Below, one piece after another: positions 1-64,000 of a DNA stretch of 64,000 nt. The position numbers were made by a program, and so were the translations under genes. A model generated the notes under the pieces. The model ran no database searches, was not told the DNA's origin, and saw only the letters and a program-made list of their open reading frames with translations. Each line of letters starts with the position of its first letter. Position 1 is the stretch's first letter. Source of the DNA: Microbacterium sp. MYb54 (GTDB taxonomy: Bacteria > Actinomycetota > Actinomycetes > Actinomycetales > Microbacteriaceae); the NCBI RefSeq assembly GCF_002979515.1, contig NZ_PCPA01000002.1, positions 1 through 64,000 on the forward strand. Reading direction: 5' to 3'.

Positions 1-1528
1 GGGTCGGGTTCGTGGGGGTCGAGTTCATGGTGTTCATCGGGGTACCGCGCTGCGCGGCGGCGAGCTCGTGGACGACCGATCTCGTCCCCTCGTACAGCCG
101 CACGTAGCGGTCGAAGAGTGCGTCGTAGAACGGTCGCACCCCCTCGTCGGGGTGGATGCGCTCCGAGATGGGGTTCCAGTCGGTGATCGTTGGCACCTCG
201 TCGGGGGCGGCGATCGCGGTCGCCGCAAGGAAGGCCGCGCCGTAGCTCGCGCCGATCGTGGTCGCCGGCACCTCCTGCACGAGGCCGGTGACGTCGGAGA
301 CGATCTGCAACCACAGCCGCCCCTGGGTTCCACCGCCGACCGCGACGATGCGGCTGATGTCGGCACCCGCTGCACGCATGGTCTCGACGTTGTGTCGCAC
401 GCCGAGCGCGGTCGCCTCGAGCGCCGCCCGGTAGAGGTCGCCGCGGGTGTGCTCGAGAGTGAGCCCTGCGATCACGCCGCGGGCGTCCGGGTCCTGGATC
501 GGTGTGCGCTCGCCGGCGAAGTAGGGCAGGACGAGGAGGCCGTGGGCTCCGGCACCCGACGCCGCGGCATCGGCGAGCAGTTCGGGATAGTCGGCACCGG
601 TGAGCCCCTTGAGCCACGCGGTCAGCGCACCGGAGGTCGAGAGGCCGCCCGCGAGGTTGCGGGTGCCCGCGAAGGCGCCGGCCGTGGTCCACATCGACGG
701 CGTCCGCAGCGCCTCAGCGCCGTTCGTGAAGACCATGAACATCGTGGTCCCGTACATCAGCATCAGGTCGCCGACCTCGTGTGCGCCGACGCTGACGGCT
801 TCGGTCCACGCGTCGATCGTGCCCGTGATCACGGGGGTACCGGCGGGGATGCCGGTGAGCGCCGACGCCTCGGTCGTGATCTCGCCGGCGACCTCGCCCG
901 CCCATCGCAGTCGAGGTTGCTCGATCTCCCCGGCGTACCGCGCCCACCACGGGTCGTGCCAGTGCTCGCCCTCGATGTCGTAGAGCGGAGAGACCTGGCT
1001 GGCGGACTGGTGGTCGAGCACATACGCCCCGGTGAGCTTGCGCACGAGCCACGACGCCGGCATGTACAGCCGTCGCGCCCGCTCTCGCGCCCCGGGCTCC
1101 TCGTCGGCGATCCAGACGATCTTCGGCCCGCCGGCCTGCGAGGTCAGGGTCGATCCTCCGACGCGCGTGATCTCGTCGACACCGAGTTCGCGGGTGAGGC
1201 GCTCGATCTGCGCGGTCGAGCGGGTGTCGACGCCGTACAGGATCGCGGGGCGCACCGGTTCGTCGCGTTCGTCCGCGAGAAGGATGCAGGGCCCCATGCC
1301 GCTGACGCCGACGCCGACGATCTCGGCGTCGGGTACTCCGGCGAGCAGCTCGTGCACGATCGCCACGAACTCGTCCCACCAGATCGCGGCGTCCATCTCG
1401 ACCCAGCCCGTGTGGGGACGATCGACGTCGTGCGCCCTGGTCGTCGATGCCAGGATGCCGCCGTCGGCATCGACCAGCACGCCCTTGCTGCTGGATGTGC
1501 CGATGTCCACCCCGAGGGTGCAGCGCAT
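1..1528 (-). CDS. FGGY-family carbohydrate kinase, xylulokinase-like (3' end cut by window edge)
   Basis: ATP-dependent sugar kinase of the cytoplasm that phosphorylates a ketose or polyol. The protein opens with GVDIGTSSSKGVLVDADG, the FGGY N-terminal phosphate-binding loop, and has GTIDAWTEA in the middle, whose Asp is the expected catalytic base. The second domain carries GGGTQGRLWLQI, the adenosine-binding loop. About 509 codons are visible without a stop, close to the usual 490-510 residues, so only a few residues are missing at the left edge. The ATG at 1528 follows GAGGAGG. A LacI-type operator lies inside its promoter, so the LacI gene at 2116-3102 is the likely repressor. Substrate is not determined; xylulose is a guess from family resemblance. 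Confidence 0.9.
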   Translation of the reverse strand, partial: MRCTLGVDIGTSSSKGVLVDADGGILASTTRAHDVDRPHTGWVEMDAAIWWDEFVAIVHELLAGVPDAEIVGVGVSGMGPCILLADERDEPVRPAILYGVDTRSTAQIERLTRELGVDEITRVGGSTLTSQAGGPKIVWIADEEPGARERARRLYMPASWLVRKLTGAYVLDHQSASQVSPLYDIEGEHWHDPWWARYAGEIEQPRLRWAGEVAGEITTEASALTGIPAGTPVITGTIDAWTEAVSVGAHEVGDLMLMYGTTMFMVFTNGAEALRTPSMWTTAGAFAGTRNLAGGLSTSGALTAWLKGLTGADYPELLADAAASGAGAHGLLVLPYFAGERTPIQDPDARGVIAGLTLEHTRGDLYRAALEATALGVRHNVETMRAAGADISRIVAVGGGTQGRLWLQIVSDVTGLVQEVPATTIGASYGAAFLAATAIAAPDEVPTITDWNPISERIHPDEGVRPFYDALFDRYVRLYEGTRSVVHELAAAQRGTPMNTMNSTPTNPT

Positions 1529-1567
1529 GGAGTCCTCCTCGTGCCGGGACGACGGAGTCCGCGGCCT

Positions 1568-1604
1568 GATCGACACTGTACGCGAAATCGATTTCACGGC
1601 GCAA
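1568..1604 (-). promoter_or_regulatory. Promoter of the FGGY kinase with embedded LacI-type operator
   Basis: On the minus strand TTGCGC (1604-1599) and TACAGT (1580-1575) are 18 bp apart and about 45 bp upstream of the kinase ATG. The spacer holds the perfect palindrome GAAATCGATTTC (1584-1595), with the central CG typical of LacI-family operators. A similar but imperfect site, GAAATCGATGCC, lies at 3213-3224 between lacI and deoR. Binding by the neighbouring LacI protein is inferred. Confidence 0.6.
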
Positions 1605-1728
1605 GATGCGAGCCTTCCTGCACCACTTTCACCAGAGAGGATCTGCCCACGAAGCGCGCCCCGCCGGGCGAGCAGCACCGGAATACCGTGACATTCTGGG
1701 CACCCCGAATCAGACTGGAGGCATGCGC

Positions 1729-2013
1729 TTGGACGACCCGCAGGTATGGACGCTGATCGGTGTCTTCACGACCATGATGCTCGGCGGCATGACCCTCATG
1801 ACGATGCAGTTCAGCCGAGTGATCCGCGCCGAGATCGGTGGCCTGCGGGGCGATCTGCACGGCGAGATCGGTGGCCTGCGCGGCGATCTGAGCGGGCGGC
1901 TGGAGAGTCTCGAGGGGCGACTCACCGGCCGGATCGATGCCCTCGAACACAAGGTCGACAGCCTCGACAAAGAGGTGGCGAATCTCGCGACGCGGTTCTG
2001 GCGCTCACAGTAA
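1729..2013 (+). CDS. Small membrane-anchored coiled-coil protein
   Basis: Unknown function, about 94 residues. One N-terminal transmembrane helix (VWTLIGVFTTMMLGGMTLM) is followed by a charged helix with two tandem IGGLRGDL heptad-like repeats and then LESLEGRL and IDALEHKVDSL, which should form a coiled coil. TTG at 1729 has GGAGG seven bases upstream. The in-frame ATG at 1723 is only one base after that Shine-Dalgarno, so the TTG is preferred. An open frame continues upstream to 1606 but without a ribosome site. It stands alone between the kinase promoter and the convergent lacI gene. Confidence 0.65.
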   Translation: MDDPQVWTLIGVFTTMMLGGMTLMTMQFSRVIRAEIGGLRGDLHGEIGGLRGDLSGRLESLEGRLTGRIDALEHKVDSLDKEVANLATRFWRSQ

Positions 2014-2082
2014 CGCCGCCCGACGCCCGCGCCCGATACCCGCGCCCGATACCCTGCGCCCGAAGAGGCGCCTGGAACCGCC

Positions 2083-2121
2083 CGCCCGATCAGCCCGCCC
2101 GATCAGCCCGCCCGATCAGCC
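2083..2121. repeat. Three 13-bp tandem repeats around the lacI stop codon
   Basis: Three perfect copies of CGCCCGATCAGCC (2083-2095, 2096-2108, 2109-2121). Each carries TCA, i.e. TGA on the minus strand. The copy at 2116-2118 is the stop of the LacI gene, and the 13-bp period puts the other two TGAs in different frames. One of several such arrays in the window. Confidence 0.9.
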
Positions 2122-3102
2122 CCGCATCGCGCTCGCGGGCTGGACTTCGTTGCGCAGCACGACCGTGCGCGCCGGCTGCGTGTCGCCCTTGATCCGCTCG
2201 AGCAGCATCCGCGCCGCGGTCACACCCATGTGTCGCGCCGGCAGCCGCACGACGGTCACGGCGGTCGGCGAGAGCGTCGTGAACGGCAGCGAGCCGATCA
2301 CGGCGACTCCGACATCCGGCGGGGTGAGGCCGTGCTCCGTCAGCACCTGGATGGCGCCGACCCCGATCAGGTTGTTGCCGGCCACCACGGCATCCGGCGG
2401 TTCGGCGAGCGCGAGCAGCTCTTCCATCGCGGCCCGCCCGCCGTCGACGCGGAATGTCGCGAAACGCTCGAGCCCGTCGAGTGCGAGGTCGGGGTGGGCC
2501 GCAGCGAGCGCGGAACGCCAGCCCGCTGCGCGTTCGGCGGCGGTGTCGATGTGCTCGGGGCCGCCGATGTAGGCGATGCGACGATGGCCGGCATCGAGCA
2601 GACTCCGCGTCGCCGAGGTGCCTGCCGCCCGGTTGGCCATCACGACGCCGTCGACGTCGTAGGTCGTGCTGCGGTCGACGGCCACGACAGGACGGCCGGT
2701 GGCGAGGAGGCCGTCGAGGTCGGAGTGCTCGTCGGCGGTCGCGATGATCACACCCGACATGTTCTCGGCGATCGCGATGCGGAGGTACGTCGCCTCCTTC
2801 TCCACCTGCGCATCGGAGTTGCAGAGCACGACGGAGTATCCGGCTTCGGAGGCGACGTCTTCGACCCCGCGCGCCATCTCGGTGAAGTACGGGTTCTCGA
2901 TGTCGGGGATCACGAGGGCGATGACCTCGGAACTCTGTCGACGCAGCGAGCGCGCGGCGCGGTTCGGGGTGAAGTCCAGCGTCGCCGCGGCCGCCCGGAC
3001 TGCCGCCACCTTCTCGTCCGACACGCTCGTGCCGTTGAAGACGCGCGAGACCGTCGCGGGCGAGACCCCCGCGAGCTCGGCGACATCGTAGATCGTTGCC
3101 AT
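2116..3102 (-). CDS. LacI-family transcriptional regulator
   Basis: DNA-binding repressor of 328 residues. Residues 1-50 are the LacI helix-turn-helix with hinge (IYDVAELAGVSPATVSRVFN, then FTPNRAARSLRR). Residues about 60-325 are a periplasmic-binding-like sugar sensor (VIALVIPDIENPYFTEMARGVE; VAGNNLIGVGAIQVLTEHG). The ATG at 3102 was chosen because it begins exactly where the family begins; longer frames upstream have no domain content. It is divergent from the DeoR gene and sits between two sugar kinases. GAAATCGAT-type operators at 1584-1595 and near its own gene suggest control of the xylulokinase-like gene and itself. The effector is probably a sugar or sugar phosphate. Confidence 0.93.
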   Translation of the reverse strand: MATIYDVAELAGVSPATVSRVFNGTSVSDEKVAAVRAAAATLDFTPNRAARSLRRQSSEVIALVIPDIENPYFTEMARGVEDVASEAGYSVVLCNSDAQVEKEATYLRIAIAENMSGVIIATADEHSDLDGLLATGRPVVAVDRSTTYDVDGVVMANRAAGTSATRSLLDAGHRRIAYIGGPEHIDTAAERAAGWRSALAAAHPDLALDGLERFATFRVDGGRAAMEELLALAEPPDAVVAGNNLIGVGAIQVLTEHGLTPPDVGVAVIGSLPFTTLSPTAVTVVRLPARHMGVTAARMLLERIKGDTQPARTVVLRNEVQPASAMRG

Positions 3103-3212
3103 GCGCTCCCCACTCCCGCCGGCCCCTGCTCCCCGGCGACCACTGCTCCCCGACAACCGCGGCCGGGGTGGTGCAACAGTATCGCGCGGGGAGCGAAGAT
3201 CCGGCCCTCGGT

Positions 3213-3224
3213 GAAATCGATGCC
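3213..3224. promoter_or_regulatory. Imperfect LacI-type operator between lacI and deoR
   Basis: GAAATCGATGCC matches the left half and centre of the perfect operator at 1584-1595 but degenerates in the right half. It lies in the 187-bp divergent intergenic region. Autoregulation of lacI, or control of deoR, is inferred from position only. Confidence 0.4.
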
Positions 3225-3289
3225 AGCCGCAGGACTGCGTCGAGGGAGCGCCCTCCGGCTGCTCCAGCGCCCCCGAGTACGCTGAGGGG

Positions 3290-4087
3290 ATGCCAGAGTG
3301 GTCGCAGACGGTCCCCGCAACGGTGCGGCGCGAGCAGATCGTGTCGATCATCGAACGCCAGGGCTTCGCCCGTGTGCAGGAGTTGAGCCGCACGCTCAGC
3401 GTCTCCGAGGTGACTGTGCGCAGCGATCTCGACCTCCTCGCCGAGGAGAACGTGATCCAGCGGGTGCACGGTGGGGCGATCTCGGGCATCAAGTCCACCG
3501 CCCACTCCCCCGACTATGAGCGTGCGCTCACCCGCGCCGTGACCGAGAAGCGACGCATCGGGAATGCCGCGGCCGCGCTGGTCGAGAGCGAGATGGCGAT
3601 CCTGCTCGACGCCGGGACGACGACTCTCGCGATCGCGCGCGCCCTGCGAGCCCGCGAAGACCTGCGTGGCGTCGTGGTGTTCACGAACTCCCTCACGATC
3701 GCGCTCGAACTCGGGGTCGCGGAGCCGCACCACATCACGGTCGTCGTCACCGGCGGCACCGTGAACTACAAGCAGCGCTCGCTCATCGACCCGATGGGCG
3801 ACATGTTCATCGGCTCGGTGCACAGTGACATCTGCTTCATCGGCTGCAACGGGGTGTCGGAGCGCGGGTTCACGAACTCCAGCCTCCCCGAGGTGACCAT
3901 GAAACGGCGCTACCTCGACTCGGCGGCACGGGCCATCGTGGTCGCCGACAGCTCGAAGATCGGCAAGAGTCAGGTGATCCAGGTGGCTCCGCTCGCACGC
4001 GTCGACATGCTGATCACCGGCATCGAAGCGCCCCCGGCCGAGCTGGAGGCACTTCGAGAGGCCGGGCTGACGATCGAGCTCGCCTGA
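3290..4087 (+). CDS. DeoR-family transcriptional regulator of sugar metabolism
   Basis: 265-residue repressor. The N-terminal winged helix (RREQIVSIIERQGFARVQELS, then LSVSEVTVRSDLDLL and VHGGA) is the DeoR signature. The C-terminal sensor domain has the sugar-phosphate isomerase-like features LLDAGTTTLAIARAL, VFTNSLTIALEL and GCNGVSERGFTN. DeoR proteins sense phosphorylated sugars and repress catabolic operons. The ATG at 3290 lies six bases after TACGCT, a -10-like box, so the transcript is probably leaderless. Its neighbour is the converging operon 4161-10512 (importer, kinase, two aldolases), which it likely regulates. Confidence 0.92.
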   Translation: MPEWSQTVPATVRREQIVSIIERQGFARVQELSRTLSVSEVTVRSDLDLLAEENVIQRVHGGAISGIKSTAHSPDYERALTRAVTEKRRIGNAAAALVESEMAILLDAGTTTLAIARALRAREDLRGVVVFTNSLTIALELGVAEPHHITVVVTGGTVNYKQRSLIDPMGDMFIGSVHSDICFIGCNGVSERGFTNSSLPEVTMKRRYLDSAARAIVVADSSKIGKSQVIQVAPLARVDMLITGIEAPPAELEALREAGLTIELA

Positions 4088-4155
4088 CCTACGAGGCGTG
4101 ACCGGCGGGGCGTGACCTGCGGGGCGTGACCTACGGCACCTGACCTACGAGGCCG
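4086..4155. repeat. Five 14-bp tandem repeats after the deoR stop
   Basis: Five units of the form GACCTACGAGGCGT, diverged at a few positions (starts 4086, 4100, 4114, 4128, 4142). The TGA stop of deoR (4085-4087) overlaps the first unit, and TGA recurs every 14 bp, hence in all frames. The array fills nearly the whole gap between the converging deoR and aldolase genes. Confidence 0.85.
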
Positions 4156-4160
4156 GAACC

Positions 4161-5120
4161 TCAGGCGCGACCCGACGACCCGAACTCGCGCATGCGCTGC
4201 GTGACCATCGCACGGAAGCCGCCCATCGCGGGGCGCAGCTGCTCGCTGGGCTCGACCACCGCGGGGTTGTCTTGCAGGAACGTGCGCAACGCGGCGCTCC
4301 AGGCGAGGTGCGAGTCGGTCCCCTGATTGATCTTGCGAATGCCGGCGGCGATGCCCTCCGACTTCTGTGCGGGCGAGATCCCGTACGAGGGACGCACGTC
4401 CCCGCCGTGCGCGTTGATCGCCGCGACCGCCTCGGCCGGCACCGATGAGGAGCCGTGCAGCACGAGGAAAGTGTCCGGCAGCCGCCCCTTGATCTCGGAG
4501 ATGAGACCGAGCCGCAATCGCTGCCCGCCGGCAGCATCTGTGAACTTCACCGAGCCGTGGCTCGTGCCCACCGCCACCGCGAGCGCATCCACTCCGGTCT
4601 GCTCCACGAACTCGACGGCCTGATCGGGGTCGGCGAACACGATCTCCTCGAGCACCCCGGCGATCCCGGCCTCCGCCCCGCCGATGGTGCCGAGCTCGCC
4701 CTCGACGCTCACCCCTGTCGGCGCGGCGGCCTCGACGACCCGACGTGTGAGAGCCACGTTGTCGGCGAAGGATGCCGGCTCATCCGTACCGCTCGCCCTG
4801 CTCGCGTCGATCATCACGCTGGTGAAGCCGTGCTCGATCGCCCGCACGCAGTCGTCATAGGTGCGCCCGTGATCCAGATGCAGCACAGCGGGGACGCCCT
4901 CGTACTCGGCGACCAGGCCGCGCAGACGGTGCCACCAGCGCGATTCGTCGTCGTAGGCCGACATCCCGGCTATCGCCTGCACGATCACGGGCGAACGCTC
5001 CGCCTCGGCGGCATCGAGCACGGCGATCGCCTGGTCGATGCTCGACACGTTGAAGGCGCCGACGGCGTAGCCACCCTCTTCGGCGGCGGCGAGCGCAGTG
5101 CGCAGCGTCTGCAGTGTCAT
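4161..5120 (-). CDS. Class II fructose-bisphosphate-type aldolase
   Basis: Zinc-dependent aldolase of 319 residues that cleaves a ketose (bis)phosphate to dihydroxyacetone phosphate plus an aldehyde. Visible features are GAFNV (21-25), the catalytic/metal motif HLDHG (81-85), GELGTIGG (141-148), TSHG with a metal His near 188 and LHGSSSVP (221-228). The family includes fructose-bisphosphate, tagatose-bisphosphate (GatY/KbaY) and related aldolases; the motifs do not decide between them. It is the last gene of the importer operon, nine bases after the fuculose-type aldolase, so a catabolic role on the imported sugar is more likely than glycolysis. Confidence 0.9.
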   Translation of the reverse strand: MTLQTLRTALAAAEEGGYAVGAFNVSSIDQAIAVLDAAEAERSPVIVQAIAGMSAYDDESRWWHRLRGLVAEYEGVPAVLHLDHGRTYDDCVRAIEHGFTSVMIDASRASGTDEPASFADNVALTRRVVEAAAPTGVSVEGELGTIGGAEAGIAGVLEEIVFADPDQAVEFVEQTGVDALAVAVGTSHGSVKFTDAAGGQRLRLGLISEIKGRLPDTFLVLHGSSSVPAEAVAAINAHGGDVRPSYGISPAQKSEGIAAGIRKINQGTDSHLAWSAALRTFLQDNPAVVEPSEQLRPAMGGFRAMVTQRMREFGSSGRA

Positions 5121-5129
5121 CCCCGATCC

Positions 5130-5786
5130 TCAGAGCGACTCGGTGATGCCGAGGGTGTCGTAGTCGAGCACGATCGGCGTGTCGGTGAGCGCGCCGGCAT
5201 AAGCCTGCACCTTGGCCGCGGATTCCACCGCCACACTCGTCTTGAACGCGTCGCGCAGGTTGGGTCCGACCGTGAGCAGGCCATGGTTCGCCCACACGAC
5301 CGCGTTGAGGTCTCCCATCGCATCGCACATGTGCTCGCCGAACTCGGTGTTGTTGCTGAGCTCGAACGGCATGATCGGCACGTCGCCCTTGGTGTAGATC
5401 ACCATGTTCACCAGCGTCCCCAGGATCGGGGAGCCCACCACACCCCAGACGTTCGAGAACACCGGCTCGGAGTGCACGATCGCGTTCACGTCGGGACGAC
5501 GCCGGTACACGGCCATGTGCACGGTGACCTCGCTCGACGGCCCGAGACGTCCGTCGATCACCTCACTGTCGCCGTTGACGAGCACGATGTCGTCGGCACT
5601 CATCTTGTCGTACTCGAGGTCGGTGGGCGTGATGAGGAAGCGGTCCTCGACGCCGGGAACGCGGATGCTGATGTTGCCCTGCGTGTTGAAGTTGAGCCCG
5701 TACTGCATCGAGCGCAGGCAGTAGTCGAGGATCTCCTCGCGCGCGGCATCGATGTCGAAGTCGAGCTGGAGCGTCGTCTCGGTCAT
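5130..5786 (-). CDS. Class II aldolase/adducin family protein (fuculose-1-phosphate aldolase-like) with altered metal motif
   Basis: 218 residues. The fold signature is clear: NTQGNISIRV, then PSSEVTVHMAVYRRRPD with the catalytic Glu near 86, and ANHGL with the third metal His near 168. Family members bind Zn through HxH plus this His. Here the pair reads VHSEP (105-109), so the second His is replaced by Glu107, read directly from the DNA. This may change the metal or the reaction. The ATG at 5786 follows AGAAGGAGA. It lies between the kinase and the FBP-type aldolase in one operon, suggesting that ketose phosphates from the kinase are its substrate. Confidence 0.85.
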   Translation of the reverse strand: MTETTLQLDFDIDAAREEILDYCLRSMQYGLNFNTQGNISIRVPGVEDRFLITPTDLEYDKMSADDIVLVNGDSEVIDGRLGPSSEVTVHMAVYRRRPDVNAIVHSEPVFSNVWGVVGSPILGTLVNMVIYTKGDVPIMPFELSNNTEFGEHMCDAMGDLNAVVWANHGLLTVGPNLRDAFKTSVAVESAAKVQAYAGALTDTPIVLDYDTLGITESL

Positions 5787-5853
5787 TTCGTTTTCTCCTT
5801 CTGATGTGGCTGGTTCTGGGGCGACGGGTTCTGATGTGGCCGGTTCTGGTTCT

Positions 5854-5914
5854 GGGTCAGGTGCGGGTCAGGTGTGGGTCAGGTGCGGGTCAGGTGCGGG
5901 GCAGGGTCAGGTGT
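5854..5914. repeat. 11-bp tandem repeats across the end of the FGGY kinase gene
   Basis: Four contiguous units of GGGTCAGGTGC/T (5854-5897), a 6-bp interruption and a fifth unit (5904-5914). Each contains TCA (TGA on the minus strand). The unit at 5887-5897 supplies the kinase stop (5890-5892), and the 11-bp period puts stops in every frame. Flanking DNA to 5800 is also repetitive (GGTTCTG copies). Confidence 0.9.
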
Positions 5915-7362
5915 GGGGCGATGCCGCGCGTCACGTCGTAGAGCGACACGTAGGCCGCGCGCTGGGCGGCGTACCATTCGGCCGACGACGCACCGGGATC
6001 GGCCGCGGCCGCGGGGTCGGGAGTGACGAGGAGATCCCGGGCATCGCCGCCGAGACCGCGGAGCGCGAGCATCGCCGCCCCGCGTGCGGAAGCATCACGC
6101 GCGACAGGCGTCATCCGCACTCCGGCGGCCGCCGCACGGGCGGCGAGCGCCGCGGAGTTCTCAGCCCCTGCCCCGGTGACCTGGAGGTCGTCGACGCGCA
6201 CCCCATGGGCTTCCAGTGCCGCGATGATCTTGTGGAACTCGAACCCCGCAGCCTCGACCACGGCTCGCGCCAGCTCCGGCGCGGTGGTGTCGAGCGTGAG
6301 GCCGTGGATCGTGCCGCGCGCGGACGAGTCGTTGTCGAGGGTGCCGGAACCGGCGAGGTACGGCAGCACGATGAGGGCGGGCGGATCTTCGGCGAGCGTG
6401 CCGAACACGTCGCCGACGTCGCGGCCGAGGAGAGCGGCCAGCCATTCGAGCGCCCATCCGCCGGCGGCGGTCCCTGCGAGCGTGATCCACGTCTCGTCGT
6501 CGAGTCGGTAGCTGGCGAGACCGGTCGCTTCGAGTCCACGCGGGCGTTCGCGCGTGGCGACCGTGAGGCAGTCGCTCGAGCCGAGTGCGATCACGGAGCG
6601 CACCCCCGATTCGCCGCCGGCGCCGAGGAAGGCGGCAGCCTGGTCGTGTGTCCCGGCGATCAGGGGCGTTCCGGGCGCGAGGCCGAGCACGGCCGCCGCA
6701 TGTTCGTGGATGCCGCCGATCACCGAACCGGACGCCACCGGGACCGGAAGCCTCTCGATACTCAGCCAGGGCGCGGAGGTGGCCGCCGCTTCGAGGATCT
6801 CTTCGCTCCACACGCCGCGATCGACGTCGAGGATGCCCGTGCGCGCGGCCTGACTGAGGTCGATCGCCGCGACGCCGCTCCACCGTTCGACGACCAGGTC
6901 TCCGATGCAGCGGTAGCCCACGGCGGCTGCCCAGGCCTCATCGCCGGCCATGATCTTGAACACCGAGAACATCCCGTGCAACGGCTGCCCGGTGATCGCT
7001 GTGAAGCGGCCGTCTCCGAGTCGCGCGCCCAGTACGGAGGCGTGTTCGATGCCCCGCGTGTCCATGCTCACCGCCACCGGGGCGAGCGGAGCCCCGGACT
7101 CGTCGACGGGCACGACGGCCTCGCCGAGCACGCTGAAGCCGATCGCCTGCACCGCGTCGCCGAGCCGCGCGGCCTCGATGGCGGCTGCGTGCACCACGCT
7201 CTCGGCGGCGGCGATGATCTCCTCGGCGTCGAGTTCGGCGCGGCCGCGTCCGTCGCGCCGCAGAGCGAGGGGTGCCGACGCACCGCCGAGCATCCGTCCG
7301 TCCGCGGCGAAGGCGACCGCCCGCACGCCGCTGGTCCCGAGGTCCAGGCCGATGACGCTCAT
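5890..7362 (-). CDS. FGGY-family carbohydrate kinase
   Basis: 490-residue sugar kinase. It starts MSVIGLDLGTSGVRAVAF (phosphate-1 loop). GTHDQAAAFLG in mid-protein supplies the catalytic Asp, and VTGAGAENSAALAARAA is the C-terminal adenosine loop. The ATG at 7362 overlaps the upstream permease stop by four bases (ATGA), which fixes the start and shows translational coupling. It differs from the kinase at 1-1528 and is the operon's own kinase. It should phosphorylate the sugar or polyol imported by the ABC system before the aldolases cleave it. The last codons run into an 11-bp tandem repeat. Confidence 0.92.
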   Translation of the reverse strand: MSVIGLDLGTSGVRAVAFAADGRMLGGASAPLALRRDGRGRAELDAEEIIAAAESVVHAAAIEAARLGDAVQAIGFSVLGEAVVPVDESGAPLAPVAVSMDTRGIEHASVLGARLGDGRFTAITGQPLHGMFSVFKIMAGDEAWAAAVGYRCIGDLVVERWSGVAAIDLSQAARTGILDVDRGVWSEEILEAAATSAPWLSIERLPVPVASGSVIGGIHEHAAAVLGLAPGTPLIAGTHDQAAAFLGAGGESGVRSVIALGSSDCLTVATRERPRGLEATGLASYRLDDETWITLAGTAAGGWALEWLAALLGRDVGDVFGTLAEDPPALIVLPYLAGSGTLDNDSSARGTIHGLTLDTTAPELARAVVEAAGFEFHKIIAALEAHGVRVDDLQVTGAGAENSAALAARAAAAGVRMTPVARDASARGAAMLALRGLGGDARDLLVTPDPAAAADPGASSAEWYAAQRAAYVSLYDVTRGIAPHLTLPRT

Positions 7363-8246
7363 TTGATCGCCCCCGACAGGCCGTTCACCAGGTACTTCTG
7401 GATGAAGATGAACAGCAGCACGACCGGGATGGAGATCAGCACCAGGATCGCGAACAGCGCACCCGGCTGCGACAGGTACATCCCGCGATAGGCGAGAGGG
7501 ACGAGCGTGAGCGGCTTGAGTGCGTTGTCGCCGAGCGTGACGAGCGGCAGCAGGAAGTCGTTCCAGCTCATCATCGTCTGCCACACCGCGACGACGGCGA
7601 GAGCGGGCTTTCCCAAAGGCAGGTAGATGCGCCAGAAGATCTGCCAGCTGTTCGCCCCGTCCAGACGCGCCGCCTCATAGGTCTCCAGCGGAATCGCCAG
7701 GTACGAGGTGCGGATGATGATGACCGCGAACGGCAGCCCGAGGGCGCTGTACACGAGCACGAGCCCGAGGAGGTTGTTGTACAGCTGCATCGACTGCAGG
7801 ATGCGGAACGTCGCGACCACGATGCTCGACATCGGCAGGATCAGCGCGAGGATCAGCACCCCGAAGATCAGGGCCTTGAGCGGCACGCGCAGTCGGGCGA
7901 GGGCGAAGGCGGTCATCGATCCGAGCAGACAGACCAGCAGCACCGACGGCACCGTGATGAGGAGGCTGTTGAGCAGATGCAGCAGGATCGGGTTCTGGTC
8001 CCAGATCGCGAGGTAGTTCTTGACGCTGAACTCCGCAGGGAACAGCCCGAAGAACTGCGTGCTGGGGTTGTTCGGCGGCATCATCGAGAGCCCGACGACC
8101 ATGATGATCGGCACGAGCCAGAGCACGGCGAGCGGCACGAGCACGAAGTGCAGCCAGCCGACGCGACGACCCGGAGCGCCATGGCGATGGCGGCCGGATG
8201 TGTCCTTCGGGACGATCAGGGTACGGGTCTCGCTCGTCGCGGTCAT
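7359..8246 (-). CDS. ABC sugar transporter permease (MalG-type)
   Basis: 295-residue inner-membrane permease with about six transmembrane helices (first at LHFVLVPLAVLWLVPIIMVV). The EAA loop that contacts the ATPase is ETYEAARLDGANSWQIFWRIYLP-like, beginning near residue 180. It ends in the typical VNGLSGAIK of CUT1 family permeases. Both ends overlap neighbours by four bases. It pairs with the permease at 8243-9133 and the binding protein at 9196-10512. No ATPase is encoded nearby, as is common in actinobacteria, where a shared MsiK-type ATPase serves several CUT1 systems (established knowledge, not shown here). Confidence 0.95.
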   Translation of the reverse strand: MTATSETRTLIVPKDTSGRHRHGAPGRRVGWLHFVLVPLAVLWLVPIIMVVGLSMMPPNNPSTQFFGLFPAEFSVKNYLAIWDQNPILLHLLNSLLITVPSVLLVCLLGSMTAFALARLRVPLKALIFGVLILALILPMSSIVVATFRILQSMQLYNNLLGLVLVYSALGLPFAVIIIRTSYLAIPLETYEAARLDGANSWQIFWRIYLPLGKPALAVVAVWQTMMSWNDFLLPLVTLGDNALKPLTLVPLAYRGMYLSQPGALFAILVLISIPVVLLFIFIQKYLVNGLSGAIK

Positions 8247-9133
8247 TTCTCGTCTCCTGTGATGAATCCGGCGCCGAACACCCGCACCATCGAGAGCGAG
8301 CTCACGACGGCCACCACGAGCAGGACGACGCTGATGGCCGAGGCGTACCCGACGTTCTGCAGTTGGAACGCCTCCAGGAACGCGAACGTCGGGAGCATCT
8401 CCGACGCATGGTTGGGTCCACCCTGGGTGAGCACGTAGACGAGCTCGAAGGTCTTGAGCGAGCCGATGATCCCGAGGAGCACGAGCGACAGGGTCGTCGT
8501 CTTCAGCAGCGGGAAGGTGATCCGCACCATGGTCTGGAAGCCGCTGGCACCGTCGATGCGCGCCGCCTCGACGAGGCTGGGGTCGATCAGCTGGAGCCCT
8601 GCGAGGTAGAAGAGCATCGAGAACCCGGTCCACATCCAGACGTTCACGAAGATCACCGCGAAGATCGCCGTCTGCGGATCGGCCAGATAGTTGCCGCCGA
8701 GGAAGCTGAGCCCCGTGGCCTTGCCGATGGCGGTGAGCACTCCGTTGAACGGGTCGAGGATCCGCTGCCAGACGATCCCGACCACGACCGGGGAGAGGAT
8801 CGCGGGGATGAAGAAGATCGCCCGGTAGATCGTGCTGCCGCGCAGCCCCTGGTTCAGGGCGACGGCGAGGAGGAAGCCGATCACACCCTGCGGGACGATC
8901 GTCAGCACGATCCAGAAGGCCGAGTTGCGCAGGGTGATGAGGAACGTCGGGTCCTGGAACAGCTCCAGATAGTTGCCGACCCCGACCGCCGTGCCGACGT
9001 TGACGCCATCCCAGTCGAGCGTGCTCGCCTGCACGTTGTAGACGATCGGGTAGACGACGAACACGGCGAAGAGGATGAGGGTCGGCGCCAGGAATGCCAG
9101 GCCGACCAGCCGCTCTCTCGTCAGGATCTTCAT
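8243..9133 (-). CDS. ABC sugar transporter permease (MalF-type)
   Basis: 296-residue membrane permease of the CUT1 family with six predicted helices (first at LVGLAFLAPTLILFAVFVVYP). The EAA-like loop VEAARIDGASGFQTMVRITF sits about two thirds along the protein. ATG at 9133 follows GAGAGGAG and is preferred over upstream in-frame codons. Its stop overlaps the next permease's ATG. It follows the substrate-binding lipoprotein by 62 bases. Confidence 0.95.
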   Translation of the reverse strand: MKILTRERLVGLAFLAPTLILFAVFVVYPIVYNVQASTLDWDGVNVGTAVGVGNYLELFQDPTFLITLRNSAFWIVLTIVPQGVIGFLLAVALNQGLRGSTIYRAIFFIPAILSPVVVGIVWQRILDPFNGVLTAIGKATGLSFLGGNYLADPQTAIFAVIFVNVWMWTGFSMLFYLAGLQLIDPSLVEAARIDGASGFQTMVRITFPLLKTTTLSLVLLGIIGSLKTFELVYVLTQGGPNHASEMLPTFAFLEAFQLQNVGYASAISVVLLVVAVVSSLSMVRVFGAGFITGDEK

Positions 9134-9195
9134 GCGCGCTCCTCTCGGGGGCAGGGTCCGGGGAAGAGGTCCCGGACCCTGCACGAATTCCGTAG

Positions 9196-10512
9196 CTACA
9201 GAGTGTCCTGGACAGCCTGTACGGATTCCGCTGCTTCCTGCGGAGTGGCATCACCGGTCGCGATGGCGGCGAGCGCATCGGCCACGGCCTGGTCGAGCTT
9301 GGGCGACTCGAAGTAGCGCGAGTACTTCACCTGCGGGAGCCACTCGTCCACGAACAGGTTCCAGATCTGTTCCTGCTTCTCGCTCGTGAACTTCTCCGGA
9401 GCGAGGCCGGTGACGGCGGGCACGTCGTTCATCGTGTTGACCAGCTTCTGCGCGGCGGAGCCGGCGATGAAGTCGGTGAGCACCTTGCAGGCGAGATCGG
9501 GGTTGGCCGTGTTCTTCGAGATACCGAGGGCCACGTCGATGCCGCCGACGAACTGCGACTCCGCAGCTCCTCCGGGAATGGTCGGGAACAGGAACGGCTC
9601 GTAGCCGGACATGCCCTCCGAGAGCGGCGGGATGTCGGACTTGGTCGGGTCGGACTGCTGGATCCACCAGGCGCCGAGCGGGATCATGGCGGCGTTGCCC
9701 GCCTCGAACTGGTTCACCGCCGAAGGGTAGGCGTCGAGGCCGATCGCACCGTCCTGGGCGATGCCGTCGGAGAACAGCTTGCTCCAGTAGTCGAAGGCCT
9801 TCACGATCGCCGGGTCCGTCCACTGCACGGTGCCGGCTTCGGCCTCGTAGACGGTCCCGGGCGAGACGTTGTTGGCGATCTGCAGGAACACGACGTTGCG
9901 CAGCCAGGAGTCCTTGGCCGGCAGCAGGAACGGGGCGGCATCTCCTCCGCTGAGGTCTTTCGTGCTCTGCACGAGCTCGTCCCAGGTCTTCGGCACGCTC
10001 AGGCCCGCGTCATCGAAGATCTCGGAGTTGGCCCAGAGGTTGACGGTCTGGGTGAGGATCGGGAGCGAGTAGAAGTTGTCGTCGCCCTCGGGGTTGCCCA
10101 TCCGCGCCTGCTCGATGCCGATCGGATAGAACTTGCTCTGCCAGTCGTCACCCCAGGTCTCGGCGGCGCAATCCTGCAGCGGCATCAGGTTCTCGCGGTA
10201 CTGCTGCGTGAGCGCTCCGGGCTGCAGGCCGAGCACGTCGGGCATCGTGTTCGAGCTGGCGCGGCTCTGCAGGTCGACGAGGTACTCCGGGTAGTTGAAG
10301 ATCGTCGCATCGATCTTCGATCCCTCGTTCTCGGCCTGGAAGGCGTCGATCATCTGACGGGTCGTCTGCTCGATCGGGCTCCACGAGCGGAACGTGATGG
10401 TGTCGCTGGAGGCGTTCCCCGACGCGTCCGGCGCTGCGCCCCCGGCGCAGGCGGTGACTCCGAGTGCGGTGATGACCGTGGCCACTCCCGCCAGGCTCCT
10501 CTTGAGCTTCAT
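9196..10512 (-). CDS. Extracellular sugar-binding lipoprotein (ABC importer, CUT1)
   Basis: About 438 residues. A signal peptide with lipobox ALGVTACAGG (Cys near 23) anchors the mature protein to the membrane, followed by a Ser/Gly/Asp linker. The rest is a type 1 extracellular solute-binding fold (DTITFRSWSPIEQTTRQMIDAF; later NAAMIPLGAWWIQQ and a Trp-rich region that would stack on sugar). ATG at 10512 follows AGGGG at good spacing; the upstream TTG at 10518 is less likely. First gene of the six-gene operon running to 4161. Confidence 0.93.
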   Translation of the reverse strand: MKLKRSLAGVATVITALGVTACAGGAAPDASGNASSDTITFRSWSPIEQTTRQMIDAFQAENEGSKIDATIFNYPEYLVDLQSRASSNTMPDVLGLQPGALTQQYRENLMPLQDCAAETWGDDWQSKFYPIGIEQARMGNPEGDDNFYSLPILTQTVNLWANSEIFDDAGLSVPKTWDELVQSTKDLSGGDAAPFLLPAKDSWLRNVVFLQIANNVSPGTVYEAEAGTVQWTDPAIVKAFDYWSKLFSDGIAQDGAIGLDAYPSAVNQFEAGNAAMIPLGAWWIQQSDPTKSDIPPLSEGMSGYEPFLFPTIPGGAAESQFVGGIDVALGISKNTANPDLACKVLTDFIAGSAAQKLVNTMNDVPAVTGLAPEKFTSEKQEQIWNLFVDEWLPQVKYSRYFESPKLDQAVADALAAIATGDATPQEAAESVQAVQDTL

Positions 10513-10680
10513 CTGCAATCCCCTTACTTCGCTGTAAAAGTCCTCGGCAAGATGCCGGATGCGCTCAGTTTAGGTTTATTTGCGTATTAGCCACCAGGAA
10601 TACAGGGAACCTCGGGGAAAGTCTTTCCTTTTTTGTGTTTTCACATATCTTGGTCGTCGAAAACGAAAGCGATGGTGCGC
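10513..10680 (-). promoter_or_regulatory. AT-rich control region of the sugar importer operon
   Basis: Markedly AT-rich compared with its surroundings (about 10565-10665), as expected for the operon promoter. It holds a perfect 13-bp palindrome GGAAAGTCTTTCC (10616-10628), a TGTG-TTTT-CACA inverted repeat just downstream (about 10634-10645) and TCGAAAACGA near 10656. Any of these could bind the DeoR or LacI protein. No convincing -35/-10 pair could be fixed by eye. Confidence 0.45.
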
Positions 10681-10735
10681 GTGGAGGCCGCAACGACGCG
10701 GACTGCGGGTTTCCCTTCCGCAACACCCCGCACAG

Positions 10736-10777
10736 ACGACGGATGCCGCGACCCCCTCGGGCCGCGGCATCCGTCGT
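10736..10777 (-). terminator. Strong hairpin terminator after the DoxX gene
   Basis: A perfect 15-bp stem (arms ACGACGGATGCCGCG at 10736-10750 and its complement at 10763-10777) with a 12-nt loop starts 15 bases after the DoxX stop. No U-tract follows, which is usual for high-GC actinobacteria. Confidence 0.8.
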
Positions 10778-10791
10778 GCTGCTGAGGTTCT

Positions 10792-11232
10792 TCAGCTCAG
10801 CCAGGCCGGTGCGCGTCCTCGCAGGAACGCCCCGTCGAGGGAGAACCGTCCCGCACCCGTGAGCGCGAGGGCGAGGGCTGCCGCACCGAGGACGGCGACG
10901 AACTCGTAGCCGCCCTCACCCACCCAGAGACCGGCGGGAAGGTGCACGGCGATGAGCGCGACGATCATGTCGATCGCGAGCAGGATGCCGACCGGACGCG
11001 TGAAGAGGCCGAGCATCAGCAGGATGCCGCCGATGAGTTCGATGAAGGCGACCACGGGGCCGGCGATCTCCGGGAGCGGCACCCCCATGCCCGCGAAACT
11101 GCCGATCGTACCGGGGAGCGTGAACTCGAAGATCTTCTGCGCACCGTGTGCGGCGAAGATCGCACCGACGACCACGCGCAGGACCAGGAGTCCCAGCGAG
11201 GGTGCGGCGGAAGGGGCTTTGGTGTTCGTCAT
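10792..11232 (-). CDS. DoxX family membrane protein
   Basis: 146 residues with four transmembrane helices (LGLLVLRVVVGAIFAAHGAQKIF; VVAFIELIGGILLMLGLF; GILLAIDMIVALIAVHLPAG; VAVLGAAALALALTG). The FAAHGAQKIF and FIELIGGILLMLG patterns are typical of DoxX/DUF417-like proteins, some of which act in redox or thiol stress in actinobacteria; the role here is unknown. ATG at 11232 follows AAGGAAG. It is monocistronic, with its own terminator. Confidence 0.85.
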   Translation of the reverse strand: MTNTKAPSAAPSLGLLVLRVVVGAIFAAHGAQKIFEFTLPGTIGSFAGMGVPLPEIAGPVVAFIELIGGILLMLGLFTRPVGILLAIDMIVALIAVHLPAGLWVGEGGYEFVAVLGAAALALALTGAGRFSLDGAFLRGRAPAWLS

Positions 11233-11333
11233 GAGGAGTTCTTCCTTCGTGGCAGGACACCCGCGCGCCAGGCGCGGAGCAGGGTCGTTCCCTGCTCCCA
11301 CGCTAGAAAGACGACATTTCCATCTCCTGTGAC

Positions 11334-11361
11334 CGTGTCACCGGTGACGTGTCACCGGTGC
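11334..11361. repeat. Two 14-bp tandem repeats around the DHDPS-family stop codon
   Basis: CGTGTCACCGGTGA followed directly by CGTGTCACCGGTGC. The second copy contains the stop (TCA at 11352-11354) of the minus-strand lyase gene; the first gives another TGA 14 bp downstream. TCACCGGTGA is also self-complementary, so the array may fold as a hairpin. Confidence 0.75.
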
Positions 11362-12221
11362 GCGGCCACCACCTCGGCGACCGCGGTGCGCTCGGCGGCG
11401 CTCGGCTCGGCGATCGCCATGCGGCAGTGCGTGTCGACCACGTCGAGCACGCGATACGCCTCCTTCATGCGCCCCATGTCACCGCCGATGAGCGCGACCA
11501 CATCATCGACCGCGGCCTGCGCGGCGACGATGGCTGCGGGGTCTCCCGACCGCCCGGCGTCGGCCAGAGCGCGGAACGGCTTCGGCGTGACGGACGACAC
11601 CCCGGAGACGACCCCCTGCGCTCCCACCTCGACGGCGGCGATCAGGTCGCGGTCGGCGCCGGTGTAGAGGTCGAAGTCGGCGGGCACGACGGCACGGTAG
11701 GCGGCGATGTCGTCGAGCGAGAGCTCGCTGATCTTCGCACCCACGACGTTGGGCAGCTCAGCGAGCCGCACGAGGAGCTCCGGCGACACCGCATTGCCGC
11801 TGCGAGCCGGGTAGATGTAGACGTAGAGCCGCCCGTCGCCGACCGCGTCCGACACCGCGCGGTAGTACTCGAAGATCGAGTCGTCCGTGGCACGCAGGTA
11901 GTACGGCGTCAGCGCTGCGAACTCCACGGCGCCCAGCTCGCGGGCGATGCGGGTCAGCCGCACGGCCTCGAAGGTGCTCGGGCGCCCGACGTGCACGACC
12001 ACGCGCATGCGGTGCTGCAGCTCGGCCAGCGCCGCTTCGACGATGGCCGCGAACTCGTCGGCGTCGACCGCGGGGAACTCCCCCGTGGTGCCGAGCACGA
12101 ACGCCCCCTCGTTGCCCGAGTCGGCGACGAATCGGAAGATCGCACGCGAACCCTCGATGTCGAGGGCGCCGTCGCGGTGGAACGCGGTGGGCACGGCGGT
12201 CAGGATGTCGTAGCGGGTCAC
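11352..12221 (-). CDS. Dihydrodipicolinate synthase (DHDPS/NAL) family lyase
   Basis: 289-residue TIM-barrel class I lyase. FVLGTTGEFP (41-50) is the substrate carboxylate loop, YIYPAR near 135-140 holds the catalytic Tyr, and GAKIS (161-165) gives the Schiff-base Lys163. The family covers dihydrodipicolinate synthase, N-acetylneuraminate lyase and keto-deoxy sugar acid aldolases and dehydratases. It is last in an operon with a tripartite carboxylate transporter, joined by an ATGA overlap, so breakdown of an imported sugar acid or keto acid fits better than lysine synthesis. Exact substrate unknown. Confidence 0.9.
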   Translation of the reverse strand: MTRYDILTAVPTAFHRDGALDIEGSRAIFRFVADSGNEGAFVLGTTGEFPAVDADEFAAIVEAALAELQHRMRVVVHVGRPSTFEAVRLTRIARELGAVEFAALTPYYLRATDDSIFEYYRAVSDAVGDGRLYVYIYPARSGNAVSPELLVRLAELPNVVGAKISELSLDDIAAYRAVVPADFDLYTGADRDLIAAVEVGAQGVVSGVSSVTPKPFRALADAGRSGDPAAIVAAQAAVDDVVALIGGDMGRMKEAYRVLDVVDTHCRMAIAEPSAAERTAVAEVVAAHR

Positions 12222-13873
12222 TTCTCGGTCTCCTCGGAGTTCTTGCGGGGCTTACGGGCACGACGCCGCGGGGCGTCGACGTTGCGGACGGTGGAGGTGA
12301 GCAGATCCGGCTGGGCGGCGAGTTCGTCGTGCGCCTTCTCGATCTGCTGGATGCTGTCGTCGTGCAGGATCGAGTCCTCGAGCGAGGCGCGCTCCGCACG
12401 CGGCTTGCGGGCGGCGCGGATCGCCGGCATCACGATCGAGAAGACGGCGAGTGCGAGCAGCACGAGCGCGATGGGGCTGACGACCTCGAAGAACGGACGC
12501 GTGGGCAGGATCGCCAGCGTGCGGGCGAGGTTCTCCTCGGCGAGCGGACCGAGCAGCAGTCCGAGCACCACTGGGCCCGCCGGCACCTGCATGCGCTTGA
12601 GCAGCACACCCACGACACCGAACACGAGCATCGTCACGACCGTCGAGAGGCTGTTCGAAGTGGCATACGTGCCGATGATGCAGAAGATCAGGATGCCGCT
12701 CCACAGGTACGGCTGCGGCACGTCGAGCAGCTTCACCATGCCCTTCATGCGCACGAGACTCAGACCGAGGGACAGGATCGTCGCGATCAGCATGATGCCC
12801 ACGATCGAGACGACCAGGTCGGGGCGGTTGGTGAACAGCGTCGGACCGGGGGTGATGCCCCAGATGATCATCGAGCCGATCATCACGGCCATGACCGAGT
12901 CGCCGGGGATGCCGAGGGCCATCGTCGTGGTGAGCGATCCACCGAGGGTGGCGCTGGAGGCGGTGTCGGAGGCGGCGACACCCTCGATCGACCCCTTGCC
13001 GAACATCTCGGGGTGCTTCGACGCCTTGCGCGCCCGCTCCCATCCGATGAGTCCGGCGATGTCGCCACCGGCCGCGGGGATGAGCCCGACGCCGAGTCCG
13101 ACGGCGCCGCCGACCGCGGTCGCACGCCCGCTCTGCTTCAGCTCGGCACGGTTCGGCCACCAGCGTCCGAGGCTCGAGATCGGACGCACGGCCGACTTCC
13201 GGTACGTCAGCAGCTGATCGAACAGCTCGGCGATGCCGAAGAGTCCGATGATCACGGCGATGAAGTTCACGCCCTCGACGAGTTCGAGCACCCCGAAGGT
13301 GAAGCGCTGATCGGCGGTGGCCGCGTACGTGCCGACGCTGCCGAGCATGAGGCCGAAGAGCCCGGCGAGGATGCCCTTGAGCATCGACTTCGAAGAGATG
13401 CCGATCATGATCGCGATACCGAAGACCACCAGGGCGAACAGCTCGGGTGACTTGAAGTAGTCGCGGGCGAAGCTGGCTATCGGCACGGCGGCGACTGCGA
13501 ACAGCACGAGCGAGGCCAGGATGCCGACCGCCGAGACGATCGCGGAGATGGTGAGTGCGAGTCCTGCCCTGCCCTGTTTGGCCATCGGATACCCGTCGAG
13601 GGTGGTCGCGATCGACGCGGGGGTCCCCGGGGTGTTGATGAGGATGGACGGCACCCGGTCGCCGAAGTTCGCCGCGACGTAGATCGTCAGCAGCACGGCG
13701 AGGCCCTGCACGGGCTCGAGGGTCATCGTGAAGCCGGCGGCGAGCGCGACGGCCATGGTCGCGGTGATGCCGGGGAAGGCTCCGACCATGAAGCCGAGCA
13801 CGAGGCCGACGAGCATGTAGAGCAGGATCGAGATGTCGAGGAGCGAGTTCAGCCCCTCCATGAGCGCGTTCAC
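12218..13873 (-). CDS. tctA: Tripartite tricarboxylate transporter, large membrane subunit TctA
   Basis: About 551 residues and ten or more transmembrane helices. The start of the family is clear: VGLVLGFMVGAFPGITATMAVAL, with PGITATMA as the conserved glycine-rich loop, repeated later as GLGVGLIPAAGGDIAGLIGW. GTG at 13873 overlaps the tctB stop (GTGA) and is preferred to the ATG at 13861, which lacks a ribosome site. The hydrophilic C-terminal tail ends in a basic stretch (RRRARKPRKNSEETEK). With TctB and the binding protein TctC it imports a carboxylate. Confidence 0.93.
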   Translation of the reverse strand: MNALMEGLNSLLDISILLYMLVGLVLGFMVGAFPGITATMAVALAAGFTMTLEPVQGLAVLLTIYVAANFGDRVPSILINTPGTPASIATTLDGYPMAKQGRAGLALTISAIVSAVGILASLVLFAVAAVPIASFARDYFKSPELFALVVFGIAIMIGISSKSMLKGILAGLFGLMLGSVGTYAATADQRFTFGVLELVEGVNFIAVIIGLFGIAELFDQLLTYRKSAVRPISSLGRWWPNRAELKQSGRATAVGGAVGLGVGLIPAAGGDIAGLIGWERARKASKHPEMFGKGSIEGVAASDTASSATLGGSLTTTMALGIPGDSVMAVMIGSMIIWGITPGPTLFTNRPDLVVSIVGIMLIATILSLGLSLVRMKGMVKLLDVPQPYLWSGILIFCIIGTYATSNSLSTVVTMLVFGVVGVLLKRMQVPAGPVVLGLLLGPLAEENLARTLAILPTRPFFEVVSPIALVLLALAVFSIVMPAIRAARKPRAERASLEDSILHDDSIQQIEKAHDELAAQPDLLTSTVRNVDAPRRRARKPRKNSEETEK

Positions 13874-14421
13874 AGGGGGATCCTCAGGAGCATCCCGAAC
13901 ACGACGTAGACGAACGCCGTGACGGAGGCGGAGTAGATGATGAGGCTCAGCCAGCGGCGGTGGCCGTAGAGGAGCATGAGGGCGGCCATCAGCAGTGCGG
14001 CGGCGATCGGGAAGACCTCGATGCGGTAGCCGAAGAGGATGACGGAGCCCAGCGACCACAGCGCGATGAAGGCGCCGGTGATCGCGAGCGTGGCGATGAC
14101 GCGGAAGTAGCCGCCGGACTGGATGCGCTCGAGGTCTTCGCGGGTGGGAGCAGGACGGGTGATCGCGACGGCGAGCAGCGCGATGGCGATGACGACCCCG
14201 GTGACCCCGATGACGAGGGGCCAGAAGCGGGCGTCGATCTGCCCGGGGGCGGCCTCTCGGCGCAGCGGGATCTGCGTGGAGAGGAAGAGGTAGCCGGCGG
14301 TGAACGCCAGGGCGACGACCGCGAAGACGATCTCGAGCGGGCGCGATGCGGGCGCGCCCTGGTACTCGCCGGCAGGATCGTCGTGGCCCGCCGGTTCCGC
14401 AGCGGTGTCGGGGGTGGACAT
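13870..14421 (-). CDS. tctB: Tripartite tricarboxylate transporter, small membrane subunit TctB
   Basis: 183 residues with four hydrophobic helices (LEIVFAVVALAFTAGYLFL; FWPLVIGVTGVVIAIALLAVAI; IATLAITGAFIALWSLGSVIL; IYSASVTAFVYVVFGMLL), the TctB layout. ATG at 14421 is four bases after GGAGC; the ATG one codon earlier is too close to it. Overlaps tctA by four bases. Confidence 0.88.
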   Translation of the reverse strand: MSTPDTAAEPAGHDDPAGEYQGAPASRPLEIVFAVVALAFTAGYLFLSTQIPLRREAAPGQIDARFWPLVIGVTGVVIAIALLAVAITRPAPTREDLERIQSGGYFRVIATLAITGAFIALWSLGSVILFGYRIEVFPIAAALLMAALMLLYGHRRWLSLIIYSASVTAFVYVVFGMLLRIPL

Positions 14422-14451
14422 CATGCTCCTTCTTTCATCGAAGGGGAACGG

Positions 14452-14481
14452 CTGCGGGGCCGGTCTGCACCGGCCCCGCAG
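14452..14481 (-). terminator. Intercistronic hairpin between tctC and tctB
   Basis: Perfect 13-bp stem CTGCGGGGCCGGT / ACCGGCCCCGCAG with a 4-nt loop, six bases past the tctC stop and 30 bases before tctB. It probably stabilises or partly terminates the tctC message, giving more binding protein than membrane subunits, as is common for such operons. Confidence 0.75.
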
Positions 14482-14486
14482 TGTTC

Positions 14487-15455
14487 TCAACCCAGGAGAT
14501 CCTTGAACAGGTCGAACTGCTCGTCGACGAACGTGGTCCACTCGGCGGAGTCGCGGTAGACGACCAGGTTCCCGGCATCGGCCTGGAACTTCTGGTAGCT
14601 GTCGGAGTCGACGGCCTTCTTGACCGCGGCCTCGAGGGTCGACTTCACGTCGTCGGGCAGACCCTTGGGCGCGTAGATCCCGCCCCAGCCTCCGAAGATC
14701 ACGTCTTCGCCGATGGCCTCTTCGACCGTCTCGACGTCTTCCGCGTCGGGGTGGCGCACGTCGTTCATGACGGCGAGGATGCGCACGGCCTCGCCCTGCG
14801 CCAGCGCCTCGCCGAGACCGGAGACGGCCGCGACGGTCTCACCGGATGCCGCTGCCGCGACCGCTGTCGCGCCGCCGTCGTAGGGCACCGGGGTGAAGTC
14901 GGCATCGGTCGCATCGCCGAGTCCGATGGTCGCCGCTTCCCAGATGGAGCCGGCGCCGGAGTTGGCGACCGTGACGGCACCCGACTTCGCCTGTGCCACG
15001 AGGTCTTCCAGAGTCTCGATACCGCTGTTCGCGCCGACCGTGACCACGCCGGGGGCCAGCATGATCTGGCCGAGCAGGTCGAAGTCGTCCGGAAGCACGT
15101 TCGCACTCTGCGTGGTGTTCAGCATCGCGATCTCGACGGGCGCGAATCCGATGACGTAGCCGTCGGGGTCCTGCGCACCCACGTACTCCATGGCGAGTGC
15201 TCCTGCAGCGCCCGGCATGTTCTCCGGGATCACGCTGATGCCGAGGATCTTCTCGAGCTCCGTGGCGAGCGCGCGCGACGAGAGGTCGGATCCTCCGCCG
15301 GGGTTGGCCTGGATGATGAGTCGGATGTCGTTCTCGGGGAACGCCGATCCGGCTTCCTCGCCCTCTTCGACCTTGGTGCAGGCCGAGACGATGAGAGCGG
15401 TGGCTGCGAGGGCGGCGATCGCGGCAGCCGCCCGGGTGATGCGCTTGCGGGGCAT
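14487..15455 (-). CDS. tctC: Tripartite tricarboxylate transporter substrate-binding lipoprotein TctC (Bug family)
   Basis: 322 residues. The signal peptide ends in a lipobox, ALIVSACTK (Cys near 26). The mature part shows IRLIIQANPGGGSDLSSRALA and VIPENMPGAAGALAMEYV, the two Bug-family loops that hold the carboxylate ligand. ATG at 15455 follows AGAGGAG. First gene of the transporter operon, placed directly downstream of a perfect palindromic operator. Confidence 0.92.
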   Translation of the reverse strand: MPRKRITRAAAAIAALAATALIVSACTKVEEGEEAGSAFPENDIRLIIQANPGGGSDLSSRALATELEKILGISVIPENMPGAAGALAMEYVGAQDPDGYVIGFAPVEIAMLNTTQSANVLPDDFDLLGQIMLAPGVVTVGANSGIETLEDLVAQAKSGAVTVANSGAGSIWEAATIGLGDATDADFTPVPYDGGATAVAAAASGETVAAVSGLGEALAQGEAVRILAVMNDVRHPDAEDVETVEEAIGEDVIFGGWGGIYAPKGLPDDVKSTLEAAVKKAVDSDSYQKFQADAGNLVVYRDSAEWTTFVDEQFDLFKDLLG

Positions 15456-15505
15456 CTTTGCTCCTCTACGTGGGTCGACCTTGTTGTCGACTCCCCGACC
15501 GTACC

Positions 15506-15531
15506 AGTGTTGACTGTTAACAGTCAACACT
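15506..15531. promoter_or_regulatory. 26-bp perfect palindromic operator upstream of tctC
   Basis: Half site AGTGTTGACTGTT (15506-15518) is followed immediately by its exact complement (15519-15531). It lies 51 bp upstream of tctC and 39 bp past the stop of the GntR/FCD gene. A related 19-bp palindrome is at 16241-16259 before that regulator. The shared core (TGTTGAC and CTGTTAAC) strongly suggests one GntR/FCD protein binds both. Confidence 0.8.
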
Positions 15532-15569
15532 ACGCATGCCAGTATCACCCTTCTACCGGATGCTCCTGC

Positions 15570-16232
15570 TCAGGCGCGGGCGGCGATCTCGCTCAGCATG
15601 CGCTCGCGGGCGCCGTCCAGGTGCTCCGTCAGCACCTTGGCCGCCTGCGTCGGCGTGCCGCTGCGCATCACGTCCATGAGCTTGACGTGGTCGCCGGACG
15701 ACTCGTGCAGGTCTTCGTCGTGGTTGATCGTGACCTCGAGCAGTGCAGTGAACGTCGGGAGGTACTGGTTCCACGCACCCTCCAGACGCGGATGGTCGGC
15801 GAGCGCGTAGATCTGCGAGTGGAACTCGAGGTCGGCCGCCACGAAGGCCGCGTGGTCGCCGGCATCCGCCGCCTCGCCCATGCGTCCGACGGCTGCCGCC
15901 ATCGCGGTCCAGCGCGCCTCGTCGTCGACCCGCATCGCACGCGAGAGAGCGAGCTGTTCCAGGGCCCCGCGCAGGCTGTAGAGCTGATCGACGTCGTCGC
16001 GTGTGAGGCCGACGATGTAGACCCCACGGGGGCGCTGCACCTCGACGAGCTTCTCGAAGCTCAGCTGCGTCAGGGCGTCACGCACCGGCCCTCGGCTGAC
16101 CGAGAACTCCTCGGCGAGCGCCTCTTCGGTGATGCGCGCGCCGGGGGCGAGCTCGCCGCGCACGATGCGGTGCCGCAGCACCTGCGCCACCTGCGCGCCG
16201 AGAGACTCTCCACGCTTCACGGACTGCGTCAT
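15570..16232 (-). CDS. GntR-family regulator with FCD ligand domain
   Basis: 220 residues. Residues 8-70 form the GntR winged helix (VLRHRIVRGELAPGARITEEAL; VSRGPVRDALTQL). Residues 80-215 are the all-helical FCD domain, which binds carboxylates through metal-coordinating Asp/His (DLEFHSQIY, then a later HVKLMDVM). FCD regulators usually repress uptake and catabolism of organic or sugar acids. ATG at 16232 follows AGGAGG. The operator at 16241-16259 lies just upstream of the Shine-Dalgarno, implying autorepression, and the operator before tctC implies control of the transporter operon. Confidence 0.93.
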   Translation of the reverse strand: MTQSVKRGESLGAQVAQVLRHRIVRGELAPGARITEEALAEEFSVSRGPVRDALTQLSFEKLVEVQRPRGVYIVGLTRDDVDQLYSLRGALEQLALSRAMRVDDEARWTAMAAAVGRMGEAADAGDHAAFVAADLEFHSQIYALADHPRLEGAWNQYLPTFTALLEVTINHDEDLHESSGDHVKLMDVMRSGTPTQAAKVLTEHLDGARERMLSEIAARA

Positions 16233-16240
16233 GGCGACCT

Positions 16241-16259
16241 CCTGTTAACTGTTGACAGG
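16241..16259. promoter_or_regulatory. Imperfect palindromic operator of the GntR/FCD gene
   Basis: CCTGTTAACTGTTGACAGG pairs at eight of nine positions around a central T. It shares TGTTAAC and TGTTGACA with the perfect operator at 15506-15531 and sits nine bases upstream of the regulator's ATG, so binding would block its own expression. Confidence 0.7.
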
Positions 16260-16284
16260 ATACACACCACGGCAGGTGCAGGAC

Positions 16285-16698
16285 TTAGGCGCTCCCCCGC
16301 GGGTCCCAGAGCACGACCTCGGTCGAACGGCGCAGGCGGCGGCCGGTCGGCATCGGCACGACACCCGCCGAACCGGCTGCGAACACGCGCACGCCGGGGC
16401 GACTCTCACGCTCGGTGCGCAGGGCGCTCTCGAGCACGACGATACGGCCTCGCAGCATCCGGTTGTCGTCTTCGAGATCGAGCAGACGCGCGATAGCGGG
16501 AAGACTCACGCCTTCGGAGGAGAGCTGGGCGACCTCGCGCAGCTGCTCGATGTTGCGGGGGGAGTAACGGCGGGAACCGCCCGAGGTTCGGCCGGGAATC
16601 ACGAGACCGATGCGGTCATACTGCCGCAGCGTCTGCGGGTGGAGGCCGGAGAGCTCGGCCGCTGCCGCGATCGCGAACACCGGGGTGTCAGCGTTCAT
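16285..16698 (-). CDS. hspR: HspR, MerR-family heat-shock repressor
   Basis: 137 residues. The N-terminal MerR helix-turn-helix reads VFAIAAAAELSGLHPQTLRQYDRIGLV, then SGGSRRYSPRNIEQL, the classic HspR sequence. A short leucine-rich helix follows. It is the last gene of the dnaK-grpE-dnaJ-hspR operon. In actinobacteria HspR binds HAIR sites with DnaK as co-repressor; such sites are visible before dnaK. ATG at 16701 is an equally possible start. Confidence 0.93.
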   Translation of the reverse strand: MNADTPVFAIAAAAELSGLHPQTLRQYDRIGLVIPGRTSGGSRRYSPRNIEQLREVAQLSSEGVSLPAIARLLDLEDDNRMLRGRIVVLESALRTERESRPGVRVFAAGSAGVVPMPTGRRLRRSTEVVLWDPRGSA

Positions 16699-16737
16699 CA
16701 TGAACGCCTCCGCCCCGGTGCCCGCTTCGACGGCTGG

Positions 16738-17721
16738 TCATCGCCGTGCCTTCGCCATCAGCTCGGCCCGCGGGTTCTCCGTCGGCTCGAGCTCCTGGAA
16801 CTTCTCCAGTGCCGCGCGTGCCGCCTCGTCGAGGTGCGTGGGCACCGCGACCTGGAGCTCGGCGAGCAGATCGCCTGTCCCCTTCGAGCTCACGACCCCT
16901 CTTCCCTTGACACGCAGCACGCGCCCGGAGGGAGTGCCGGGTGCGACGCGGAGCTTGACCACGTCGCCACCGAGAGTCGGGACCTCGATCGTCGCGCCGA
17001 GCGTCGCCTCGGTGAACGTCACCGGGACGACGACGCGCAGGTTGAGGCCGTCACGAGTGAACACCGGATGCGGACGCACGGCGATCTGCACCACGATGTC
17101 TCCGCTCTCCCCGCCATCAGGCGAGGGCCGGCCGCGGCCGCGCAGACGGATCTTCTGCCCGTCAGCGACACCGGCGGGGATCTTCACCTTGAACGGCTTG
17201 CCGTCTTCGCCCTGCAGAGAGATGGTCTCGCCCTGCACGGCCGTCGTGAAGTCGATCGTGGTGCGCGCCGTGACGTCCGATCCGCGCTGCGGGCCACCGA
17301 AGCCGCGATAGCCGCCGCTCGTCTGCCCGAAGCGACCGTTGCCGAAGCTCGCGCCCTGCCCCTGGTTGAACATCGCGAAGATGTCCTCGAAGTCCGCGGC
17401 CTGCCCTCGGCCCTGCTGGCCGTAGCGGCTGAACACGTCTTCGAAGCCACCGGCACCCTGACCACTCGCCGTGAAGCGAGCGCCCGACCCCATCGCGCGG
17501 ATCTCGTCGTACTCCTTGCGCTGCTCGGCGTCGGAGAGCACCGAGTAAGCCTCGCTGATCTCCTTGAACTTCGCCTCGGCCTTGGCATCACCCTGATTGG
17601 AGTCGGGGTGATACTTGCGCGCGAGCTTGCGATACGTCTTCTTCAGATCCGCATCGCCGACGTCTTTGGAGACCCCGAGGGTCTTGTAGAAGTCCTTATC
17701 GAACCAATCCTGGCTGGCCAT
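16738..17721 (-). CDS. dnaJ: DnaJ-type co-chaperone without zinc finger
   Basis: 327 residues. The J domain spans about 8-75, with HPD at 38-40, which stimulates DnaK's ATPase. A Gly/Phe-rich linker follows (GGFEDVFSRYGQQGRG; FGNGRFGQTSGGYRGFGG). The two C-terminal beta domains bind clients (PAGVADGQKIRLRGRGRP). None of the four CxxCxGxG repeats of type I DnaJ is present, so this is a type II (CbpA-like) J protein. It lies seven bases after grpE and before hspR, in the standard actinobacterial order. Confidence 0.93.
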   Translation of the reverse strand: MASQDWFDKDFYKTLGVSKDVGDADLKKTYRKLARKYHPDSNQGDAKAEAKFKEISEAYSVLSDAEQRKEYDEIRAMGSGARFTASGQGAGGFEDVFSRYGQQGRGQAADFEDIFAMFNQGQGASFGNGRFGQTSGGYRGFGGPQRGSDVTARTTIDFTTAVQGETISLQGEDGKPFKVKIPAGVADGQKIRLRGRGRPSPDGGESGDIVVQIAVRPHPVFTRDGLNLRVVVPVTFTEATLGATIEVPTLGGDVVKLRVAPGTPSGRVLRVKGRGVVSSKGTGDLLAELQVAVPTHLDEAARAALEKFQELEPTENPRAELMAKARR

Positions 17722-17728
17722 CGATCAC

Positions 17729-18352
17729 CTACCCTTCTGGGACAGCGACGACGACCTTCGCGGGACGCAGCTCGACATCACCGAGGCGGTAACCCACCTC
17801 GACGACCTCGAGGATCGTGGTCTTCTCGGCGCCGGGGGCCGGCTGCTGGAAGATGGCCTCGTGGCGCTGCGGGTCGAAGTCTTCGCCCTTCTCGCCGTAC
17901 GCGACCACTCCGAGACGCTCCACAGCGACCCGCACCTTGTCGGCGATCACGGCGAAGGGCGTGCCCTCCACGAGATCGCCATGCTGAGCAGCGCGGTCGA
18001 GGTCGTCGAGCACCGGGATGAGGCCCTTGGCGGCCTCGCCCCTCGCCCGCTCGATCTCGACCTGGCGCTGCTCTTCGGTGCGGCGTCGGTAGTTGGCATA
18101 TTCGGCCTGGAGGCGCTTGAGGTCGTTCAGCAGCGTGGACTCGAGGTCGGCGAGCACGGCGTCTTCGGCCGCGGCCTCACCGGTCTGCGTCGCTCCGAGG
18201 ATGTCGTCGACCGTGAGGTCGTCGTCCGAACCCTCGGATGCTGCAGCCTCAGTGGAATCCGGGTTACCGAAATCCGGCTGGGGGCCGGACGCGTTCGCGT
18301 CCGACCCCTCTTCCGGAACTCCGGCGTTGTCGTCGAAGTTCTTGTCCGTCAT
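17729..18352 (-). CDS. grpE: GrpE nucleotide-exchange factor
   Basis: 207 residues. An acidic disordered N-terminus (about 1-70) is followed by a long coiled coil (LNDLKRLQAEYANYRRRTEEQ) and a C-terminal beta wing (FDPQRHEAIFQQPAPGAEKTTILEVVEVGYRLGD). GrpE dimers release ADP from DnaK. It starts two bases after the dnaK stop, so the genes are translationally coupled. Confidence 0.95.
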   Translation of the reverse strand: MTDKNFDDNAGVPEEGSDANASGPQPDFGNPDSTEAAASEGSDDDLTVDDILGATQTGEAAAEDAVLADLESTLLNDLKRLQAEYANYRRRTEEQRQVEIERARGEAAKGLIPVLDDLDRAAQHGDLVEGTPFAVIADKVRVAVERLGVVAYGEKGEDFDPQRHEAIFQQPAPGAEKTTILEVVEVGYRLGDVELRPAKVVVAVPEG

Positions 18353-18354
18353 GA

Positions 18355-20326
<1,972 letters not shown>

Positions 20327-20331
20327 ATGAA

Positions 20332-20352
20332 CTTGATATGAACTGGCTCAAC
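20332..20352. promoter_or_regulatory. HAIR-like element 2 upstream of the dnaK -35
   Basis: CTTGATA-N7-GCTCAAC matches the HAIR consensus at 10 of 14 positions and lies just upstream of the -35 box, 53 bp centre to centre from element 1 (about five helical turns). Two sites on one face of the helix would allow co-operative binding. Confidence 0.6.
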
Positions 20353-20417
20353 TTTGTGATTCGGGGTTATCCACAGGGCGTCCGGCGGGCCGCATCGCCT
20401 GCCTAGGCTCGCCGAGC

Positions 20418-21065
20418 ATGACCCTTCGACGCACAACTCCCACCCCATCCCCGTCTCGCATCACTGCCGTCGCCGTCGTCCTCGGCGCGGTTCTCGCGGT
20501 GACGAACGGATGCTCCGCCCCGCCTGCACCCCGCGAGGCGAGAACCCCATCACCCGAGGCGACCTCACCTTCGGAAGCCACACCTGGCGTCTTGACCTTC
20601 GCCGACGGGGCCGGGCTGACGACGGATTCCGACATCAGCTGGGGCGACGGACTGTACGCCGACGACGGGTGGGCAGCCGTGCCCTCCGAACATCCCGGGC
20701 GCTGGTCGTACGTCAACGCGAGCGGAACGTGCACTGCGGCCTTCCGGGGCGGCGTGCTCGGCGAGGCCGGAGGAATGGACGATCGCGAGGCGACGGATGC
20801 CGTGCTCGAGCATCAGGCGGGTGCGGACTGGCTGGGCCCGGAGCTGCTCTCGGACGACATCTTCCTTCCCCACGAGCAGTCGGACCCCGCCGTGGCGCAG
20901 CGGCAGTTCAGCTACACCGTGAACGAGTACGGGTACTTCATGGCTGCGCGCGCCTTCGTGCAGGCCGACTACTCGGTCTGGGTGACCGTCACCTGCGAGG
21001 GAGAACCGGTCGGACCGGTCGCGCAGGAGGTGCTCTCGAAGAACGTCATCGCGATCGACGAGTGA
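20418..21065 (+). CDS. Putative lipoprotein, paralogue of the one at 24637-25296
   Basis: 215 residues of unknown function. A signal peptide with lipobox AVTNGCSA (Cys near 32) and a Pro/Ser/Glu-rich linker precede a compact domain. It shares an ordered set of motifs with the protein at 24637: LTFA-DG, WGDGL, D-GW, TCTA-F, MAARAF-Q and a final V-V-C. No known domain is recognised. There is no Shine-Dalgarno; TAGGCT (20404-20409) is eight bases before the ATG, so the mRNA is probably leaderless. Confidence 0.8.
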   Translation: MTLRRTTPTPSPSRITAVAVVLGAVLAVTNGCSAPPAPREARTPSPEATSPSEATPGVLTFADGAGLTTDSDISWGDGLYADDGWAAVPSEHPGRWSYVNASGTCTAAFRGGVLGEAGGMDDREATDAVLEHQAGADWLGPELLSDDIFLPHEQSDPAVAQRQFSYTVNEYGYFMAARAFVQADYSVWVTVTCEGEPVGPVAQEVLSKNVIAIDE

Positions 21066-21095
21066 CGTGCGGCGACCGCACTCGCAACCGCGTCG

Positions 21096-21155
21096 CTGCG
21101 GCTCAGAACGGCGTCGCCACTGCGACCCGCACGGCTTCACTGCGGCTCAGAACGG
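21096..21155. repeat. 44-bp-period direct repeat containing the HNH gene stop
   Basis: CTGCGGCTCAGAACGG occurs at 21096-21111 and again at 21140-21155. The second copy contains the stop (TCA 21147-21149) of the minus-strand HNH gene, so the first adds another TGA past the gene end. Confidence 0.75.
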
Positions 21156-22496
21156 TGGGGCCGCGTGGTCTTCGGTGAAGGTGACGGTGTTCTGGGGCGG
21201 CGGCCGGTCGATGTAGATCTTGCCCGTCGGGCTCGTCCAGGCGTAGACGCCACCACCCAGAGATTCGACCGCCCACGGCGAGTGATGCTTGAGCATGTGA
21301 TGGCGTCGGCACAGGTGTCCGAGGTTCGATTCGCTGGTGGCTCCCCCGAGAGCGGCATCGTGATGATGATCGACGTCGCAGTCGATGGACGCATACCCGC
21401 AGGTGGGGAATCGGCAGCGCTGATCTCTGGCGCTCAGATGCCGCTTCAGATCCGAACCAGGACGATAACGGTCGACCGCGAGAAGGGCACCGGTGATGGG
21501 GTGAGTGAGGATCCGGTCCCATCCGGACGCCGCACCGGCGAACCTGCGGGCGGTCGCGGGGTCGATCGGGGTCCGGCCATTCAGCTCGGCCGGCGTCGCG
21601 TCGTCTCCCATGAGCGTCGTGACGGGAACAGTGATCGACACTGATCCGCGAATCGCTGCGAGGAGCCCCTCTGAAGTGTCGTGTCCAGCCGGAGCACCGG
21701 TGAGGAGCAGATCGAGAGCGAGGTCGGCGCGCAGCTGCGCGATCGTGCGCTGATCGGAGGCATCGGCATCGGCGGCGGCGGCCGGGCCCGCATCGGGGAC
21801 CGTGCCAGCACCCGACTGCTCCTGCACGGATTGTCCGCCCGGCAGGAATTCGGGCTCCTGGACCGCCTTGGCGATCTGTGTCAGCCGCTCGAAGGCACCG
21901 TGGACGAGTGCCGACGGACCGAGCAGTCCGAGCTGCGTCATTCCGTCACCGACGTCTTTCACCCATACGGATCTCTTCTCCCGTGCGTCGAGGTGCCGCT
22001 CGTGGATCGACCGCGCCTGGAACCGCTCGGCCACGCGCCGAGCCATCCGGCCGACGCGGGCCGGGGACTCGGTCTCGGCGAAAGCGATCATCTGCGTCGC
22101 GTAGGCATCTCGGCTCACCGCATCTTCGAGGTGCTCACCCGCCTCGCAGACGACTCGGGCGTGAGCAGCGCTGATACGACCGGCACCCTGCGCTTCCCAG
22201 ACCAGCGGGAAACGCTCCACGACCCACGCCGCATCCGCCATCCGGCGCTGCACCGTCCGGTCGCTCACGCGCAGCGCGGCGGCGAACTCCGCGGCCACGG
22301 TGCGCGCCGACATCTCGCCGTGGTCGGGATGCTCCGCCTGCTCGGCGACCTCGAGCGCGAGCCGCGACCCCACAGCCAGGATGCCGTCGCGCGCGGCCTG
22401 GAGGCTGCTGATCGAGCGTTCGACCCCGACGAGCATCTCGACGAGCGCGCCGAGCGCCCCCACCTGCTCGAGAGTCGCATCTGCCAGTGCCGTCAT
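21147..22496 (-). CDS. HNH endonuclease signature protein with DUF222 (13E12-type)
   Basis: 449 residues. The N-terminal two thirds is the helical DUF222/13E12 region common in actinobacterial multicopy families (MADAAWVVERFPLVWEAQGAGR-like stretch; RVVCEAGEHLEDAVS). The C-terminus is an HNH fold: CRFPTCGYASIDCDVDHHHD, then NLGHLCRRHHMLKHHS, giving Cys and His zinc/metal ligands. The cellular role is not established; such genes are repeated in many genomes and may behave like mobile or defence nucleases. ATG at 22496 is chosen for domain fit; 22529 is possible. Confidence 0.85.
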   Translation of the reverse strand: MTALADATLEQVGALGALVEMLVGVERSISSLQAARDGILAVGSRLALEVAEQAEHPDHGEMSARTVAAEFAAALRVSDRTVQRRMADAAWVVERFPLVWEAQGAGRISAAHARVVCEAGEHLEDAVSRDAYATQMIAFAETESPARVGRMARRVAERFQARSIHERHLDAREKRSVWVKDVGDGMTQLGLLGPSALVHGAFERLTQIAKAVQEPEFLPGGQSVQEQSGAGTVPDAGPAAAADADASDQRTIAQLRADLALDLLLTGAPAGHDTSEGLLAAIRGSVSITVPVTTLMGDDATPAELNGRTPIDPATARRFAGAASGWDRILTHPITGALLAVDRYRPGSDLKRHLSARDQRCRFPTCGYASIDCDVDHHHDAALGGATSESNLGHLCRRHHMLKHHSPWAVESLGGGVYAWTSPTGKIYIDRPPPQNTVTFTEDHAAPPF

Positions 22497-22637
22497 ACCT
22501 TCAGTGAACCAGGGGCCACCGACATTCAAAGGCCCAGATCAAGCGCCAAAAACGATATACCGGAACTCTATTAGGAAGCATGCAGGAAGCCGCTCTTCGC
22601 CATACGTCGCACGCCCGCCCCACCGCGATACTTGACT

Positions 22638-22652
22638 CTGACACAGTGGCAG
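22638..22652. promoter_or_regulatory. Putative MerR-type operator
   Basis: CTGACACAGTGGCAG pairs at six of seven positions and follows TTGACT (22632-22637), a -35-like box, 17 bases before the MerR gene. MerR proteins bind dyads between -35 and -10, so this could be its own operator. Confidence 0.4.
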
Positions 22653-22668
22653 ACGGGAGAACTGAGAC

Positions 22669-23469
22669 ATGTTGTCCATCGGAGCGTTCGCGCAGATCGG
22701 CCAGGTGACCCACCGGATGCTTCGGCATTGGGACACCGCGGGTCTGCTCGTACCCGCCCACGTGGACCAGTTCAGCGGCTACCGCTCCTACGACCCCTCA
22801 CAGCTGGAGCGACTGCATCGGATCGTCGCCCTGCGCCAGCTGGGGTTCGGGCTCGACGACATCTCGGCGATCCTCGACCGCGGAGTCGATGCCGAGCGCA
22901 TCGCCTCGCTGTTGCGGATCCGCCGCGCAGAGGTCGAGCAGGAGCACCGGATCGCCGCAGCGAGACTCGTCGACGTGGAGAGGCGGCTCCACCTCATCGA
23001 GAAAGAGAAGCACATGTCCCAGATCGAGATCATCGAGAAGCCCCTCCCCGCCGTCCGCCTCGCCGCCATCCGCCTGGTCGTGGCCGACCAGCCGGCGGTC
23101 GCGGGCGTCGTCGGCCCCGCATTCGACGCCGTGGCGGAGATCATCGGCGACACGCACTCACTGACCACCCCGATCGCCGAGTACGAGACGCTCGACGACG
23201 GCCTGCAGATCATCGTCGGCTACGCATACGCCGGGCCGGCGCGTGAAGGGTTCGAGATCGTCGAGCTCCCTGCCGTCGAGGATGCCGTGTGCGGCATCCA
23301 TCTGGGTTCGATGGCACACATCTCCGAGAGCTGGCAGGCGATCCACGCGGAGGTCTTCGCCCGCGGCCTGGTGCACGACGGCCCTTGCCGAGAGCTCTAC
23401 GTGCGCGCCGTTGCCGAGGACCAGTCCGATTGGGTCACCGAACTGCAGCAGCCCGTAACCCGCGTGTGA
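22669..23469 (+). CDS. MerR-family regulator with GyrI-like effector domain (BmrR type)
   Basis: 266 residues. Residues 1-70 form the MerR winged helix (LSIGAFAQIGQVTHRMLRHWDTAGLL; GYRSYDPSQLERLHRIV). A long dimerisation helix (about 75-115) is followed by a GyrI-like ligand-binding domain (IIEKPLPAVRLAAIRLVV to YVRAVAEDQSDWVTELQQPV). The family usually senses bulky cationic drugs and activates an efflux gene, but no pump follows directly; the next gene is a thioredoxin-reductase-like flavoprotein. ATG at 22669 follows a GGGAGAA-type site. Confidence 0.9.
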   Translation: MLSIGAFAQIGQVTHRMLRHWDTAGLLVPAHVDQFSGYRSYDPSQLERLHRIVALRQLGFGLDDISAILDRGVDAERIASLLRIRRAEVEQEHRIAAARLVDVERRLHLIEKEKHMSQIEIIEKPLPAVRLAAIRLVVADQPAVAGVVGPAFDAVAEIIGDTHSLTTPIAEYETLDDGLQIIVGYAYAGPAREGFEIVELPAVEDAVCGIHLGSMAHISESWQAIHAEVFARGLVHDGPCRELYVRAVAEDQSDWVTELQQPVTRV

Positions 23470-23543
23470 GGGGATCAGACCCGTGTCGTAGCCGTCATCG
23501 CCGCGACGCGGGTCGCGATCCCTCGAACAGTGGCAGGATGAGA

Positions 23544-23559
23544 GTAAGGCGAGCCTTAC
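23544..23559. promoter_or_regulatory. Iron-box-like palindrome upstream of the flavoprotein gene
   Basis: GTAAGGC-GA-GCCTTAC is a perfect palindrome 67 bp before the ATG at 23626. The AGGC/GCCT core resembles DtxR/IdeR operators, suggesting but not proving iron-dependent control. Confidence 0.4.
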
Positions 23560-23625
23560 CGGCCGCCCGGCGGTGTCGCCTCGGCAGACGCCGCGGCATG
23601 GATCCGCCCCTTTCTCGGAAGGACC

Positions 23626-24582
23626 ATGCGGATGACATCGCCGGCGACAGGCCTGAGTGAGCGTGCGGACTACGACGTGCTCATCGTGGGCGGAGGGCCC
23701 GCAGGCCTCTCGGCAGCTCTCAACCTCGGCCGTGCACTCGCGCGGGTGCTCGTGATCGATGCCGATCGTCCGCGCAATGCGGCCACGCTGCGGTCGCACG
23801 GGTTCCTGACCCGCGACGGCATCCCGCCTCAGGAGCTGCGCCGCCTCGCCAGGGAAGAGCTGGCGGCCTACCCGAACGTCGAGGTGCGCTCACGCACCCG
23901 GGTCACCGCAGTGCGTGCGAGCGGCGACGGGTTCGCAGCGGACATCGGGCGACGGGAGGCGGAGACGACAGTGACCGCACGGGCGGTGCTGTTGGCGACC
24001 GGGCTGCGCGAGACGCTCCCCGATGTCCCGAACCTGCGCGGCTACTACGGCATGAGCGTGTTCAGCTGCGCCGCCTGCGACGCCTGGGAGCTGCAGGGCC
24101 GCAACCTCGCGCTCATCGGAGAGACCACGGACCTCGCCGATCGCGCACGGCTCATCGGACGCTGGACCGAGAGCCTCACGGTGTTCACCCACGGTGCCGA
24201 CGTCGTGACCGCCACCGAGGAGGCGGAGCTCGCCGCCGCCGGGATCGCAGTGCGCCGACATCCGATCGTCGAGCTCATGGGCGACCGCGGCCGCATCGAG
24301 GCCATCCGTCTCGCCGACGACACGACGGTCGCCGTCGACGGCGGGTTCGTGCGCCCGGAATGGGAGAGCACGCTGTCGTTCCTCGACGGAATCGCCCCCA
24401 CCCTGGACGATGCCGGGCACCTGCGCACCGACCGCTCAGGTCGCACCGACGTCCCCGGGCTCTATGCCGCTGGCGATGCGGCGGCTCCCGGTCCACAGCA
24501 GCTCATCGTCGCCGCGGGAGCCGGTGCGCGCGTCGCGGCGGTCATCGTGCACGACTCGATCGGCATCGCCACCGCGCACTGA
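23626..24582 (+). CDS. NAD(P)/FAD-dependent oxidoreductase, thioredoxin-reductase-like
   Basis: 318 residues. An FAD-binding Rossmann motif VLIVGGGPAGLSAALNLG (about 19-36) opens the protein. SCAACDAWELQG near 145-156 has the CxxC spacing of thioredoxin reductase's redox pair. The C-terminal GLYAAGDAAAPGPQQLIVAAGAG holds the FAD-binding Asp. A normal second GxGxxG for NADPH is not seen: the stretch reads LALIGETTDLADRA, so cofactor use may differ from true TrxR. An iron-box-like palindrome upstream hints at control by iron or redox state. Start 23626 or 23632; both follow GGAAGGA. Confidence 0.88.
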   Translation: MRMTSPATGLSERADYDVLIVGGGPAGLSAALNLGRALARVLVIDADRPRNAATLRSHGFLTRDGIPPQELRRLAREELAAYPNVEVRSRTRVTAVRASGDGFAADIGRREAETTVTARAVLLATGLRETLPDVPNLRGYYGMSVFSCAACDAWELQGRNLALIGETTDLADRARLIGRWTESLTVFTHGADVVTATEEAELAAAGIAVRRHPIVELMGDRGRIEAIRLADDTTVAVDGGFVRPEWESTLSFLDGIAPTLDDAGHLRTDRSGRTDVPGLYAAGDAAAPGPQQLIVAAGAGARVAAVIVHDSIGIATAH

Positions 24583-24636
24583 GCCGCAGGCAAGGAGGGA
24601 TCGAAGCGACGACGGGCCGGGGCTAGGCTGACCGGC

Positions 24637-25296
24637 ATGACGCGCACCTCCTCGATTCCCCTGCGCCTGGCGAGTGCCGCGATCGCCACCCTGGCCGTGT
24701 TGTCGCTGAGCGGATGCCTGTATGCGCAGATCCCCGCTGGCTCGCCCTCCGGCACCCCTTCCACGAACGCGGAGACCGACGCGCCGATCGACGAGTCGCC
24801 CGGTTCGACCCTGACCTTCGCAGAAGGGCTCGATCTCGCGAGCGACACCTACATCGAATGGGGCGACGGGCTCGTGGTCGATGAAGGATGGAAGATGGTC
24901 GCGCCGGACGACGGCAACGGCGGATGGACGTACGGCACGGTCGACGACACCTGCACTGCGCGGTTCTGGCAGGGGCACACGACCGACGTGCCCGTGGTCG
25001 CAGGCGACGACAGCGCATCATCCGACGCGATCCTCGGCGTACTGCTGCAGATCCCGACCGAAGAGGTCACACCTCTCGCGACCACGGGCGAGTTCAGCTA
25101 CCTCGCAGGCGGCAACGGCGGTGTCGAGACGCGGCAGGTCGTCGGTGTGGACGGCAGCCGCACGTGGCTCATGGCTGCGCGCGCGTTCACGCAGACCGGG
25201 GTCGGCCTGTATGTGGTCGTGGACTGCACCGCCGCTGATGCGGAGGCGACGATGGCCGCGATCAACGAGGAGAACGCAGTCGTCGTCACACCCTGA
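24637..25296 (+). CDS. Putative lipoprotein, paralogue of the one at 20418-21065
   Basis: 219 residues. The signal peptide ends in the lipobox VLSLSGCLY (Cys near 27). The mature domain keeps the same order of motifs as its paralogue (LTFAEGLDL, WGDGL, DEGW, TCTARF, MAARAFTQ, VVVDC), so the two derive from one ancestor. Function unknown; a cell-surface role is inferred from lipidation. TAGGCT (24624-24629) lies seven bases before the ATG with no Shine-Dalgarno, the same leaderless arrangement as the paralogue. Confidence 0.8.
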   Translation: MTRTSSIPLRLASAAIATLAVLSLSGCLYAQIPAGSPSGTPSTNAETDAPIDESPGSTLTFAEGLDLASDTYIEWGDGLVVDEGWKMVAPDDGNGGWTYGTVDDTCTARFWQGHTTDVPVVAGDDSASSDAILGVLLQIPTEEVTPLATTGEFSYLAGGNGGVETRQVVGVDGSRTWLMAARAFTQTGVGLYVVVDCTAADAEATMAAINEENAVVVTP

Positions 25297-25332
25297 CATC
25301 GAGCCCTGACGTCACACGCTGATGTCGCGCGC
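25294..25332. repeat. Degenerate 13-bp repeats starting at a stop codon
   Basis: Three units beginning TGACATC, TGACGTC and TGATGTC at 25294, 25307 and 25320. The first TGA is the stop of the lipoprotein gene. Units agree at only about 8-9 of 13 positions, so this is an old or weak example of the pattern. Confidence 0.5.
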
Positions 25333-25336
25333 AGGC

Positions 25337-25798
25337 TCACTTGCCGCCGGGAGGACCCACCAGCAGCAGGATGACGTACAGCGCGACGATGCCGACCGCC
25401 AGCAGTGCGGCGAGAACCCACGGGCGGCGCAGGAACCAGCGCATCAGGCGGTCGTACCAGCGGCGATCCCGCGGGTCGTCTGTGGCGTCGAGGCGCCAGT
25501 CGCCTTCGAGCCGACCGGTGCGATGCAGCCAGATCTCGGTGGGGATCGTGGCGTAGGGGATGACGGCGCTGGCGACGGCGAGAACACCGACACCGAGGTG
25601 CCAGCGCTGGTTCAGCGCGACCAGGATCGCGGTCGCCGCATAGGACAGGAAGACGAACCCATGGATGCCGCCGCCCACGGTCACCACGACCCCCGGGGCG
25701 CCGACGGCGCGGGCAATGATCGCGGCGATCAGGATCGTCCAGGTGATCGCCTCCGCGATCGCGAGAACTCGGAACAGACGGTCGGGGGTGCGGAACAC
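25337..25798 (-). CDS. DUF3817-type integral membrane protein
   Basis: 153 residues with four hydrophobic helices. FRTPDRLFRVLAIAEAITW followed by GGGIHGFVFLSYAATAI is the DUF3817 pattern (small actinobacterial membrane proteins of unknown function). GTG at 25798 follows GAGGAG with four bases between and is chosen over an upstream in-frame ATG without a ribosome site. The C-terminal helix ALLAVGIVALYVILLLVGP completes the protein. Confidence 0.75.
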   Translation of the reverse strand: MFRTPDRLFRVLAIAEAITWTILIAAIIARAVGAPGVVVTVGGGIHGFVFLSYAATAILVALNQRWHLGVGVLAVASAVIPYATIPTEIWLHRTGRLEGDWRLDATDDPRDRRWYDRLMRWFLRRPWVLAALLAVGIVALYVILLLVGPPGGK

Positions 25799-25951
25799 GG
25801 TACTCCTCGGGTGGGGTCCTTCCACCGTATCCGGCGGTCACCCCCGTCGAATCAACCTAATGATTGAGTCCGCAAGGACGATACGAACCCTTTCATGAGT
25901 CGAAGAGTCCGACTGCGGAATAGCAGACCGCGCTGCGACGTTGCCGAAGGC

Positions 25952-26884
25952 ATGGTGACAGTGGATACGGTGACGGTGGATGCTGACGCGCTCTCGAACG
26001 TGCTCGGCGCCGTCGACCTCCGCGTCGGCATCGGTCGGCGCACCTCTCTCGCGGCCGGTGCGATGCTTCCGGTTCCCGCCGGCGCGATCACCCTCGTCTA
26101 CGTCGTCGAGGGTGGCGTGCAGGGGCACCCGCCGCTCGGTGAGGGCTGCCGCCTCGACGTCGAGACGGGCTCGCGGAGTGTCGCCCTCGCCCCCAAGGCC
26201 CGCCGCGACCTGCTCGTCGCGGGCGACGCGTTCCTGACGCTCGGCCGTTCGGCGTTCATCCTCGAGGCTAAGGACGACACGAGCCTCATGGTCGCCGACA
26301 TCGAGCTCGCCGATGCGACGTCACCGCTGCCCGCACTGCTGCCGCCCTTCCTCACCGTCACCGGATTCGACGCCGTGGAGCCGGCCGCGGCGGCACTCGC
26401 GCTGAACATGGGTGCGATCGATCACACGGTGATGCCCGCACGCCAGGGCGACCCGATCATCTGCCGCATGATGGCGACGACCGTGCTGCTCTCGGTCATC
26501 CGCGCCTGGGCGGCGAACGGCTGCGCCCCCACAGGTTGGCCTTCGCTGTCGAACGACCCGTTCCTCGACCGCGTCGTCGACGCCATCCACGAGGAGCCGG
26601 GCCGGGACTGGACGGTCGAGCGCCTCGCAGCCATCGGCGCCATGTCACGGTCGACCTTCGCCGAGAGGTTCCGCAGCGTCGTCGGCCGCTCCCCCGCCGA
26701 CTACGTCACCGAGGTGCGCGTGGATGCAGCGAAGCGGATGCTCGACGCCGGAAGTAGCGTGTCGGCGGTCTCCCGCGAGCTGGGCTACGCCTCGGACGAG
26801 GGATTCAGCCGTGCCTTCCGCCGTCGCACCGGCCTGACGCCCAGCTCCTGGCGCATGGCCAACCGCATCCCGATCCCGGCCTGA
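25952..26884 (+). CDS. AraC-family transcriptional regulator with cupin-like sensor
   Basis: About 310 residues. The N-terminal half is a beta-rich cupin of the AraC_binding_2 type (ALSNVLGAVDLRVGIGRR; YVVEGGVQGHPPLG). The C-terminal half has both AraC helix-turn-helices (WTVERLAAIGAMSRSTFAER; VSAVSRELGYASDEGFSRAF, then RRTGLTPSSWR). Convergent with an MFS gene whose upstream region carries two direct repeats 21 bp apart, so it probably activates that pump. The start is uncertain: ATG 25952 is close to a GAAGG; an earlier ATG at 25895 has no ribosome site. Confidence 0.88.
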   Translation: MVTVDTVTVDADALSNVLGAVDLRVGIGRRTSLAAGAMLPVPAGAITLVYVVEGGVQGHPPLGEGCRLDVETGSRSVALAPKARRDLLVAGDAFLTLGRSAFILEAKDDTSLMVADIELADATSPLPALLPPFLTVTGFDAVEPAAAALALNMGAIDHTVMPARQGDPIICRMMATTVLLSVIRAWAANGCAPTGWPSLSNDPFLDRVVDAIHEEPGRDWTVERLAAIGAMSRSTFAERFRSVVGRSPADYVTEVRVDAAKRMLDAGSSVSAVSRELGYASDEGFSRAFRRRTGLTPSSWRMANRIPIPA

Positions 26885-26924
26885 CAAGCCTCGGCCTGAG
26901 GATCCCGAGCCCGAGGATCCCGGT
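26880..26924. repeat. Degenerate 15-bp repeats at the AraC gene stop
   Basis: Three units GCCTGACAAGCCTCG, GCCTGAGGATCCCGA and GCCCGAGGATCCCGG. The first TGA is the stop of the AraC-family gene. The second and third units are nearly identical; the first is diverged. Confidence 0.6.
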
Positions 26925-26937
26925 CGTCGGTTCGGCG

Positions 26938-27014
26938 CAACTTCGGAGATCCGATGCGACCTACCGGCTCCGCCCGGCTCGGGATCGGCGTGTCGCTCGC
27001 GATCTCCGAAGTTG
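26938..27014. terminator. Inverted repeat between converging AraC and MFS genes
   Basis: Perfect 14-bp arms CAACTTCGGAGATC (26938-26951) and GATCTCCGAAGTTG (27001-27014) enclose 49 bp. It sits between two gene ends, so it may act as a bidirectional terminator, though the loop is long. A further short hairpin (GGGTCT/AGACCC, about 27030-27050) lies at the MFS stop. Confidence 0.55.
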
Positions 27015-27044
27015 TGCGGGGCACGGGGCCTGTGGGTCTGTGCG

Positions 27045-28241
27045 TCAGACCCGGCTGCTGACGCGGTTCGAGGCGCCGAAGAGCACCGCGCCGGCGATGA
27101 GCGAGATCGCGCCGATCACGTAGACGAGCTCGACGTTCAGGGTGTCCACGAGGAGGCCGCCGATGCCGGCCGCGAGCGTGATGGCGCCCTGGAACCCGAC
27201 GACCACGAGGCTGCCGCCGGCTTCGAGCCGATCCGGCATCCGGTGTCCGACCCAGGTGTTCGCGACGATCAGCCAGGACGAGAAGAAGAAGCCCCACACC
27301 AGCACGACGATGCCCACGCCCACGATCGATCCGGAGAACAGGATCATCGAGATCACGGAGACGGCGATCACGAGAGGTGCGAACACCGCGAAGAACGCGA
27401 ACGTGCGGTCGATGACGAGCCCGATCGTGATGTTGCCGAGCAGACCGCCGACCCCGAACAGCGCGAGCAGCACGATGATGGTCGAAGCGTCGACCTCGGG
27501 GATCCGCTCGAGCGCGAGACGCACGTACGTGTAGGCGAGGAAGTGCCCGAGCACCACGAGCACGTGCCCGACCATGCCCAGCCCGATGCCGGGGCGACGC
27601 AGTGTGTCAACGAGCAGTCGCAGGCTCGACGCCCGCTCGGCCGGTACCGAAGGCAGCGCGAAGCGCAGGACCACGGCCAACACGACCATGAGCCCGCCAG
27701 CGAGGGCGAAGACCATCCGCCAGTCGACGAGCTCGCTGAGCATGACGCCCAACGGCACGCCGGCCACGGTCGCCAGAGAGACGCCGGCGGAGGTGAACAT
27801 CACGCCGCGGCCGAGGTTCTCGGTGCCCGCGAGCCGCGCGGCGACCGTGATAGACATCGCCCAGAACGCGCTGATCGCGGCCCCGAGCAGGAAGCGAGCC
27901 AGCAGCACGATGATCAGGTTCGGAGCGATCGCGACGATGAGGTTCGACACCGCAGCGGCGAGCGCCATCCACACCAGCAGCGACCGCCGGTCGAGGCGAG
28001 GGAAGATGAGCCCCACCGTCGGCGCGACGACGAGCCCGACCAGCGCGGTCACGGTCACGGTCTGCCCGGCCTGACCAGGGGTGACACCGAGCCCGTCCGC
28101 CATCTCGGTGAGCACGCCGTTGGGGAGGAACTCGGCCGTGACCAGCAGGAAGCCCATCAGCATCAGCACGATCAACCCGCCGTAGCGGATGCGGGAGGCA
28201 GCCGAGGACGGCAGGGTGGGAACGGGGGCGGTCGTGGTCAT
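27045..28241 (-). CDS. MFS transporter (DHA1, sugar/drug efflux type)
   Basis: 398 residues with about twelve transmembrane helices (first: GGLIVLMLMGFLLVTAEFLPNG). The conserved loop motif A is weak, and the pattern LLARFLLGAAISAFWAMSI fits AraJ-like DHA1 exporters. ATG at 28241 is placed where the membrane protein begins; a longer open frame upstream has no homologous content. Direct repeats typical for an AraC activator lie 33-69 bp upstream, and an AraC-family gene converges from the left. Confidence 0.9.
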   Translation of the reverse strand: MTTTAPVPTLPSSAASRIRYGGLIVLMLMGFLLVTAEFLPNGVLTEMADGLGVTPGQAGQTVTVTALVGLVVAPTVGLIFPRLDRRSLLVWMALAAAVSNLIVAIAPNLIIVLLARFLLGAAISAFWAMSITVAARLAGTENLGRGVMFTSAGVSLATVAGVPLGVMLSELVDWRMVFALAGGLMVVLAVVLRFALPSVPAERASSLRLLVDTLRRPGIGLGMVGHVLVVLGHFLAYTYVRLALERIPEVDASTIIVLLALFGVGGLLGNITIGLVIDRTFAFFAVFAPLVIAVSVISMILFSGSIVGVGIVVLVWGFFFSSWLIVANTWVGHRMPDRLEAGGSLVVVGFQGAITLAAGIGGLLVDTLNVELVYVIGAISLIAGAVLFGASNRVSSRV

Positions 28242-28273
28242 GGTTCCACATTCGCAGCATCCGGATGCCGTCG

Positions 28274-28310
28274 CCCGACCGGTCGTCCGCGGCACCCGAC
28301 CATTCGTCCG
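28274..28310. promoter_or_regulatory. AraC-type direct repeats upstream of the MFS gene
   Basis: CCCGACCGGTCGTCCG (28274-28289) and CCCGACCATTCGTCCG (28295-28310) differ at two positions and are exactly 21 bp apart, two helical turns. This is the classic arrangement of AraC half sites next to a -35 region. The rest of 28242-28489 shows no gene. Confidence 0.6.
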
Positions 28311-28489
28311 GAGCGTGCTGCTGAAGATCGGCGGGGCGTGCTCGTGCGAGTCGTCCCGCCGAAGTCGCTCGACTGAACTCTCCCGACCGGGCGAGCGGCC
28401 GCGGGTCTGGACAACTCCGCCGCACACGCCGTAGGCTCGACGACGCACCGGGACGAGCCCGGGAAGCCCGAGCGGAAGGAGCCGAGGAC

Positions 28490-28552
28490 ATGAACACCGT
28501 CTTTGTCGCGCTCACCGCCGACCACCTTCCCTTCGAGGCCACCCGCTCCTGA
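28490..28552 (+). CDS. Short upstream ORF (20 codons) before the RIO kinase
   Basis: ATG at 28490 follows GGAAGGAG (28474-28481) and GAGGAC and encodes MNTVFVALTADHLPFEATRS before TGA at 28550-28552. Its ribosome site is better than any for the kinase itself. It ends 34 bases before the TTG chosen for the kinase and seven before an in-frame GTG (28560). It may be a leader peptide coupling translation. A frameshift error splitting one gene is the alternative, but the reading frames do not join naturally. Confidence 0.4.
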   Translation: MNTVFVALTADHLPFEATRS

Positions 28553-28586
28553 TCCTGGCGTGGCCTCCTGCTCCCGGAGCCACATC

Positions 28587-29525
28587 TTGTCTGATCTCTT
28601 CGCTTCCTCGGAAGCTGCGTCCTTCGACGCATCCTCGTCTTTCCCCACCTCGCCTTTCCCCACCCCGTCCGTCGACGCCTCGCCCTTCGACACGTCCTCG
28701 TTCGACGCGCTCGAAACCGAACTCTCCTTCGCCGACGTCGACCCCGGTGACGGCCAGCGCTGGTCCACGTGGCCCGCGATCACCCCGTCCGAGCGCGGCC
28801 CCGAGCCGTGGCCGGCGTGGGTGGTGACCTCCGCCGGCGCGCTCGACACCGAACGCGGCATCCTCAAGACCGGGAAGGAGGCCGACGTCTTCCTGCTCGA
28901 ACGTGCGGTGCCCGGCGACCCCACCCAGCACACGCTGCTCGCCGCGAAGCGCTACCGCAGCGCCGAGCACCGCAGCTTCCACCGGTCGTCGACCTACACG
29001 GAGGGACGCAGCACACGCAACACCCGCGATACCCGCGCCCTGGCCAAGAAGTCGAGCCACGGCCGCGAGGTGGCCGCCGCACAGTGGTCGTTCGCCGAGT
29101 TCGAGGCGCTGTGTCGGATGTGGGAGCTCGGGGCGCCGGTGCCCTACCCCGTGCAGGTGAACGGCACCGAGGTGCTGATGGAGTTCCTCGGCGATGCCGA
29201 CGGCACGGCTGCACCCCGACTCGCCCAGGCACGCGGCGACCGCGACGAACTGCAGGGTTACTACACGCAGGTGGTCGACCTGATGCGGATCTTCGCGGCA
29301 GCCGGCTTCGCCCATGGCGACCTCTCCGCATACAACCTGCTCGTGCACGAGGGGCGGGTGCGAGTGATCGATCTGCCGCAGATCGTCGACATCATCGCAA
29401 ACCCGCAGGGGCTCGATCTGCTGCACCGCGACTGCGTGAACATCTGCGACTGGTTCGCCCGTCGCCGTGTCGAGTGCGACGCCGAGGAGCTGTTCGCCGA
29501 GCTGCTCGCCGCGTCATTCGCGTGA
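28587..29525 (+). CDS. RIO1-type atypical serine protein kinase
   Basis: About 312 residues. The first 60 are Ser/Asp/Phe-rich and likely disordered. The kinase fold shows the RIO phosphate loop GILKTGKEADVFLLE (91-105), the catalytic Lys in AAKRYR (about 121), HGDLSAYN with Asp245 and Asn250, and the metal motif IDLPQ with Asp262. RIO kinases autophosphorylate and act in ribosome maturation in archaea and eukaryotes; bacterial roles are poorly known. TTG at 28587 has GGAG seven bases upstream; GTG 28560 and TTG 28503 are alternatives. A short upstream ORF precedes it. Confidence 0.88.
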   Translation: MSDLFASSEAASFDASSSFPTSPFPTPSVDASPFDTSSFDALETELSFADVDPGDGQRWSTWPAITPSERGPEPWPAWVVTSAGALDTERGILKTGKEADVFLLERAVPGDPTQHTLLAAKRYRSAEHRSFHRSSTYTEGRSTRNTRDTRALAKKSSHGREVAAAQWSFAEFEALCRMWELGAPVPYPVQVNGTEVLMEFLGDADGTAAPRLAQARGDRDELQGYYTQVVDLMRIFAAAGFAHGDLSAYNLLVHEGRVRVIDLPQIVDIIANPQGLDLLHRDCVNICDWFARRRVECDAEELFAELLAASFA

Positions 29526-29544
29526 CGCTGCCCGCCCGCGTGAG

Positions 29545-29664
29545 TTCCGGTCGCAGTTGCTGCCAACCCTGCCCGCTCCGGTCGCAGTTGCTGCCGCCCG
29601 TGCCCGTTCCGGTCGCAGTTGCTGCCGCCGGATCGGCCGTCGGGCGGCACGAACTGCGACCGGA
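29545..29664. repeat. 31-bp direct repeats with an inverted copy between converging genes
   Basis: TTCCGGTCGCAGTTGCTGCC recurs at 29545, 29576 (one change) and 29607 with an exact 31-bp period. The inverted AACTGCGACCGGA follows at 29652-29664, so any copy can pair with it as a hairpin. It fills the gap between the RIO kinase and agmatinase stops and probably ends both transcripts. A related motif (CCGGTCGC / GCGACCGG) forms the inverted repeat at 36502-36588. Confidence 0.85.
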
Positions 29665-29686
29665 GCAGACGGGTCGGTCGCGTGAG

Positions 29687-30634
29687 CTAGGCGGAGACGC
29701 GCGCCGCCAGCAGGCACAGGAGCTCGTAGACCACGTGGCTCGCGGCGATGCCCGTGATCTGCGCGTGGTCGTAGGCGGGCGACACCTCGACCACATCCGC
29801 CCCGACGATGTTCTGCGACTTCAGGGCGCGCAGGATCCGCAGCAGCTCGCGGCTCGTCAGCCCGCCCGCCTCGGGGGTGCCGGTGCCGGGCGCGTGGGCG
29901 GGGTCGAGCACGTCGATGTCGATCGAGACGTACAGCGGCTTGTCGCCGATGCGCTGCAGGATGCGGGCGATGCCGGCCTCGACCCCGTGCTCCTCGATGT
30001 ACTCGCTCGACACGATCGAGAAGCCCAGCCGCTCGTCGTCTTCCAGGTCCTGCTTGGAGTACAGGGGCCCGCGGGTGCCGACGTGGCAGCTCGCGGTGAG
30101 GTCGATCAGCCCTTCCTCGCTCGCCCGGCGGAAGGGTGTGCCGTGCGTGATGGGGGCCCCGAAGTAGGTGTCCCAGGTGTCGAGGTGAGCGTCGAAGTGC
30201 AGCACCGCGACCGGACCGTGCTTCGCGGCGACCGCCCGCAGCAGCGGAAGCGCGACCGTGTGATCGCCGCCGATCGTGACGATGCGCCGCACCTGCTCGC
30301 CGAGCGCCAGTGCCGCCCGCTCGACTTCGGACACGGCCTCGGTGAGATCGAACGGGTTGACCGGGATGTCACCGGCATCCACCACCTGCGCGATCGCGAA
30401 CGGCGACACATCCTGCGCGGGGTTGTAGGGCCGCAGCAGCCGCGACGACTCGCGCACGTGCGACGGACCGAACCGCGTGCCCGGCCGGTAGCTCACGCCC
30501 GAGTCGAAGGGGATGCCGACGACCGCGATGTCGGCGCGCGGCACGTCTTCGATCCGCGGCAGCCGCGCGAAGGTCGCGATGCCGGAGTAGCGGGGGTTCA
30601 CGGACGCATCGATGGGGCCCACGTTCTCGGTCAT
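29687..30634 (-). CDS. Agmatinase / guanidino-acid ureohydrolase family enzyme
   Basis: 315 residues. Binuclear Mn ligands are all present: GGDH (His near 125), DAHLDTWD (Asp148, His150, Asp152) and SIDIDVLDP (Asp239, Asp241). Such enzymes hydrolyse agmatine, guanidinobutyrate, guanidinopropionate or similar to urea plus an amine. It is last in an operon with a ThDP enzyme, an amidohydrolase and an MFS transporter. This context fits guanidino-compound catabolism (for example 4-guanidinobutyrate) or a proclavaminate-amidinohydrolase-like step. Substrate cannot be told from motifs alone. Confidence 0.9.
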
Positions 30635-30666
30635 TGCTCGTTCCTGTTCGTCGGGGAGGGGAAGTC

Positions 30667-30708
30667 TCAGAGGGTTGCGGTCAGAGGGTGGAGGTCAGAG
30701 GGCGTGCT
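30667..30708. repeat. Three 14-bp repeats at the ThDP enzyme stop
   Basis: TCAGAGGGTTGCGG, TCAGAGGGTGGAGG and TCAGAGGGCGTGCT start at 30667, 30681 and 30695. The last TCA is the minus-strand stop of the ThDP enzyme; the others are TGA 14 and 28 bp downstream in other frames. Confidence 0.85.
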
Positions 30709-32311
30709 GCGGGATGTGCACCAGCTGCACTCCCCCGTCTGTGATCGCGGCGCGGATGCTCGACGCGATGTCGTCGCGGCTTTCCACCCGCCGACCGGTC
30801 GCCCCGAAAGCCGTGGCGAGGGCGGCCCAGTCGGGCTGCACCAGGTCGACGCCGATCGGGACCATGCCGCGGTCGACCTCGTTCTGGCGGATCTCGGCGT
30901 AACCGCCGTTGTCGACGCACACGATCGTGACGTCGAGACGCTGCTCGACCGCGGTCACGACCTCGTTCACGCAGAACATCAGCGCACCGTCGCCGATCAC
31001 GGTCACGACCGGGTGCTCGGTCTGCGCGACCGCGGCACCGATCGCGGCGGGAAGGCCGTAACCGAGGGTCGCGTAGGTCGGGGTGTACAGCAGGGAGTGC
31101 GGATGCGCCGACTGCAGCACGCTGCCGAGGGCCATGTAGACGATCTGGGACGAGTCGCCCGCGACGATCGCATCCTCGGGCAGGGCGTCGGCGATGATCT
31201 CGGCCAGAGCGACAGTCTCGGGCGCGGTCTCCCGCATCTCGGCAGCGATCGCGGTGCGGGCGTCGGTCAGGTCGCGCGCCGGGCGGGCGTCGGCGGGGAG
31301 GGCGGTCAGCAGCGCGTCCAGAACGGCCGCCGCGTCACCCGTGATCCCGACCGTCGCCGCGAGGTTCTTGTCGCGCTGCGCGGGCGAGATGTCGACCCGG
31401 ATCACGGAGCCCCGGGCTTCCAGTCGCGGCGCCCAGAGCTCGGCCTCGCCCAGCTTCGAGCCGACCACGAGCAGCACGTCGGCGTCTTCCGCGACCTCGC
31501 GGGCCGCGGCCAGACGCAGGTTCGAACCGAGCGAGAGCGGATGCCGTTCGTCGACGACGCCCTTTCCGTTGAGAGTCGTCAGCACCGGAGCACCGAGACG
31601 CTCGGCGAGGGTCGTGACCTCGTGCGCGGCATCCACCGCTCCGCCGCCGGCGACGATCACCGGGTTCTTCGCGGCAGCGAGCAGGCGTGCCGCCTCGGCG
31701 AGCGCGGCCTCATCACCGGCGACCCGCGCGGAGACCGGACGCGGCTTCCGCGCCTCGGCAGAGACATCGGCCGGCGCCTCCAGCACGTCGAGGGGGATCT
31801 CGATGTGCACGGGACGCGGGCGCCCGGTGCGGAAGAGGTCGAACGCATCGTGCACGGCCTCGACCGCTTCGGCGGCGCTGGCCACCCGGCGCGACCACTC
31901 GGCGATCGCGCCGACCATGGCCGACGCATCCTTCGTCTCATGCAGCGTTCCCACGTCGGCGAACTCCGCCCCGAGCGGCACCCCGGGCGAGAGGACGATG
32001 AGCGGCCGCGACTCGCAGAACGCCGTGCCGATCGCGCTCATGGCGTTCTGGAGGCCAGGGCCCGAGGTGGTGATCACGACACCGGGGAGGCCGGTCTGCT
32101 GCGCCCAGCCGTCGGCGCCGTAACCGGATCCCTGCTCGTGACGGTTCGTCACGGCGCGGATGCCGAGGTCGGCGAGCGGGCGGTAGAGCTCGAGGTTGTG
32201 GGTGCCGGGGATGCCGAAGATCGCGGTCACACCATAGGCGCGGATCGTCTCCAGCACGGCCCGCCCTGCGGTGTCGGCATACTGCTCGGCCGGCGTGGTG
32301 TCGTTGCTCAT
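30695..32311 (-). CDS. Thiamine-diphosphate-dependent enzyme, acetolactate-synthase-like
   Basis: 538 residues with the three ThDP-enzyme domains. The N-terminal PYR domain has the cofactor-activating Glu59 in RHEQGSGYGADG, the central domain has an NAD/FAD-like fold, and the C-terminal PP domain has GDGALMFCVNE plus DNGGY as the Mg/diphosphate motif. Family reactions include decarboxylation and carboligation of 2-keto acids. Next to an agmatinase-type enzyme it could be a 2-ketoarginine decarboxylase (AruI-like) or a carboxyethylarginine-synthase-like enzyme; both are context guesses. ATG at 32311 starts ten bases after the amidohydrolase stop. Confidence 0.9.
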   Translation of the reverse strand: MSNDTTPAEQYADTAGRAVLETIRAYGVTAIFGIPGTHNLELYRPLADLGIRAVTNRHEQGSGYGADGWAQQTGLPGVVITTSGPGLQNAMSAIGTAFCESRPLIVLSPGVPLGAEFADVGTLHETKDASAMVGAIAEWSRRVASAAEAVEAVHDAFDLFRTGRPRPVHIEIPLDVLEAPADVSAEARKPRPVSARVAGDEAALAEAARLLAAAKNPVIVAGGGAVDAAHEVTTLAERLGAPVLTTLNGKGVVDERHPLSLGSNLRLAAAREVAEDADVLLVVGSKLGEAELWAPRLEARGSVIRVDISPAQRDKNLAATVGITGDAAAVLDALLTALPADARPARDLTDARTAIAAEMRETAPETVALAEIIADALPEDAIVAGDSSQIVYMALGSVLQSAHPHSLLYTPTYATLGYGLPAAIGAAVAQTEHPVVTVIGDGALMFCVNEVVTAVEQRLDVTIVCVDNGGYAEIRQNEVDRGMVPIGVDLVQPDWAALATAFGATGRRVESRDDIASSIRAAITDGGVQLVHIPQHAL

Positions 32312-32321
32312 CGTGTCATCC

Positions 32322-33989
32322 TCACACCTGGTGACGGCGCGTGCCGTCGACCCAGGTCTCGCGCACAGTGATCGCCGAGATCTCCTCGGCGGGAACGGCC
32401 AGCGGGTCGCCGGAGAGCACCGCGAAGTCAGCGTACTTGCCGACCTCGAGCGAACCCAGATCGTCTTCGCGTCCGATCGACACGGCGCCCTCGATCGTGT
32501 GGGCACGGAGGGCTGCGAGCGCCGAGACGCGCAGGTCGTCGGGCCCGAGCTTGTGACCACGACGGGTGACGCGGGTGACCGCGGTCTGGATGGCTTCGAG
32601 CGGGATCGGCTCGGCGACCGGAGCATCCGAGGAGATCGTGAACGGGACGCCGGCGCGCTCGAACTCGCCCAGCGGATTGAAACGCTCGCCCGGGGTGCCG
32701 ATGGCCTCCTCCACGCCCTCGCCCCAGTTGAAGTAGTGCTGCGTCTGGTTGACCGGACGGATGCCGGAGGCGGCCATCCGCTCGATCTGCTCCGGCGTCG
32801 GCAGGCCGCAGTGCTCGATGCGGTGGCGGGCGTCGGCATCCGGATGCTCGGCGAGCGCGGCCTCGATCGCCGACACGACCATCTCGATCGCGGTGGGCGA
32901 CTGGGCGTGCGTGGCGGTCTGCAGCCCCGCGGCGTGGGCCTTGCTGATCAGCCCCGCGTACTCCGCAGGCTCGTGGTAGAGCTGGCCGGTGCGACAGGGG
33001 TCGCCCACATAGCCGTCGGGGAAGTACGCGGTCCAGCCCCCGAGCGTGCCGTCGGCGTAGAACTTGATGCCGGCAAAGCTGAGGTGTGCGTTGCCGAACT
33101 GTCCGACCAGGCCCATCTCGAGCGCCTCGTCGAGCAGGTGCGAGAGCAGGTACATCGACACGCGCAGCTCGAGGCGTCCGGCCTCGGCGAGGCGCAGGTA
33201 CATGTCGAACTCTCGACGCGTGACCTGGGCATCGCCGATCGAGGTGACGCCTCCGGCCAGGAACCGCTGGGTCGCGGCGTCCAGCTGGCGCAGGTGTTCC
33301 TCGGGCTCGTCGGCGAGGTGGAAGTTCGGGCCGTGGTGGCCGATCTTCACGCCGTGCACGCCGGTGAGGATGTTGCACGCGGCATCCGACAGTTCGCCGG
33401 TCAGCTCGCCGTCGGCGTCGCGGAAGAACTCGCCGCCCTCGGGGTTCGGAGTGTCCCGGTCGACGCCGCCGGCCGCGAGGGTGTGCGAGTTCACGACGCC
33501 GCCGTGGCCCGACGCGTTCATGAGGTACACCTCGCGGTCGGCCGACACCTCGTCGAGCTCGAAGCGGGTGGGGTGCCGCTTCTCGGCGAGGTTGCGCTGC
33601 TCGTAGCCATAGCCGCGCACCGGACGCCCCTCCGGCAGGTCGGCGGCCGCCGCCTTCAGCAGCGCCACGATCTCGGGGATGCTGCCGGCCTTCTCGGGCC
33701 CGCAGTCGACCCAGCTCATCATCTGCCCGAACATGAGCGGATGCGCGTGGGCGTCGACGAAACCGGGGACGACGACCGCGTCACCGAGGTCGATCCGCTC
33801 CGGAATCAGACCTGCCCGCTCGGCCGCCGCCTCGCACTCGGCTGCGGTGCCGATCGCGAGGATCCGCCCGCGGTCGGTCAGCATCGCCGTGGCCGTGGTG
33901 GCCGCGGCATCCGCCGTGTGGATCGCGTGCGCGGTCAGGAGGACGGGTGTCGTCTGGGTCGAGCGGTCGAAGGGGGTGAGCTTTCTCAT
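32322..33989 (-). CDS. Amidohydrolase family protein (YtcJ-like)
   Basis: 555 residues, metal-dependent hydrolase. VVPGFVDAHAHP has the HxH metal pair (His81, His83). Further His/Asp candidates are in KIGHHGPNFHL, TATHAQSPTAIE and RIEHCGLPTPEQ, and the last Asp in FTISSDAPVAEP. YtcJ-like proteins cleave C-N bonds of diverse amides and lactams. The ATG overlaps the TGA of a 19-residue mini-ORF (ATGA) generated by a 56-bp duplication. Operon with MFS, ThDP enzyme and ureohydrolase. Confidence 0.9.
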   Translation of the reverse strand: MRKLTPFDRSTQTTPVLLTAHAIHTADAAATTATAMLTDRGRILAIGTAAECEAAAERAGLIPERIDLGDAVVVPGFVDAHAHPLMFGQMMSWVDCGPEKAGSIPEIVALLKAAAADLPEGRPVRGYGYEQRNLAEKRHPTRFELDEVSADREVYLMNASGHGGVVNSHTLAAGGVDRDTPNPEGGEFFRDADGELTGELSDAACNILTGVHGVKIGHHGPNFHLADEPEEHLRQLDAATQRFLAGGVTSIGDAQVTRREFDMYLRLAEAGRLELRVSMYLLSHLLDEALEMGLVGQFGNAHLSFAGIKFYADGTLGGWTAYFPDGYVGDPCRTGQLYHEPAEYAGLISKAHAAGLQTATHAQSPTAIEMVVSAIEAALAEHPDADARHRIEHCGLPTPEQIERMAASGIRPVNQTQHYFNWGEGVEEAIGTPGERFNPLGEFERAGVPFTISSDAPVAEPIPLEAIQTAVTRVTRRGHKLGPDDLRVSALAALRAHTIEGAVSIGREDDLGSLEVGKYADFAVLSGDPLAVPAEEISAITVRETWVDGTRRHQV

Positions 33990-34045
33990 GGCAGCCTGTT
34001 CGCGGTCGTGTCGGTGCGGGCGGTGAAAGAGGAGTCGCCGATCAT
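33986..34045 (-). CDS. 19-residue relay ORF made by tandem duplication
   Basis: Encodes MIGDSSFTARTDTTANRLP. The last 14 residues (SFTARTDTTANRLP) equal the C-terminus of the MFS protein just upstream. Its ATG overlaps the MFS stop (ATGA) and its own TGA overlaps the amidohydrolase ATG (ATGA). The duplication therefore kept unbroken translational coupling through an extra mini-cistron. The peptide itself may have no function. Confidence 0.6.
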   Translation of the reverse strand: MIGDSSFTARTDTTANRLP

Positions 34046-34088
34046 GGCAGCCTGTTCGCGGTCGTGTCGGTGCGGGCGGTGAAAGAGG
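33986..34088. repeat. 47-bp direct repeat (56-bp period) at the MFS/amidohydrolase junction
   Basis: Identical 47-bp copies at 33986-34032 and 34042-34088, separated by 9 bp. Each spans the last 14 codons of the MFS gene, its TGA and the overlapping ATG. Confidence 0.97.
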
Positions 34089-35379
34089 CGGTCACGGGGG
34101 CCTCGTCGGAGTGCTGCGGCGCGAGGCGGGTGCAGATGCCGGCGATCACAGCCATGCCGACGAACATCGCGATGACCGACCAGATGCTGCCGGTCCAGGC
34201 GATGAGCTGCGTCGCGAACCAGGGCGAGAACCCGGCCCAGATCGCCGCACCCACGCCGTACGACAGCGCGATCGAGGTGTAGCGGGCCTGCGGACGGAAC
34301 ATCTGCGAGAGCAGGGCGGCGATCGGGGCATACGTCGCACTCATCGCGATGCGCACCAGCGAGGCGAACAGGAAGATGAGCGGTTCGATGCGGCCGGGCA
34401 GGATCAGCAGGAACGGCACGAATGTGAGCACCGAGGTGACCAATCCGATGTACATGACGTTCTTGCGCCCCCACTTGTCGCCCAGCCAGGCGACGGGGAG
34501 GGTCACGACGAACTCCACGAACGAGGCGATCGTCATGGCGTCGAGGATGACCTGCTCGCTGATCGCGACCGTGTCGCCGGTGGCATACGCCGTGGCGAAG
34601 GTGGTGGCCAAGTAGTAGCCGCCGGTCGAGATGGGCAGGATGCCGATGCCGAGCAGGATCGGACGCCAGTTGGTGCGCAGCGCGAAGGCCAGCGGCATCG
34701 ACTGCTTGCGACCCTCGATCTTCGCCTCGAAGACCGGCGACTCCTCGACGCGGTAACGAACCCAGAAGCCGACGCCGACCAGCACGATCGACAGCAGGAA
34801 CGGGATGCGCCATCCGCCGTTCATGATGAAGTCGTCGCCCATGCGGGTCATGATCGCGAAGATGCCGGAGGCCAGGAGGGCGCCGGCCGGGTTGCCGAGC
34901 TGCGTGAAGCCGCCGTAGAAGGTCTTGGACTTCTCGGGGGCGTGCTCGACGCTCATGAGCACCGCGCCGCCCCACTCGCCGCCGACCGCGAGCCCCTGCA
35001 CCGCGCGGAGCAGGATCAGGAGGATCGGGGCGAGGATGCCGATGTTCTCGTAGGTCGGCAGGCAGCCCACGAGCACCGTGGCCGCGCCCATCATCAGCAG
35101 CGTGATGACGAGCGACACCCGGCGGCCGAGCTTGTCGCCGATGTGGCCGAAGATGATGCCGCCGAGCGGGCGGACGAGGAAGGCGACCGCGAAGGTCGCG
35201 AAGGCCGCTGCCGTCTCGGCCAACCGGTCGCCGCTCGGGAAGAACAGCGGACCGAAGACGAGCGCCGCGGCTGTCGCGTAGACGTAGAAGTCGTACCACT
35301 CGATGGTGGTACCGACGAAGGCGGCGATGCCGGCGCGTCGCGCCCGGCTGTGGACGCCACTGGTGGGGGTAGAGGTCAT
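34042..35379 (-). CDS. MFS transporter, metabolite:H+ symporter (MHS) family
   Basis: 445 residues, twelve predicted helices. FVGTTIEWYDFYVYATAAALVF and FGHIGDKLGRRVSLVITLLMMG are hallmark MHS sequences (ShiA/ProP-like uptake of organic acids, osmolytes or zwitterions). ATG at 35379 begins the family region and follows a weak ribosome site. It leads an operon with amidohydrolase, ThDP enzyme and ureohydrolase and is divergent from a two-domain Lrp regulator. Confidence 0.92.
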   Translation of the reverse strand: MTSTPTSGVHSRARRAGIAAFVGTTIEWYDFYVYATAAALVFGPLFFPSGDRLAETAAAFATFAVAFLVRPLGGIIFGHIGDKLGRRVSLVITLLMMGAATVLVGCLPTYENIGILAPILLILLRAVQGLAVGGEWGGAVLMSVEHAPEKSKTFYGGFTQLGNPAGALLASGIFAIMTRMGDDFIMNGGWRIPFLLSIVLVGVGFWVRYRVEESPVFEAKIEGRKQSMPLAFALRTNWRPILLGIGILPISTGGYYLATTFATAYATGDTVAISEQVILDAMTIASFVEFVVTLPVAWLGDKWGRKNVMYIGLVTSVLTFVPFLLILPGRIEPLIFLFASLVRIAMSATYAPIAALLSQMFRPQARYTSIALSYGVGAAIWAGFSPWFATQLIAWTGSIWSVIAMFVGMAVIAGICTRLAPQHSDEAPVTASFTARTDTTANRLP

Positions 35380-35484
35380 GGGGTGCCCGCTCCTTTGCGG
35401 AAGATGTCGGATAGCGAAGGATGCTACGGACGTACAGCGCCGCCAGCAAGGGCAGAACTCCAGCGATAACGGGGATTCACTGGA

Positions 35485-35500
35485 GATCTGATCATAGATC
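35485..35500. promoter_or_regulatory. Candidate Lrp operator between MFS and lrp genes
   Basis: GATCT-GATCAT-AGATC is an AT-rich dyad in the 221-bp divergent region, the only clear palindrome there. Lrp/AsnC proteins bind such loose AT-rich dyads, and the divergent layout suggests joint control. Confidence 0.4.
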
Positions 35501-35600
35501 CACGCAATGCACGCCTTCCCGACGGCAGCGCGCCCTCCTACACTGAACATGCGCACGGCGAACCGTGCGATCGCGGGAAACTGACGAATCGAGCGGAAAC

Positions 35601-36497
35601 ATGGATTTCGACGCCGAACTCATCCGTGCGCTGCAGGAAGACGGTCGCGCCAGCATCCTCTCGCTCGCCGAGCGGCTCGGGCAGTCCAGGGCGGCCGTCG
35701 CGGCCCGGTTGCGCACCATGCTCGCCGACCGCACCGTGCGGGTCGTGGCCGCCGTCGACCCGGTCTTCCTCGGACAGCTCGTGCTCGCGCACGTCTCGAT
35801 CCGCACCGACGGCACGGTCGAGCACGTCGCAGAGCACCTGCGCGACATGAGCGAGACCGTGCTGGTGTCGGCGGTCGGCGGGGCGCACGACGTGGTCACC
35901 GAGGTGCGCGTGGGATCGATGTCGGAGCTGCACGATCTGCTCGCCCTGATCCGCGCGATCGACGGTGTGCTCGACATCAGCACGATCATCTACTCGACCG
36001 TGATCAAGGGGTTCTTCGTCTCGGAGTATCACGGCGGCATCACCCTCGACACGATCGACGAGGCCTTGATCGAGCGCCTCCAGGCCGACGGCCGCGAGAG
36101 CTTCCGCGCACTGGGCGATGCGGTGCGACTCTCACCCTCGGCCGTCGCGACCAGGGTGCAGCGACTGATCGATGCCGGAGTGATCAAGATCAGCGCGGTC
36201 GAAGCTCGCGGCCTCGCGCACCGGCAGCTGTCGATGGGCGTGGGCATGACGCTCGGCGACGACGACGAGGCCGTGATCGACGAGCTGCGACGCGGGCGCG
36301 GGGTCGACTTCGCCGCCCGCACCCTCGGCCGGTTCGACGCGGTGGCCACGCTGGTCGAGCCCTCCGCCGGTGCACTGTACGCGAGCCTCGAGCGCCTGCG
36401 GGCGCTGCCGGGTGTCACGCGCATCGAAGCCTGGCTGCACCTCGCCGTGTTGAAGGAGGACTACGCCCGCACCCTCCGCCCGCTGCGGACGGACTGA
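35601..36497 (+). CDS. Lrp/AsnC-family regulator with two tandem Lrp units
   Basis: About 298 residues, twice the usual 150. The first helix-turn-helix is IRALQEDGRASILSLAERLGQSRAAVAARL and the second is IERLQADGRESFRALGDAVRLSPSAVATRVQRL, each followed by a RAM-like beta region. Fused double-Lrp regulators are common in actinobacteria. It is divergent from the MFS-amidohydrolase-ThDP-ureohydrolase operon, which it probably controls in response to an amino acid or guanidino compound. ATG 35601 has a weak GCGGAAA site. Confidence 0.9.
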   Translation: MDFDAELIRALQEDGRASILSLAERLGQSRAAVAARLRTMLADRTVRVVAAVDPVFLGQLVLAHVSIRTDGTVEHVAEHLRDMSETVLVSAVGGAHDVVTEVRVGSMSELHDLLALIRAIDGVLDISTIIYSTVIKGFFVSEYHGGITLDTIDEALIERLQADGRESFRALGDAVRLSPSAVATRVQRLIDAGVIKISAVEARGLAHRQLSMGVGMTLGDDDEAVIDELRRGRGVDFAARTLGRFDAVATLVEPSAGALYASLERLRALPGVTRIEAWLHLAVLKEDYARTLRPLRTD

Positions 36498-36501
36498 GCT
36501 C

Positions 36502-36588
36502 GGCCTCTCGCGGGCGCTTCCGGTCGCGGTTCGCGCCGCCTTCCGGACGCTCAGGCGTCACCAAGTGCGACCGGAAGCGGGAGAGGCC
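36502..36588. terminator. Large inverted repeat after lrp
   Basis: Inner arms GCTTCCGGTCGC (36516-36527) and GCGACCGGAAGC (36567-36578) are perfect complements, and outer arms GGCCTCTC / GAGAGGCC (36502-36509, 36581-36588) extend the structure. A strong hairpin between lrp and the next gene in the same direction, probably a terminator, and similar in core to the repeats at 29545-29664. Confidence 0.75.
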
Positions 36589-36647
36589 GGTATATCCGTG
36601 CGGCGCGCCGTCACCGGGCGTTCACCGGGCACCGCCAGACTTCCAGC

Positions 36648-38054
36648 ATGAGCGAACCCGAACCTCGCCAGGGCGTCCCCGAGCCCGTGGCGACCGCGAA
36701 CAGCGGCGCCGTGGCCGTCGTCGGCCTGGATCTGCGCGGCGAGACGCCCGCGCCGAAGAAGCAGGTCTACTCCTGGGCGCTGTGGGACTGGGCGACGCAG
36801 CCCTTCAACACCGTCATCCTGACGTTCATCTTCACGGCGCTGTACCTGACGACCGACGCGTTCCTCCCCGCAGAACTCGCCGCCCTCGACCCGAAGAGCC
36901 AGGCGCATGAGGCCGCGATCGCCGATCTCACCTCCGGCCTCGGTCTCGGCTCCACCATCGCCGCCTTCGCCATCCTGCTCCTGGCCCCTGTCCTCGGTCA
37001 GCGTGCCGACGCCGCCGGTCGGCAGAAGCTCTGGCTCGGCATCGGCACGGGCGCGCTCATCCTGTGCATGTTCGGTCTCTGGTTCGTCGAGCCCACGCCC
37101 ACCCTCTTCTGGCTCGGCGTCGCGCTGATCTCCGCCGGCTCGGTGTTCGGCGAGATCGCGGCGGTCAACTCGAACGCCATGCTGATCGGCATCGCGAACC
37201 CCAAGACGGTGGGCCGCATCTCCGGCCTCGGCTGGGGCTTCGGCTACCTCGGCGGCATCATCGCGCTCGTCATCGTGATCGTCTTCTACATGATGGACTG
37301 GTTCGGCCTCCCCTCCGACGGCGGCCTGCCCTTCCGCATCATCGCGGTCGGCTGCGCGATCTGGGCGATCGTGTTCAGCATCCCGATCTTCCTCAACGTG
37401 CCGGAACCGTCGCTCGGCCGCCCGGAGCGCAAGGTCGGCTTCTTCGCCTCTTACGGCCTGCTGGTGAAGGACGTCATCGGCCTCTACCGCTCCCCCGAGA
37501 CGCGGCCGACATTCTGGTTCCTGCTCGCGAGCGCCGTGTTCCGCGACGGCCTCGGCGGCGTCTTCGCGTTCGGCGCCGTGATCGGATCGACGGTCTTCCA
37601 CTTCCAGTTCCTCGACATCGTGATCTTCGGCATCGCGGCCAACCTCATCGCGGGCGTCTCCACGATCATCGCCGGGCGGTTCGACGACCGGTTCGGCCCC
37701 AAGCGCATCATCCTGCTTTCGCTCGGCTCGATGGTCGTCGCGGGTCTCGGCGTCTTCTTCCTGCGCGACGGCGGCACCGTGGTCTTCTGGATCGGCGGCC
37801 TCATCCTCTGCGCCTTCGTCGGGCCCGCACAGGCCTCTGCCCGTTCCTTCCTCGCCAGGGTCACGCCGGCGGGACGCGAGGGCGAGATCTTCGGCCTGTA
37901 CGCCACGACGGGTCGTGCTGCGAGCTGGATGGCCTCGGGCGCCTGGACGCTCCTGATCGTGCTGACGGCTCAGACGGCGTTCGGCATCCTGGGCATCGTG
38001 ATCGTCCTGATCGCGGGCTTCCTGCTGCTGCTTCCGGTGAAGGCGCCGCGCTGA
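36648..38054 (+). CDS. MFS transporter of the UMF1/Atg22-like family
   Basis: 468 residues. The first helix YSWALWDWATQPFNTVILTFIF is the UMF1 signature (WDWA...FN). About twelve helices follow, with GFGYLGGIIALVIVIVFYMM and ARSFLARVTPAGREGEIFGLYATTGRAASW typical of this group, often annotated as vacuole-effluxer-like amino-acid or sugar exporters. Substrate unknown. Monocistronic or paired with the cation transporter gene 35 bases downstream. Confidence 0.9.
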   Translation: MSEPEPRQGVPEPVATANSGAVAVVGLDLRGETPAPKKQVYSWALWDWATQPFNTVILTFIFTALYLTTDAFLPAELAALDPKSQAHEAAIADLTSGLGLGSTIAAFAILLLAPVLGQRADAAGRQKLWLGIGTGALILCMFGLWFVEPTPTLFWLGVALISAGSVFGEIAAVNSNAMLIGIANPKTVGRISGLGWGFGYLGGIIALVIVIVFYMMDWFGLPSDGGLPFRIIAVGCAIWAIVFSIPIFLNVPEPSLGRPERKVGFFASYGLLVKDVIGLYRSPETRPTFWFLLASAVFRDGLGGVFAFGAVIGSTVFHFQFLDIVIFGIAANLIAGVSTIIAGRFDDRFGPKRIILLSLGSMVVAGLGVFFLRDGGTVVFWIGGLILCAFVGPAQASARSFLARVTPAGREGEIFGLYATTGRAASWMASGAWTLLIVLTAQTAFGILGIVIVLIAGFLLLLPVKAPR

Positions 38055-38089
38055 CGCGGACACCCGCGCGGGCGGAGTAGCCTGACCGC

Positions 38090-39007
38090 GTGACCGTGAT
38101 CCTCGCCTTCCTCGCCAACATCCTCGTCGCGGTGGCGAAGACCGCCGCCGCGATCATCACCTCCTCGGCGTCGATGGTCGCCGAGGCAGCGCACTCGTGG
38201 GCGGATGCCGGCAACGAGGTGTTCCTTCTCATCGCCGACCGACGCGGGGCGAAGACGAAGGATGCCCGGCATCCCCTCGGCTACGGACGCAATGCGTTCG
38301 TGTGGTCGCTGATCGCCGCGTTCGGGATCTTCACGGCCGGCTCGATCGTGTCGATCATGCACGGCATCCAGCAGCTTTCCGACACCGGCCCCGTCGAGAG
38401 TCCGATGGTGGCCTACGTCGTGCTGGGCGTCTCGTTCGTGCTCGAGGGCCTGTCGTTCACGCAGGCGATGGTGAAGTCCCGCCGCCTCGCGAAGGAGCGC
38501 GGGTCGTCGACCTGGGACTTCGTGCTGGAGACGAGCGACACCACGCTGCGTGCCGTGTTCTTCGAGGACTCCGCCGCGCTCATCGGCCTGGTGCTGGCGG
38601 GCAGTGCGATCTTCCTGCACCAGATCACCGGGGTCGCCGCCTGGGATGCCATCGGATCGATCCTCGTCGGTGTGCTGCTCGGCGTGGTCGCGGTCATCCT
38701 GATCCGACGGAACATCGCGTTCCTGGTGGGAGCATCCGCTGCCCCGGAGCTGCGGGCGCGGGTCGGCACCGCGCTGCTCGGCCTCGACCAGATCGAGCGC
38801 GTCACGTACCTGCACATCGAGTACGTGGGTCCGAATCGGCTGTTCATCGTGGCTGAGATCGATCTCTCCGGCGACGCACGCGAGCACGACGTGGCCCGGC
38901 GGCTGCGGGAACTCGAGCAGCGGATCGAGAAGCACGAAGCGGTCGAGACCGTGGTTCTGTCACTGTCGGTCGACGACGAGCCGTCGGTGAGGTTCGCCTC
39001 GACCTGA
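38090..39007 (+). CDS. Cation diffusion facilitator (CDF) family transporter
   Basis: 305 residues. Six helices carry the metal site residues in SMVAEAAHSWADAGNEVF (HxxxD) and VFFEDSAALIGLVLAG, and a C-terminal cytoplasmic domain has HEAVETVVLSLSVDDEPSVRF. CDF proteins export Zn, Mn, Co or Fe in exchange for protons; the metal is not predictable here. GTG start with TAGCCT six bases upstream and no Shine-Dalgarno, suggesting a leaderless mRNA. Confidence 0.9.
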   Translation: MTVILAFLANILVAVAKTAAAIITSSASMVAEAAHSWADAGNEVFLLIADRRGAKTKDARHPLGYGRNAFVWSLIAAFGIFTAGSIVSIMHGIQQLSDTGPVESPMVAYVVLGVSFVLEGLSFTQAMVKSRRLAKERGSSTWDFVLETSDTTLRAVFFEDSAALIGLVLAGSAIFLHQITGVAAWDAIGSILVGVLLGVVAVILIRRNIAFLVGASAAPELRARVGTALLGLDQIERVTYLHIEYVGPNRLFIVAEIDLSGDAREHDVARRLRELEQRIEKHEAVETVVLSLSVDDEPSVRFAST

Positions 39008-39026
39008 CCGGTGATGCCTGACGGCC

Positions 39027-39668
39027 TCAGCGCTGCCAGTTGTCGGCGAGCTTGTTCAGCAGGCGGGCGAGCTCCACGCGCTCGTCGTCAGTGAAGGACG
39101 CGAGAGCGGTCGAGAGCATCTCGCGCCGCTCGCCGCGCATGCCGCGGGCGAGCTTGCGCCCGTCGTCGGTGAGTGCGATGCGGGTGCGACGAGCGTCATC
39201 GGGGTCGGCCTCTCGGCGCACATAGCCGCGCTCGACCCCCTGCTGCACGAGCCGCGAAGCACGAGGCTGGTCGACGCCGATCGCCGCACCGAGATCGCTC
39301 ACGCTGAGAGGTGCAGATGCCGCGGCCAGCGCCTCCAGCATCCGCATGCGCGCCGGCCCACCCATGCGGCCGGAGGGGTCGGCCATCCACGGAGGCATCC
39401 CCGGGTGACCGCGGTGGTGGTCGAAGTGGTCGTGCGCGTCGTCGCCGTCCGGGCCTCCGTGCGGGCCTCCGTGCGGAGCACCGTGCCAGCCGTGCGGACC
39501 ACCGTGGCCGCGCCCGCGTTCGCCAGCACCTCTACCTCCGGGTCCGCGCTCTCCCGGACGGCGGCCGCGGAGTCGGGACAGCGCCTGGGCGATGGCTTCG
39601 GCGGGATCCGGCCCTGCAGCATCCGGCTGGGCCGAATCCGGGGCGGCGTCGTTCGGTTCGGTGGTCAC
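39027..39668 (-). CDS. MarR-type regulator with His/Gly-rich N-terminal region
   Basis: 213 residues. The C-terminal half is a winged helix (MRMLEALAAASAPLSVSDLGAAIGVDQPRASRLVQQ; DDARRTRIALTDDGRKLARG). Residues about 30-95 are low complexity, rich in Gly, Arg and His (HGGPHGWHGAPHGGPHGG, DAHDHFDHHRGHPG), which could bind Ni, Zn or Cu. GTG start at 39668. Divergent from a second winged-helix protein with its own His/Gly tail, sharing a 32-bp palindrome between them. Confidence 0.85.
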   Translation of the reverse strand: MTTEPNDAAPDSAQPDAAGPDPAEAIAQALSRLRGRRPGERGPGGRGAGERGRGHGGPHGWHGAPHGGPHGGPDGDDAHDHFDHHRGHPGMPPWMADPSGRMGGPARMRMLEALAAASAPLSVSDLGAAIGVDQPRASRLVQQGVERGYVRREADPDDARRTRIALTDDGRKLARGMRGERREMLSTALASFTDDERVELARLLNKLADNWQR

Positions 39669-39708
39669 GGATCGATTTTACATGCGACTTGACATGCATT
39701 GCGACTTC

Positions 39709-39740
39709 ATGTCACACTACATGTACATGCACTGTGACAT
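39709..39740. promoter_or_regulatory. 32-bp palindromic operator between divergent winged-helix genes
   Basis: Arms ATGTCACA / TGTGACAT flank a perfect core CATGTACATG; 14 of 16 positions pair. A second dyad (GACATG / CATGTC, 39691-39713) overlaps it. The whole 39681-39770 stretch is full of CATG and TGACA motifs, and TTGACA at 39689-39694 may be a -35 box for the rightward gene. Likely shared MarR-type operator. Confidence 0.75.
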
Positions 39741-39787
39741 ACACATGCACACTGACAACTACGTCACCCCTGACAAAAGGACTTTCC

Positions 39788-40564
39788 ATGAACACCTCTG
39801 AATCACAGAACCCCGAGAACACCTCCCGCCCCTTCGGCTACTGGCTGAAGGCCGCCGACCGCCTCATGGCGGCCGAGTTCGCCACCGCCTTCGAGAGCGA
39901 GCACGCGAACCGTCGCGACTGGCGGATCCTCAACATCGTCGACGGCACCGCGCCGTCGCCCCGTCCGCTGAACGGCCACAAGCTGCACCGACTCGTCGAG
40001 CGCGGCTGGGTTGCCCCCGAGGGCGACGGCTGGGCGCTCACCGATGACGGCCGCGCCGCGAAGGATCGACTCGGCGCCATCGTCGATGAGATCCGCACGA
40101 AGGTCGCCGACGCCGTGTCTCCCGAAGACATGGCAACGACGCTCGCCTCGCTCGAGAAGATCGCCCGTGCGTTCGGCTGGGACGAGGAGACCCCTCTTCC
40201 CCGCGGACGCCGGCACGGCTTCGGCGGCCCCCGCCACGGTCGCGGCTTCGGCCACGGCTTCGGGCGCCCCTTCGGACGCGGCTTCGGTCGCGGCTTCGAC
40301 GGCGGACCCGAGCAGGGCTTCGATCACGGCCGGGAACACGGCTTCGACCGCGGACACGGCTTCGGCCCTGACGCAGACGCCGAGCACGGATGCCGCCACG
40401 GCGAGCCCGGCGCAGGTCGCCGCGGACACGGACACGGACACGGACACCCCGGACACGGCGACCACGGCCCCCGCGGTCATGGTCCGCAGCGTGCGGAGCG
40501 GATCGCTCAGCACTCGTTCGAGCGAGGTTTCGATGCGGGCTTCGCCCGCGGTCGCGACGCCTGA
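39788..40564 (+). CDS. Winged-helix protein with long His/Gly/Phe-rich tail
   Basis: 258 residues. Residues 15-120 look like a MarR/PadR-like winged helix (YWLKAADRLMAAEFATAFESE; LNGHKLHRLVERGWV; LTDDGRAAKDRL). Residues 135-235 are reiterated HGFGG, GRGFGHGF, DHGREHGFDRGHGF and GHGHGHPGHGDHG, strongly metal-binding in appearance. The end returns to ordinary sequence (RAERIAQHSFERGFDAGFARGRDA). ATG follows AAGGA. With its divergent partner it may form a metal-responsive or stress-responsive switch; target unknown. Confidence 0.8.
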   Translation: MNTSESQNPENTSRPFGYWLKAADRLMAAEFATAFESEHANRRDWRILNIVDGTAPSPRPLNGHKLHRLVERGWVAPEGDGWALTDDGRAAKDRLGAIVDEIRTKVADAVSPEDMATTLASLEKIARAFGWDEETPLPRGRRHGFGGPRHGRGFGHGFGRPFGRGFGRGFDGGPEQGFDHGREHGFDRGHGFGPDADAEHGCRHGEPGAGRRGHGHGHGHPGHGDHGPRGHGPQRAERIAQHSFERGFDAGFARGRDA

Positions 40565-40580
40565 CCCCGCAACACCCCGC

Positions 40581-40615
40581 GAGACGCCTCACCCGATACT
40601 CGGGTGGGGCGTTTC
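40581..40615. terminator. Bidirectional hairpin terminator
   Basis: Arms GAGACGCCTCACCCGA (40581-40596) and TCGGGTGGGGCGTTTC (40600-40615) form a 16-bp stem with minor G-T wobbles and a 3-nt loop, between the converging His-rich protein and TetR gene ends. Confidence 0.85.
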
Positions 40616-40635
40616 GTGTTCTCCGGGCTCGAGGG

Positions 40636-41280
40636 TCAGAGATCCAAGAGTGCCACGGCCGTCTCGCCCGCGCCGGCAGCACGCAACCGGGCTCGCATCG
40701 CGGCGGCGGCGAGCGCGTAGGGCCGCGCGTCGTCCAGCAGCAGCGAGCGCGAGTTGGCCTCTTCATTCAGGGCGACCAGCTCGAACGCGAGCACCTCAGG
40801 ATCGGCCTCGATCTCGCCGGCATCGACGGCGTGACGCAGCTGGGCTTCGACGTAGCCGTACCAGTCGACCAGCGCGGCCCGCACGGCATCGCTCACCGGA
40901 CCGGATTTCGAGTCGACGTCGGCCGCGGTCGCGGCGAAGAAGCAACCGCCGGTGAAGACCCGGTCCTTCGAGTAGGTCAGCGAGTTGCGCAGGAGCGCGG
41001 CCAGGCGGCGCACTCCTCGCGGCTGCGCCCTGGCAGGTTCGACGATCCGCGCGGTGAAGATCTCGCGGGCCGCGGCGACCGTCGCCAGCTGCAGCCCCTC
41101 CTTGCTCTGGAAGAGCGTGGCGATGCTGCTCTTGCTCGACCCCGAGGCCTCGGCGAGCCGGCCGATGGTCAGCCCGTCGAGGCCCTCGACCGACGCGAGG
41201 TCGGTCGCACTCTGCAGCACGATGCGGCGCGAGGCATCGCCGCGGGCCCTTCGCCCGTCGAGAACTACGCTCTCCGTCAT
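40636..41280 (-). CDS. TetR/AcrR-family transcriptional regulator
   Basis: 214 residues. The helix-turn-helix is IVLQSATDLASVEGLDGLTIGRLAEASGSSKSSIATLFQSKEGL-like (about 20-62), then an all-helical ligand domain (GGCFFAATAADVDSKSGPVSDAVRAALVDWY, TetR_C_6-like). Divergent from an alpha/beta hydrolase gene; two palindromic operators fill the space, so it should repress both itself and the hydrolase. The hydrolase substrate or product may be its effector. Confidence 0.92.
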   Translation of the reverse strand: MTESVVLDGRRARGDASRRIVLQSATDLASVEGLDGLTIGRLAEASGSSKSSIATLFQSKEGLQLATVAAAREIFTARIVEPARAQPRGVRRLAALLRNSLTYSKDRVFTGGCFFAATAADVDSKSGPVSDAVRAALVDWYGYVEAQLRHAVDAGEIEADPEVLAFELVALNEEANSRSLLLDDARPYALAAAAMRARLRAAGAGETAVALLDL

Positions 41281-41292
41281 TTCCCTAGTATA

Positions 41293-41331
41293 CGAACGAT
41301 CGTTCGCCTATTATACGTATGATCGTTCGTA
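41293..41331. promoter_or_regulatory. Two TetR operators between tetR and hydrolase
   Basis: CGAACGATCGTTCG (41293-41306) is a perfect palindrome. TACGTATGATCGTTCGTA (41314-41331) pairs at seven of nine positions and repeats the GATCGTTCG core. The centres are 23 bp apart. They overlap TATTATACG, the most -10-like sequence in the 73-bp intergenic region. Confidence 0.85.
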
Positions 41332-41353
41332 TTGTTCTGGCGAAGGAGTTTCC

Positions 41354-42316
41354 ATGCCGTCCGTTCCTGTTCTGCTCGCCCGCAGCGCCCGCACCGTCGC
41401 CGCGGTCTCGCCGACGCTCGCCGGCGACATCGCCTACCGCCTCTTCTTCACCACTTCACCGCGGATGCCGGTGCGCGATGCGGATGCCGCGACCCATGCC
41501 GACGCGCGCCAGGGACGGATCACCGTGCGCGACCTCGAGGTCGTCACCTACGAATGGGGCGACGGGCCACGCACCGTGCTGCTCCTGCACGGCTGGCGCG
41601 GGCGCGCCTCGCAGTTCGCCCCGCTCGTGCGCGAACTGCGCGCCGAGGGGTTTCGCGTGATCGCGTTCGACGCTCCCGCGCACGGCTCGTCGTCCGGGCG
41701 GAGCACCGACATCCGCGACTGGGTCGACGCCGCCGAGCAGCTGCAGGCGGAGCACGGGCCGTTCGAGGCCATCATCGGACACTCGTTCGGCGCATTGGCC
41801 GCGCTGACCGTGGCCCGCTCGACCGTTCCGACCACGGCGGTCGCCGCCATCGCCGGAGCCGCGGGCCCCGACGCCTTCCTCGCGCAGTTCGCCTCGGACC
41901 TCGGCCTCGACGCCGCGACGACCGCGCGTCTGTCCGAGCGGTTCCGCCGGCGACTGGGGATGGACCAGGCCGCGGTGTCCACCCGATATGACGCGGCGCA
42001 GCATCCCCTCCCTGCCGACACCGCACTGCTCGTCGTGCATGACCGCGGCGACCGGCGGATGCCCGACCACGATTCGCTGCGTCTGCACGAAGCCCACGGC
42101 GCCCGCTCCCGTCTCGTGCGCACCGAGGGGCAGGGACACACGCGGGTGCTGTCGGCGGATGCGACGCTCGATGCGGTCGTGGCGCTGACGACGGGAGGAC
42201 TCGAGGCGGTCGCTGCGCTCGCGCGTCCGGCGGGCCACGACGAAGCGAACGAGGTGACGTCGTCGCCCCTGAGAAGCACCGACCTTCTCCCGACCGCACC
42301 GCTGCCCGAGCGCTGA
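41354..42316 (+). CDS. Alpha/beta hydrolase
   Basis: 320 residues. The fold starts at TVLLLHGWRGRASQFAPLV (oxyanion HG motif). The nucleophile elbow is GHSFGALAAL (Ser near 142 in GHSFG), and the late GQGHTRVL offers the catalytic His. An N-terminal segment (1-60) resembles the cap region of esterases in this subgroup. ATG 41354 follows AAGGAG. Regulated by the divergent TetR protein through two operators. Substrate unknown, perhaps a xenobiotic ester. Confidence 0.88.
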   Translation: MPSVPVLLARSARTVAAVSPTLAGDIAYRLFFTTSPRMPVRDADAATHADARQGRITVRDLEVVTYEWGDGPRTVLLLHGWRGRASQFAPLVRELRAEGFRVIAFDAPAHGSSSGRSTDIRDWVDAAEQLQAEHGPFEAIIGHSFGALAALTVARSTVPTTAVAAIAGAAGPDAFLAQFASDLGLDAATTARLSERFRRRLGMDQAAVSTRYDAAQHPLPADTALLVVHDRGDRRMPDHDSLRLHEAHGARSRLVRTEGQGHTRVLSADATLDAVVALTTGGLEAVAALARPAGHDEANEVTSSPLRSTDLLPTAPLPER

Positions 42317-42341
42317 CCGCGCCGAGCTGATCCGCGCGACG

Positions 42342-42782
42342 TCAGATGCGGCGTGGCCCGGGTCCGTCGATGCTGAGCGCGTCCTCGGGGTTGAGCAGAC
42401 GACACGCCTTGAGCGACAGGCAGCCGCACCCGATGCATCCGGTCAGCTCGCGTCGCAGGTGCTCGAGCTGCGTGCGGCGGAGATCGAGTTGCGCGCGCCA
42501 CAGCTTCGCCACTCGCTGCCAGTCCCGCTGCGAAGGCGGTTCGTCCACCGGGAGGCTCTGGAACACCTCGTGCACGTCGGTGAGGGGGATTCCGAGACGC
42601 TTGGCGACGACGATCAGCGAGATGCGCCGCAGCATGTGCCGGCGGTAGCGACGCTGATTGCCCGCGGTCCGGGTCGACACGATGAGACCGAGCTGCTCGT
42701 AGAAGTGCAGCGCCGTCGCGGGCACGCCCGAGCGCTGGACGACCTCGCCGATCGCCAGCAGGTCGTCGGGTTCCAAAGACAT
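42342..42782 (-). CDS. soxR: SoxR, redox-sensitive MerR-family activator
   Basis: 146 residues. The MerR helix-turn-helix is LLAIGEVVQRSGVPATALHFYEQLGLI, and the long dimer helix is followed by the [2Fe-2S] motif CIGCGCLSLKAC (Cys116, 119, 121, 127). SoxR senses redox-cycling compounds by oxidation of this cluster. In actinobacteria it usually controls pumps and reductases for redox-active antibiotics. Here a perfect SoxR box lies before the divergent MFS pump and reductase-MarR fusion. ATG 42782 has AGGAGG at good spacing. Confidence 0.96.
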   Translation of the reverse strand: MSLEPDDLLAIGEVVQRSGVPATALHFYEQLGLIVSTRTAGNQRRYRRHMLRRISLIVVAKRLGIPLTDVHEVFQSLPVDEPPSQRDWQRVAKLWRAQLDLRRTQLEHLRRELTGCIGCGCLSLKACRLLNPEDALSIDGPGPRRI

Positions 42783-42798
42783 CATCGCCTCCTCTTGA

Positions 42799-42816
42799 CC
42801 TCGAGTTTACTCGAGG
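42799..42816. promoter_or_regulatory. SoxR box
   Basis: CCTCGAGT-TT-ACTCGAGG has perfect 8-bp arms and matches the known SoxR operator layout (CCTCAAG...CTTGAGG). TTGACC (42795-42800) and TATTAG (42817-42822) flank it as -35 and -10 for the rightward MFS gene, 16 bp apart on this reading; a shifted -10 would give the long spacer usual for MerR activators. Confidence 0.9.
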
Positions 42817-42897
42817 TATTAGCGTGACGATCGGTCGCCGACGAACGGCGCCGCCGGGTGGGATCACCGCCCGCGCCGACGCCACGAAGGGCACCCG

Positions 42898-44352
42898 ATG
42901 ACCCAGACACCGCCCCGCATCCACCCCGCAGGGAGCTGGCGCGAACTGCTCGGCAGCCGCTACGCCCCGATCGCCTCGGTGCTGGCCGGCGGCGTGCTCC
43001 TCGAGGCGAGCAACGTGCACCTCACCACCAGCCTGCTCCCCACGATCGTCGACGACATCGGCGGAGCGGAGTTCTACGCCTGGACGATGATGGTCTTCCT
43101 CCTCGCCTCCGTCGTCAGCTCGATGATGGTGAGCCGGATCCTGACGCAGCGGGGAGCGGTGCAGGCCTACCTGCTGGCGCTCGGCCTGTTCGCGCTCGGC
43201 TCCCTGCTGTGCGCCGCGAGTCCGTGGATGTGGGCGCTGCTCGCCGGACGCGCCGTGCAGGGTCTCGGGGGCGGACTGCTCGCCGGACTCGGCTACGCCC
43301 TGATCCAGCGCGCCCTTCCCGAGCGCCTCTGGGCGCGCGGAGCCGCACTCGTCTCGGCGATGTGGGGTGTCGGCAACATCGTGGGTCCGGTGGTGGGCGG
43401 CATCTTCGCGCAGCTGGACGCCTGGCGGGTGACCTTCGTCGGGCTGGCCGTGGTCTCCGCGTTGATCGGCATCGTCGTCGTGCGCTCCCTGCCGCGCACC
43501 GCTCGAAGCCGATCCAGCGAGTCCGTTCCGTGGGGATCCCTCGTGCTCCTCTCCGGCGGAGTCGCCGCGGTCGGCCTCGCCGGCGTCGTCCCGAGCAGCC
43601 TCGGCACCGGAATCGCCATCGTGGTCGGCGTCGTGCTGGGCGGGTGGTTCCTGCGTCATGAGCGTCGGGGCCGTACGGGGGTCCTCCCGCGGATCACCTT
43701 CGCCGCCGGATCATCCCTCGGCTGGGTGTACCTCACGGTCGCCGTCCTGGCGTTCGCGATCGGCACCGAGGCGTTCATCCCCCTCTTCGGGCAGGAGATC
43801 GGCGGATTGATGCCGTTCCTCGCCGGGCTGCTCGGTGCGGCCCTGTCACTCGGGTGGTCGATCACGCAGGTGTTCACGGCCAACGCCACCGGCATCCGGT
43901 CGCGCCGCGTGCTCATCACGATCGGCCCTCTCGTCATCGCATCAGGGCTGGCCGCGTACGGCCTGCTGCAGCACGAGGCGCCCTCGACCCTCGTGATCGC
44001 ACTCTGGTTCGCCACACTGTTCCTCGCCGGCGCCGGCATCGGCCTGGGGTTCCCGCACCTGACCGTCGCAGCGCTCGGCAGCACTCCCGGCGAGGAGGAA
44101 GGGGCCAAGGCGGCAGCGGCCGTCAACACCGTCTTCATCATCGCGAGCGCCTTCAGCTCCGCCATGGCCGGGGTGCTCGTGAACCTCGCGATGCCCGACG
44201 TCGTCGACGCCGCCCGGCTGCTCATGCTCGTGTTCGCGGGTGTCACCGTTCTCGGCACCTTCATCGCCCGCGGGGCGAGCTGGGGCATCGGACGCGCGGA
44301 CGCCGACACCGATCCTCACACCGACACCGACACCCACACAGACACCCATTGA
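42898..44352 (+). CDS. MFS multidrug efflux transporter (DHA2-like), SoxR target
   Basis: 484 residues, twelve to fourteen helices. VLLEASNVHLTTSLLPTIVDDIGG and GRAVQGLGGGLLAGLGYALIQ are drug:H+ antiporter features. The extreme C-terminus is a run of Asp, Thr and His (DTDPHTDTDTHTDTH), low complexity and possibly slippage-derived. It is the first gene after the SoxR box, so it likely exports redox-cycling drugs or pigments. The reductase-MarR fusion gene follows 18 bases downstream. Confidence 0.9.
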   Translation: MTQTPPRIHPAGSWRELLGSRYAPIASVLAGGVLLEASNVHLTTSLLPTIVDDIGGAEFYAWTMMVFLLASVVSSMMVSRILTQRGAVQAYLLALGLFALGSLLCAASPWMWALLAGRAVQGLGGGLLAGLGYALIQRALPERLWARGAALVSAMWGVGNIVGPVVGGIFAQLDAWRVTFVGLAVVSALIGIVVVRSLPRTARSRSSESVPWGSLVLLSGGVAAVGLAGVVPSSLGTGIAIVVGVVLGGWFLRHERRGRTGVLPRITFAAGSSLGWVYLTVAVLAFAIGTEAFIPLFGQEIGGLMPFLAGLLGAALSLGWSITQVFTANATGIRSRRVLITIGPLVIASGLAAYGLLQHEAPSTLVIALWFATLFLAGAGIGLGFPHLTVAALGSTPGEEEGAKAAAAVNTVFIIASAFSSAMAGVLVNLAMPDVVDAARLLMLVFAGVTVLGTFIARGASWGIGRADADTDPHTDTDTHTDTH

Positions 44353-44370
44353 TCGAAAGGCGCCACGAAC

Positions 44371-45681
44371 ATGGACACGAACATCAGCACGAACACTCCC
44401 GTCACCGTCATCGGCCTCGGAGAGATGGGAACGGCGATAGCCGCAGCGCTCATCGAGCGCGGCCACCGCACCACCGTGTGGAACCGCACCGTGAGCAGAG
44501 CCGCACCACTGGTCGCGGTCGGTGCCGAGGCCGCTCCGACCGCCACGGCCGCAGTGGCCGCGAGCCCCCTCATCGTCGTGTGCCTGCTCGACGGTGCCGC
44601 CGTGGATGCCGTGCTCGGAACGATCGACGCGGACGTGCGCGGCAAGGTCCTGGTGAACGTCACCAGCGGCTCGCCTGCCGCAGCCCGACGCACCGCGGCG
44701 TGGGCGACGGCGCACGGCGCGAAGTACGTCGACGGAGGGATCATGGGAGACGTGTCACGCGTCGGCACACCCGACGTCCTGTTCTCCTTCAGCGGCGACC
44801 GCGACGGCTATGAGGCGCACCGCACAGTGCTGGAAGGACTCGGCACCATCGCGTACTACGGAGAAGACCCCGGATTCGCCGCCGTCGAGTTCCTCTCCCA
44901 GGTCGCGGTCGGGTATGAATTCCTCCTCGGTCTGCTGCACACATTCGCGCTGGTGAAGGCCGAAGGCGCCGACGTCGCCGCCTTCGCCGACCGCGTGGCG
45001 GGTTCGATCGGAGGTTACGTGCCGCTGGTGACGAGCTTCGGTGCCGCAGTGACGACCGGAGAGTACGGACCGGACCTGGGACCGCTGAGCGTGCAGGCGG
45101 CGCTGATGGACGACCTGATCAGCCATCGCGAATCGCTCGACATCGACACCCTGCGCATGCGGGAGGTCAAGCGGCTGATGGATCGGCGGATCTCCGACGG
45201 GCACGGCGACCAGGGATTCTCCAGCCTGTTCGAGTTGCTGAGCGAATCACGACCAGACCGACGAGCTGGAGACAGCGCGATCCCCTTCGGCCCTCAGCTC
45301 ATCGGTCAGACGGAGAAGGCACTGAACGCGCTTCTTCAGACCGTCCTCTCCGGCCGTGATCTCACGGAACGCGAGTGGGTGTCGCTGCGACTCGCCTCGC
45401 AGCTCGACGAAGGCGGCGACCTCGACACCTTCGTCGCCGGCCGCCTCCACGATCCGGATGTCGGGCTGCTCCTCGCGTCGCTGCGGGATCGCGGACTCAT
45501 CGCCGGCTCCGGTCTCACCGCCGAGGGCACGACCTTGGTCGCGGAGATCGGACAGGAGATCGCCGATCTCACCGGCGCGATCTGGAAGGGCCTCGACGAG
45601 CAAGAGACCGAAGCCGCGACACGAGTCCTGAACCGGGTCCTGGACGAAGCCCGGCTGCTCCTGCGCGGATCGACCGCCTGA
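44371..45681 (+). CDS. NAD(P)-binding reductase fused to a MarR-like winged helix
   Basis: 436 residues, two modules. Residues 10-290 are a 6-phosphogluconate-dehydrogenase/imine-reductase-like enzyme: VTVIGLGEMGTAIAAALIERGH (GxGxxG), VWNRT, VVCLLDGAAVDAVL, VNVTSGSP, YVDGGIMGD, and a helical dimer domain. Residues about 300-436 read as a MarR domain: LNALLQTVLSGRDLTEREWVSL, then VGLLLASLRDRGLI and LTAEGTTLVAEIGQEI. A redox enzyme joined to a DNA-binding-type module is unusual. In the SoxR-controlled operon after the MFS pump. It may reduce an imine-type toxin and report on it. Confidence 0.82.
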   Translation: MDTNISTNTPVTVIGLGEMGTAIAAALIERGHRTTVWNRTVSRAAPLVAVGAEAAPTATAAVAASPLIVVCLLDGAAVDAVLGTIDADVRGKVLVNVTSGSPAAARRTAAWATAHGAKYVDGGIMGDVSRVGTPDVLFSFSGDRDGYEAHRTVLEGLGTIAYYGEDPGFAAVEFLSQVAVGYEFLLGLLHTFALVKAEGADVAAFADRVAGSIGGYVPLVTSFGAAVTTGEYGPDLGPLSVQAALMDDLISHRESLDIDTLRMREVKRLMDRRISDGHGDQGFSSLFELLSESRPDRRAGDSAIPFGPQLIGQTEKALNALLQTVLSGRDLTEREWVSLRLASQLDEGGDLDTFVAGRLHDPDVGLLLASLRDRGLIAGSGLTAEGTTLVAEIGQEIADLTGAIWKGLDEQETEAATRVLNRVLDEARLLLRGSTA

Positions 45682-45726
45682 CCCCGGCCGCAGCGGAGGA
45701 TTCGCCGTCGGACGTAGGCTGGATCG

Positions 45727-46758
45727 GTGGCGGATTCCCGGGGAAGAGTGTGGACCGGCGTCCTGCGCGTCGAGCCGCACCGCGGCGATCACAGGGTGGC
45801 GCTGCGCGCAGCGATCAGCGTGGCGGTGCCGCTCCTCGTGCTGTGGATGCTGGGGCGCCTCGACCTGAGCATCTATGCGAGCTTCGGCGCCTTCGCCGCG
45901 CTCTACGGGCGTCACGACGTGTTCCGCGATCGCATCCGGATGCAGGCGAGCGCCGGAGGGGTCATCCTCGCCTCGATGCTCGTCGGCACGGCCCTCTCGG
46001 TCGTCTCCGCTCCCGCCGCGATCAGCATCATCGTCGTCGCGGTCATCGCCTCCGGGGTCACCCTGCTCGCCTACACGATGCGCTGGCATCCGCCGGGCCC
46101 GCTGTTCCCGGTGTTCGCTGTCGGTGCGTGCGCGACCATCCCGGCGACCGCCGCCTCGTTCGGCGACGTGCTCCTGGTCGGCGGTCCGAGTGTGCTCTTC
46201 GGGCTGGCCATCACCGCGCTCATCGGGATCTTCACGCGCAGCACCGACGACGTGCCGCCGAGGAGCCTGCAGCCCGTGGGGCCGATCGCCTGGGAGATGG
46301 CGGTCTCGGTGGGCATCGCGATCGTGGGCGCCGGTGTCGCAGGCCTGCTGATCATGGATTCGCACTGGTACTGGGCGGCCGTCGGTGCGGTCGCCGCCGT
46401 CAGCGGGCCGCAGCTCAACGCCCGGGTGATCCGCGGCATCCAGCGCCTCATCGGCACCCTGCTCGGTGTGCTCGTCGCCGCAGGCATCCTCGCGATCGAC
46501 CTGCCACCACTCGCCGTCATCGCCCTGGTGGTTCTGCTACAGGCCGCCGCCGAACTTTTCGTCGGCCGCAACTACGGCATCGCGATGGTGTTCATCACCC
46601 CGCTCGCCCTGCTCATGGTGCACCTCGCCGCGCCCACGCCCGTCGACATGCTCCTACAGGACCGTGCGATCGAGACCGTGATCGGCGTGGCCATCGGCAC
46701 TCTCGTCGCCGTCGCATCGGCCGCACTCCGGCGTCGACAGGTCACGAAAGGCGCCTGA
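45727..46758 (+). CDS. FUSC-family membrane protein
   Basis: 343 residues. About eight to ten helices in two halves (HRVALRAAISVAVPLLVLWMLG; later WYWAAVGAVAAVSGPQLNARVIRGIQRLIGTLLG). The second half has the FUSC_2 pattern seen in aromatic-acid and fusaric-acid exporters. GTG start with TAGGCT six bases upstream and no Shine-Dalgarno suggests a leaderless message. Role in efflux is likely but the substrate is unknown. Confidence 0.82.
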   Translation: MADSRGRVWTGVLRVEPHRGDHRVALRAAISVAVPLLVLWMLGRLDLSIYASFGAFAALYGRHDVFRDRIRMQASAGGVILASMLVGTALSVVSAPAAISIIVVAVIASGVTLLAYTMRWHPPGPLFPVFAVGACATIPATAASFGDVLLVGGPSVLFGLAITALIGIFTRSTDDVPPRSLQPVGPIAWEMAVSVGIAIVGAGVAGLLIMDSHWYWAAVGAVAAVSGPQLNARVIRGIQRLIGTLLGVLVAAGILAIDLPPLAVIALVVLLQAAAELFVGRNYGIAMVFITPLALLMVHLAAPTPVDMLLQDRAIETVIGVAIGTLVAVASAALRRRQVTKGA

Positions 46759-46767
46759 CCTCAGGCG
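46752..46767. terminator. Short bidirectional hairpin at converging gene ends
   Basis: CGCCTGA-CC-TCAGGCG, perfect 7-bp arms, includes the FUSC gene's TGA and lies seven bases before the end of the minus-strand gene at 46775. Confidence 0.55.
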
Positions 46768-46774
46768 GGCGCAG

Positions 46775-47269
46775 TCAGAGCGTCGGCGCGAAAGCGATCA
46801 CTGCCGCGGCGGATTCAGCGCCGGCGAACGGGAAGGTCGTGGTGTTCAACAGGTACACGCCGACGACGATCGCCGCGACGAGAAGCAGGAACAGGAACGC
46901 GAAGATCACGATCGTGAGCACGCGGTAGCCCCCGGATGTCGGCACCTCGGGCGCGACCGACGGCAGCGCCCAGTCGTCTGCCACGGCTGCGGGCGGCTCG
47001 CCCTCGAGGATGGCAGGAGTCGGGCGCACCCGGTCGGAACCGCGGCGCGTCGAGGGAGGAGGCGGCGGGATCACCGCGTCGGCGGGCGGAATCTCCGACG
47101 GCGGCGGAGTCAGCAGACCCTCCGGAATCGGGATCTCGGGCGGAGGAGGCGGGATCACGACGTCGGCGGGCGGAATCACCGGCGCATCCGGGATCACGGT
47201 CTCGTCGGGGACCACGGTCTCCTCGGGGACGACCGGTTCCTGCGGGGACGTGCCGCTGACATCGCTCAT
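46775..47269 (-). CDS. Proline-rich single-pass membrane protein
   Basis: 164 residues, no known family. Residues 8-95 are Pro/Val/Ile/Glu-rich with repeated VIPPADVVIPPPPPEIP-like units. Near residue 125 one transmembrane helix (VLTIVIFAFLFLLLVAAIVVGVYLL region) is followed by a short extracellular tail. ATG 47269 follows GGAGG and lies one base after the dcd stop, so it is co-translated with dcd. A longer start at 47293 lacks a ribosome site. Confidence 0.7.
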   Translation of the reverse strand: MSDVSGTSPQEPVVPEETVVPDETVIPDAPVIPPADVVIPPPPPEIPIPEGLLTPPPSEIPPADAVIPPPPPSTRRGSDRVRPTPAILEGEPPAAVADDWALPSVAPEVPTSGGYRVLTIVIFAFLFLLLVAAIVVGVYLLNTTTFPFAGAESAAAVIAFAPTL

Positions 47270-47270
47270 C

Positions 47271-47876
47271 TCAGCCTCCGACTGCTCCGACATCGGTGGT
47301 GCCGACGTCTGTTCGATGGAAGTTCTGGAACGACCGGGAGGCCGTCGGTCCGCGCTGCCCCTGGTACCGGTTCCCGTAAGGGCCCGAGCCATAGGGGTTC
47401 TCCGCCGGCGAGCTGAGGCGGAAGAAGCAGAGCTGTCCGATCTTCATCCCCGGCCACAGCTTGATGGGCAGAGTCGCGACGTTCGCCAGCTCGAGCGTCA
47501 CGTGCCCGGTGAAGCCCGGGTCGATGAACCCCGCCGTCGAGTGGGTGATGAGCCCGAGGCGCCCGAGCGACGACTTGCCCTCGAGGCGCGCGGCGACATC
47601 GTCGGGGAGTGCGACCTGCTCGAACGTCGCCCCCAAGGCGAACTCGCCGGGGTGCAGGATGAACGGCTCGTCGGGGTCGACCTCGATCAGGCGGGTGAGC
47701 TCGGGCTGGTCAACCGACGGATCGATGAAGGGATACTTGTGGTTGTCGAAGAGACGGAAGTAGCGATCCAGGCGCACGTCGATGCTCGACGGCTGGATCA
47801 TCCCCTCTTCGCGCGGTTCGAGGCCGATGCGGCCGGATGCGAGTTCTGCCTTGATGTCGCGGTCGCTGAGAAGCAC
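47271..47876 (-). CDS. dcd: dCTP deaminase
   Basis: 201 residues. It converts dCTP to dUTP (or dUMP in the bifunctional actinobacterial type) for thymidylate supply. [10 protein letters not shown] opens the family. [34 protein letters not shown] holds the catalytic Glu and nucleotide-binding loop (start near residue 106), and the C-terminus [10 protein letters not shown] closes the trimer site. GTG start at 47876; TAGGCT (47888-47883 on the minus strand) is six bases upstream, so probably leaderless. Confidence 0.95.
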
Positions 47877-47919
47877 GGGTTCAGCCTAGTTGCCGTGCCG
47901 GCTCTTAGCCCCTCCTGCT

Positions 47920-47948
47920 TTGGCCATCGGGGGTGAGGCAGGTAGGCT
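47920..47948 (+). promoter_or_regulatory. tRNA-Gly promoter
   Basis: TTGGCC (47920-47925) and TAGGCT (47943-47948) with a 17-bp spacer, about 32 bp upstream of the mature tRNA. Confidence 0.6.
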
Positions 47949-47979
47949 GGCGTTCGCCTGCTCCTCGGATGCGGGTACG

Positions 47980-48053
47980 GGGCTGTAGTTCAATGGCAGA
48001 ACTTCTGCTTCCCAAGCAGATAGCGCGGGTTCGATTCCCGTCAGCCCCTCCAC
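47980..48053 (+). tRNA. tRNA-Gly (CCC), CCA encoded
   Basis: Acceptor arms GGGGCTG / CAGCCCC pair perfectly (7 bp). D arm GTTC/GAAC, anticodon stem TCTGC/GCAGA with loop TTCCCAA (anticodon CCC) and T arm CGGG-TTCGATT-CCCG follow in order. CCA follows the discriminator T at 48051-48053. It reads GGG codons. It marks the left border of the atypical 48.1-62.3 kb region; no repeat of its 3' end was seen by eye on the far side. Confidence 0.97.
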
Positions 48054-48101
48054 AGAGGAATCGGCACACGAGGTGAGTCCCGGAACGTCGAGACTTCGAG
48101 A

Positions 48102-49355
48102 TCAAGCCTTCGACGTCGCATCGTATCGACACCGAAAGTCGCTGACGAACATGGCGAGGGCTGCGGCGACCAGGAGCGAACCGACGATCCAGAGCATCAC
48201 CCGATCGTCGACGACAACTCCGTCATGGCTGCACACTCTAAGCGTCTGCATCACCCGCACCGAGTCGTCCGCGTGGCTTTCGAGTGTCGCATCCGTGCAG
48301 GCGTCAAGCCCCAGCGAGGGCGCCGGTCCGAGCATGTCGCGCATGATGCTCCGTGGGCCGAGGTCGAATCGGGTCAGTCCGAACAGCACAGCGAACAGAA
48401 GTACTGGGGCGACGATCCGACGAAGGACGAGGTTGCGGGCGTCTCGGCACAGCGCGGCAGCGGCGACGATGATCCCGAATCCGTAGCCCGCGATTGCGCC
48501 CGCGGCCGGGACATCGATGAGCAGTTGCGGCGAGAGCACCGCCTCGGCACCGCTCGGTGTCGAGTACGTGCCGGGCATGATTCGCATGACGACCGGGAGC
48601 AGCGCACCGGCGATGAAGCCCGCCGCCGTGCCGTATCCCGTCCATACCGCAACGACTCCGAATACACGCTTCATGTCAAGGTCGATGAGCAGCACCTTCG
48701 CGTACACCGCAAGCGCCGCGATGACCATGACGATGATCATCGCGACGGTCATCCAGGATGCGGTGGCCAACGCGTTGTACCCGACCACGATGCCCATCAC
48801 TCGCCGCTCGAGTGCAGTGCCCTTGTTCATCACGGCGGTGAAGGCCACCGCCATGAGGACGGGAATGAGGAGGAGGCTCAAGAGATAGCCTCGCATCACG
48901 GCTCCGGGAGCCATCAGGCGCTCCAGCGCCAGGAACCCGAGTTGAATCTCCCTCGGCCCGCGGGGCGCGATCGTTTCGTACCCCCGACCTACAGCCAGGA
49001 GACCCCGTCGGAGTTCCTCGGCGATCCGATCCATCACAAACCGTCCGAACGACGGCGCTTCAGACGCGGAAAAAGCCCGCAGAGCTCTGGCCGCCGCCCC
49101 TGCCACCCCTGCTGCCCCGAGACAGCACCACAGAAGCCAGAACCGAAGCCCGGCGATGACGGCGTCGACAGGTTGCGCGCCCAACGCCGCGGAGATCATG
49201 AGCATTGCGCCGGCAAACCACCCTGCGCACTCCGCGCTCACTCGAACGACGGCGAGCCAATGAGTCTTCTCGGATCTGTTGCTTCGCGCCCATTTGGTCA
49301 GCCGCCAGCATCCGATGAGGAACAGGATGATTCCGGCAACGACAAATATGATCAC
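48102..49355 (-). CDS. Polytopic membrane protein of unknown function
   Basis: 417 residues with about ten hydrophobic helices (first IIFVVAGIILFLIGCWRLT; last VMLWIVGSLLVAAALAMFVSDF). A cytoplasmic loop near 95-145 (MDRIAEELRRGLLAVGRGYE) and an extracytoplasmic segment with two Cys (LGLDACTDATLE and LRVCSHDG) near 355-390 could form a disulfide. No recognised domain. GTG start with GGAGG close upstream. It lies between the tRNA and the GMC oxidoreductase, same strand as the cyclitol cluster, with 43 bases to its neighbour. Confidence 0.7.
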   Translation of the reverse strand: MIIFVVAGIILFLIGCWRLTKWARSNRSEKTHWLAVVRVSAECAGWFAGAMLMISAALGAQPVDAVIAGLRFWLLWCCLGAAGVAGAAARALRAFSASEAPSFGRFVMDRIAEELRRGLLAVGRGYETIAPRGPREIQLGFLALERLMAPGAVMRGYLLSLLLIPVLMAVAFTAVMNKGTALERRVMGIVVGYNALATASWMTVAMIIVMVIAALAVYAKVLLIDLDMKRVFGVVAVWTGYGTAAGFIAGALLPVVMRIMPGTYSTPSGAEAVLSPQLLIDVPAAGAIAGYGFGIIVAAAALCRDARNLVLRRIVAPVLLFAVLFGLTRFDLGPRSIMRDMLGPAPSLGLDACTDATLESHADDSVRVMQTLRVCSHDGVVVDDRVMLWIVGSLLVAAALAMFVSDFRCRYDATSKA

Positions 49356-49398
49356 GCCTCCACAGATGGACTCGCACGCCCCGCAGTCGCCAGGGGGC

Positions 49399-50892
49399 TC
49401 AGCTGGATGTGATCAGATCTGCAATCCTGGCAGCAACGGCGATGGTGGTAAGGTTCGTGTTCGCCCGCGGTATCACCGGGATGAGCGAGGCGTCTCCGAC
49501 GTACACATTAGTGAGCCCGTGAACCTTGCCGTCGATTCCGACGACGGACATGGGGTCATTCTCAGATCCCATGCTGCAGGTCCCGACGGGGTGCCAGTAT
49601 CCGGCCTGCGTCTGCCCGACCGCATCCCGCTGCGCCGATGTCCAAGGATTCAGCGTCGCCAGCTTCCGCACGTGCGGCGCGGAGACGAGATCGTGGACGA
49701 CGTCGACACCGTCGAGAGCAACGCGACGGTCATAGCCGTCGGGATCACTGAAGTATCGAGGATCGACGATCGGAGTGTCGGACGGATCGAGCGATCGCGC
49801 TCTGACCACGCCCCTCGAGCGGGGCGTCAACATGAAGACGTGAATCGAGACTTCCAGCGGACCGACGAATTGCCCGAGCTCGTCCTCGGCTGGCCCAGCG
49901 GTCGGCACGATGTGCAAGTCCCAGTAGTCGTCGTCTGCCAAGCTCGATCGGACCTTCAGAAGACTCTGCGGTACGTACACTTCGTGGTCGGGCAGCACGT
50001 GATCGGGAGTTGGCTCGAGCGGGACCTGGACCTTCGGATGGTCGACGAGATTCTCACCAACGCCAGGAAGTGAGAGGACGGTGTTCGCGCCGAGTTGCTT
50101 CAGCACATTCTCAGGCCCGATTCCGCTGCGCATGAGCAGCGGGGGATTGCCATAGGCGCCGGCGGCGAGTACGACGGTCCCGGCCGCGATTCGTTTGATC
50201 TGCTCGTCCTGAATGATCTCCACGCCGACCGCCCGGTCGCCTTCGATGACGACCCGGACGACCAGGGTGTCCGCGACGACGCGCAGGTTCGGGCGGACGC
50301 GGGCGGGATCGAGGTATGCGAATGCTGCGTTCCAACGGGTGTGCCCGATCGCGTTCAAGGGAACCCAGCCCGCGCCTTCGACAGCATCCTCGGCGTTGAC
50401 GTCGTCGAGTGGCGAGAATCCGACGTGCTCGGCACCGGCGACGATTGCCCGGTGCCATTCGCTCCGATCGGCATCAGGCACCCCGCGGACTCGCATGTCA
50501 CTCATCGCACGTTCGAAGTATGGCGCGAGCGCGGAGTAGTCCCATGCACCGTCAGAGTAAGGGCGCCACGCGTCGAAGTCGGGCCTGGCACCGATCAGCG
50601 CCCAGCACGCGTTGCTCACCGATGACCCCCCGATCACACGACCGCGCGAGTAGTGCGGCGGAAATCCCGGGTCCCAGTCATGACTGCGCGCCGGTGAACG
50701 GCAGTCGAGAAGATCAGCTGGCCACCCCGCCGGATCATACGGGCCGTAGTCAGGACCGGCTTCGAGCAGCAGCACGCTGCGGCTGGGGTCTTGGCTGAGA
50801 CGGGACGCAAGCACGCAACCGGCCGCGCCTCCCCCGACGACTACGACGTCGGCCTGGAGCTCTGGCATCGTTTCTCCATTCTTGTCACTCAT
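49399..50892 (-). CDS. GMC-family FAD oxidoreductase (choline dehydrogenase-like)
   Basis: About 497 residues. The N-terminal FAD motif is ADVVVVGGGAAGCVLASRLS, with LLLEAGPDYGP and SRGRVIGGSSVSNACW (GMC signature 1) and later VVLAAGAYGNPPLLMRSGIG (signature 2). The C-terminal HPVGTCSMG carries the active-site His, followed by NTNLTTIAVAARIADLI. GMC enzymes oxidise alcohols of sugars, cyclitols and choline. ATG 50892 overlaps the MFS stop (ATGA); ATG 50868 after GGAG is the alternative. The coupling ties it to transporter and operator A of the cyclitol regulon, so it may oxidise a ring hydroxyl. Confidence 0.88.
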   Translation of the reverse strand: MSDKNGETMPELQADVVVVGGGAAGCVLASRLSQDPSRSVLLLEAGPDYGPYDPAGWPADLLDCRSPARSHDWDPGFPPHYSRGRVIGGSSVSNACWALIGARPDFDAWRPYSDGAWDYSALAPYFERAMSDMRVRGVPDADRSEWHRAIVAGAEHVGFSPLDDVNAEDAVEGAGWVPLNAIGHTRWNAAFAYLDPARVRPNLRVVADTLVVRVVIEGDRAVGVEIIQDEQIKRIAAGTVVLAAGAYGNPPLLMRSGIGPENVLKQLGANTVLSLPGVGENLVDHPKVQVPLEPTPDHVLPDHEVYVPQSLLKVRSSLADDDYWDLHIVPTAGPAEDELGQFVGPLEVSIHVFMLTPRSRGVVRARSLDPSDTPIVDPRYFSDPDGYDRRVALDGVDVVHDLVSAPHVRKLATLNPWTSAQRDAVGQTQAGYWHPVGTCSMGSENDPMSVVGIDGKVHGLTNVYVGDASLIPVIPRANTNLTTIAVAARIADLITSS

Positions 50893-52121
50893 GCGACACC
50901 GCTCTGTTCTTCTCGGGCCTGCGCCTCTCGTCGGCGAGCCCGCAGTCCACCCCAGAGCAGGAGGACACCGGCAACTATCAGGACCGGCTCGATCGCGAAT
51001 GCAACGAACAGACCGAACTGGTCGGCGAGACCGCCGAGCACGAAGGGCGAGGCTGCGGCAACGAGCCCGACGACCAACTGCGAACGGGCGTTGGCCTGAT
51101 CTTCTTGTCCTGGCGCCGCATCCAGCGCGAGCGCGAGCGCGAGCGGGTAGAGGTTGGCCACCCCTATCCCGCACACGAACAGTCCGACGATGGCAACGAG
51201 GGGTTCGTCGGTCATCCAGAACAGAACAAAGCTGGCGGCCGTGACGAGGAGCGATCCGTACAGCAGCGGGACCGTGTTGCCGACGCGCCGCGTCATGACG
51301 GCACCAGCCATACGACCGATGAGAATGCCAAGGAAGTTGGCACCGAGAGCGGCGCTCGCGGCAGCCGCCGACATGCCGGTCGCCATGAGCACCTGCGGGC
51401 CGAAGTACACCAAGCAGAACTCGATCGCCGAACTAAACGCCATGAGCACTGCGAACATCCAGCATGCGGCGGGGAGCCGCCGAGAACGCGTGCCGGGCAT
51501 CCTCTGCGGGCGCCTCCGGTAGTTGAGCTTTCGGTACCGCAGGAACAGCAGCGCCAGGACCAACACGGGGAATGCGAACGTCGCACGCCAGCCCAGCGCC
51601 GTGATCGCGAGGGCCCCGAGCACTAGCGGAGCGAAGACGGCAGACGCGCCTGCGCCGATGTTGGCCTCTGTCAGTGCCTGATCGCGACGCGGCCCATGCT
51701 GGTCGGACAAAACTGCCTGAATGACTGCGAGGAGCATCGTGCCCGCAAGGCCGAACAGCACCGTGCCAACGAGGGTGGCCGGCACCCCTCGGGTGAGCGT
51801 GAATATCGCTGCACCTAACGTCGCTCCTGCCGCCGAGGTCCACAGCAGCGCACCACGGGTCAAGAGCCGAGCAGCCCACGTGAACGTGGCTCCGGCGAGT
51901 GCGGCGCCGAGCGACCAGAACACAGAGTAGAGGCCGAGCAGAGTATAGGAGAACCCGAGTTCCTCCCGCAGTAGCGTGACCGCCGGTCCGAACGCATAGA
52001 GCCAGAATGTGTAGCACCCCAGGGCCGCATACGACAGGATGGTGGTTCCGTCTCGGACGAAGGCGCCGGGCGGCGCGACCGACGACGTCGCCGGCGGTGC
52101 CGACGGATGTTCTGGCTTCAT
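50889..52121 (-). CDS. MFS transporter of the cyclitol cluster (leftward)
   Basis: 410 residues, about twelve helices (TTILSYAALGCYTFWLYAFGPAVTLL start; AIEFCLVYFGPQVLMATGMS; VAIVGLFVCGIGVANLYPLALALALD). The last pattern is seen in sugar/drug MFS exporters. ATG 52121 follows AGGAG. An operator (52133-52148) overlaps its probable start site behind TACTGT. Divergent from a second MFS gene; the pair could serve import and export, or export of two products. Confidence 0.88.
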   Translation of the reverse strand: MKPEHPSAPPATSSVAPPGAFVRDGTTILSYAALGCYTFWLYAFGPAVTLLREELGFSYTLLGLYSVFWSLGAALAGATFTWAARLLTRGALLWTSAAGATLGAAIFTLTRGVPATLVGTVLFGLAGTMLLAVIQAVLSDQHGPRRDQALTEANIGAGASAVFAPLVLGALAITALGWRATFAFPVLVLALLFLRYRKLNYRRRPQRMPGTRSRRLPAACWMFAVLMAFSSAIEFCLVYFGPQVLMATGMSAAAASAALGANFLGILIGRMAGAVMTRRVGNTVPLLYGSLLVTAASFVLFWMTDEPLVAIVGLFVCGIGVANLYPLALALALDAAPGQEDQANARSQLVVGLVAAASPFVLGGLADQFGLFVAFAIEPVLIVAGVLLLWGGLRARRREAQAREEQSGVA

Positions 52122-52132
52122 CGATTCGCTCC

Positions 52133-52148
52133 TGTGTGTCGATACACA
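52133..52148. promoter_or_regulatory. Cluster operator A (LacI type)
   Basis: TGTGTGTCGATACACA, a CG-centred dyad pairing at six of seven positions per arm. It overlaps the predicted start region of the leftward MFS-GMC operon (-10 TACTGT on the minus strand at 52157-52152). Confidence 0.7.
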
Positions 52149-52220
52149 ACCACAGTATGTCCGACCTCGACCACGCGCGCCACTCATCGCGAACAGTCAC
52201 GAGCGCGCGTCTCGGAAATG

Positions 52221-52236
52221 CGTGTATCGTTACACA
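52221..52236. promoter_or_regulatory. Cluster operator B (LacI type)
   Basis: CGTGTATCGTTACACA shares the GTGTATCG/TACAC core with operators A and C. It ends one base before the ATG of the rightward MFS gene and contains its likely -10 box TATCGT (52225-52230), so bound repressor would block initiation directly. Confidence 0.7.
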
Positions 52237-52237
52237 A

Positions 52238-53446
52238 ATGAATCGGATCGATGCGAGGTCGTGGTCGAGTCTGGTGCTGTTGGGCTGCGCGGCGTTCGCC
52301 TACAACACATCGGAATCGTTCCCGGTAGGTCTTCTGCCAGAGATGTCGAGGGATCTAGGGGTCACGGAACCGCAGATCGGGTCACTGCTGACCTTGTATG
52401 CCGTGGTGGTCGCGGTGACGGTACTGCCGCTAGTCATCGCTGCATCTGGGATCGCTCGTCGCCGACTGATTCTGGTCACCATCGGCGTCCTGGTCGCGTC
52501 GAACCTCGCGATGGCGCTGGCTCCGACGTACGAGCTGGTGTTGGTGTCACGTCTTGTCTCAGCCACGACGCACGGAATCTTCTGGTCGATTGTCGCGCCT
52601 ACAGCTGCGATGCTCGTCGCCCGAGGACGCGAAGGCTTCGCAACGTCCGTGGCCTTCATGGGCAGCTCGCTCGCGATGGTGGCCGGAACCCCGCTCATGG
52701 CGGCGCTGGGCACGATGTGGGGCTGGCGCACTGCGGTCACGGTGCTGGCAGGAGTGGCGGCGCTTGCGTTCGTGGGTCTCGCGTTGGTGATGCCCAAGCT
52801 CGAGGTCGTTCGCGACGACCAGGCCCGCGGCCTTGCCGGATGGTTGCCCCTGCTGGTGTCGACAGTGAGCAACCGCGCACTACTGCGGCTGTGCGCGTTG
52901 ACGGTGCTGTTGGTGGTCACCTACTTCGCGGTTTACACCTATATCTCCCTCATCCTGGACCGCTCGGCCGATGTGTCGGGCCCAGGGCTCGCCGGGGTCC
53001 TGCTGGCGTACGGCATCGCCGGGCTGCTCGGAGTATGGATGATCGGCAAGTTCCTCGACGCCTCACCCCGCCGGTCTGCGCTCGTGACGATGTGGGTCCT
53101 CACCGTGGCGCTCGCCGGTATCGGTCTCTTCTCCTCCTGGGCCCCCGCTGGAGTGGTGGCCTCTGTCGTTTTGCTGGGAGCGGCCTTTGCAGCGACGCCG
53201 GTGTTCCTGCAAGCGAGCGTGTTGCGGGTCGCCCCGGAAACCAGCGATGTCGCGTCTTCGTTGTACGTGGTGGCGTTCCAGATCGGAATCGCCGGCGGAT
53301 CGCTCCTCGGAGGACTCGCCGTCGACGCCAGCCTGTTGGAAGCCGTTCCATGGATTGCTGCGGGAGCGGTGGCCGTCGCCGTGATCGTGCTCACGCTTCG
53401 GACCCGCACGTCGGCTCGAACCATGGAGGATGCCACAGCCGGGTGA
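52238..53446 (+). CDS. MFS transporter of the cyclitol cluster (rightward, DHA1-like)
   Basis: 402 residues, twelve helices. LLGCAAFAYNTSESFPVGLLPEM and VSRLVSATTHGIFWSIVAP match AraJ/SotB-type sugar or drug efflux carriers. It ends in a basic cytoplasmic tail. ATG 52238 has no Shine-Dalgarno and sits seven bases after TATCGT, so translation is probably leaderless. Operator B overlaps its promoter. Converges with the LacI gene, three bases apart. Export of the cluster's product is the simplest role. Confidence 0.88.
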   Translation: MNRIDARSWSSLVLLGCAAFAYNTSESFPVGLLPEMSRDLGVTEPQIGSLLTLYAVVVAVTVLPLVIAASGIARRRLILVTIGVLVASNLAMALAPTYELVLVSRLVSATTHGIFWSIVAPTAAMLVARGREGFATSVAFMGSSLAMVAGTPLMAALGTMWGWRTAVTVLAGVAALAFVGLALVMPKLEVVRDDQARGLAGWLPLLVSTVSNRALLRLCALTVLLVVTYFAVYTYISLILDRSADVSGPGLAGVLLAYGIAGLLGVWMIGKFLDASPRRSALVTMWVLTVALAGIGLFSSWAPAGVVASVVLLGAAFAATPVFLQASVLRVAPETSDVASSLYVVAFQIGIAGGSLLGGLAVDASLLEAVPWIAAGAVAVAVIVLTLRTRTSARTMEDATAG

Positions 53447-53449
53447 AAC

Positions 53450-54514
53450 TTACTGCGACAGTATGTTCTCGCGCGTCGATGTCCGCGGGACGATCTCCCA
53501 CGTCGGCGCGCTTACTCCAGCGGGGAGTCCGGCAGCGACAGCACCGCAAGCACGTCCCTGCTCGTACATCGACTGCCGAACGGTGGATACGCCCGCCGCC
53601 TCCGCCAGCGGACCGTCATCCCACCCTGTCACAGCAACCTGGGTCGGGACGTCGAGCCCCCCCTCGCGCAGCGCATCCAGGGCGCCGAGTGCGAGCTGAT
53701 CGCTAGCGCAAAGAACGAGATCCATGGGAATTCCGTCTGCGATCGCGGTTGCCAACGCCCTCCGCGCTTCCGTACGGTCATTCCTCGATAACGCCAGAAC
53801 GTAGGTCTGACTCCACTTGAGGGCAGCGTCCTGGATCGCATCACGGAAGCCCTCGAGGCGATCGTACGTCACCGGCAATCGTGCAGCAGCCGGGTCGATT
53901 CCGTACCCGGCGCGGGCGGTACGGTCAGAATCCAGCGAAAAGCTCAGTACCAGTGGGTGGCGCACGTCATCGACCAGCCCGAGCCGAGCGATTGCGGCTG
54001 CCGCATCGCGGTCGGGGATACCCACTCGCACAAATCCTTCGTGAGCGGGGCCGCCCTGGATCGCGCAGGGCCGATGCGTACCGACTGCGGCCGCCAGACT
54101 CGGGTCGTCCGCACGTGTCGTCCAGAACACGTACCCGTCGACCGGAGCCGCGACAACTCGCTGCGCGTCTTCTGCGTCGCCGATCGTGGGGATGATAGTC
54201 AACCCCAACCCCTCCTCCGCGCACACGGAAGCGACACCCGCGAGGAAATCTGTTGCCTGCGGATCGGTGAACGCGTAGGTCAGGTGCTCGCTGAACACCA
54301 CACCAAGCGCCCCAGCGCGCCCCCTCCGGAGTGCAGTCGCCCATGGGTTCTTCCCTTGATACCCGAGCTCAGCGGCGGCAGCGAGCACACGCTCGCGCGT
54401 GGCATCCGAGACGCGACCGGGATCGTTGAACGCATATGACACGGTCATCACCGATACCCCTGCGCGGTGAGCGATATCCCGGAGCGTGGGGCGGTGACCA
54501 GCCGAAGTCGCCAT
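53450..54514 (-). CDS. LacI-family regulator of the cyclitol cluster
   Basis: 354 residues. The N-terminal helix-turn-helix is TLRDIAHRAGVSVMTVSYAFN with the hinge LGYQGKNPWATALRRGRAG. The sensor domain has LGVVFSEHLTYAF, VDGYVFWTT and LCASDQLALGALDALREGG (LacI type). It lies 20 bases after the last SDR of the operon. ATG 54514 is six bases after TAGACT without a Shine-Dalgarno, so it likely also has its own leaderless promoter. The CG-centred operators at 52133, 52221 and 62232 are its presumed targets; the inducer may be a cyclitol or disaccharide. Confidence 0.92.
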   Translation of the reverse strand: MATSAGHRPTLRDIAHRAGVSVMTVSYAFNDPGRVSDATRERVLAAAAELGYQGKNPWATALRRGRAGALGVVFSEHLTYAFTDPQATDFLAGVASVCAEEGLGLTIIPTIGDAEDAQRVVAAPVDGYVFWTTRADDPSLAAAVGTHRPCAIQGGPAHEGFVRVGIPDRDAAAAIARLGLVDDVRHPLVLSFSLDSDRTARAGYGIDPAAARLPVTYDRLEGFRDAIQDAALKWSQTYVLALSRNDRTEARRALATAIADGIPMDLVLCASDQLALGALDALREGGLDVPTQVAVTGWDDGPLAEAAGVSTVRQSMYEQGRACGAVAAGLPAGVSAPTWEIVPRTSTRENILSQ

Positions 54515-54534
54515 CACATCAGTCTAACGAACAG

Positions 54535-55323
54535 TCATCGAGCAGCGCGGATCAGCGATGCACCTCCATCAACATCGAGGAACTGGCCGGTTAGATGACG
54601 TGCCGAAGAGGACGCCAGGAACACAATTGCCTCAGCCACGTCGGCAGGAAGCTGCTCCCGAGTCGTGACCCCTTCATCATCGAATTGAACAAGCGGAACC
54701 CGGTCGGCAACGACCGAATCGAACTCAGCTCGATCGACGGCTGCCCATTGCCGCGACCAGACGAAACCAGGTCGGACTCCGTTGACACGGATCCCGCGGG
54801 GCGCCAGCAGCACCGCCAGAGTCACAGTCCAATGCTCGAGCGCCGATTTTGCGGCTCCATAGGCAGGCGAAACGATCCAAGGCATCGTGGCAGCAATCGA
54901 ACTGACATGGGTGATCGACGCGCCGTCAACGAGGCGGTCTTGTACGAGCCGAATGATGCGGTACGCAAGCCCCGCGTTCAGCTCGGTGATGTCGTCCCAT
55001 ACCGCGGGCGGTGGCCACGCGGTGTCGAGGACCGGTTGGAGCGGCGGGTTCTCCTCCCCGCCGAGCACGCTCACATAGCTGGCGATCTTCGTCGGCAGCT
55101 CGTCCTTCAATGATCGCAGGCGTTCGTCATCGCGCAGATCAGCGACGATTTGCGTGACGTTCGGATCGTCGGCACCGGTAGGTTCCGAGCGATCGACACT
55201 CCATACGTGATCGACGAGACCACGATCCAACAAGCCCGCGGCGGCGGCAGCACCGATCTGTCCACGCCCCCCGATCACGACGCCCGCGCGCCCGAGTTCA
55301 TTCTTCATCGCGTCCACCCTCAT
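54535..55323 (-). CDS. Short-chain dehydrogenase/reductase (second SDR of operon)
   Basis: 262 residues, Rossmann fold. The cofactor loop VVIGGRGQIGAAAAAGL is a variant of TGxxxGxG. Catalytic Ser near 141, Tyr155 and Lys159 lie in THVSSIAATMPWIVSPAYGAAK. The C-terminal half ends in TGQFLDVDGGASL, usual for classical SDRs. ATG 55323 overlaps the glycosyltransferase stop by four bases. It probably reduces or oxidises a ring ketone of the cyclitol, by analogy with oxidoreductases in acarbose-type pathways. Confidence 0.88.
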   Translation of the reverse strand: MRVDAMKNELGRAGVVIGGRGQIGAAAAAGLLDRGLVDHVWSVDRSEPTGADDPNVTQIVADLRDDERLRSLKDELPTKIASYVSVLGGEENPPLQPVLDTAWPPPAVWDDITELNAGLAYRIIRLVQDRLVDGASITHVSSIAATMPWIVSPAYGAAKSALEHWTVTLAVLLAPRGIRVNGVRPGFVWSRQWAAVDRAEFDSVVADRVPLVQFDDEGVTTREQLPADVAEAIVFLASSSARHLTGQFLDVDGGASLIRAAR

Positions 55324-56597
55324 TTGCGAAGCATGTCGTAGTTGCGCACGAGCCGATCGATCAGGTACCCCCTGCGCACTGAGGACTCTGCTGCAGCACC
55401 GAGTTCAGCACGCAACCCCTCGTCGGCGACCAGCTCGTTCACGGCAACGATGAACGCCTCGTCGTCGCCAGGCTCCACGAGCAGCCCATTGACGCGGTCC
55501 TTGATCTGTCGAGGTATCCCACCGGTGCGGGTCGCCACAACGGGCTTCCCCTTGAACATCGCCTCAGTGATTGTGAGGCCGAACCCCTCCTCGACGCTGC
55601 GCTGGACGACCACGTCCGCGCGGCGTTGCAGCGCGTTGACGTGGAGCGCGTTCAAGTCACGGTCTTGCGCCGATAGTGCGATGAGATGGACTCGACTGCG
55701 GATCGGTGCGGGGAGTTCGTGAAGCTGCTGCAGAGCTTCATCGAGCTGATCCACGCCCTCCGGGTCATCGAGGACCTCGGCTGGGTCGGGCCCCGCGACA
55801 ACAACATGGACTCGGGGGTCGAGGTGCTCGACGACACGCAGAACATCGCGAATCCCCTTGAGCGGATCCCACCGCGAGACTTGCAGCACAACCGGCGCAT
55901 GATCGGGAACTGGGGCGTCCTGCCAGACCCTGCCGGCAGTGCCGACTGCACCGGTCATGGAGTTCGTGCCGATCGTCTCCAAATGTGCCGCGACATCGGC
56001 AGCGTCAATCCGAACGTTTTTCGGAGCATCTGGATCGATCGCGGGGTGGACGACCAGCACCCTGGATATCTGCGCTCCCTGGAGGAACCCGGGTTCGGTG
56101 ACCAGGACCGCGTCAACGGCACGGAGGTCGTGGGCAAAGAAGTTCCAGAGCGCCTCTCTGACCTCAACCGAGCTACGGAGCGTACCGATGTGGCAGTGCC
56201 AGTACACGGGGTTACCGCGCTGCGCAGCCCATGACGCAAGCCCAAGGGTCTGCGGGTCGTGCAGCACCAGAATGTCGTCCTGACGAATCTCGGACTCAAT
56301 CAGCACCGAGACGTCCTCAAGAACGTCGCGGTATTCTTTTGCGCCATCTTCGAGGAGACTCGGATCCTCGCGGCCGTGAAAGAGGTGGTGCAGGCCCTTC
56401 GTGACGGCGAAGAACTCGTCGGAAGCGTCGATCACCATCCACCCGGTGGGATGGCCACGGAACTCGTCGTGCCGCGTGACGTTGTCCAGAATCTCAGCGA
56501 CGCCGCCGCCGCGGTCACTGGTGTTGATGTGGATCAACCGCCTCCCGACACCTGCAACTGGCTCGCGCATCCACCTGACCCCCGTGGGAGACGTCAT
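55320..56597 (-). CDS. GT4 glycosyltransferase, trehalose synthase (TreT)-like
   Basis: 425 residues, GT-B fold. The N-terminal RLIHINTSDRGGGVAEIL (21-37) and VLHDPQTLGL, VYWHCHIGTL in the middle are the signature of retaining trehalose glycosyltransferring synthase/phosphorylase (TreT/TreP). In the C-terminal domain SRWDPLKGI supplies the diphosphate-binding Arg/Lys, and EEGFGLTITEAM has the EX7E motif (Glu337/Glu345). TreT joins a nucleotide sugar to glucose as an alpha,alpha-1,1 linkage. In this operon the acceptor may be a C7-cyclitol, giving a trehalose-like pseudodisaccharide (inference). ATGA overlaps on both sides. Confidence 0.88.
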   Translation of the reverse strand: MTSPTGVRWMREPVAGVGRRLIHINTSDRGGGVAEILDNVTRHDEFRGHPTGWMVIDASDEFFAVTKGLHHLFHGREDPSLLEDGAKEYRDVLEDVSVLIESEIRQDDILVLHDPQTLGLASWAAQRGNPVYWHCHIGTLRSSVEVREALWNFFAHDLRAVDAVLVTEPGFLQGAQISRVLVVHPAIDPDAPKNVRIDAADVAAHLETIGTNSMTGAVGTAGRVWQDAPVPDHAPVVLQVSRWDPLKGIRDVLRVVEHLDPRVHVVVAGPDPAEVLDDPEGVDQLDEALQQLHELPAPIRSRVHLIALSAQDRDLNALHVNALQRRADVVVQRSVEEGFGLTITEAMFKGKPVVATRTGGIPRQIKDRVNGLLVEPGDDEAFIVAVNELVADEGLRAELGAAAESSVRRGYLIDRLVRNYDMLRK

Positions 56598-57247
56598 CGG
56601 ATGCGCGCTTCCGGGGAGAATGCCGCAATCCCGCTGACGCCCACGAGATCGAAGAAGTCTCCGATGCGGGTGAGCCCCTCGGTGGCGTCGCTCCGGTAGG
56701 CCCCAACCACGATCACCCGCGCACCTGAACGCAGCCCGGCGGTGACCCCAGGACCTGCGTCTTCGAAGACGACGCATTCGGCGGGAGGACGCCGAAGCGC
56801 CTGCGCCGCGCGGAGATACCCTTCGGGCGATGGCTTCCCGTGCACGACGTCATCGGAGGCGATCAAGACCTCAGGGATCGGCAACCCTGCGGTCGTCATC
56901 CGAACCGTTGCCACCGTCCTCGTGGCGGAGGTGACGACTGCCCATCGGTCCGCGGCCAGACCATTCAAGTACTCTCGTGCGCCGGGGAGCGCTCGGATGC
57001 CCTCTGTCTCGGTGGCTTCGGCCGCGGCGACAGCTTCAACCTCTGCATCGACATCAAGACCTGACGGGAGGAAGTGAGTAACAGTCGCTCGCGTTGGACG
57101 TCCGTGAGCGAAGGCAAGCACAGCATCTACATCGCAACTGTGACGGTACGCGAATTGGCCCCAGATCTTCTCGACAAGAGGAGTGGAGTCCAGAAGGGTC
57201 CCATCCATGTCGAAAAGCAAAGCGGGCTTGAGTTGGTCGGCGTTCAT
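56594..57247 (-). CDS. HAD-superfamily sugar phosphatase
   Basis: 217 residues. Motif I LLFDMDGTLLDST has the nucleophile Asp13 and Asp15, motif II is VVTSATRT, motif III is VVHGKPSPEGY with Lys, and motif IV is VFEDAGPGVTAG. The helical cap between I and II marks a subclass IA phosphatase like 2-deoxyglucose-6-phosphatase, glycerol phosphatase or beta-phosphoglucomutase; no mutase-specific feature is seen. It presumably removes the phosphate added by the ROK kinase from the cyclitol or the glycosylated product. Overlaps neighbours by four bases. Confidence 0.9.
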   Translation of the reverse strand: MNADQLKPALLFDMDGTLLDSTPLVEKIWGQFAYRHSCDVDAVLAFAHGRPTRATVTHFLPSGLDVDAEVEAVAAAEATETEGIRALPGAREYLNGLAADRWAVVTSATRTVATVRMTTAGLPIPEVLIASDDVVHGKPSPEGYLRAAQALRRPPAECVVFEDAGPGVTAGLRSGARVIVVGAYRSDATEGLTRIGDFFDLVGVSGIAAFSPEARIR

Positions 57248-58047
57248 TCGGCGCTCCCGTTATCGTCGATCAGGTTGGTGAGTGCGGCGAGGTCCGCGCG
57301 GATTTGCGCTTCGCCGTGGTCGCGGTGGTCGGTCTCGACGACGAAGCCGTCCACGATCCGTGTGCGAAGCAGCGCTTCGACCGCAGGCCCGAGCGGTACC
57401 CGACCGCACCCAAGCGCGATGTCGCCCGCCGGACCGCTTCGGTGATCCTTGATGTGTGCCTCGGAATGGAGGACCGGGGTCGCTTCCGCGAGATAGGCCT
57501 GCCAATCGATGCGGTGCTCGTGGAGATTGCCGATATCGAACAACACGCGCACCCCCGCGGCGTGAACGGCCTCACGAAGGGTGATGAGTTTCGCCGGTTC
57601 CAGAACGTTCTCGTGAACGACGACGAGCTCCGCGGTCGCGGCGAGTTGTGCAATGCGAACGAGAAATGCAGCAGTGGCCGTCGCGTCATGCGACGTGCGT
57701 ATCGCGCTGCGCCGGAAGGCAGGTATCAATACCGCAGGGGCGTCCAAGGCGACTGCGGCGTCGATCGCCTTCCGAGTGAGCGCACCGATTGCCATCTGGT
57801 CCTGACGATCGGCGGACGTGACACCGAGGTCGTTGAGCGCATTGACTGCCACTGCGGTGATGGCGATACCCTCGCTGTCGGCCTGACTTCTCAACTGCCG
57901 GGTCGTTGAAGGCGTGAGTTCGTATGCCCGCCTGTTCCCGCCATAGTCGATCTGCAGTCGACGCGCACCCACTCGCGCGGCGAGCGACGGGCTGTCTTGC
58001 AGGCGGCCTGGCAACCGCCACGAAACGAGACCGACTGCGGCGTTCAC
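57244..58047 (-). CDS. Sugar phosphate isomerase/epimerase (AP endonuclease 2-like TIM barrel)
   Basis: 267 residues. The TIM barrel carries metal ligands in VVVHENVLEPAKL (Glu), VLFDIGNLHEHRID (Asp/His), SEAHIKDH (His) and GFVVETDH (Glu). Close families include xylose-isomerase-like, tagatose epimerase and inosose dehydratase (IolE-like) enzymes. GTG 58047 overlaps the SDR stop (GTGA), which decides the start. In the operon it could epimerise the cyclitol (a role played by AcbO in acarbose synthesis) or dehydrate it; motifs alone do not separate these. Confidence 0.85.
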   Translation of the reverse strand: MNAAVGLVSWRLPGRLQDSPSLAARVGARRLQIDYGGNRRAYELTPSTTRQLRSQADSEGIAITAVAVNALNDLGVTSADRQDQMAIGALTRKAIDAAVALDAPAVLIPAFRRSAIRTSHDATATAAFLVRIAQLAATAELVVVHENVLEPAKLITLREAVHAAGVRVLFDIGNLHEHRIDWQAYLAEATPVLHSEAHIKDHRSGPAGDIALGCGRVPLGPAVEALLRTRIVDGFVVETDHRDHGEAQIRADLAALTNLIDDNGSAE

Positions 58048-58793
58048 AGCGCACGGCTCTGCGACGGCGGCGACTGCACCGATGCGAGTGTATGCCAGGT
58101 GCCGTCCGGTCGGACGACCAGCGCTTGACCATCGTCGGAGCTGCCCCTGGTCCGGCCAAGATGTTCGGAGACCGCCTCGAAGGCAGCGGGAGAGGCGTAG
58201 CCCGAGTAGTCGAAGTCCGTGGCGCGACGCATTCGAATGCCCGGAGAGTCGACCATTCCCTGCGGGAGGACCTCGACGATGCGTAAATGGGCGGCATCGT
58301 ATTCCTGTCGGATCGACGCAAGCATGGCTGAGGCGGCCGCCTTCACCGCAGCGTAACCGCTGCGCCCGGGTCCGGCGTTGTAGACGACCTCCGAGGACAC
58401 CCCGATGATGAGCCCAGGCGGTGCGGCGATGAGGCTCGGGACGCACGTTTGCAGCGCGAGCCACAGCGAGTGCATCATCACGTTGACCTGACTGACCCAC
58501 TCCGCGTTGGGAGTGTCGACGAGCTTCCTCCGGCTACGCCCATACACCGCCGGGGAGAAGCACAGCACGGAGATCCCATCGTCAGCAACGGCCGCGAGCG
58601 CCTGCTGTGTCCGTCGGGAATCGTTCAAGTCGACCTCGGTCCACCCAGCGTGAGTGACTTGTGGTCGCGTCCGGCTGAGCACGTGCACGTCATAGCCGGC
58701 ACTTGTAAGCCCCGTGGCAATCCCGCTGCCGACGCCCGTGGAACCACCGATGACGAGCGCTCGCTGCGCTCCGCCTGTCGAATGTACGTTCAT
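58044..58793 (-). CDS. Short-chain dehydrogenase/reductase (first SDR of operon)
   Basis: 249 residues. ALVIGGSTGVGSGIATGL is the cofactor loop; Ser near 133, Tyr147 and Lys151 in GVSSEVVYNAGPGRSGYAAVK form the catalytic triad. HVLSRTRPQ after the second strand, with Arg residues, favours NADP(H). It follows the medium-chain dehydrogenase by an ATGA overlap, giving the pathway two or three oxidoreductases. Probable role: keto-cyclitol reduction or re-oxidation during stereo-inversion. Confidence 0.88.
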   Translation of the reverse strand: MNVHSTGGAQRALVIGGSTGVGSGIATGLTSAGYDVHVLSRTRPQVTHAGWTEVDLNDSRRTQQALAAVADDGISVLCFSPAVYGRSRRKLVDTPNAEWVSQVNVMMHSLWLALQTCVPSLIAAPPGLIIGVSSEVVYNAGPGRSGYAAVKAAASAMLASIRQEYDAAHLRIVEVLPQGMVDSPGIRMRRATDFDYSGYASPAAFEAVSEHLGRTRGSSDDGQALVVRPDGTWHTLASVQSPPSQSRAL

Positions 58794-59866
58794 GCGGTGG
58801 TTCCGTCTCTGAAGTCGATGACGAGCTTGAGGATGCGGCGGCCGGCAAGTACACGCGCACCGCCGGCAGCCATGCCGTTGAGCGCACCGACCGCCTCCGT
58901 CGGAGTTGCCACGTGTGTGATGAGGTCCTTTACTTCATCGCCACGGGCGAGCAAAAGTTCCGCGGCATCACGGAAGTGCTCGTGGGAAACCCCCCGGTGT
59001 CCAGTGATCTGTACCCGCCGGGGTGCGTCTGGGACGCCCACCTCAAGGTTGAACATGTTCGGCTTGCTCGGACGCCCGCACACATTCTGTGCACGCACCC
59101 GAGCCGCGTACTGCAGGATCGGATCCGGACCAGGATCGATGCCGCCGATGATATCGATCACCGACCCGTCCCCCGCATTTTCCAACGCGATACTCACACA
59201 CGTGGCAGTGGAATCCCGCGGGGTGGCGATCACTACTCCGGTTCGCCCTCGCATCCCCCGGAGCACGTGGGCACGCGCGCGCTCGTCCTCGATGTCGAGC
59301 CGCCCGGCGAGTACGACGGCACTCGAGTCGAGGTGAAGTGAATCCAACCAGGCGACGAGACGACCGACCGCACCGTCGCCGAGCACTACCACCCGCTCGA
59401 CCTGCGCGTCCCTCAGGATCGACCAGCTGTAGATCGCGCACGCGAGAGGCTCCACGAGCACCGCAAGGACGGGGTCGAGGTTTTCAGGGAGTGGCATCAC
59501 TTGTCCCAGCTCGACCGCGTGCTCGGTGACGAGCAGATGGGAGGACCACACCCCGTCGACGGAGTGCCCCAGCAGGAACCCCGAGTCTGTCGACGAGGTC
59601 GGATTGACTGCGACTCGGTCACCTTCCGCATAGCGCCCGGCCCATCGCTGCCCCACCCCGAGAACGGTGCAGCAGGCCTCGTGTCCCAGAACAGTCGCTG
59701 CTTCCGACCGCATCCCCTTCACGATCTGGATGTCGGTCCCGCATACCCCTGCGGTCTCGATGCCCAGAAGCAGCTCGCCGGGTGCAAGCGCAGGCACAGG
59801 TCGGACGACCTCGATGAACTGGTTCCCCGGGGTTCTTTCGATCGACAGCGCTGCGGCGGGCGACAT
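58790..59866 (-). CDS. Medium-chain Zn-type alcohol dehydrogenase lacking the structural zinc site
   Basis: 358 residues. The catalytic zinc ligands are VCGTD (Cys42), GHE (His62, Glu63) and VEP (Glu139). The nucleotide loop is VVLGDGAVGRLVAWL. The usual four-Cys structural zinc lobe is replaced by VAVNPTSSTDSGFLLGHS, with no Cys. ATG 59866 shares a base with the ROK stop (TGATG). Cyclitol dehydrogenases of acarbose-like clusters (AcbL) belong to this superfamily, so oxidation or reduction of a phosphorylated C7-cyclitol is proposed. Not glutathione-type. Confidence 0.88.
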   Translation of the reverse strand: MSPAAALSIERTPGNQFIEVVRPVPALAPGELLLGIETAGVCGTDIQIVKGMRSEAATVLGHEACCTVLGVGQRWAGRYAEGDRVAVNPTSSTDSGFLLGHSVDGVWSSHLLVTEHAVELGQVMPLPENLDPVLAVLVEPLACAIYSWSILRDAQVERVVVLGDGAVGRLVAWLDSLHLDSSAVVLAGRLDIEDERARAHVLRGMRGRTGVVIATPRDSTATCVSIALENAGDGSVIDIIGGIDPGPDPILQYAARVRAQNVCGRPSKPNMFNLEVGVPDAPRRVQITGHRGVSHEHFRDAAELLLARGDEVKDLITHVATPTEAVGALNGMAAGGARVLAGRRILKLVIDFRDGTTA

Positions 59867-60945
59867 CACTGGATCCACGTCGCACGCCGAGCGTCAGCGC
59901 CGGCGAGGATCGCCGCCCCAACCAGAGGCGAGGTCTCTTGGGGAGACCGTGCAAGGACGATCACCGACTCGAGCCAAGCAGGGTGACTGCTCGACGTGTG
60001 ATAGACGCCGCGGTGTCGCATTCGCCGCAGCACGGCGCGGCGATAGTGCACCCCGATGGATTCGATAACCCCACCCGCCATCACGATGCGCTCGATATCG
60101 GGCTGGGTTGTCAGCAGGTATGTGAAGACGTCCGCGATCGGATTGACCGCTTCGCGGAGCACGCTATGAGCAAAGGGATCATCGGCGTCCAGTGCTGCCG
60201 CGAAGGTGCGCTCGAACTCCTCCGGAGACAGAACGACTGCACTCACGGCCAGAACATCTGGATCGGCGCGCATGGCGATCGCACCGGCGACCGCGCGTAT
60301 CCCCGGGCCACTCGCGAACGCCGCGACGTGGTCCGACACCCCGCACGCGCACTCCAGGTGCAGATCGTTCGTCACGGCAGGAAGATGCCCGATCTCCCCC
60401 TGCAGACCAGCTGGGTCAGTCGGCATGATCCGCGAGCTCGGGTCATCGTAGCGAGCAGCAATTCCGGAGCTGACAGTCACCACCGCGATCTTGGAGGCGT
60501 CGAGCTCGGAATGCACCGCGCGATAGGCCGCGAGCATTGCGGTGACGTCGTTCTTCACGACCCATTGAACGTTCGGGACCCGCGCGTTGAGCCGTGCACT
60601 GATGGGAACGTCCGTCGCGGAGTCCCCCCACAGCGGTGCGGATCCGTAGACCACACCACGATCATGGTCGAGTGCGGCGCCCAAGCTGATGGCAACCTTC
60701 GATCCCTTCGTAGCCGGCGCCATGCTGACGATCAAGTCGACCAGTTGGTCAATCAACTGATCCGCGGGTGTCTCAGGGTGGTTGGTCCGACTCGGCGTCC
60801 GAACCATCCTGATCGGCTCTTCGGCGGACAACGGCCAGCAAGAAGCTCGAGTCCACGTGCCGCCTATGTCAAGAACGAAACTCGCACCCTCCGAGCCTGC
60901 CTTCGTCCCGGAGGCCGGATTGATGGGCGCGAGCGGGTCAGCCAC
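59866..60945 (-). CDS. ROK-family kinase, candidate C7-cyclitol kinase
   Basis: 359 residues. ATP site SFVLDIGGTWTRAS (DIGGT 26-30). Catalytic Asp133 is in VVKNDVTAM, GEIGH is at 183-187 and VMAGGVIESIG lies late in the protein. The ROK zinc motif CxCGxxGCxE is degenerate: only CACGVSDH (199-206) remains, so zinc binding or sugar specificity may differ from glucokinases. GTG 60945 follows AAGGA and overlaps the cyclase stop by eight bases. In acarbose synthesis an AcbM kinase phosphorylates 2-epi-5-epi-valiolone at C7; the position directly after the cyclase suggests the same job. Confidence 0.85.
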   Translation of the reverse strand: MADPLAPINPASGTKAGSEGASFVLDIGGTWTRASCWPLSAEEPIRMVRTPSRTNHPETPADQLIDQLVDLIVSMAPATKGSKVAISLGAALDHDRGVVYGSAPLWGDSATDVPISARLNARVPNVQWVVKNDVTAMLAAYRAVHSELDASKIAVVTVSSGIAARYDDPSSRIMPTDPAGLQGEIGHLPAVTNDLHLECACGVSDHVAAFASGPGIRAVAGAIAMRADPDVLAVSAVVLSPEEFERTFAAALDADDPFAHSVLREAVNPIADVFTYLLTTQPDIERIVMAGGVIESIGVHYRRAVLRRMRHRGVYHTSSSHPAWLESVIVLARSPQETSPLVGAAILAGADARRATWIQ

Positions 60946-62155
60946 GAGCCAGTCCTTGCTCCATCCCGAGCGACATTTCCAGCTCGGATCCTTCCAGCGC
61001 CTGACCCATTGCGCGGGTGCTCGCCACCGCAACAGCGACCTCTTCCGACGTCAGATCATTCACGAAAGTTGCGCGGCCGATCCCCGTCAATAGTGGAACT
61101 CGCTGCAGACCATCTCGGTGCTTGATGGTGTCGTCGAGTGCCTGCTCCAGCAGATTCGCCTCGAACATTCGATTGGTCAGCGGGAGCCCCAAGCGAAAGA
61201 GCAGATTGAAAGCCCGCCGCGCCTCGAACTCGGTGAGCAGGCCACGCCGCAGAGAGAGTTCTACGCACAGCGCCATGTCGACGGCGACCGCCTCGCCATG
61301 AAGAAGCGGCGGGTCTGCGATGAGCTCAAGAGACGGACTGAATGTGTGCCCGAAGTCCACGATGCGCTCAAGGTCCGTTTCGTGCAGGTTGGGCTCGAGC
61401 TCCGAGAGCATCCCCCCGATCGCACGAGCAAGAATTTCCTCGTGCGTATCGACCGCCGTCAGTGCGTAGCTCGCATTCCGGAGCGGGTCCGCTGCGGATT
61501 CCAGCAGGCTCAGGAGCTCAGCGTCCTTGACAAGCGCGATCTTGACAATCTCGGCGAGACCGTTGCGGATGTGGCGCGGGGGCAGAGATGCAAGAAATAG
61601 CGGGTCCACCAGTGTTGCAGTCGGGGCGAAATAGGTTCCGAGCCGGTTCTTGTGCTTCCCTCGATTCACTCCCGTTTTCACACCCACACCGGCATCGACC
61701 AGACCGATGAGAGTCGTTGGTACCCGCACGTACGGCACACCACGGCGGAACAGGTTGGCAGCGAGACCGACGACGTCCATGACCACTCCACCTCCGAAGA
61801 CGACGACGGTCTCAGAGCGGCGGAGCAGGCCGGCATCTGCCATCGCATCGGCAACTGTGACGACCGATGAGAGCTCCTTGGTGTGTTCCTCAGCTGGCAC
61901 CACGATTACGGATACCGGAATCCCATGGTGTGCAAAGTATGCACGGATCAAAGACCCGTAAAGCTCTTCGACTGTGTGGTCGACTACGGCGAGGACCCTG
62001 CCTCCGCACCGCACCGCGAGGGCCCTATTGTCTGGCTCGAGGACATTTTCGACCATCTCGACGTCGTACTCGATGCGATGGTCTGCGCTCACTCGCCAGC
62101 GTGCTCGACTCGGCGATGATTCACCATCGATTTCGGACTTGAAAATCTCGACCAT
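60938..62155 (-). CDS. Sugar phosphate cyclase, 2-epi-5-epi-valiolone synthase (EEVS) type
   Basis: 405 residues, longer than typical 3-dehydroquinate synthases (about 360) and typical of EEVS. NAD loop FGGGVVMDVVGLAANLF; VPTTLIGLVDAGVGVKTGVN with Lys160; HKNRLGTYFAP with Lys169. Metal ligands are Glu202 (GLAEIVKIALVKD), His270 (VDFGHTFSP) and His286 (LLHGEAV). The distal motif HRDGLQRVPLLTGIG is one I associate with AcbC/ValA-like cyclases and not with AroB. Reaction: sedoheptulose 7-phosphate to 2-epi-5-epi-valiolone. ATG 62155 follows GAGGGGG. Heads the eight-gene operon. EVS or desmethyl-4-deoxygadusol synthase are less likely alternatives. Confidence 0.92.
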   Translation of the reverse strand: MVEIFKSEIDGESSPSRARWRVSADHRIEYDVEMVENVLEPDNRALAVRCGGRVLAVVDHTVEELYGSLIRAYFAHHGIPVSVIVVPAEEHTKELSSVVTVADAMADAGLLRRSETVVVFGGGVVMDVVGLAANLFRRGVPYVRVPTTLIGLVDAGVGVKTGVNRGKHKNRLGTYFAPTATLVDPLFLASLPPRHIRNGLAEIVKIALVKDAELLSLLESAADPLRNASYALTAVDTHEEILARAIGGMLSELEPNLHETDLERIVDFGHTFSPSLELIADPPLLHGEAVAVDMALCVELSLRRGLLTEFEARRAFNLLFRLGLPLTNRMFEANLLEQALDDTIKHRDGLQRVPLLTGIGRATFVNDLTSEEVAVAVASTRAMGQALEGSELEMSLGMEQGLARG

Positions 62156-62231
62156 TGCGTCCCCCTCGTGCGATGAGGCGCATGCGAAGTCGGTCCACAG
62201 AATGGGCTCTGACCAGCACCGCGCCCATGCG

Positions 62232-62278
62232 TGTGTATCGTCACACGTGAGTGTAGGCGGCGGAGTGTTGCCGTGCAA
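62232..62278 (-). promoter_or_regulatory. Cyclase operon promoter with cluster operator C
   Basis: On the minus strand TTGCAC (62278-62273) and TACACT (62255-62250) with a 17-bp spacer; transcription should start near 62243. TGTGTATCGTCACACG (62232-62247) overlaps that start and shares the GTGTATCG core of operators A and B, so the same LacI protein should repress all three promoters. The leader to the cyclase ATG is about 88 nt. Nothing else is recognised in 62156-62404. Confidence 0.75.
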
Positions 62279-62404
62279 GAGGTCGGCGAAAATGCGCCGT
62301 CACGGCGCGGCCGGACAACGTCGACTTCTCGGCGAGACGTGCGGAAACCTCGAGCTCAGAACTCGCACGAGGTAGCTCAAGCCGAGGAAGATCGAGCCGC
62401 CAGA

Positions 62405-62893
62405 TCAGCGTTCGAAGCGCGCCTGAGGCTCGTCATGGAATGCCTGGCGGACACGCTGACGCATGTCATTGTCGTATTCCAGAATGCGGTCGGCCTCTTC
62501 GATCGACGCCCAGAATGCTTCCGTGTTCTCACCATCTGAAGGACGCGCATCCCCAGACAAGTAGCGGCACCGAAAGAGTATGTCGAGGAACTGCACCTGA
62601 TCCCCGTTCGCGTATCGCATAGGCGGAAGCGCATGTACCCATACGAGCTTCTCGGCCTCCGTCGATACTCCGGTTTCCTCCAGCGTCTCACGTTCCGCGG
62701 CGATGGCCGGCTCTTCTCCGGGGTCGATGATCCCGGTCACGGGCGTGATGCGGCCGGAATCGGCCCGGCGCACCAAAAGCACCTCAGGCCCGCGACCTTC
62801 ATCGCGGATCACGACCGCAGTGACACCGGTCAGCCACAGCATCTCATGGCCGATCTTCTCGCGGAGGGTCTCAATGAACTCAGGTGTCCCCAT
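62405..62893 (-). CDS. NUDIX hydrolase
   Basis: 162 residues. The Nudix box GIIDPGEEPAIAAERETLEETGV is complete (read as Gx5Ex7REUxEExGU, start near residue 55). It hydrolyses a nucleoside diphosphate linked to another moiety. The N-terminus MGTPEFIETLREKIGHEMLWLTGVTAVVI is common in Microbacteriaceae housekeeping Nudix proteins, so this is probably outside the cyclitol cluster. ATG 62893 is chosen for family fit; 62908 is possible. The 268 bp upstream show no gene. Confidence 0.9.
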   Translation of the reverse strand: MGTPEFIETLREKIGHEMLWLTGVTAVVIRDEGRGPEVLLVRRADSGRITPVTGIIDPGEEPAIAAERETLEETGVSTEAEKLVWVHALPPMRYANGDQVQFLDILFRCRYLSGDARPSDGENTEAFWASIEEADRILEYDNDMRQRVRQAFHDEPQARFER

Positions 62894-63161
62894 GCTCCGA
62901 CCGTACATGGGCACGCCATTGAGATCGCTCCTCGGGAGCCGAGCTCGAGCACGAGCGGGTCGACCTGAGTCCTCACTCGGCCATCCCGAAAGTGCGCCGG
63001 GGCCATGCTTGATGTCTCGCTGCTGCCGCACTCGAGGGGAGTCGCTGCGACGAACGCCATCCCTGCGCATCCCATCCGAATCGCCATCGGTTCCGAACAA
63101 GCACCGATGGGCGGTTTTCGTGCGCCCTCCGCACCGCCCGCGCGACTGAGAGAAGCCTCCG

Positions 63162-64000
63162 ATGATCGAATCGTCGACCCCACCGCTCGCCGCCCTCGAC
63201 GACTACGGCAACGTCACCGACCTGCTCGTTGCGCGCGCCGCCGCGGCCCCGGATCACGTCGCCTTCGAGGTCGAGAACACGCACGCCGGCGCATGGAAGC
63301 CGATCACGACCCGCGCGTTCTCGAACGAGGTGCGCGCCCTGGCGAAGGGCTTCATGGCACGGGGGATCCAGGCCGGTGACCCGATCGCGATCATGGCGCC
63401 CACGCGCTACGAATGGGCTGTGGCCGACCTCGCGGCCTGGTTCGCCGGGGCTGTCGTCGTGCCGATCTACGACACTTCTTCCCCCTCGCAGGTGAAGGCC
63501 ATCGTCGCGGATGCCGGTGTGCGGCTGGCGATCGGCGGCACCGCGGAGCACGCACAGCTCCTGCAGAACGCACTCACGCAGTCGAACGGTGCCACGCTCG
63601 GGGCCTGGACGATGGATGTCGGAACGCCCGCTACTGCGCCGTCCGGCACCCTCGCCGATCTGGTCGCGGGCGGCATCGATGTCACCGACGAAGAGCTCGA
63701 GGCCCGTAGGACGACCGCCACTCAGGACGACCCTGCGACCATCGTCTACACCTCGGGCACCACCGGTGAGCCGAAGGGGGTCGTCCTCACCCATCGGAAC
63801 TTCCTCGGTCAGGTGTTGAACATCGCCGCGGCGTACCACGAGATCGTGAACGAAGACGGCAACACTGTCATCTTCCTCCCCCTCGCCCACGTGCTGGCAC
63901 GCGGCCTTCAGCTGATCTGCCTCGCCAGCGGCATGCGCATCGCGCACCTGTCCGACCCCTCGACGGTCGTCGCCGCCCTCGACACGCTGCGCCCGACGTT
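63162..64000 (+). CDS. Long-chain fatty acid-CoA ligase (AMP-binding), 5' part
   Basis: 279 codons visible, running off the right edge. Adenylate-forming enzyme: residues 15-60 resemble the FadD15-like N-terminus (VTDLLVARAAAAPDHVAFEVEN). The AMP-binding signature IVYTSGTTGEPKGVVLTHRNF lies near residue 190-208, and VIFLPLAHVLARGLQL is the next conserved block. It activates fatty acids with ATP and CoA. ATG 63162 has only a weak AGAAG upstream. Typical core gene, so the atypical region ends before it. Confidence 0.93.
   Translation, partial: MIESSTPPLAALDDYGNVTDLLVARAAAAPDHVAFEVENTHAGAWKPITTRAFSNEVRALAKGFMARGIQAGDPIAIMAPTRYEWAVADLAAWFAGAVVVPIYDTSSPSQVKAIVADAGVRLAIGGTAEHAQLLQNALTQSNGATLGAWTMDVGTPATAPSGTLADLVAGGIDVTDEELEARRTTATQDDPATIVYTSGTTGEPKGVVLTHRNFLGQVLNIAAAYHEIVNEDGNTVIFLPLAHVLARGLQLICLASGMRIAHLSDPSTVVAALDTLRPT

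What the first reader, a model, noticed from the sequence alone, without database searches (positions are those of the whole stretch)
48102..62278. Possible new C7-cyclitol (pseudosugar) biosynthetic cluster in a Microbacteriaceae-like genome
An EEVS-type cyclase heads a fully overlapping eight-gene operon with a ROK kinase, MDR dehydrogenase, two SDRs, TIM-barrel isomerase, HAD phosphatase and GT4 transferase, plus LacI regulator, two MFS carriers and a GMC oxidase. Known precedents: acarbose (AcbC, AcbM kinase, AcbO epimerase, AcbL/AcbN oxidoreductases) and validamycin (ValA). No aminotransferase or nucleotidyltransferase is present, so the end product should be nitrogen-free or use host enzymes, unlike those drugs.
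Basis: partly seen in the sequence, partly recalled or inferred. Interest (0 to 1): 0.92.

Follow-up and report, generated by a model that had tools for sequence, protein, structure and literature searches.

The report
Nitrogen-free pseudosugar glucoside gene island
A block of twelve bacterial genes, kept in the same order in a member of a second bacterial family, holds relatives of the five enzymes that begin the route to the diabetes drug acarbose and is predicted to make a nitrogen-free imitation sugar that would be joined to glucose.

Summary
On the minus strand, eight overlapping genes (62155-54535) encode an EEVS-type cyclase, ROK kinase, MDR, SDR, TIM barrel, HAD phosphatase, TreT-like GT4 and a second SDR, followed by LacI; two MFS genes and a GMC oxidoreductase complete the unit. 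The cyclase groups with EEVS, not DHQS or DDGS. Cyclase, kinase, MDR, SDR1 and TIM match AcbC, M, L, N, O of the acarbose cluster (50, 39, 37, 46, 37% identity), M-L-N-O in the same order, so valienol 7-phosphate is the likely intermediate. AcbU/R/S-type genes and an aminotransferase are absent from the unit. All twelve genes recur in order in a Cellulomonas-type genome (63-79% identity, purifying selection). A 14-bp palindrome occurs only three times in the 4.25-Mb genome, always at this cluster's promoters, and recurs at the same places in two relatives. GT4 plus SDR2 also sits with two other cyclitol cores. Best reading: a LacI-controlled island for a nitrogen-free C7-cyclitol alpha-glucoside, a new variant of a known kind. 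Product, linkage and the roles of SDR2 and GMC are untested. Against it: four of six GT4 relatives in one family have no core gene in the stretch read.

The parts
60938..62155 (-). [quoted passage not shown]
   Evidence: Best PDB match ValA 4P53 352 bits, then 5TPR 274 bits, other DHQS entries at most 144 bits; tree; E202, H270, H286 metal ligands and D267/H346 pair; 50% to the gene at the acbC position of L167
59866..60945 (-). rok: ROK kinase, AcbM-type cyclitol 7-kinase (predicted)
   Evidence: PF00480; 39% to the stretch at the acbM position in L167; AcbM is ROK-like in PMC9200736
58790..59878 (-). mdr: medium-chain dehydrogenase-type protein, AcbL-type dehydratase (predicted)
   Evidence: PF08240; 37% to the gene at the acbL position in L167
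58044..58793 (-). sdr1: short-chain reductase, AcbN-type (predicted valienone-7P reductase)
   Evidence: PF00106; 46% to the gene at the acbN position in L167
57244..58047 (-). tim: xylose-isomerase-like TIM barrel, AcbO-type 2-epimerase (predicted)
   Evidence: PF01261; E146, D171, H198, E238 invariant in 20 sequences; profile matches L-ribulose-5-P and D-tagatose 3-epimerases; 37% to the gene at the acbO position in L167
56594..57247 (-). had: HAD-IA sugar phosphatase; not AcbJ type
   Evidence: PF00702/PF13419; NCBIfam PRK11587 176 bits, below cut-off; no match in L167, where the acbJ position holds a Hydrolase_3-type HAD
55320..56597 (-). gt4: GT4 of trehalose-synthase (TreT) type, predicted glucosyl transfer to the cyclitol
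54535..55323 (-). sdr2: second SDR, partner of gt4; redox step on the cyclitol or its glucoside (predicted)
   Evidence: PF13561; S141/S142, Y155, K159 invariant in 7, 54-71% identity to window; 5 of the 5 loci among 80 that have it also have gt4
53450..54514 (-). lacI: LacI-family regulator, predicted repressor of the unit
   Evidence: PF00356; 78% in L094, 58% in L015
52238..53446 (+). mfs2: MFS carrier related to sugar efflux proteins
   Evidence: PF07690; NCBIfam PRK03545 235 bits, below cut-off 401
50889..52121 (-). mfs1: MFS carrier
   Evidence: PF07690; 79% in L094
49399..50892 (-). gmc: GMC oxidoreductase
   Evidence: PF00732+PF05199; GMC-type genes near EEVS also in L046, L053, L079 and L184, L185
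62233..62246 (.). operator-like palindrome GTGTRNCGNYACAC just downstream of promoter-like TTGCAC-N17-TACACT (62278-62250) of the operon
52222..52235 (.). operator-like palindrome 2 bases before the mfs2 ATG
   Evidence: same distance to an ATG in L094 and L015
52134..52147 (.). operator-like palindrome in front of mfs1

Best explanation
The twelve genes at 49399-62155 form one conserved unit with an EEVS-type cyclase, whose eight-gene operon is predicted to convert sedoheptulose 7-phosphate to valienol 7-phosphate by the acarbose-type route and would then likely attach glucose with its trehalose-synthase-like GT4, giving a nitrogen-free alpha-glucoside. Inferred steps: cyc makes 2-epi-5-epi-valiolone; rok phosphorylates C-7; tim epimerises C-2 with a metal ion; mdr removes water to valienone 7-phosphate; sdr1 reduces it to valienol 7-phosphate. 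gt4 then transfers glucose from a housekeeping NDP-glucose to the glucose-like cyclitol with retention, and had removes the 7-phosphate before or after this, as OtsB does after OtsA. sdr2 and perhaps gmc set the oxidation state of the product; mfs2 and mfs1 would export it. LacI would hold these promoters shut through three matching operators until a sugar-like inducer binds.
Against: No product or enzyme assay exists. The had is not orthologous to AcbJ. In the Micromonosporaceae-type sample 6 of 250 genomes have a gt4 at E 1e-70, and 4 of those 6 show no match to the core genes in the 14-20 kb read; 3 of these 4 fall inside the group of cluster-associated GT4s, 1 outside. In the order sample 6 of 7 non-own gt4 hits show no cluster gene in about 1.5 kb on each side; all 6 fall outside that group. 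So the GT4 family is not tied to cyclitols, and the acceptor is inferred. L015 adds an aminotransferase, so the same operon can stand beside nitrogen-introducing genes. The operator pattern was written from the sites found; only its rarity and its recurrence in relatives are independent. The promoter scans found no promoter.
Confidence: 0.55

Rival explanations
1. The operon makes a free C7-cyclitol or an aminocyclitol (valienamine or validamine type) completed by an aminotransferase outside the cluster; the GT4 acts late, on that amine or on another sugar.
For: L015 carries the same eight genes followed by a class-III aminotransferase, an MDR and a GT2, a tail that recalls validamycin (recalled). 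AcbV itself is a class-III aminotransferase. The window's genome holds six class-III aminotransferase matches elsewhere.
Against: No aminotransferase in the window's unit or among the genes called in the 20 kb of L094, which share all twelve genes; the genome's six matches are only 27-35% identical to the L015 aminotransferase.
Confidence: 0.2
2. The GT4 makes trehalose-like or other ordinary alpha-glucosides and the cyclitol is an independent product of the same regulon, for example a trehalase or glucosidase inhibitor protecting a stored disaccharide.
For: GT4 is TreT-like in fold; relatives occur without cyclitol genes in the stretch read (4 of 6), three of them inside the cluster-associated group.
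Against: gt4 overlaps had and sdr2 by 4 bases in the operon, recurs in 10 of 80 EEVS loci and with a DHQS-like cyclase core.
Confidence: 0.15
3. The unit is catabolic: a LacI-controlled operon that takes up and breaks down an environmental cyclitol or glucoside.
For: LacI, MFS, ROK, TIM isomerase and dehydrogenases are usual in catabolic operons (recalled). A GH3 glycosidase gene follows gmc in L094.
Against: An EEVS builds the ring from a pentose-phosphate intermediate and has no known catabolic role (recalled); five genes match the acarbose biosynthetic operon, M-L-N-O in order; no glycoside hydrolase in the window's unit.
Confidence: 0.06

Closest known systems
Acarbose cluster (acbVUSRPIJQKMLNOC), Actinoplanes sp. 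SE50/110
   Same: Orthologues of AcbC, AcbM, AcbL, AcbN, AcbO, with M-L-N-O in the same order (order in PMC7682106); ROK kinase and SDR as reported for AcbM and AcbN
   Different: No AcbU, AcbR, AcbS, AcbI, AcbV type genes; HAD of another subfamily; TreT-like GT4 and SDR2 instead; local LacI, whereas the Actinoplanes cluster lacks regulator genes (PMC7682106 passage)
Validamycin cluster (ValA, ValC, ValL, ValO, ValG)
Streptol (valienol) glucosides: beta form of Candidatus Burkholderia kirkii and alpha form A-79197-2 of Dactylosporangium
   Same: Nitrogen-free valienol glucosides, the product class predicted here (PMC8599487 and PMC10131216 passages)
   Different: I did not see their genes; linkage there is to the 4-position of streptol (PMC10131216, for the glucoside of the symbiosis), here unknown
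TreT trehalose synthase, Pyrococcus horikoshii and Thermoproteus uzoniensis
   Same: Fold, EX7E pair, GGGVAEIL and HDPQ motifs
   Different: 31-33% identical in structural alignment; sits in a cyclitol operon and next to SDR2
Arthrobacter sp. ISL-48 locus (L015)
   Same: Identical eight-gene order, divergent LacI, mfs2, matching operators
   Different: 39-58% identity; no mfs1 or gmc match; followed by aminotransferase, MDR, GT2

Membership tests
[quoted passage not shown]
   Tree of 112 rows, DHQS branch 100*, DDGS branch 100* (quick method, SH-aLRT support; that 5TPR is the Anabaena DDGS is recalled, the PDB title says 3-dehydroquinate synthase)
[quoted passage not shown] the positions and letters recalled, seen in ValA) | tested here: met
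   E202, H270, H286, D267, H346; two sites tested, not all 14 fingerprint sites
[quoted passage not shown]
   needs an enzyme assay
Acarbose-type valienol 7-phosphate route (AcbC-M-O-L-N) | Orthologues of all five genes, clustered | tested here: met
   50, 39, 37, 46, 37% identity for cyc, rok, mdr, sdr1, tim, M-L-N-O in the same order
Acarbose or related amino-pseudo-oligosaccharide cluster | 1-kinase AcbU, nucleotidyltransferase AcbR, pseudoglycosyltransferase AcbS and an aminotransferase | tested here: not met
   none among the twelve genes or the five other genes called in L094
TreT-type GT4 | TreT N-terminal domain, GT-B fold closest to TreT, EX7E pair | tested here: met
TreT-type GT4 | Makes trehalose from NDP-glucose and glucose | not testable with these tools
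   acceptor unknown
AcbJ-type phosphatase | Sequence match to AcbJ | tested here: not met
   had finds no match in L167 at E 1e-3; the protein at the acbJ position is a 283-aa Hydrolase_3-type HAD

The most novel reading that the evidence does not exclude
The island encodes a nitrogen-free 'carba-trehalose': valienol joined to glucose in alpha linkage by a TreT-derived GT4 and trimmed by its partner SDR2, so this would be the first gene cluster for alpha-glucosides of the streptol (A-79197-2) kind, and GT4 with SDR2 would be a portable cassette that glucosylates the products of several different sugar-phosphate cyclases.
Probability: 0.3. Interest if true: 0.68.

Novelty: new variant of a known kind. 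Interest (0 to 1): 0.55.

Why it matters
PMC9200736 states that all natural pseudo-oligosaccharides known to its authors carry a pseudo-anomeric C-N bond (passage); oxygen-bridged analogues were later reported from the validamycin producer (PMC12041759 abstract). An operon that pairs the acarbose cyclitol route with a trehalose-synthase-like transferase and no nitrogen or nucleotide-activation genes is a compact, testable route to nitrogen-free pseudodisaccharides. The streptol glucosides of that class inhibit plant root growth (PMC8599487 passages). The operon is short enough to express whole, and its operators give a simple handle on the inducer.

Tried and rejected
Rejected: DHQS or DDGS assignment of the cyclase. 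Rejected: start at TTG 62278. Rejected after checking: my first idea that had is AcbJ, and that the acb cluster has a LacI gene (PMC7682106 says it lacks regulator genes and AcbZ is an amylase). Weakened: that this GT4 group is exclusive to cyclitol clusters.

Led nowhere: the single-sequence scan of genome contigs; the TIM profile search, which returned 12 rows and no named AcbO; promoter scans; a literature search for the fingerprint residues and for the cluster in Microbacterium or Cellulomonas (nothing relevant among the 8 of 269 listed). Clean empty site: only 1 of 5 relatives (L135) shows dcd, tRNA-Gly and the AMP-binding-enzyme gene in one stretch, with 4.4 kb of other sequence between the last two; the other 4 do not show that gene in the 19.5 kb read.

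An exact contig-length match was used as a stand-in for context: 10 of 40 GT4 rows share a contig length with one of 80 cyclase rows (I used rows P0001-P0080 of 120 and P0121-P0160 of 120). The GT4 trees used 64 rows (P0121-P0140 and each fourth row after, of the 120 listed) and 44 rows (P0121-P0140 only, with L193-L197 added).
Full report
WHAT IS THERE. Eight genes on the minus strand overlap one another without a break: cyc 62155-60938, rok 60945-59866, mdr 59878-58790, sdr1 58793-58044, tim 58047-57244, had 57247-56594, gt4 56597-55320, sdr2 55323-54535, with spacings -8, -13, -4, -4, -4, -4, -4. lacI follows after 20 bases. mfs2 runs the other way from 52238; mfs1 and gmc run on the minus strand from 52121. 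Pfam supports each class. The G+C content is 64.3% over 48102-62278 against 68.7% over 1-47900.

THE CYCLASE. Its best PDB match is ValA (4P53, 352 bits), then 5TPR (274 bits; recalled to be the Anabaena DDGS, titled 3-dehydroquinate synthase); other DHQS entries stay at or below 144 bits. In a tree of 112 rows it lies with ValA, CetA and the other EEVS-type proteins, apart from the DHQS branch and the DDGS branch (quick method, 36 of 108 inner branches open). The pair of residues that separates EEVS from DDGS is D/H in the window and in 103 of 112 rows, A/T in the four DDGS-type rows, and N at the first site in the four DHQS-type rows; the remaining row is the window genome's own paralogue. 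PMC4426668 states that two such sites and three metal ligands were used to distinguish the groups (passages); the positions and letters themselves I recalled and saw in ValA.

THE ACARBOSE CORE. Published work gives AcbC, AcbM (7-kinase, ROK-like), AcbO (2-epimerase), AcbL (dehydration to valienone 7-phosphate) and AcbN (SDR, reduction to valienol 7-phosphate), transcribed in the order M-L-N-O-C (passages of PMC7081202, PMC9200736, PMC7682106). A search of 354 Micromonosporaceae-type genomes gave 18 with an EEVS-level match at E 1e-70. One of them, with a 9,240,166-base contig, holds in order a class-III aminotransferase, a 492-aa protein, a starch-synthase-like 709-aa protein, a nucleotidyltransferase, a NUDIX protein, a second starch-synthase-like 734-aa protein, a Hydrolase_3 HAD, a GH77, a PfkB kinase, then the M-L-N-O-C stretch and a nucleotide-sugar dehydratase. 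This is the published acb order, so I take it to be Actinoplanes sp. SE50/110 (L167). tblastn of the window's proteins on this 20 kb matches cyc 50%, rok 39%, mdr 37%, sdr1 46%, tim 37%; rok, mdr, sdr1, tim, cyc follow each other exactly as acbM-L-N-O-C. None of the other seven proteins matched at E 1e-3. The TIM barrel keeps E146, D171, H198 and E238 in 20 of 20 sequences, the ligand set of metal-dependent ketose epimerases (recalled), and its profile matches such epimerases in the PDB.

HOW COMMON THE CORE IS. Of 80 loci around EEVS-type genes (the best 80 of 316), 34 hold all four of rok, mdr, sdr1, tim (tblastn, 60 bits or more), and 41 hold rok, mdr, tim; 21 hold the four and had; 10 hold gt4; 6 hold core+had+gt4; 4 hold core+had+gt4+sdr2. 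So the core is widespread in actinomycetes and some proteobacteria, and the GT4 version is rarer. Within the window's own genus 0 of 294 other genomes have the cyclase at E 1e-60. In the family sample 0 of 298 others have an EEVS-level match; two hits near E 1e-41 group with AroB.

THE TWELVE-GENE UNIT. L094, from a genome whose contig length equals that listed for Cellulomonas taurus (3,437,431), has all twelve genes in the same order and orientation at 63-79% identity. All twelve show purifying selection (pN/pS 0.22 to 0.44). Its five other called genes are GtrA-like, GH3, cold-shock, RelA/SpoT and MFS types: no aminotransferase. The flanks differ. In the window the unit lies between tRNA-Gly and an AMP-binding-enzyme gene; in one of five relatives read (L135) those two lie 4.4 kb apart with other sequence between, and in the other four that gene was not found in the 19.5 kb read. 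This fits an acquired island at a variable site but is no clean empty site.

REGULATION. The palindrome GTGTRNCGNYACAC occurs three times in the window against none in 100 shuffles and nowhere else in the 4,246,055 bases of the genome: before cyc, before mfs1, and 2 bases before mfs2. Of 139 loci then held, four match: two are copies of this locus, the others L094 (3 sites) and L015 (2 sites); a third L015 site has one mismatch. In L094 the sites lie before cyc, mfs1 and mfs2; in L015 before cyc and 2 bases before an ATG within the mfs2 frame start region. The pattern was written from these sites, so its fit is not independent; its rarity and its places in relatives are. At cyc it follows TTGCAC-N17-TACACT, as expected for a repressor site at the start of transcription; the promoter scan does not report it.

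PRODUCT. With no 1-kinase, nucleotidyltransferase or aminotransferase in the unit, the donor is most simply a housekeeping NDP-glucose and the acceptor the cyclitol. JACS Au equates streptol with valienol and describes a glucose-streptol product (PMC10131216 passages); streptol-alpha-glucoside is A-79197-2, cited as a plant growth inhibitor of a leaf Dactylosporangium, and inhibited root growth (PMC8599487 passages). A retaining GT4 would give an alpha-glucoside. Whether the bond is at C-1 (trehalose-like) or C-4 is open, and sdr2 and gmc may leave a ketone.

WHAT IS SHOWN AND WHAT IS INFERRED. Shown: gene content, order, overlap, conservation in L094 and L015, EEVS placement, orthology to AcbC/M/L/N/O, TreT-type fold, operators. 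Inferred: each reaction here, the order of had and gt4, the role of sdr2 and gmc, export by the MFS pair, repression by LacI, absence of nitrogen. My searches of the held library (listings only, capped at 8-40 rows) showed no paper on this unit; the library lacks most subscription journals.

Noticed in passing
window genome G000:C13:4248-5384 (L096:4233-5471, minus strand): A second sugar-phosphate-cyclase-like gene (35% to cyc; A at the first EEVS/DDGS site, long branch next to DDGS) amid Condensation, PPCDC-like flavoprotein, AMP-binding, PPTase and luciferase-like genes: possibly an unrelated cyclitol-peptide cluster.
   Followed up: partly
L196:8533-15325: Micromonospora-type cluster with a DHQS-like cyclase (N/I at the two sites), had, RmlD-like epimerase, BadF-type kinase, TIM barrel, gt4 and sdr2: a candidate cluster for a different cyclitol glucoside.
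   Followed up: partly
L184:7036-10566 and L185:7140-11816: EEVS-type cyclase beside an SDR and a GMC oxidoreductase (33-35% to gmc), with an mfs1-like carrier nearby (30-31%), hinting that GMC oxidation of cyclitols recurs.
   Followed up: partly
window 48102-49355: Protein without a Pfam match, membrane-type by eye, between tRNA-Gly and gmc; no significant match in L094.
   Followed up: partly
L094:909-3296: A GH3 glycosidase gene follows gmc in the Cellulomonas-type island.
   Followed up: no
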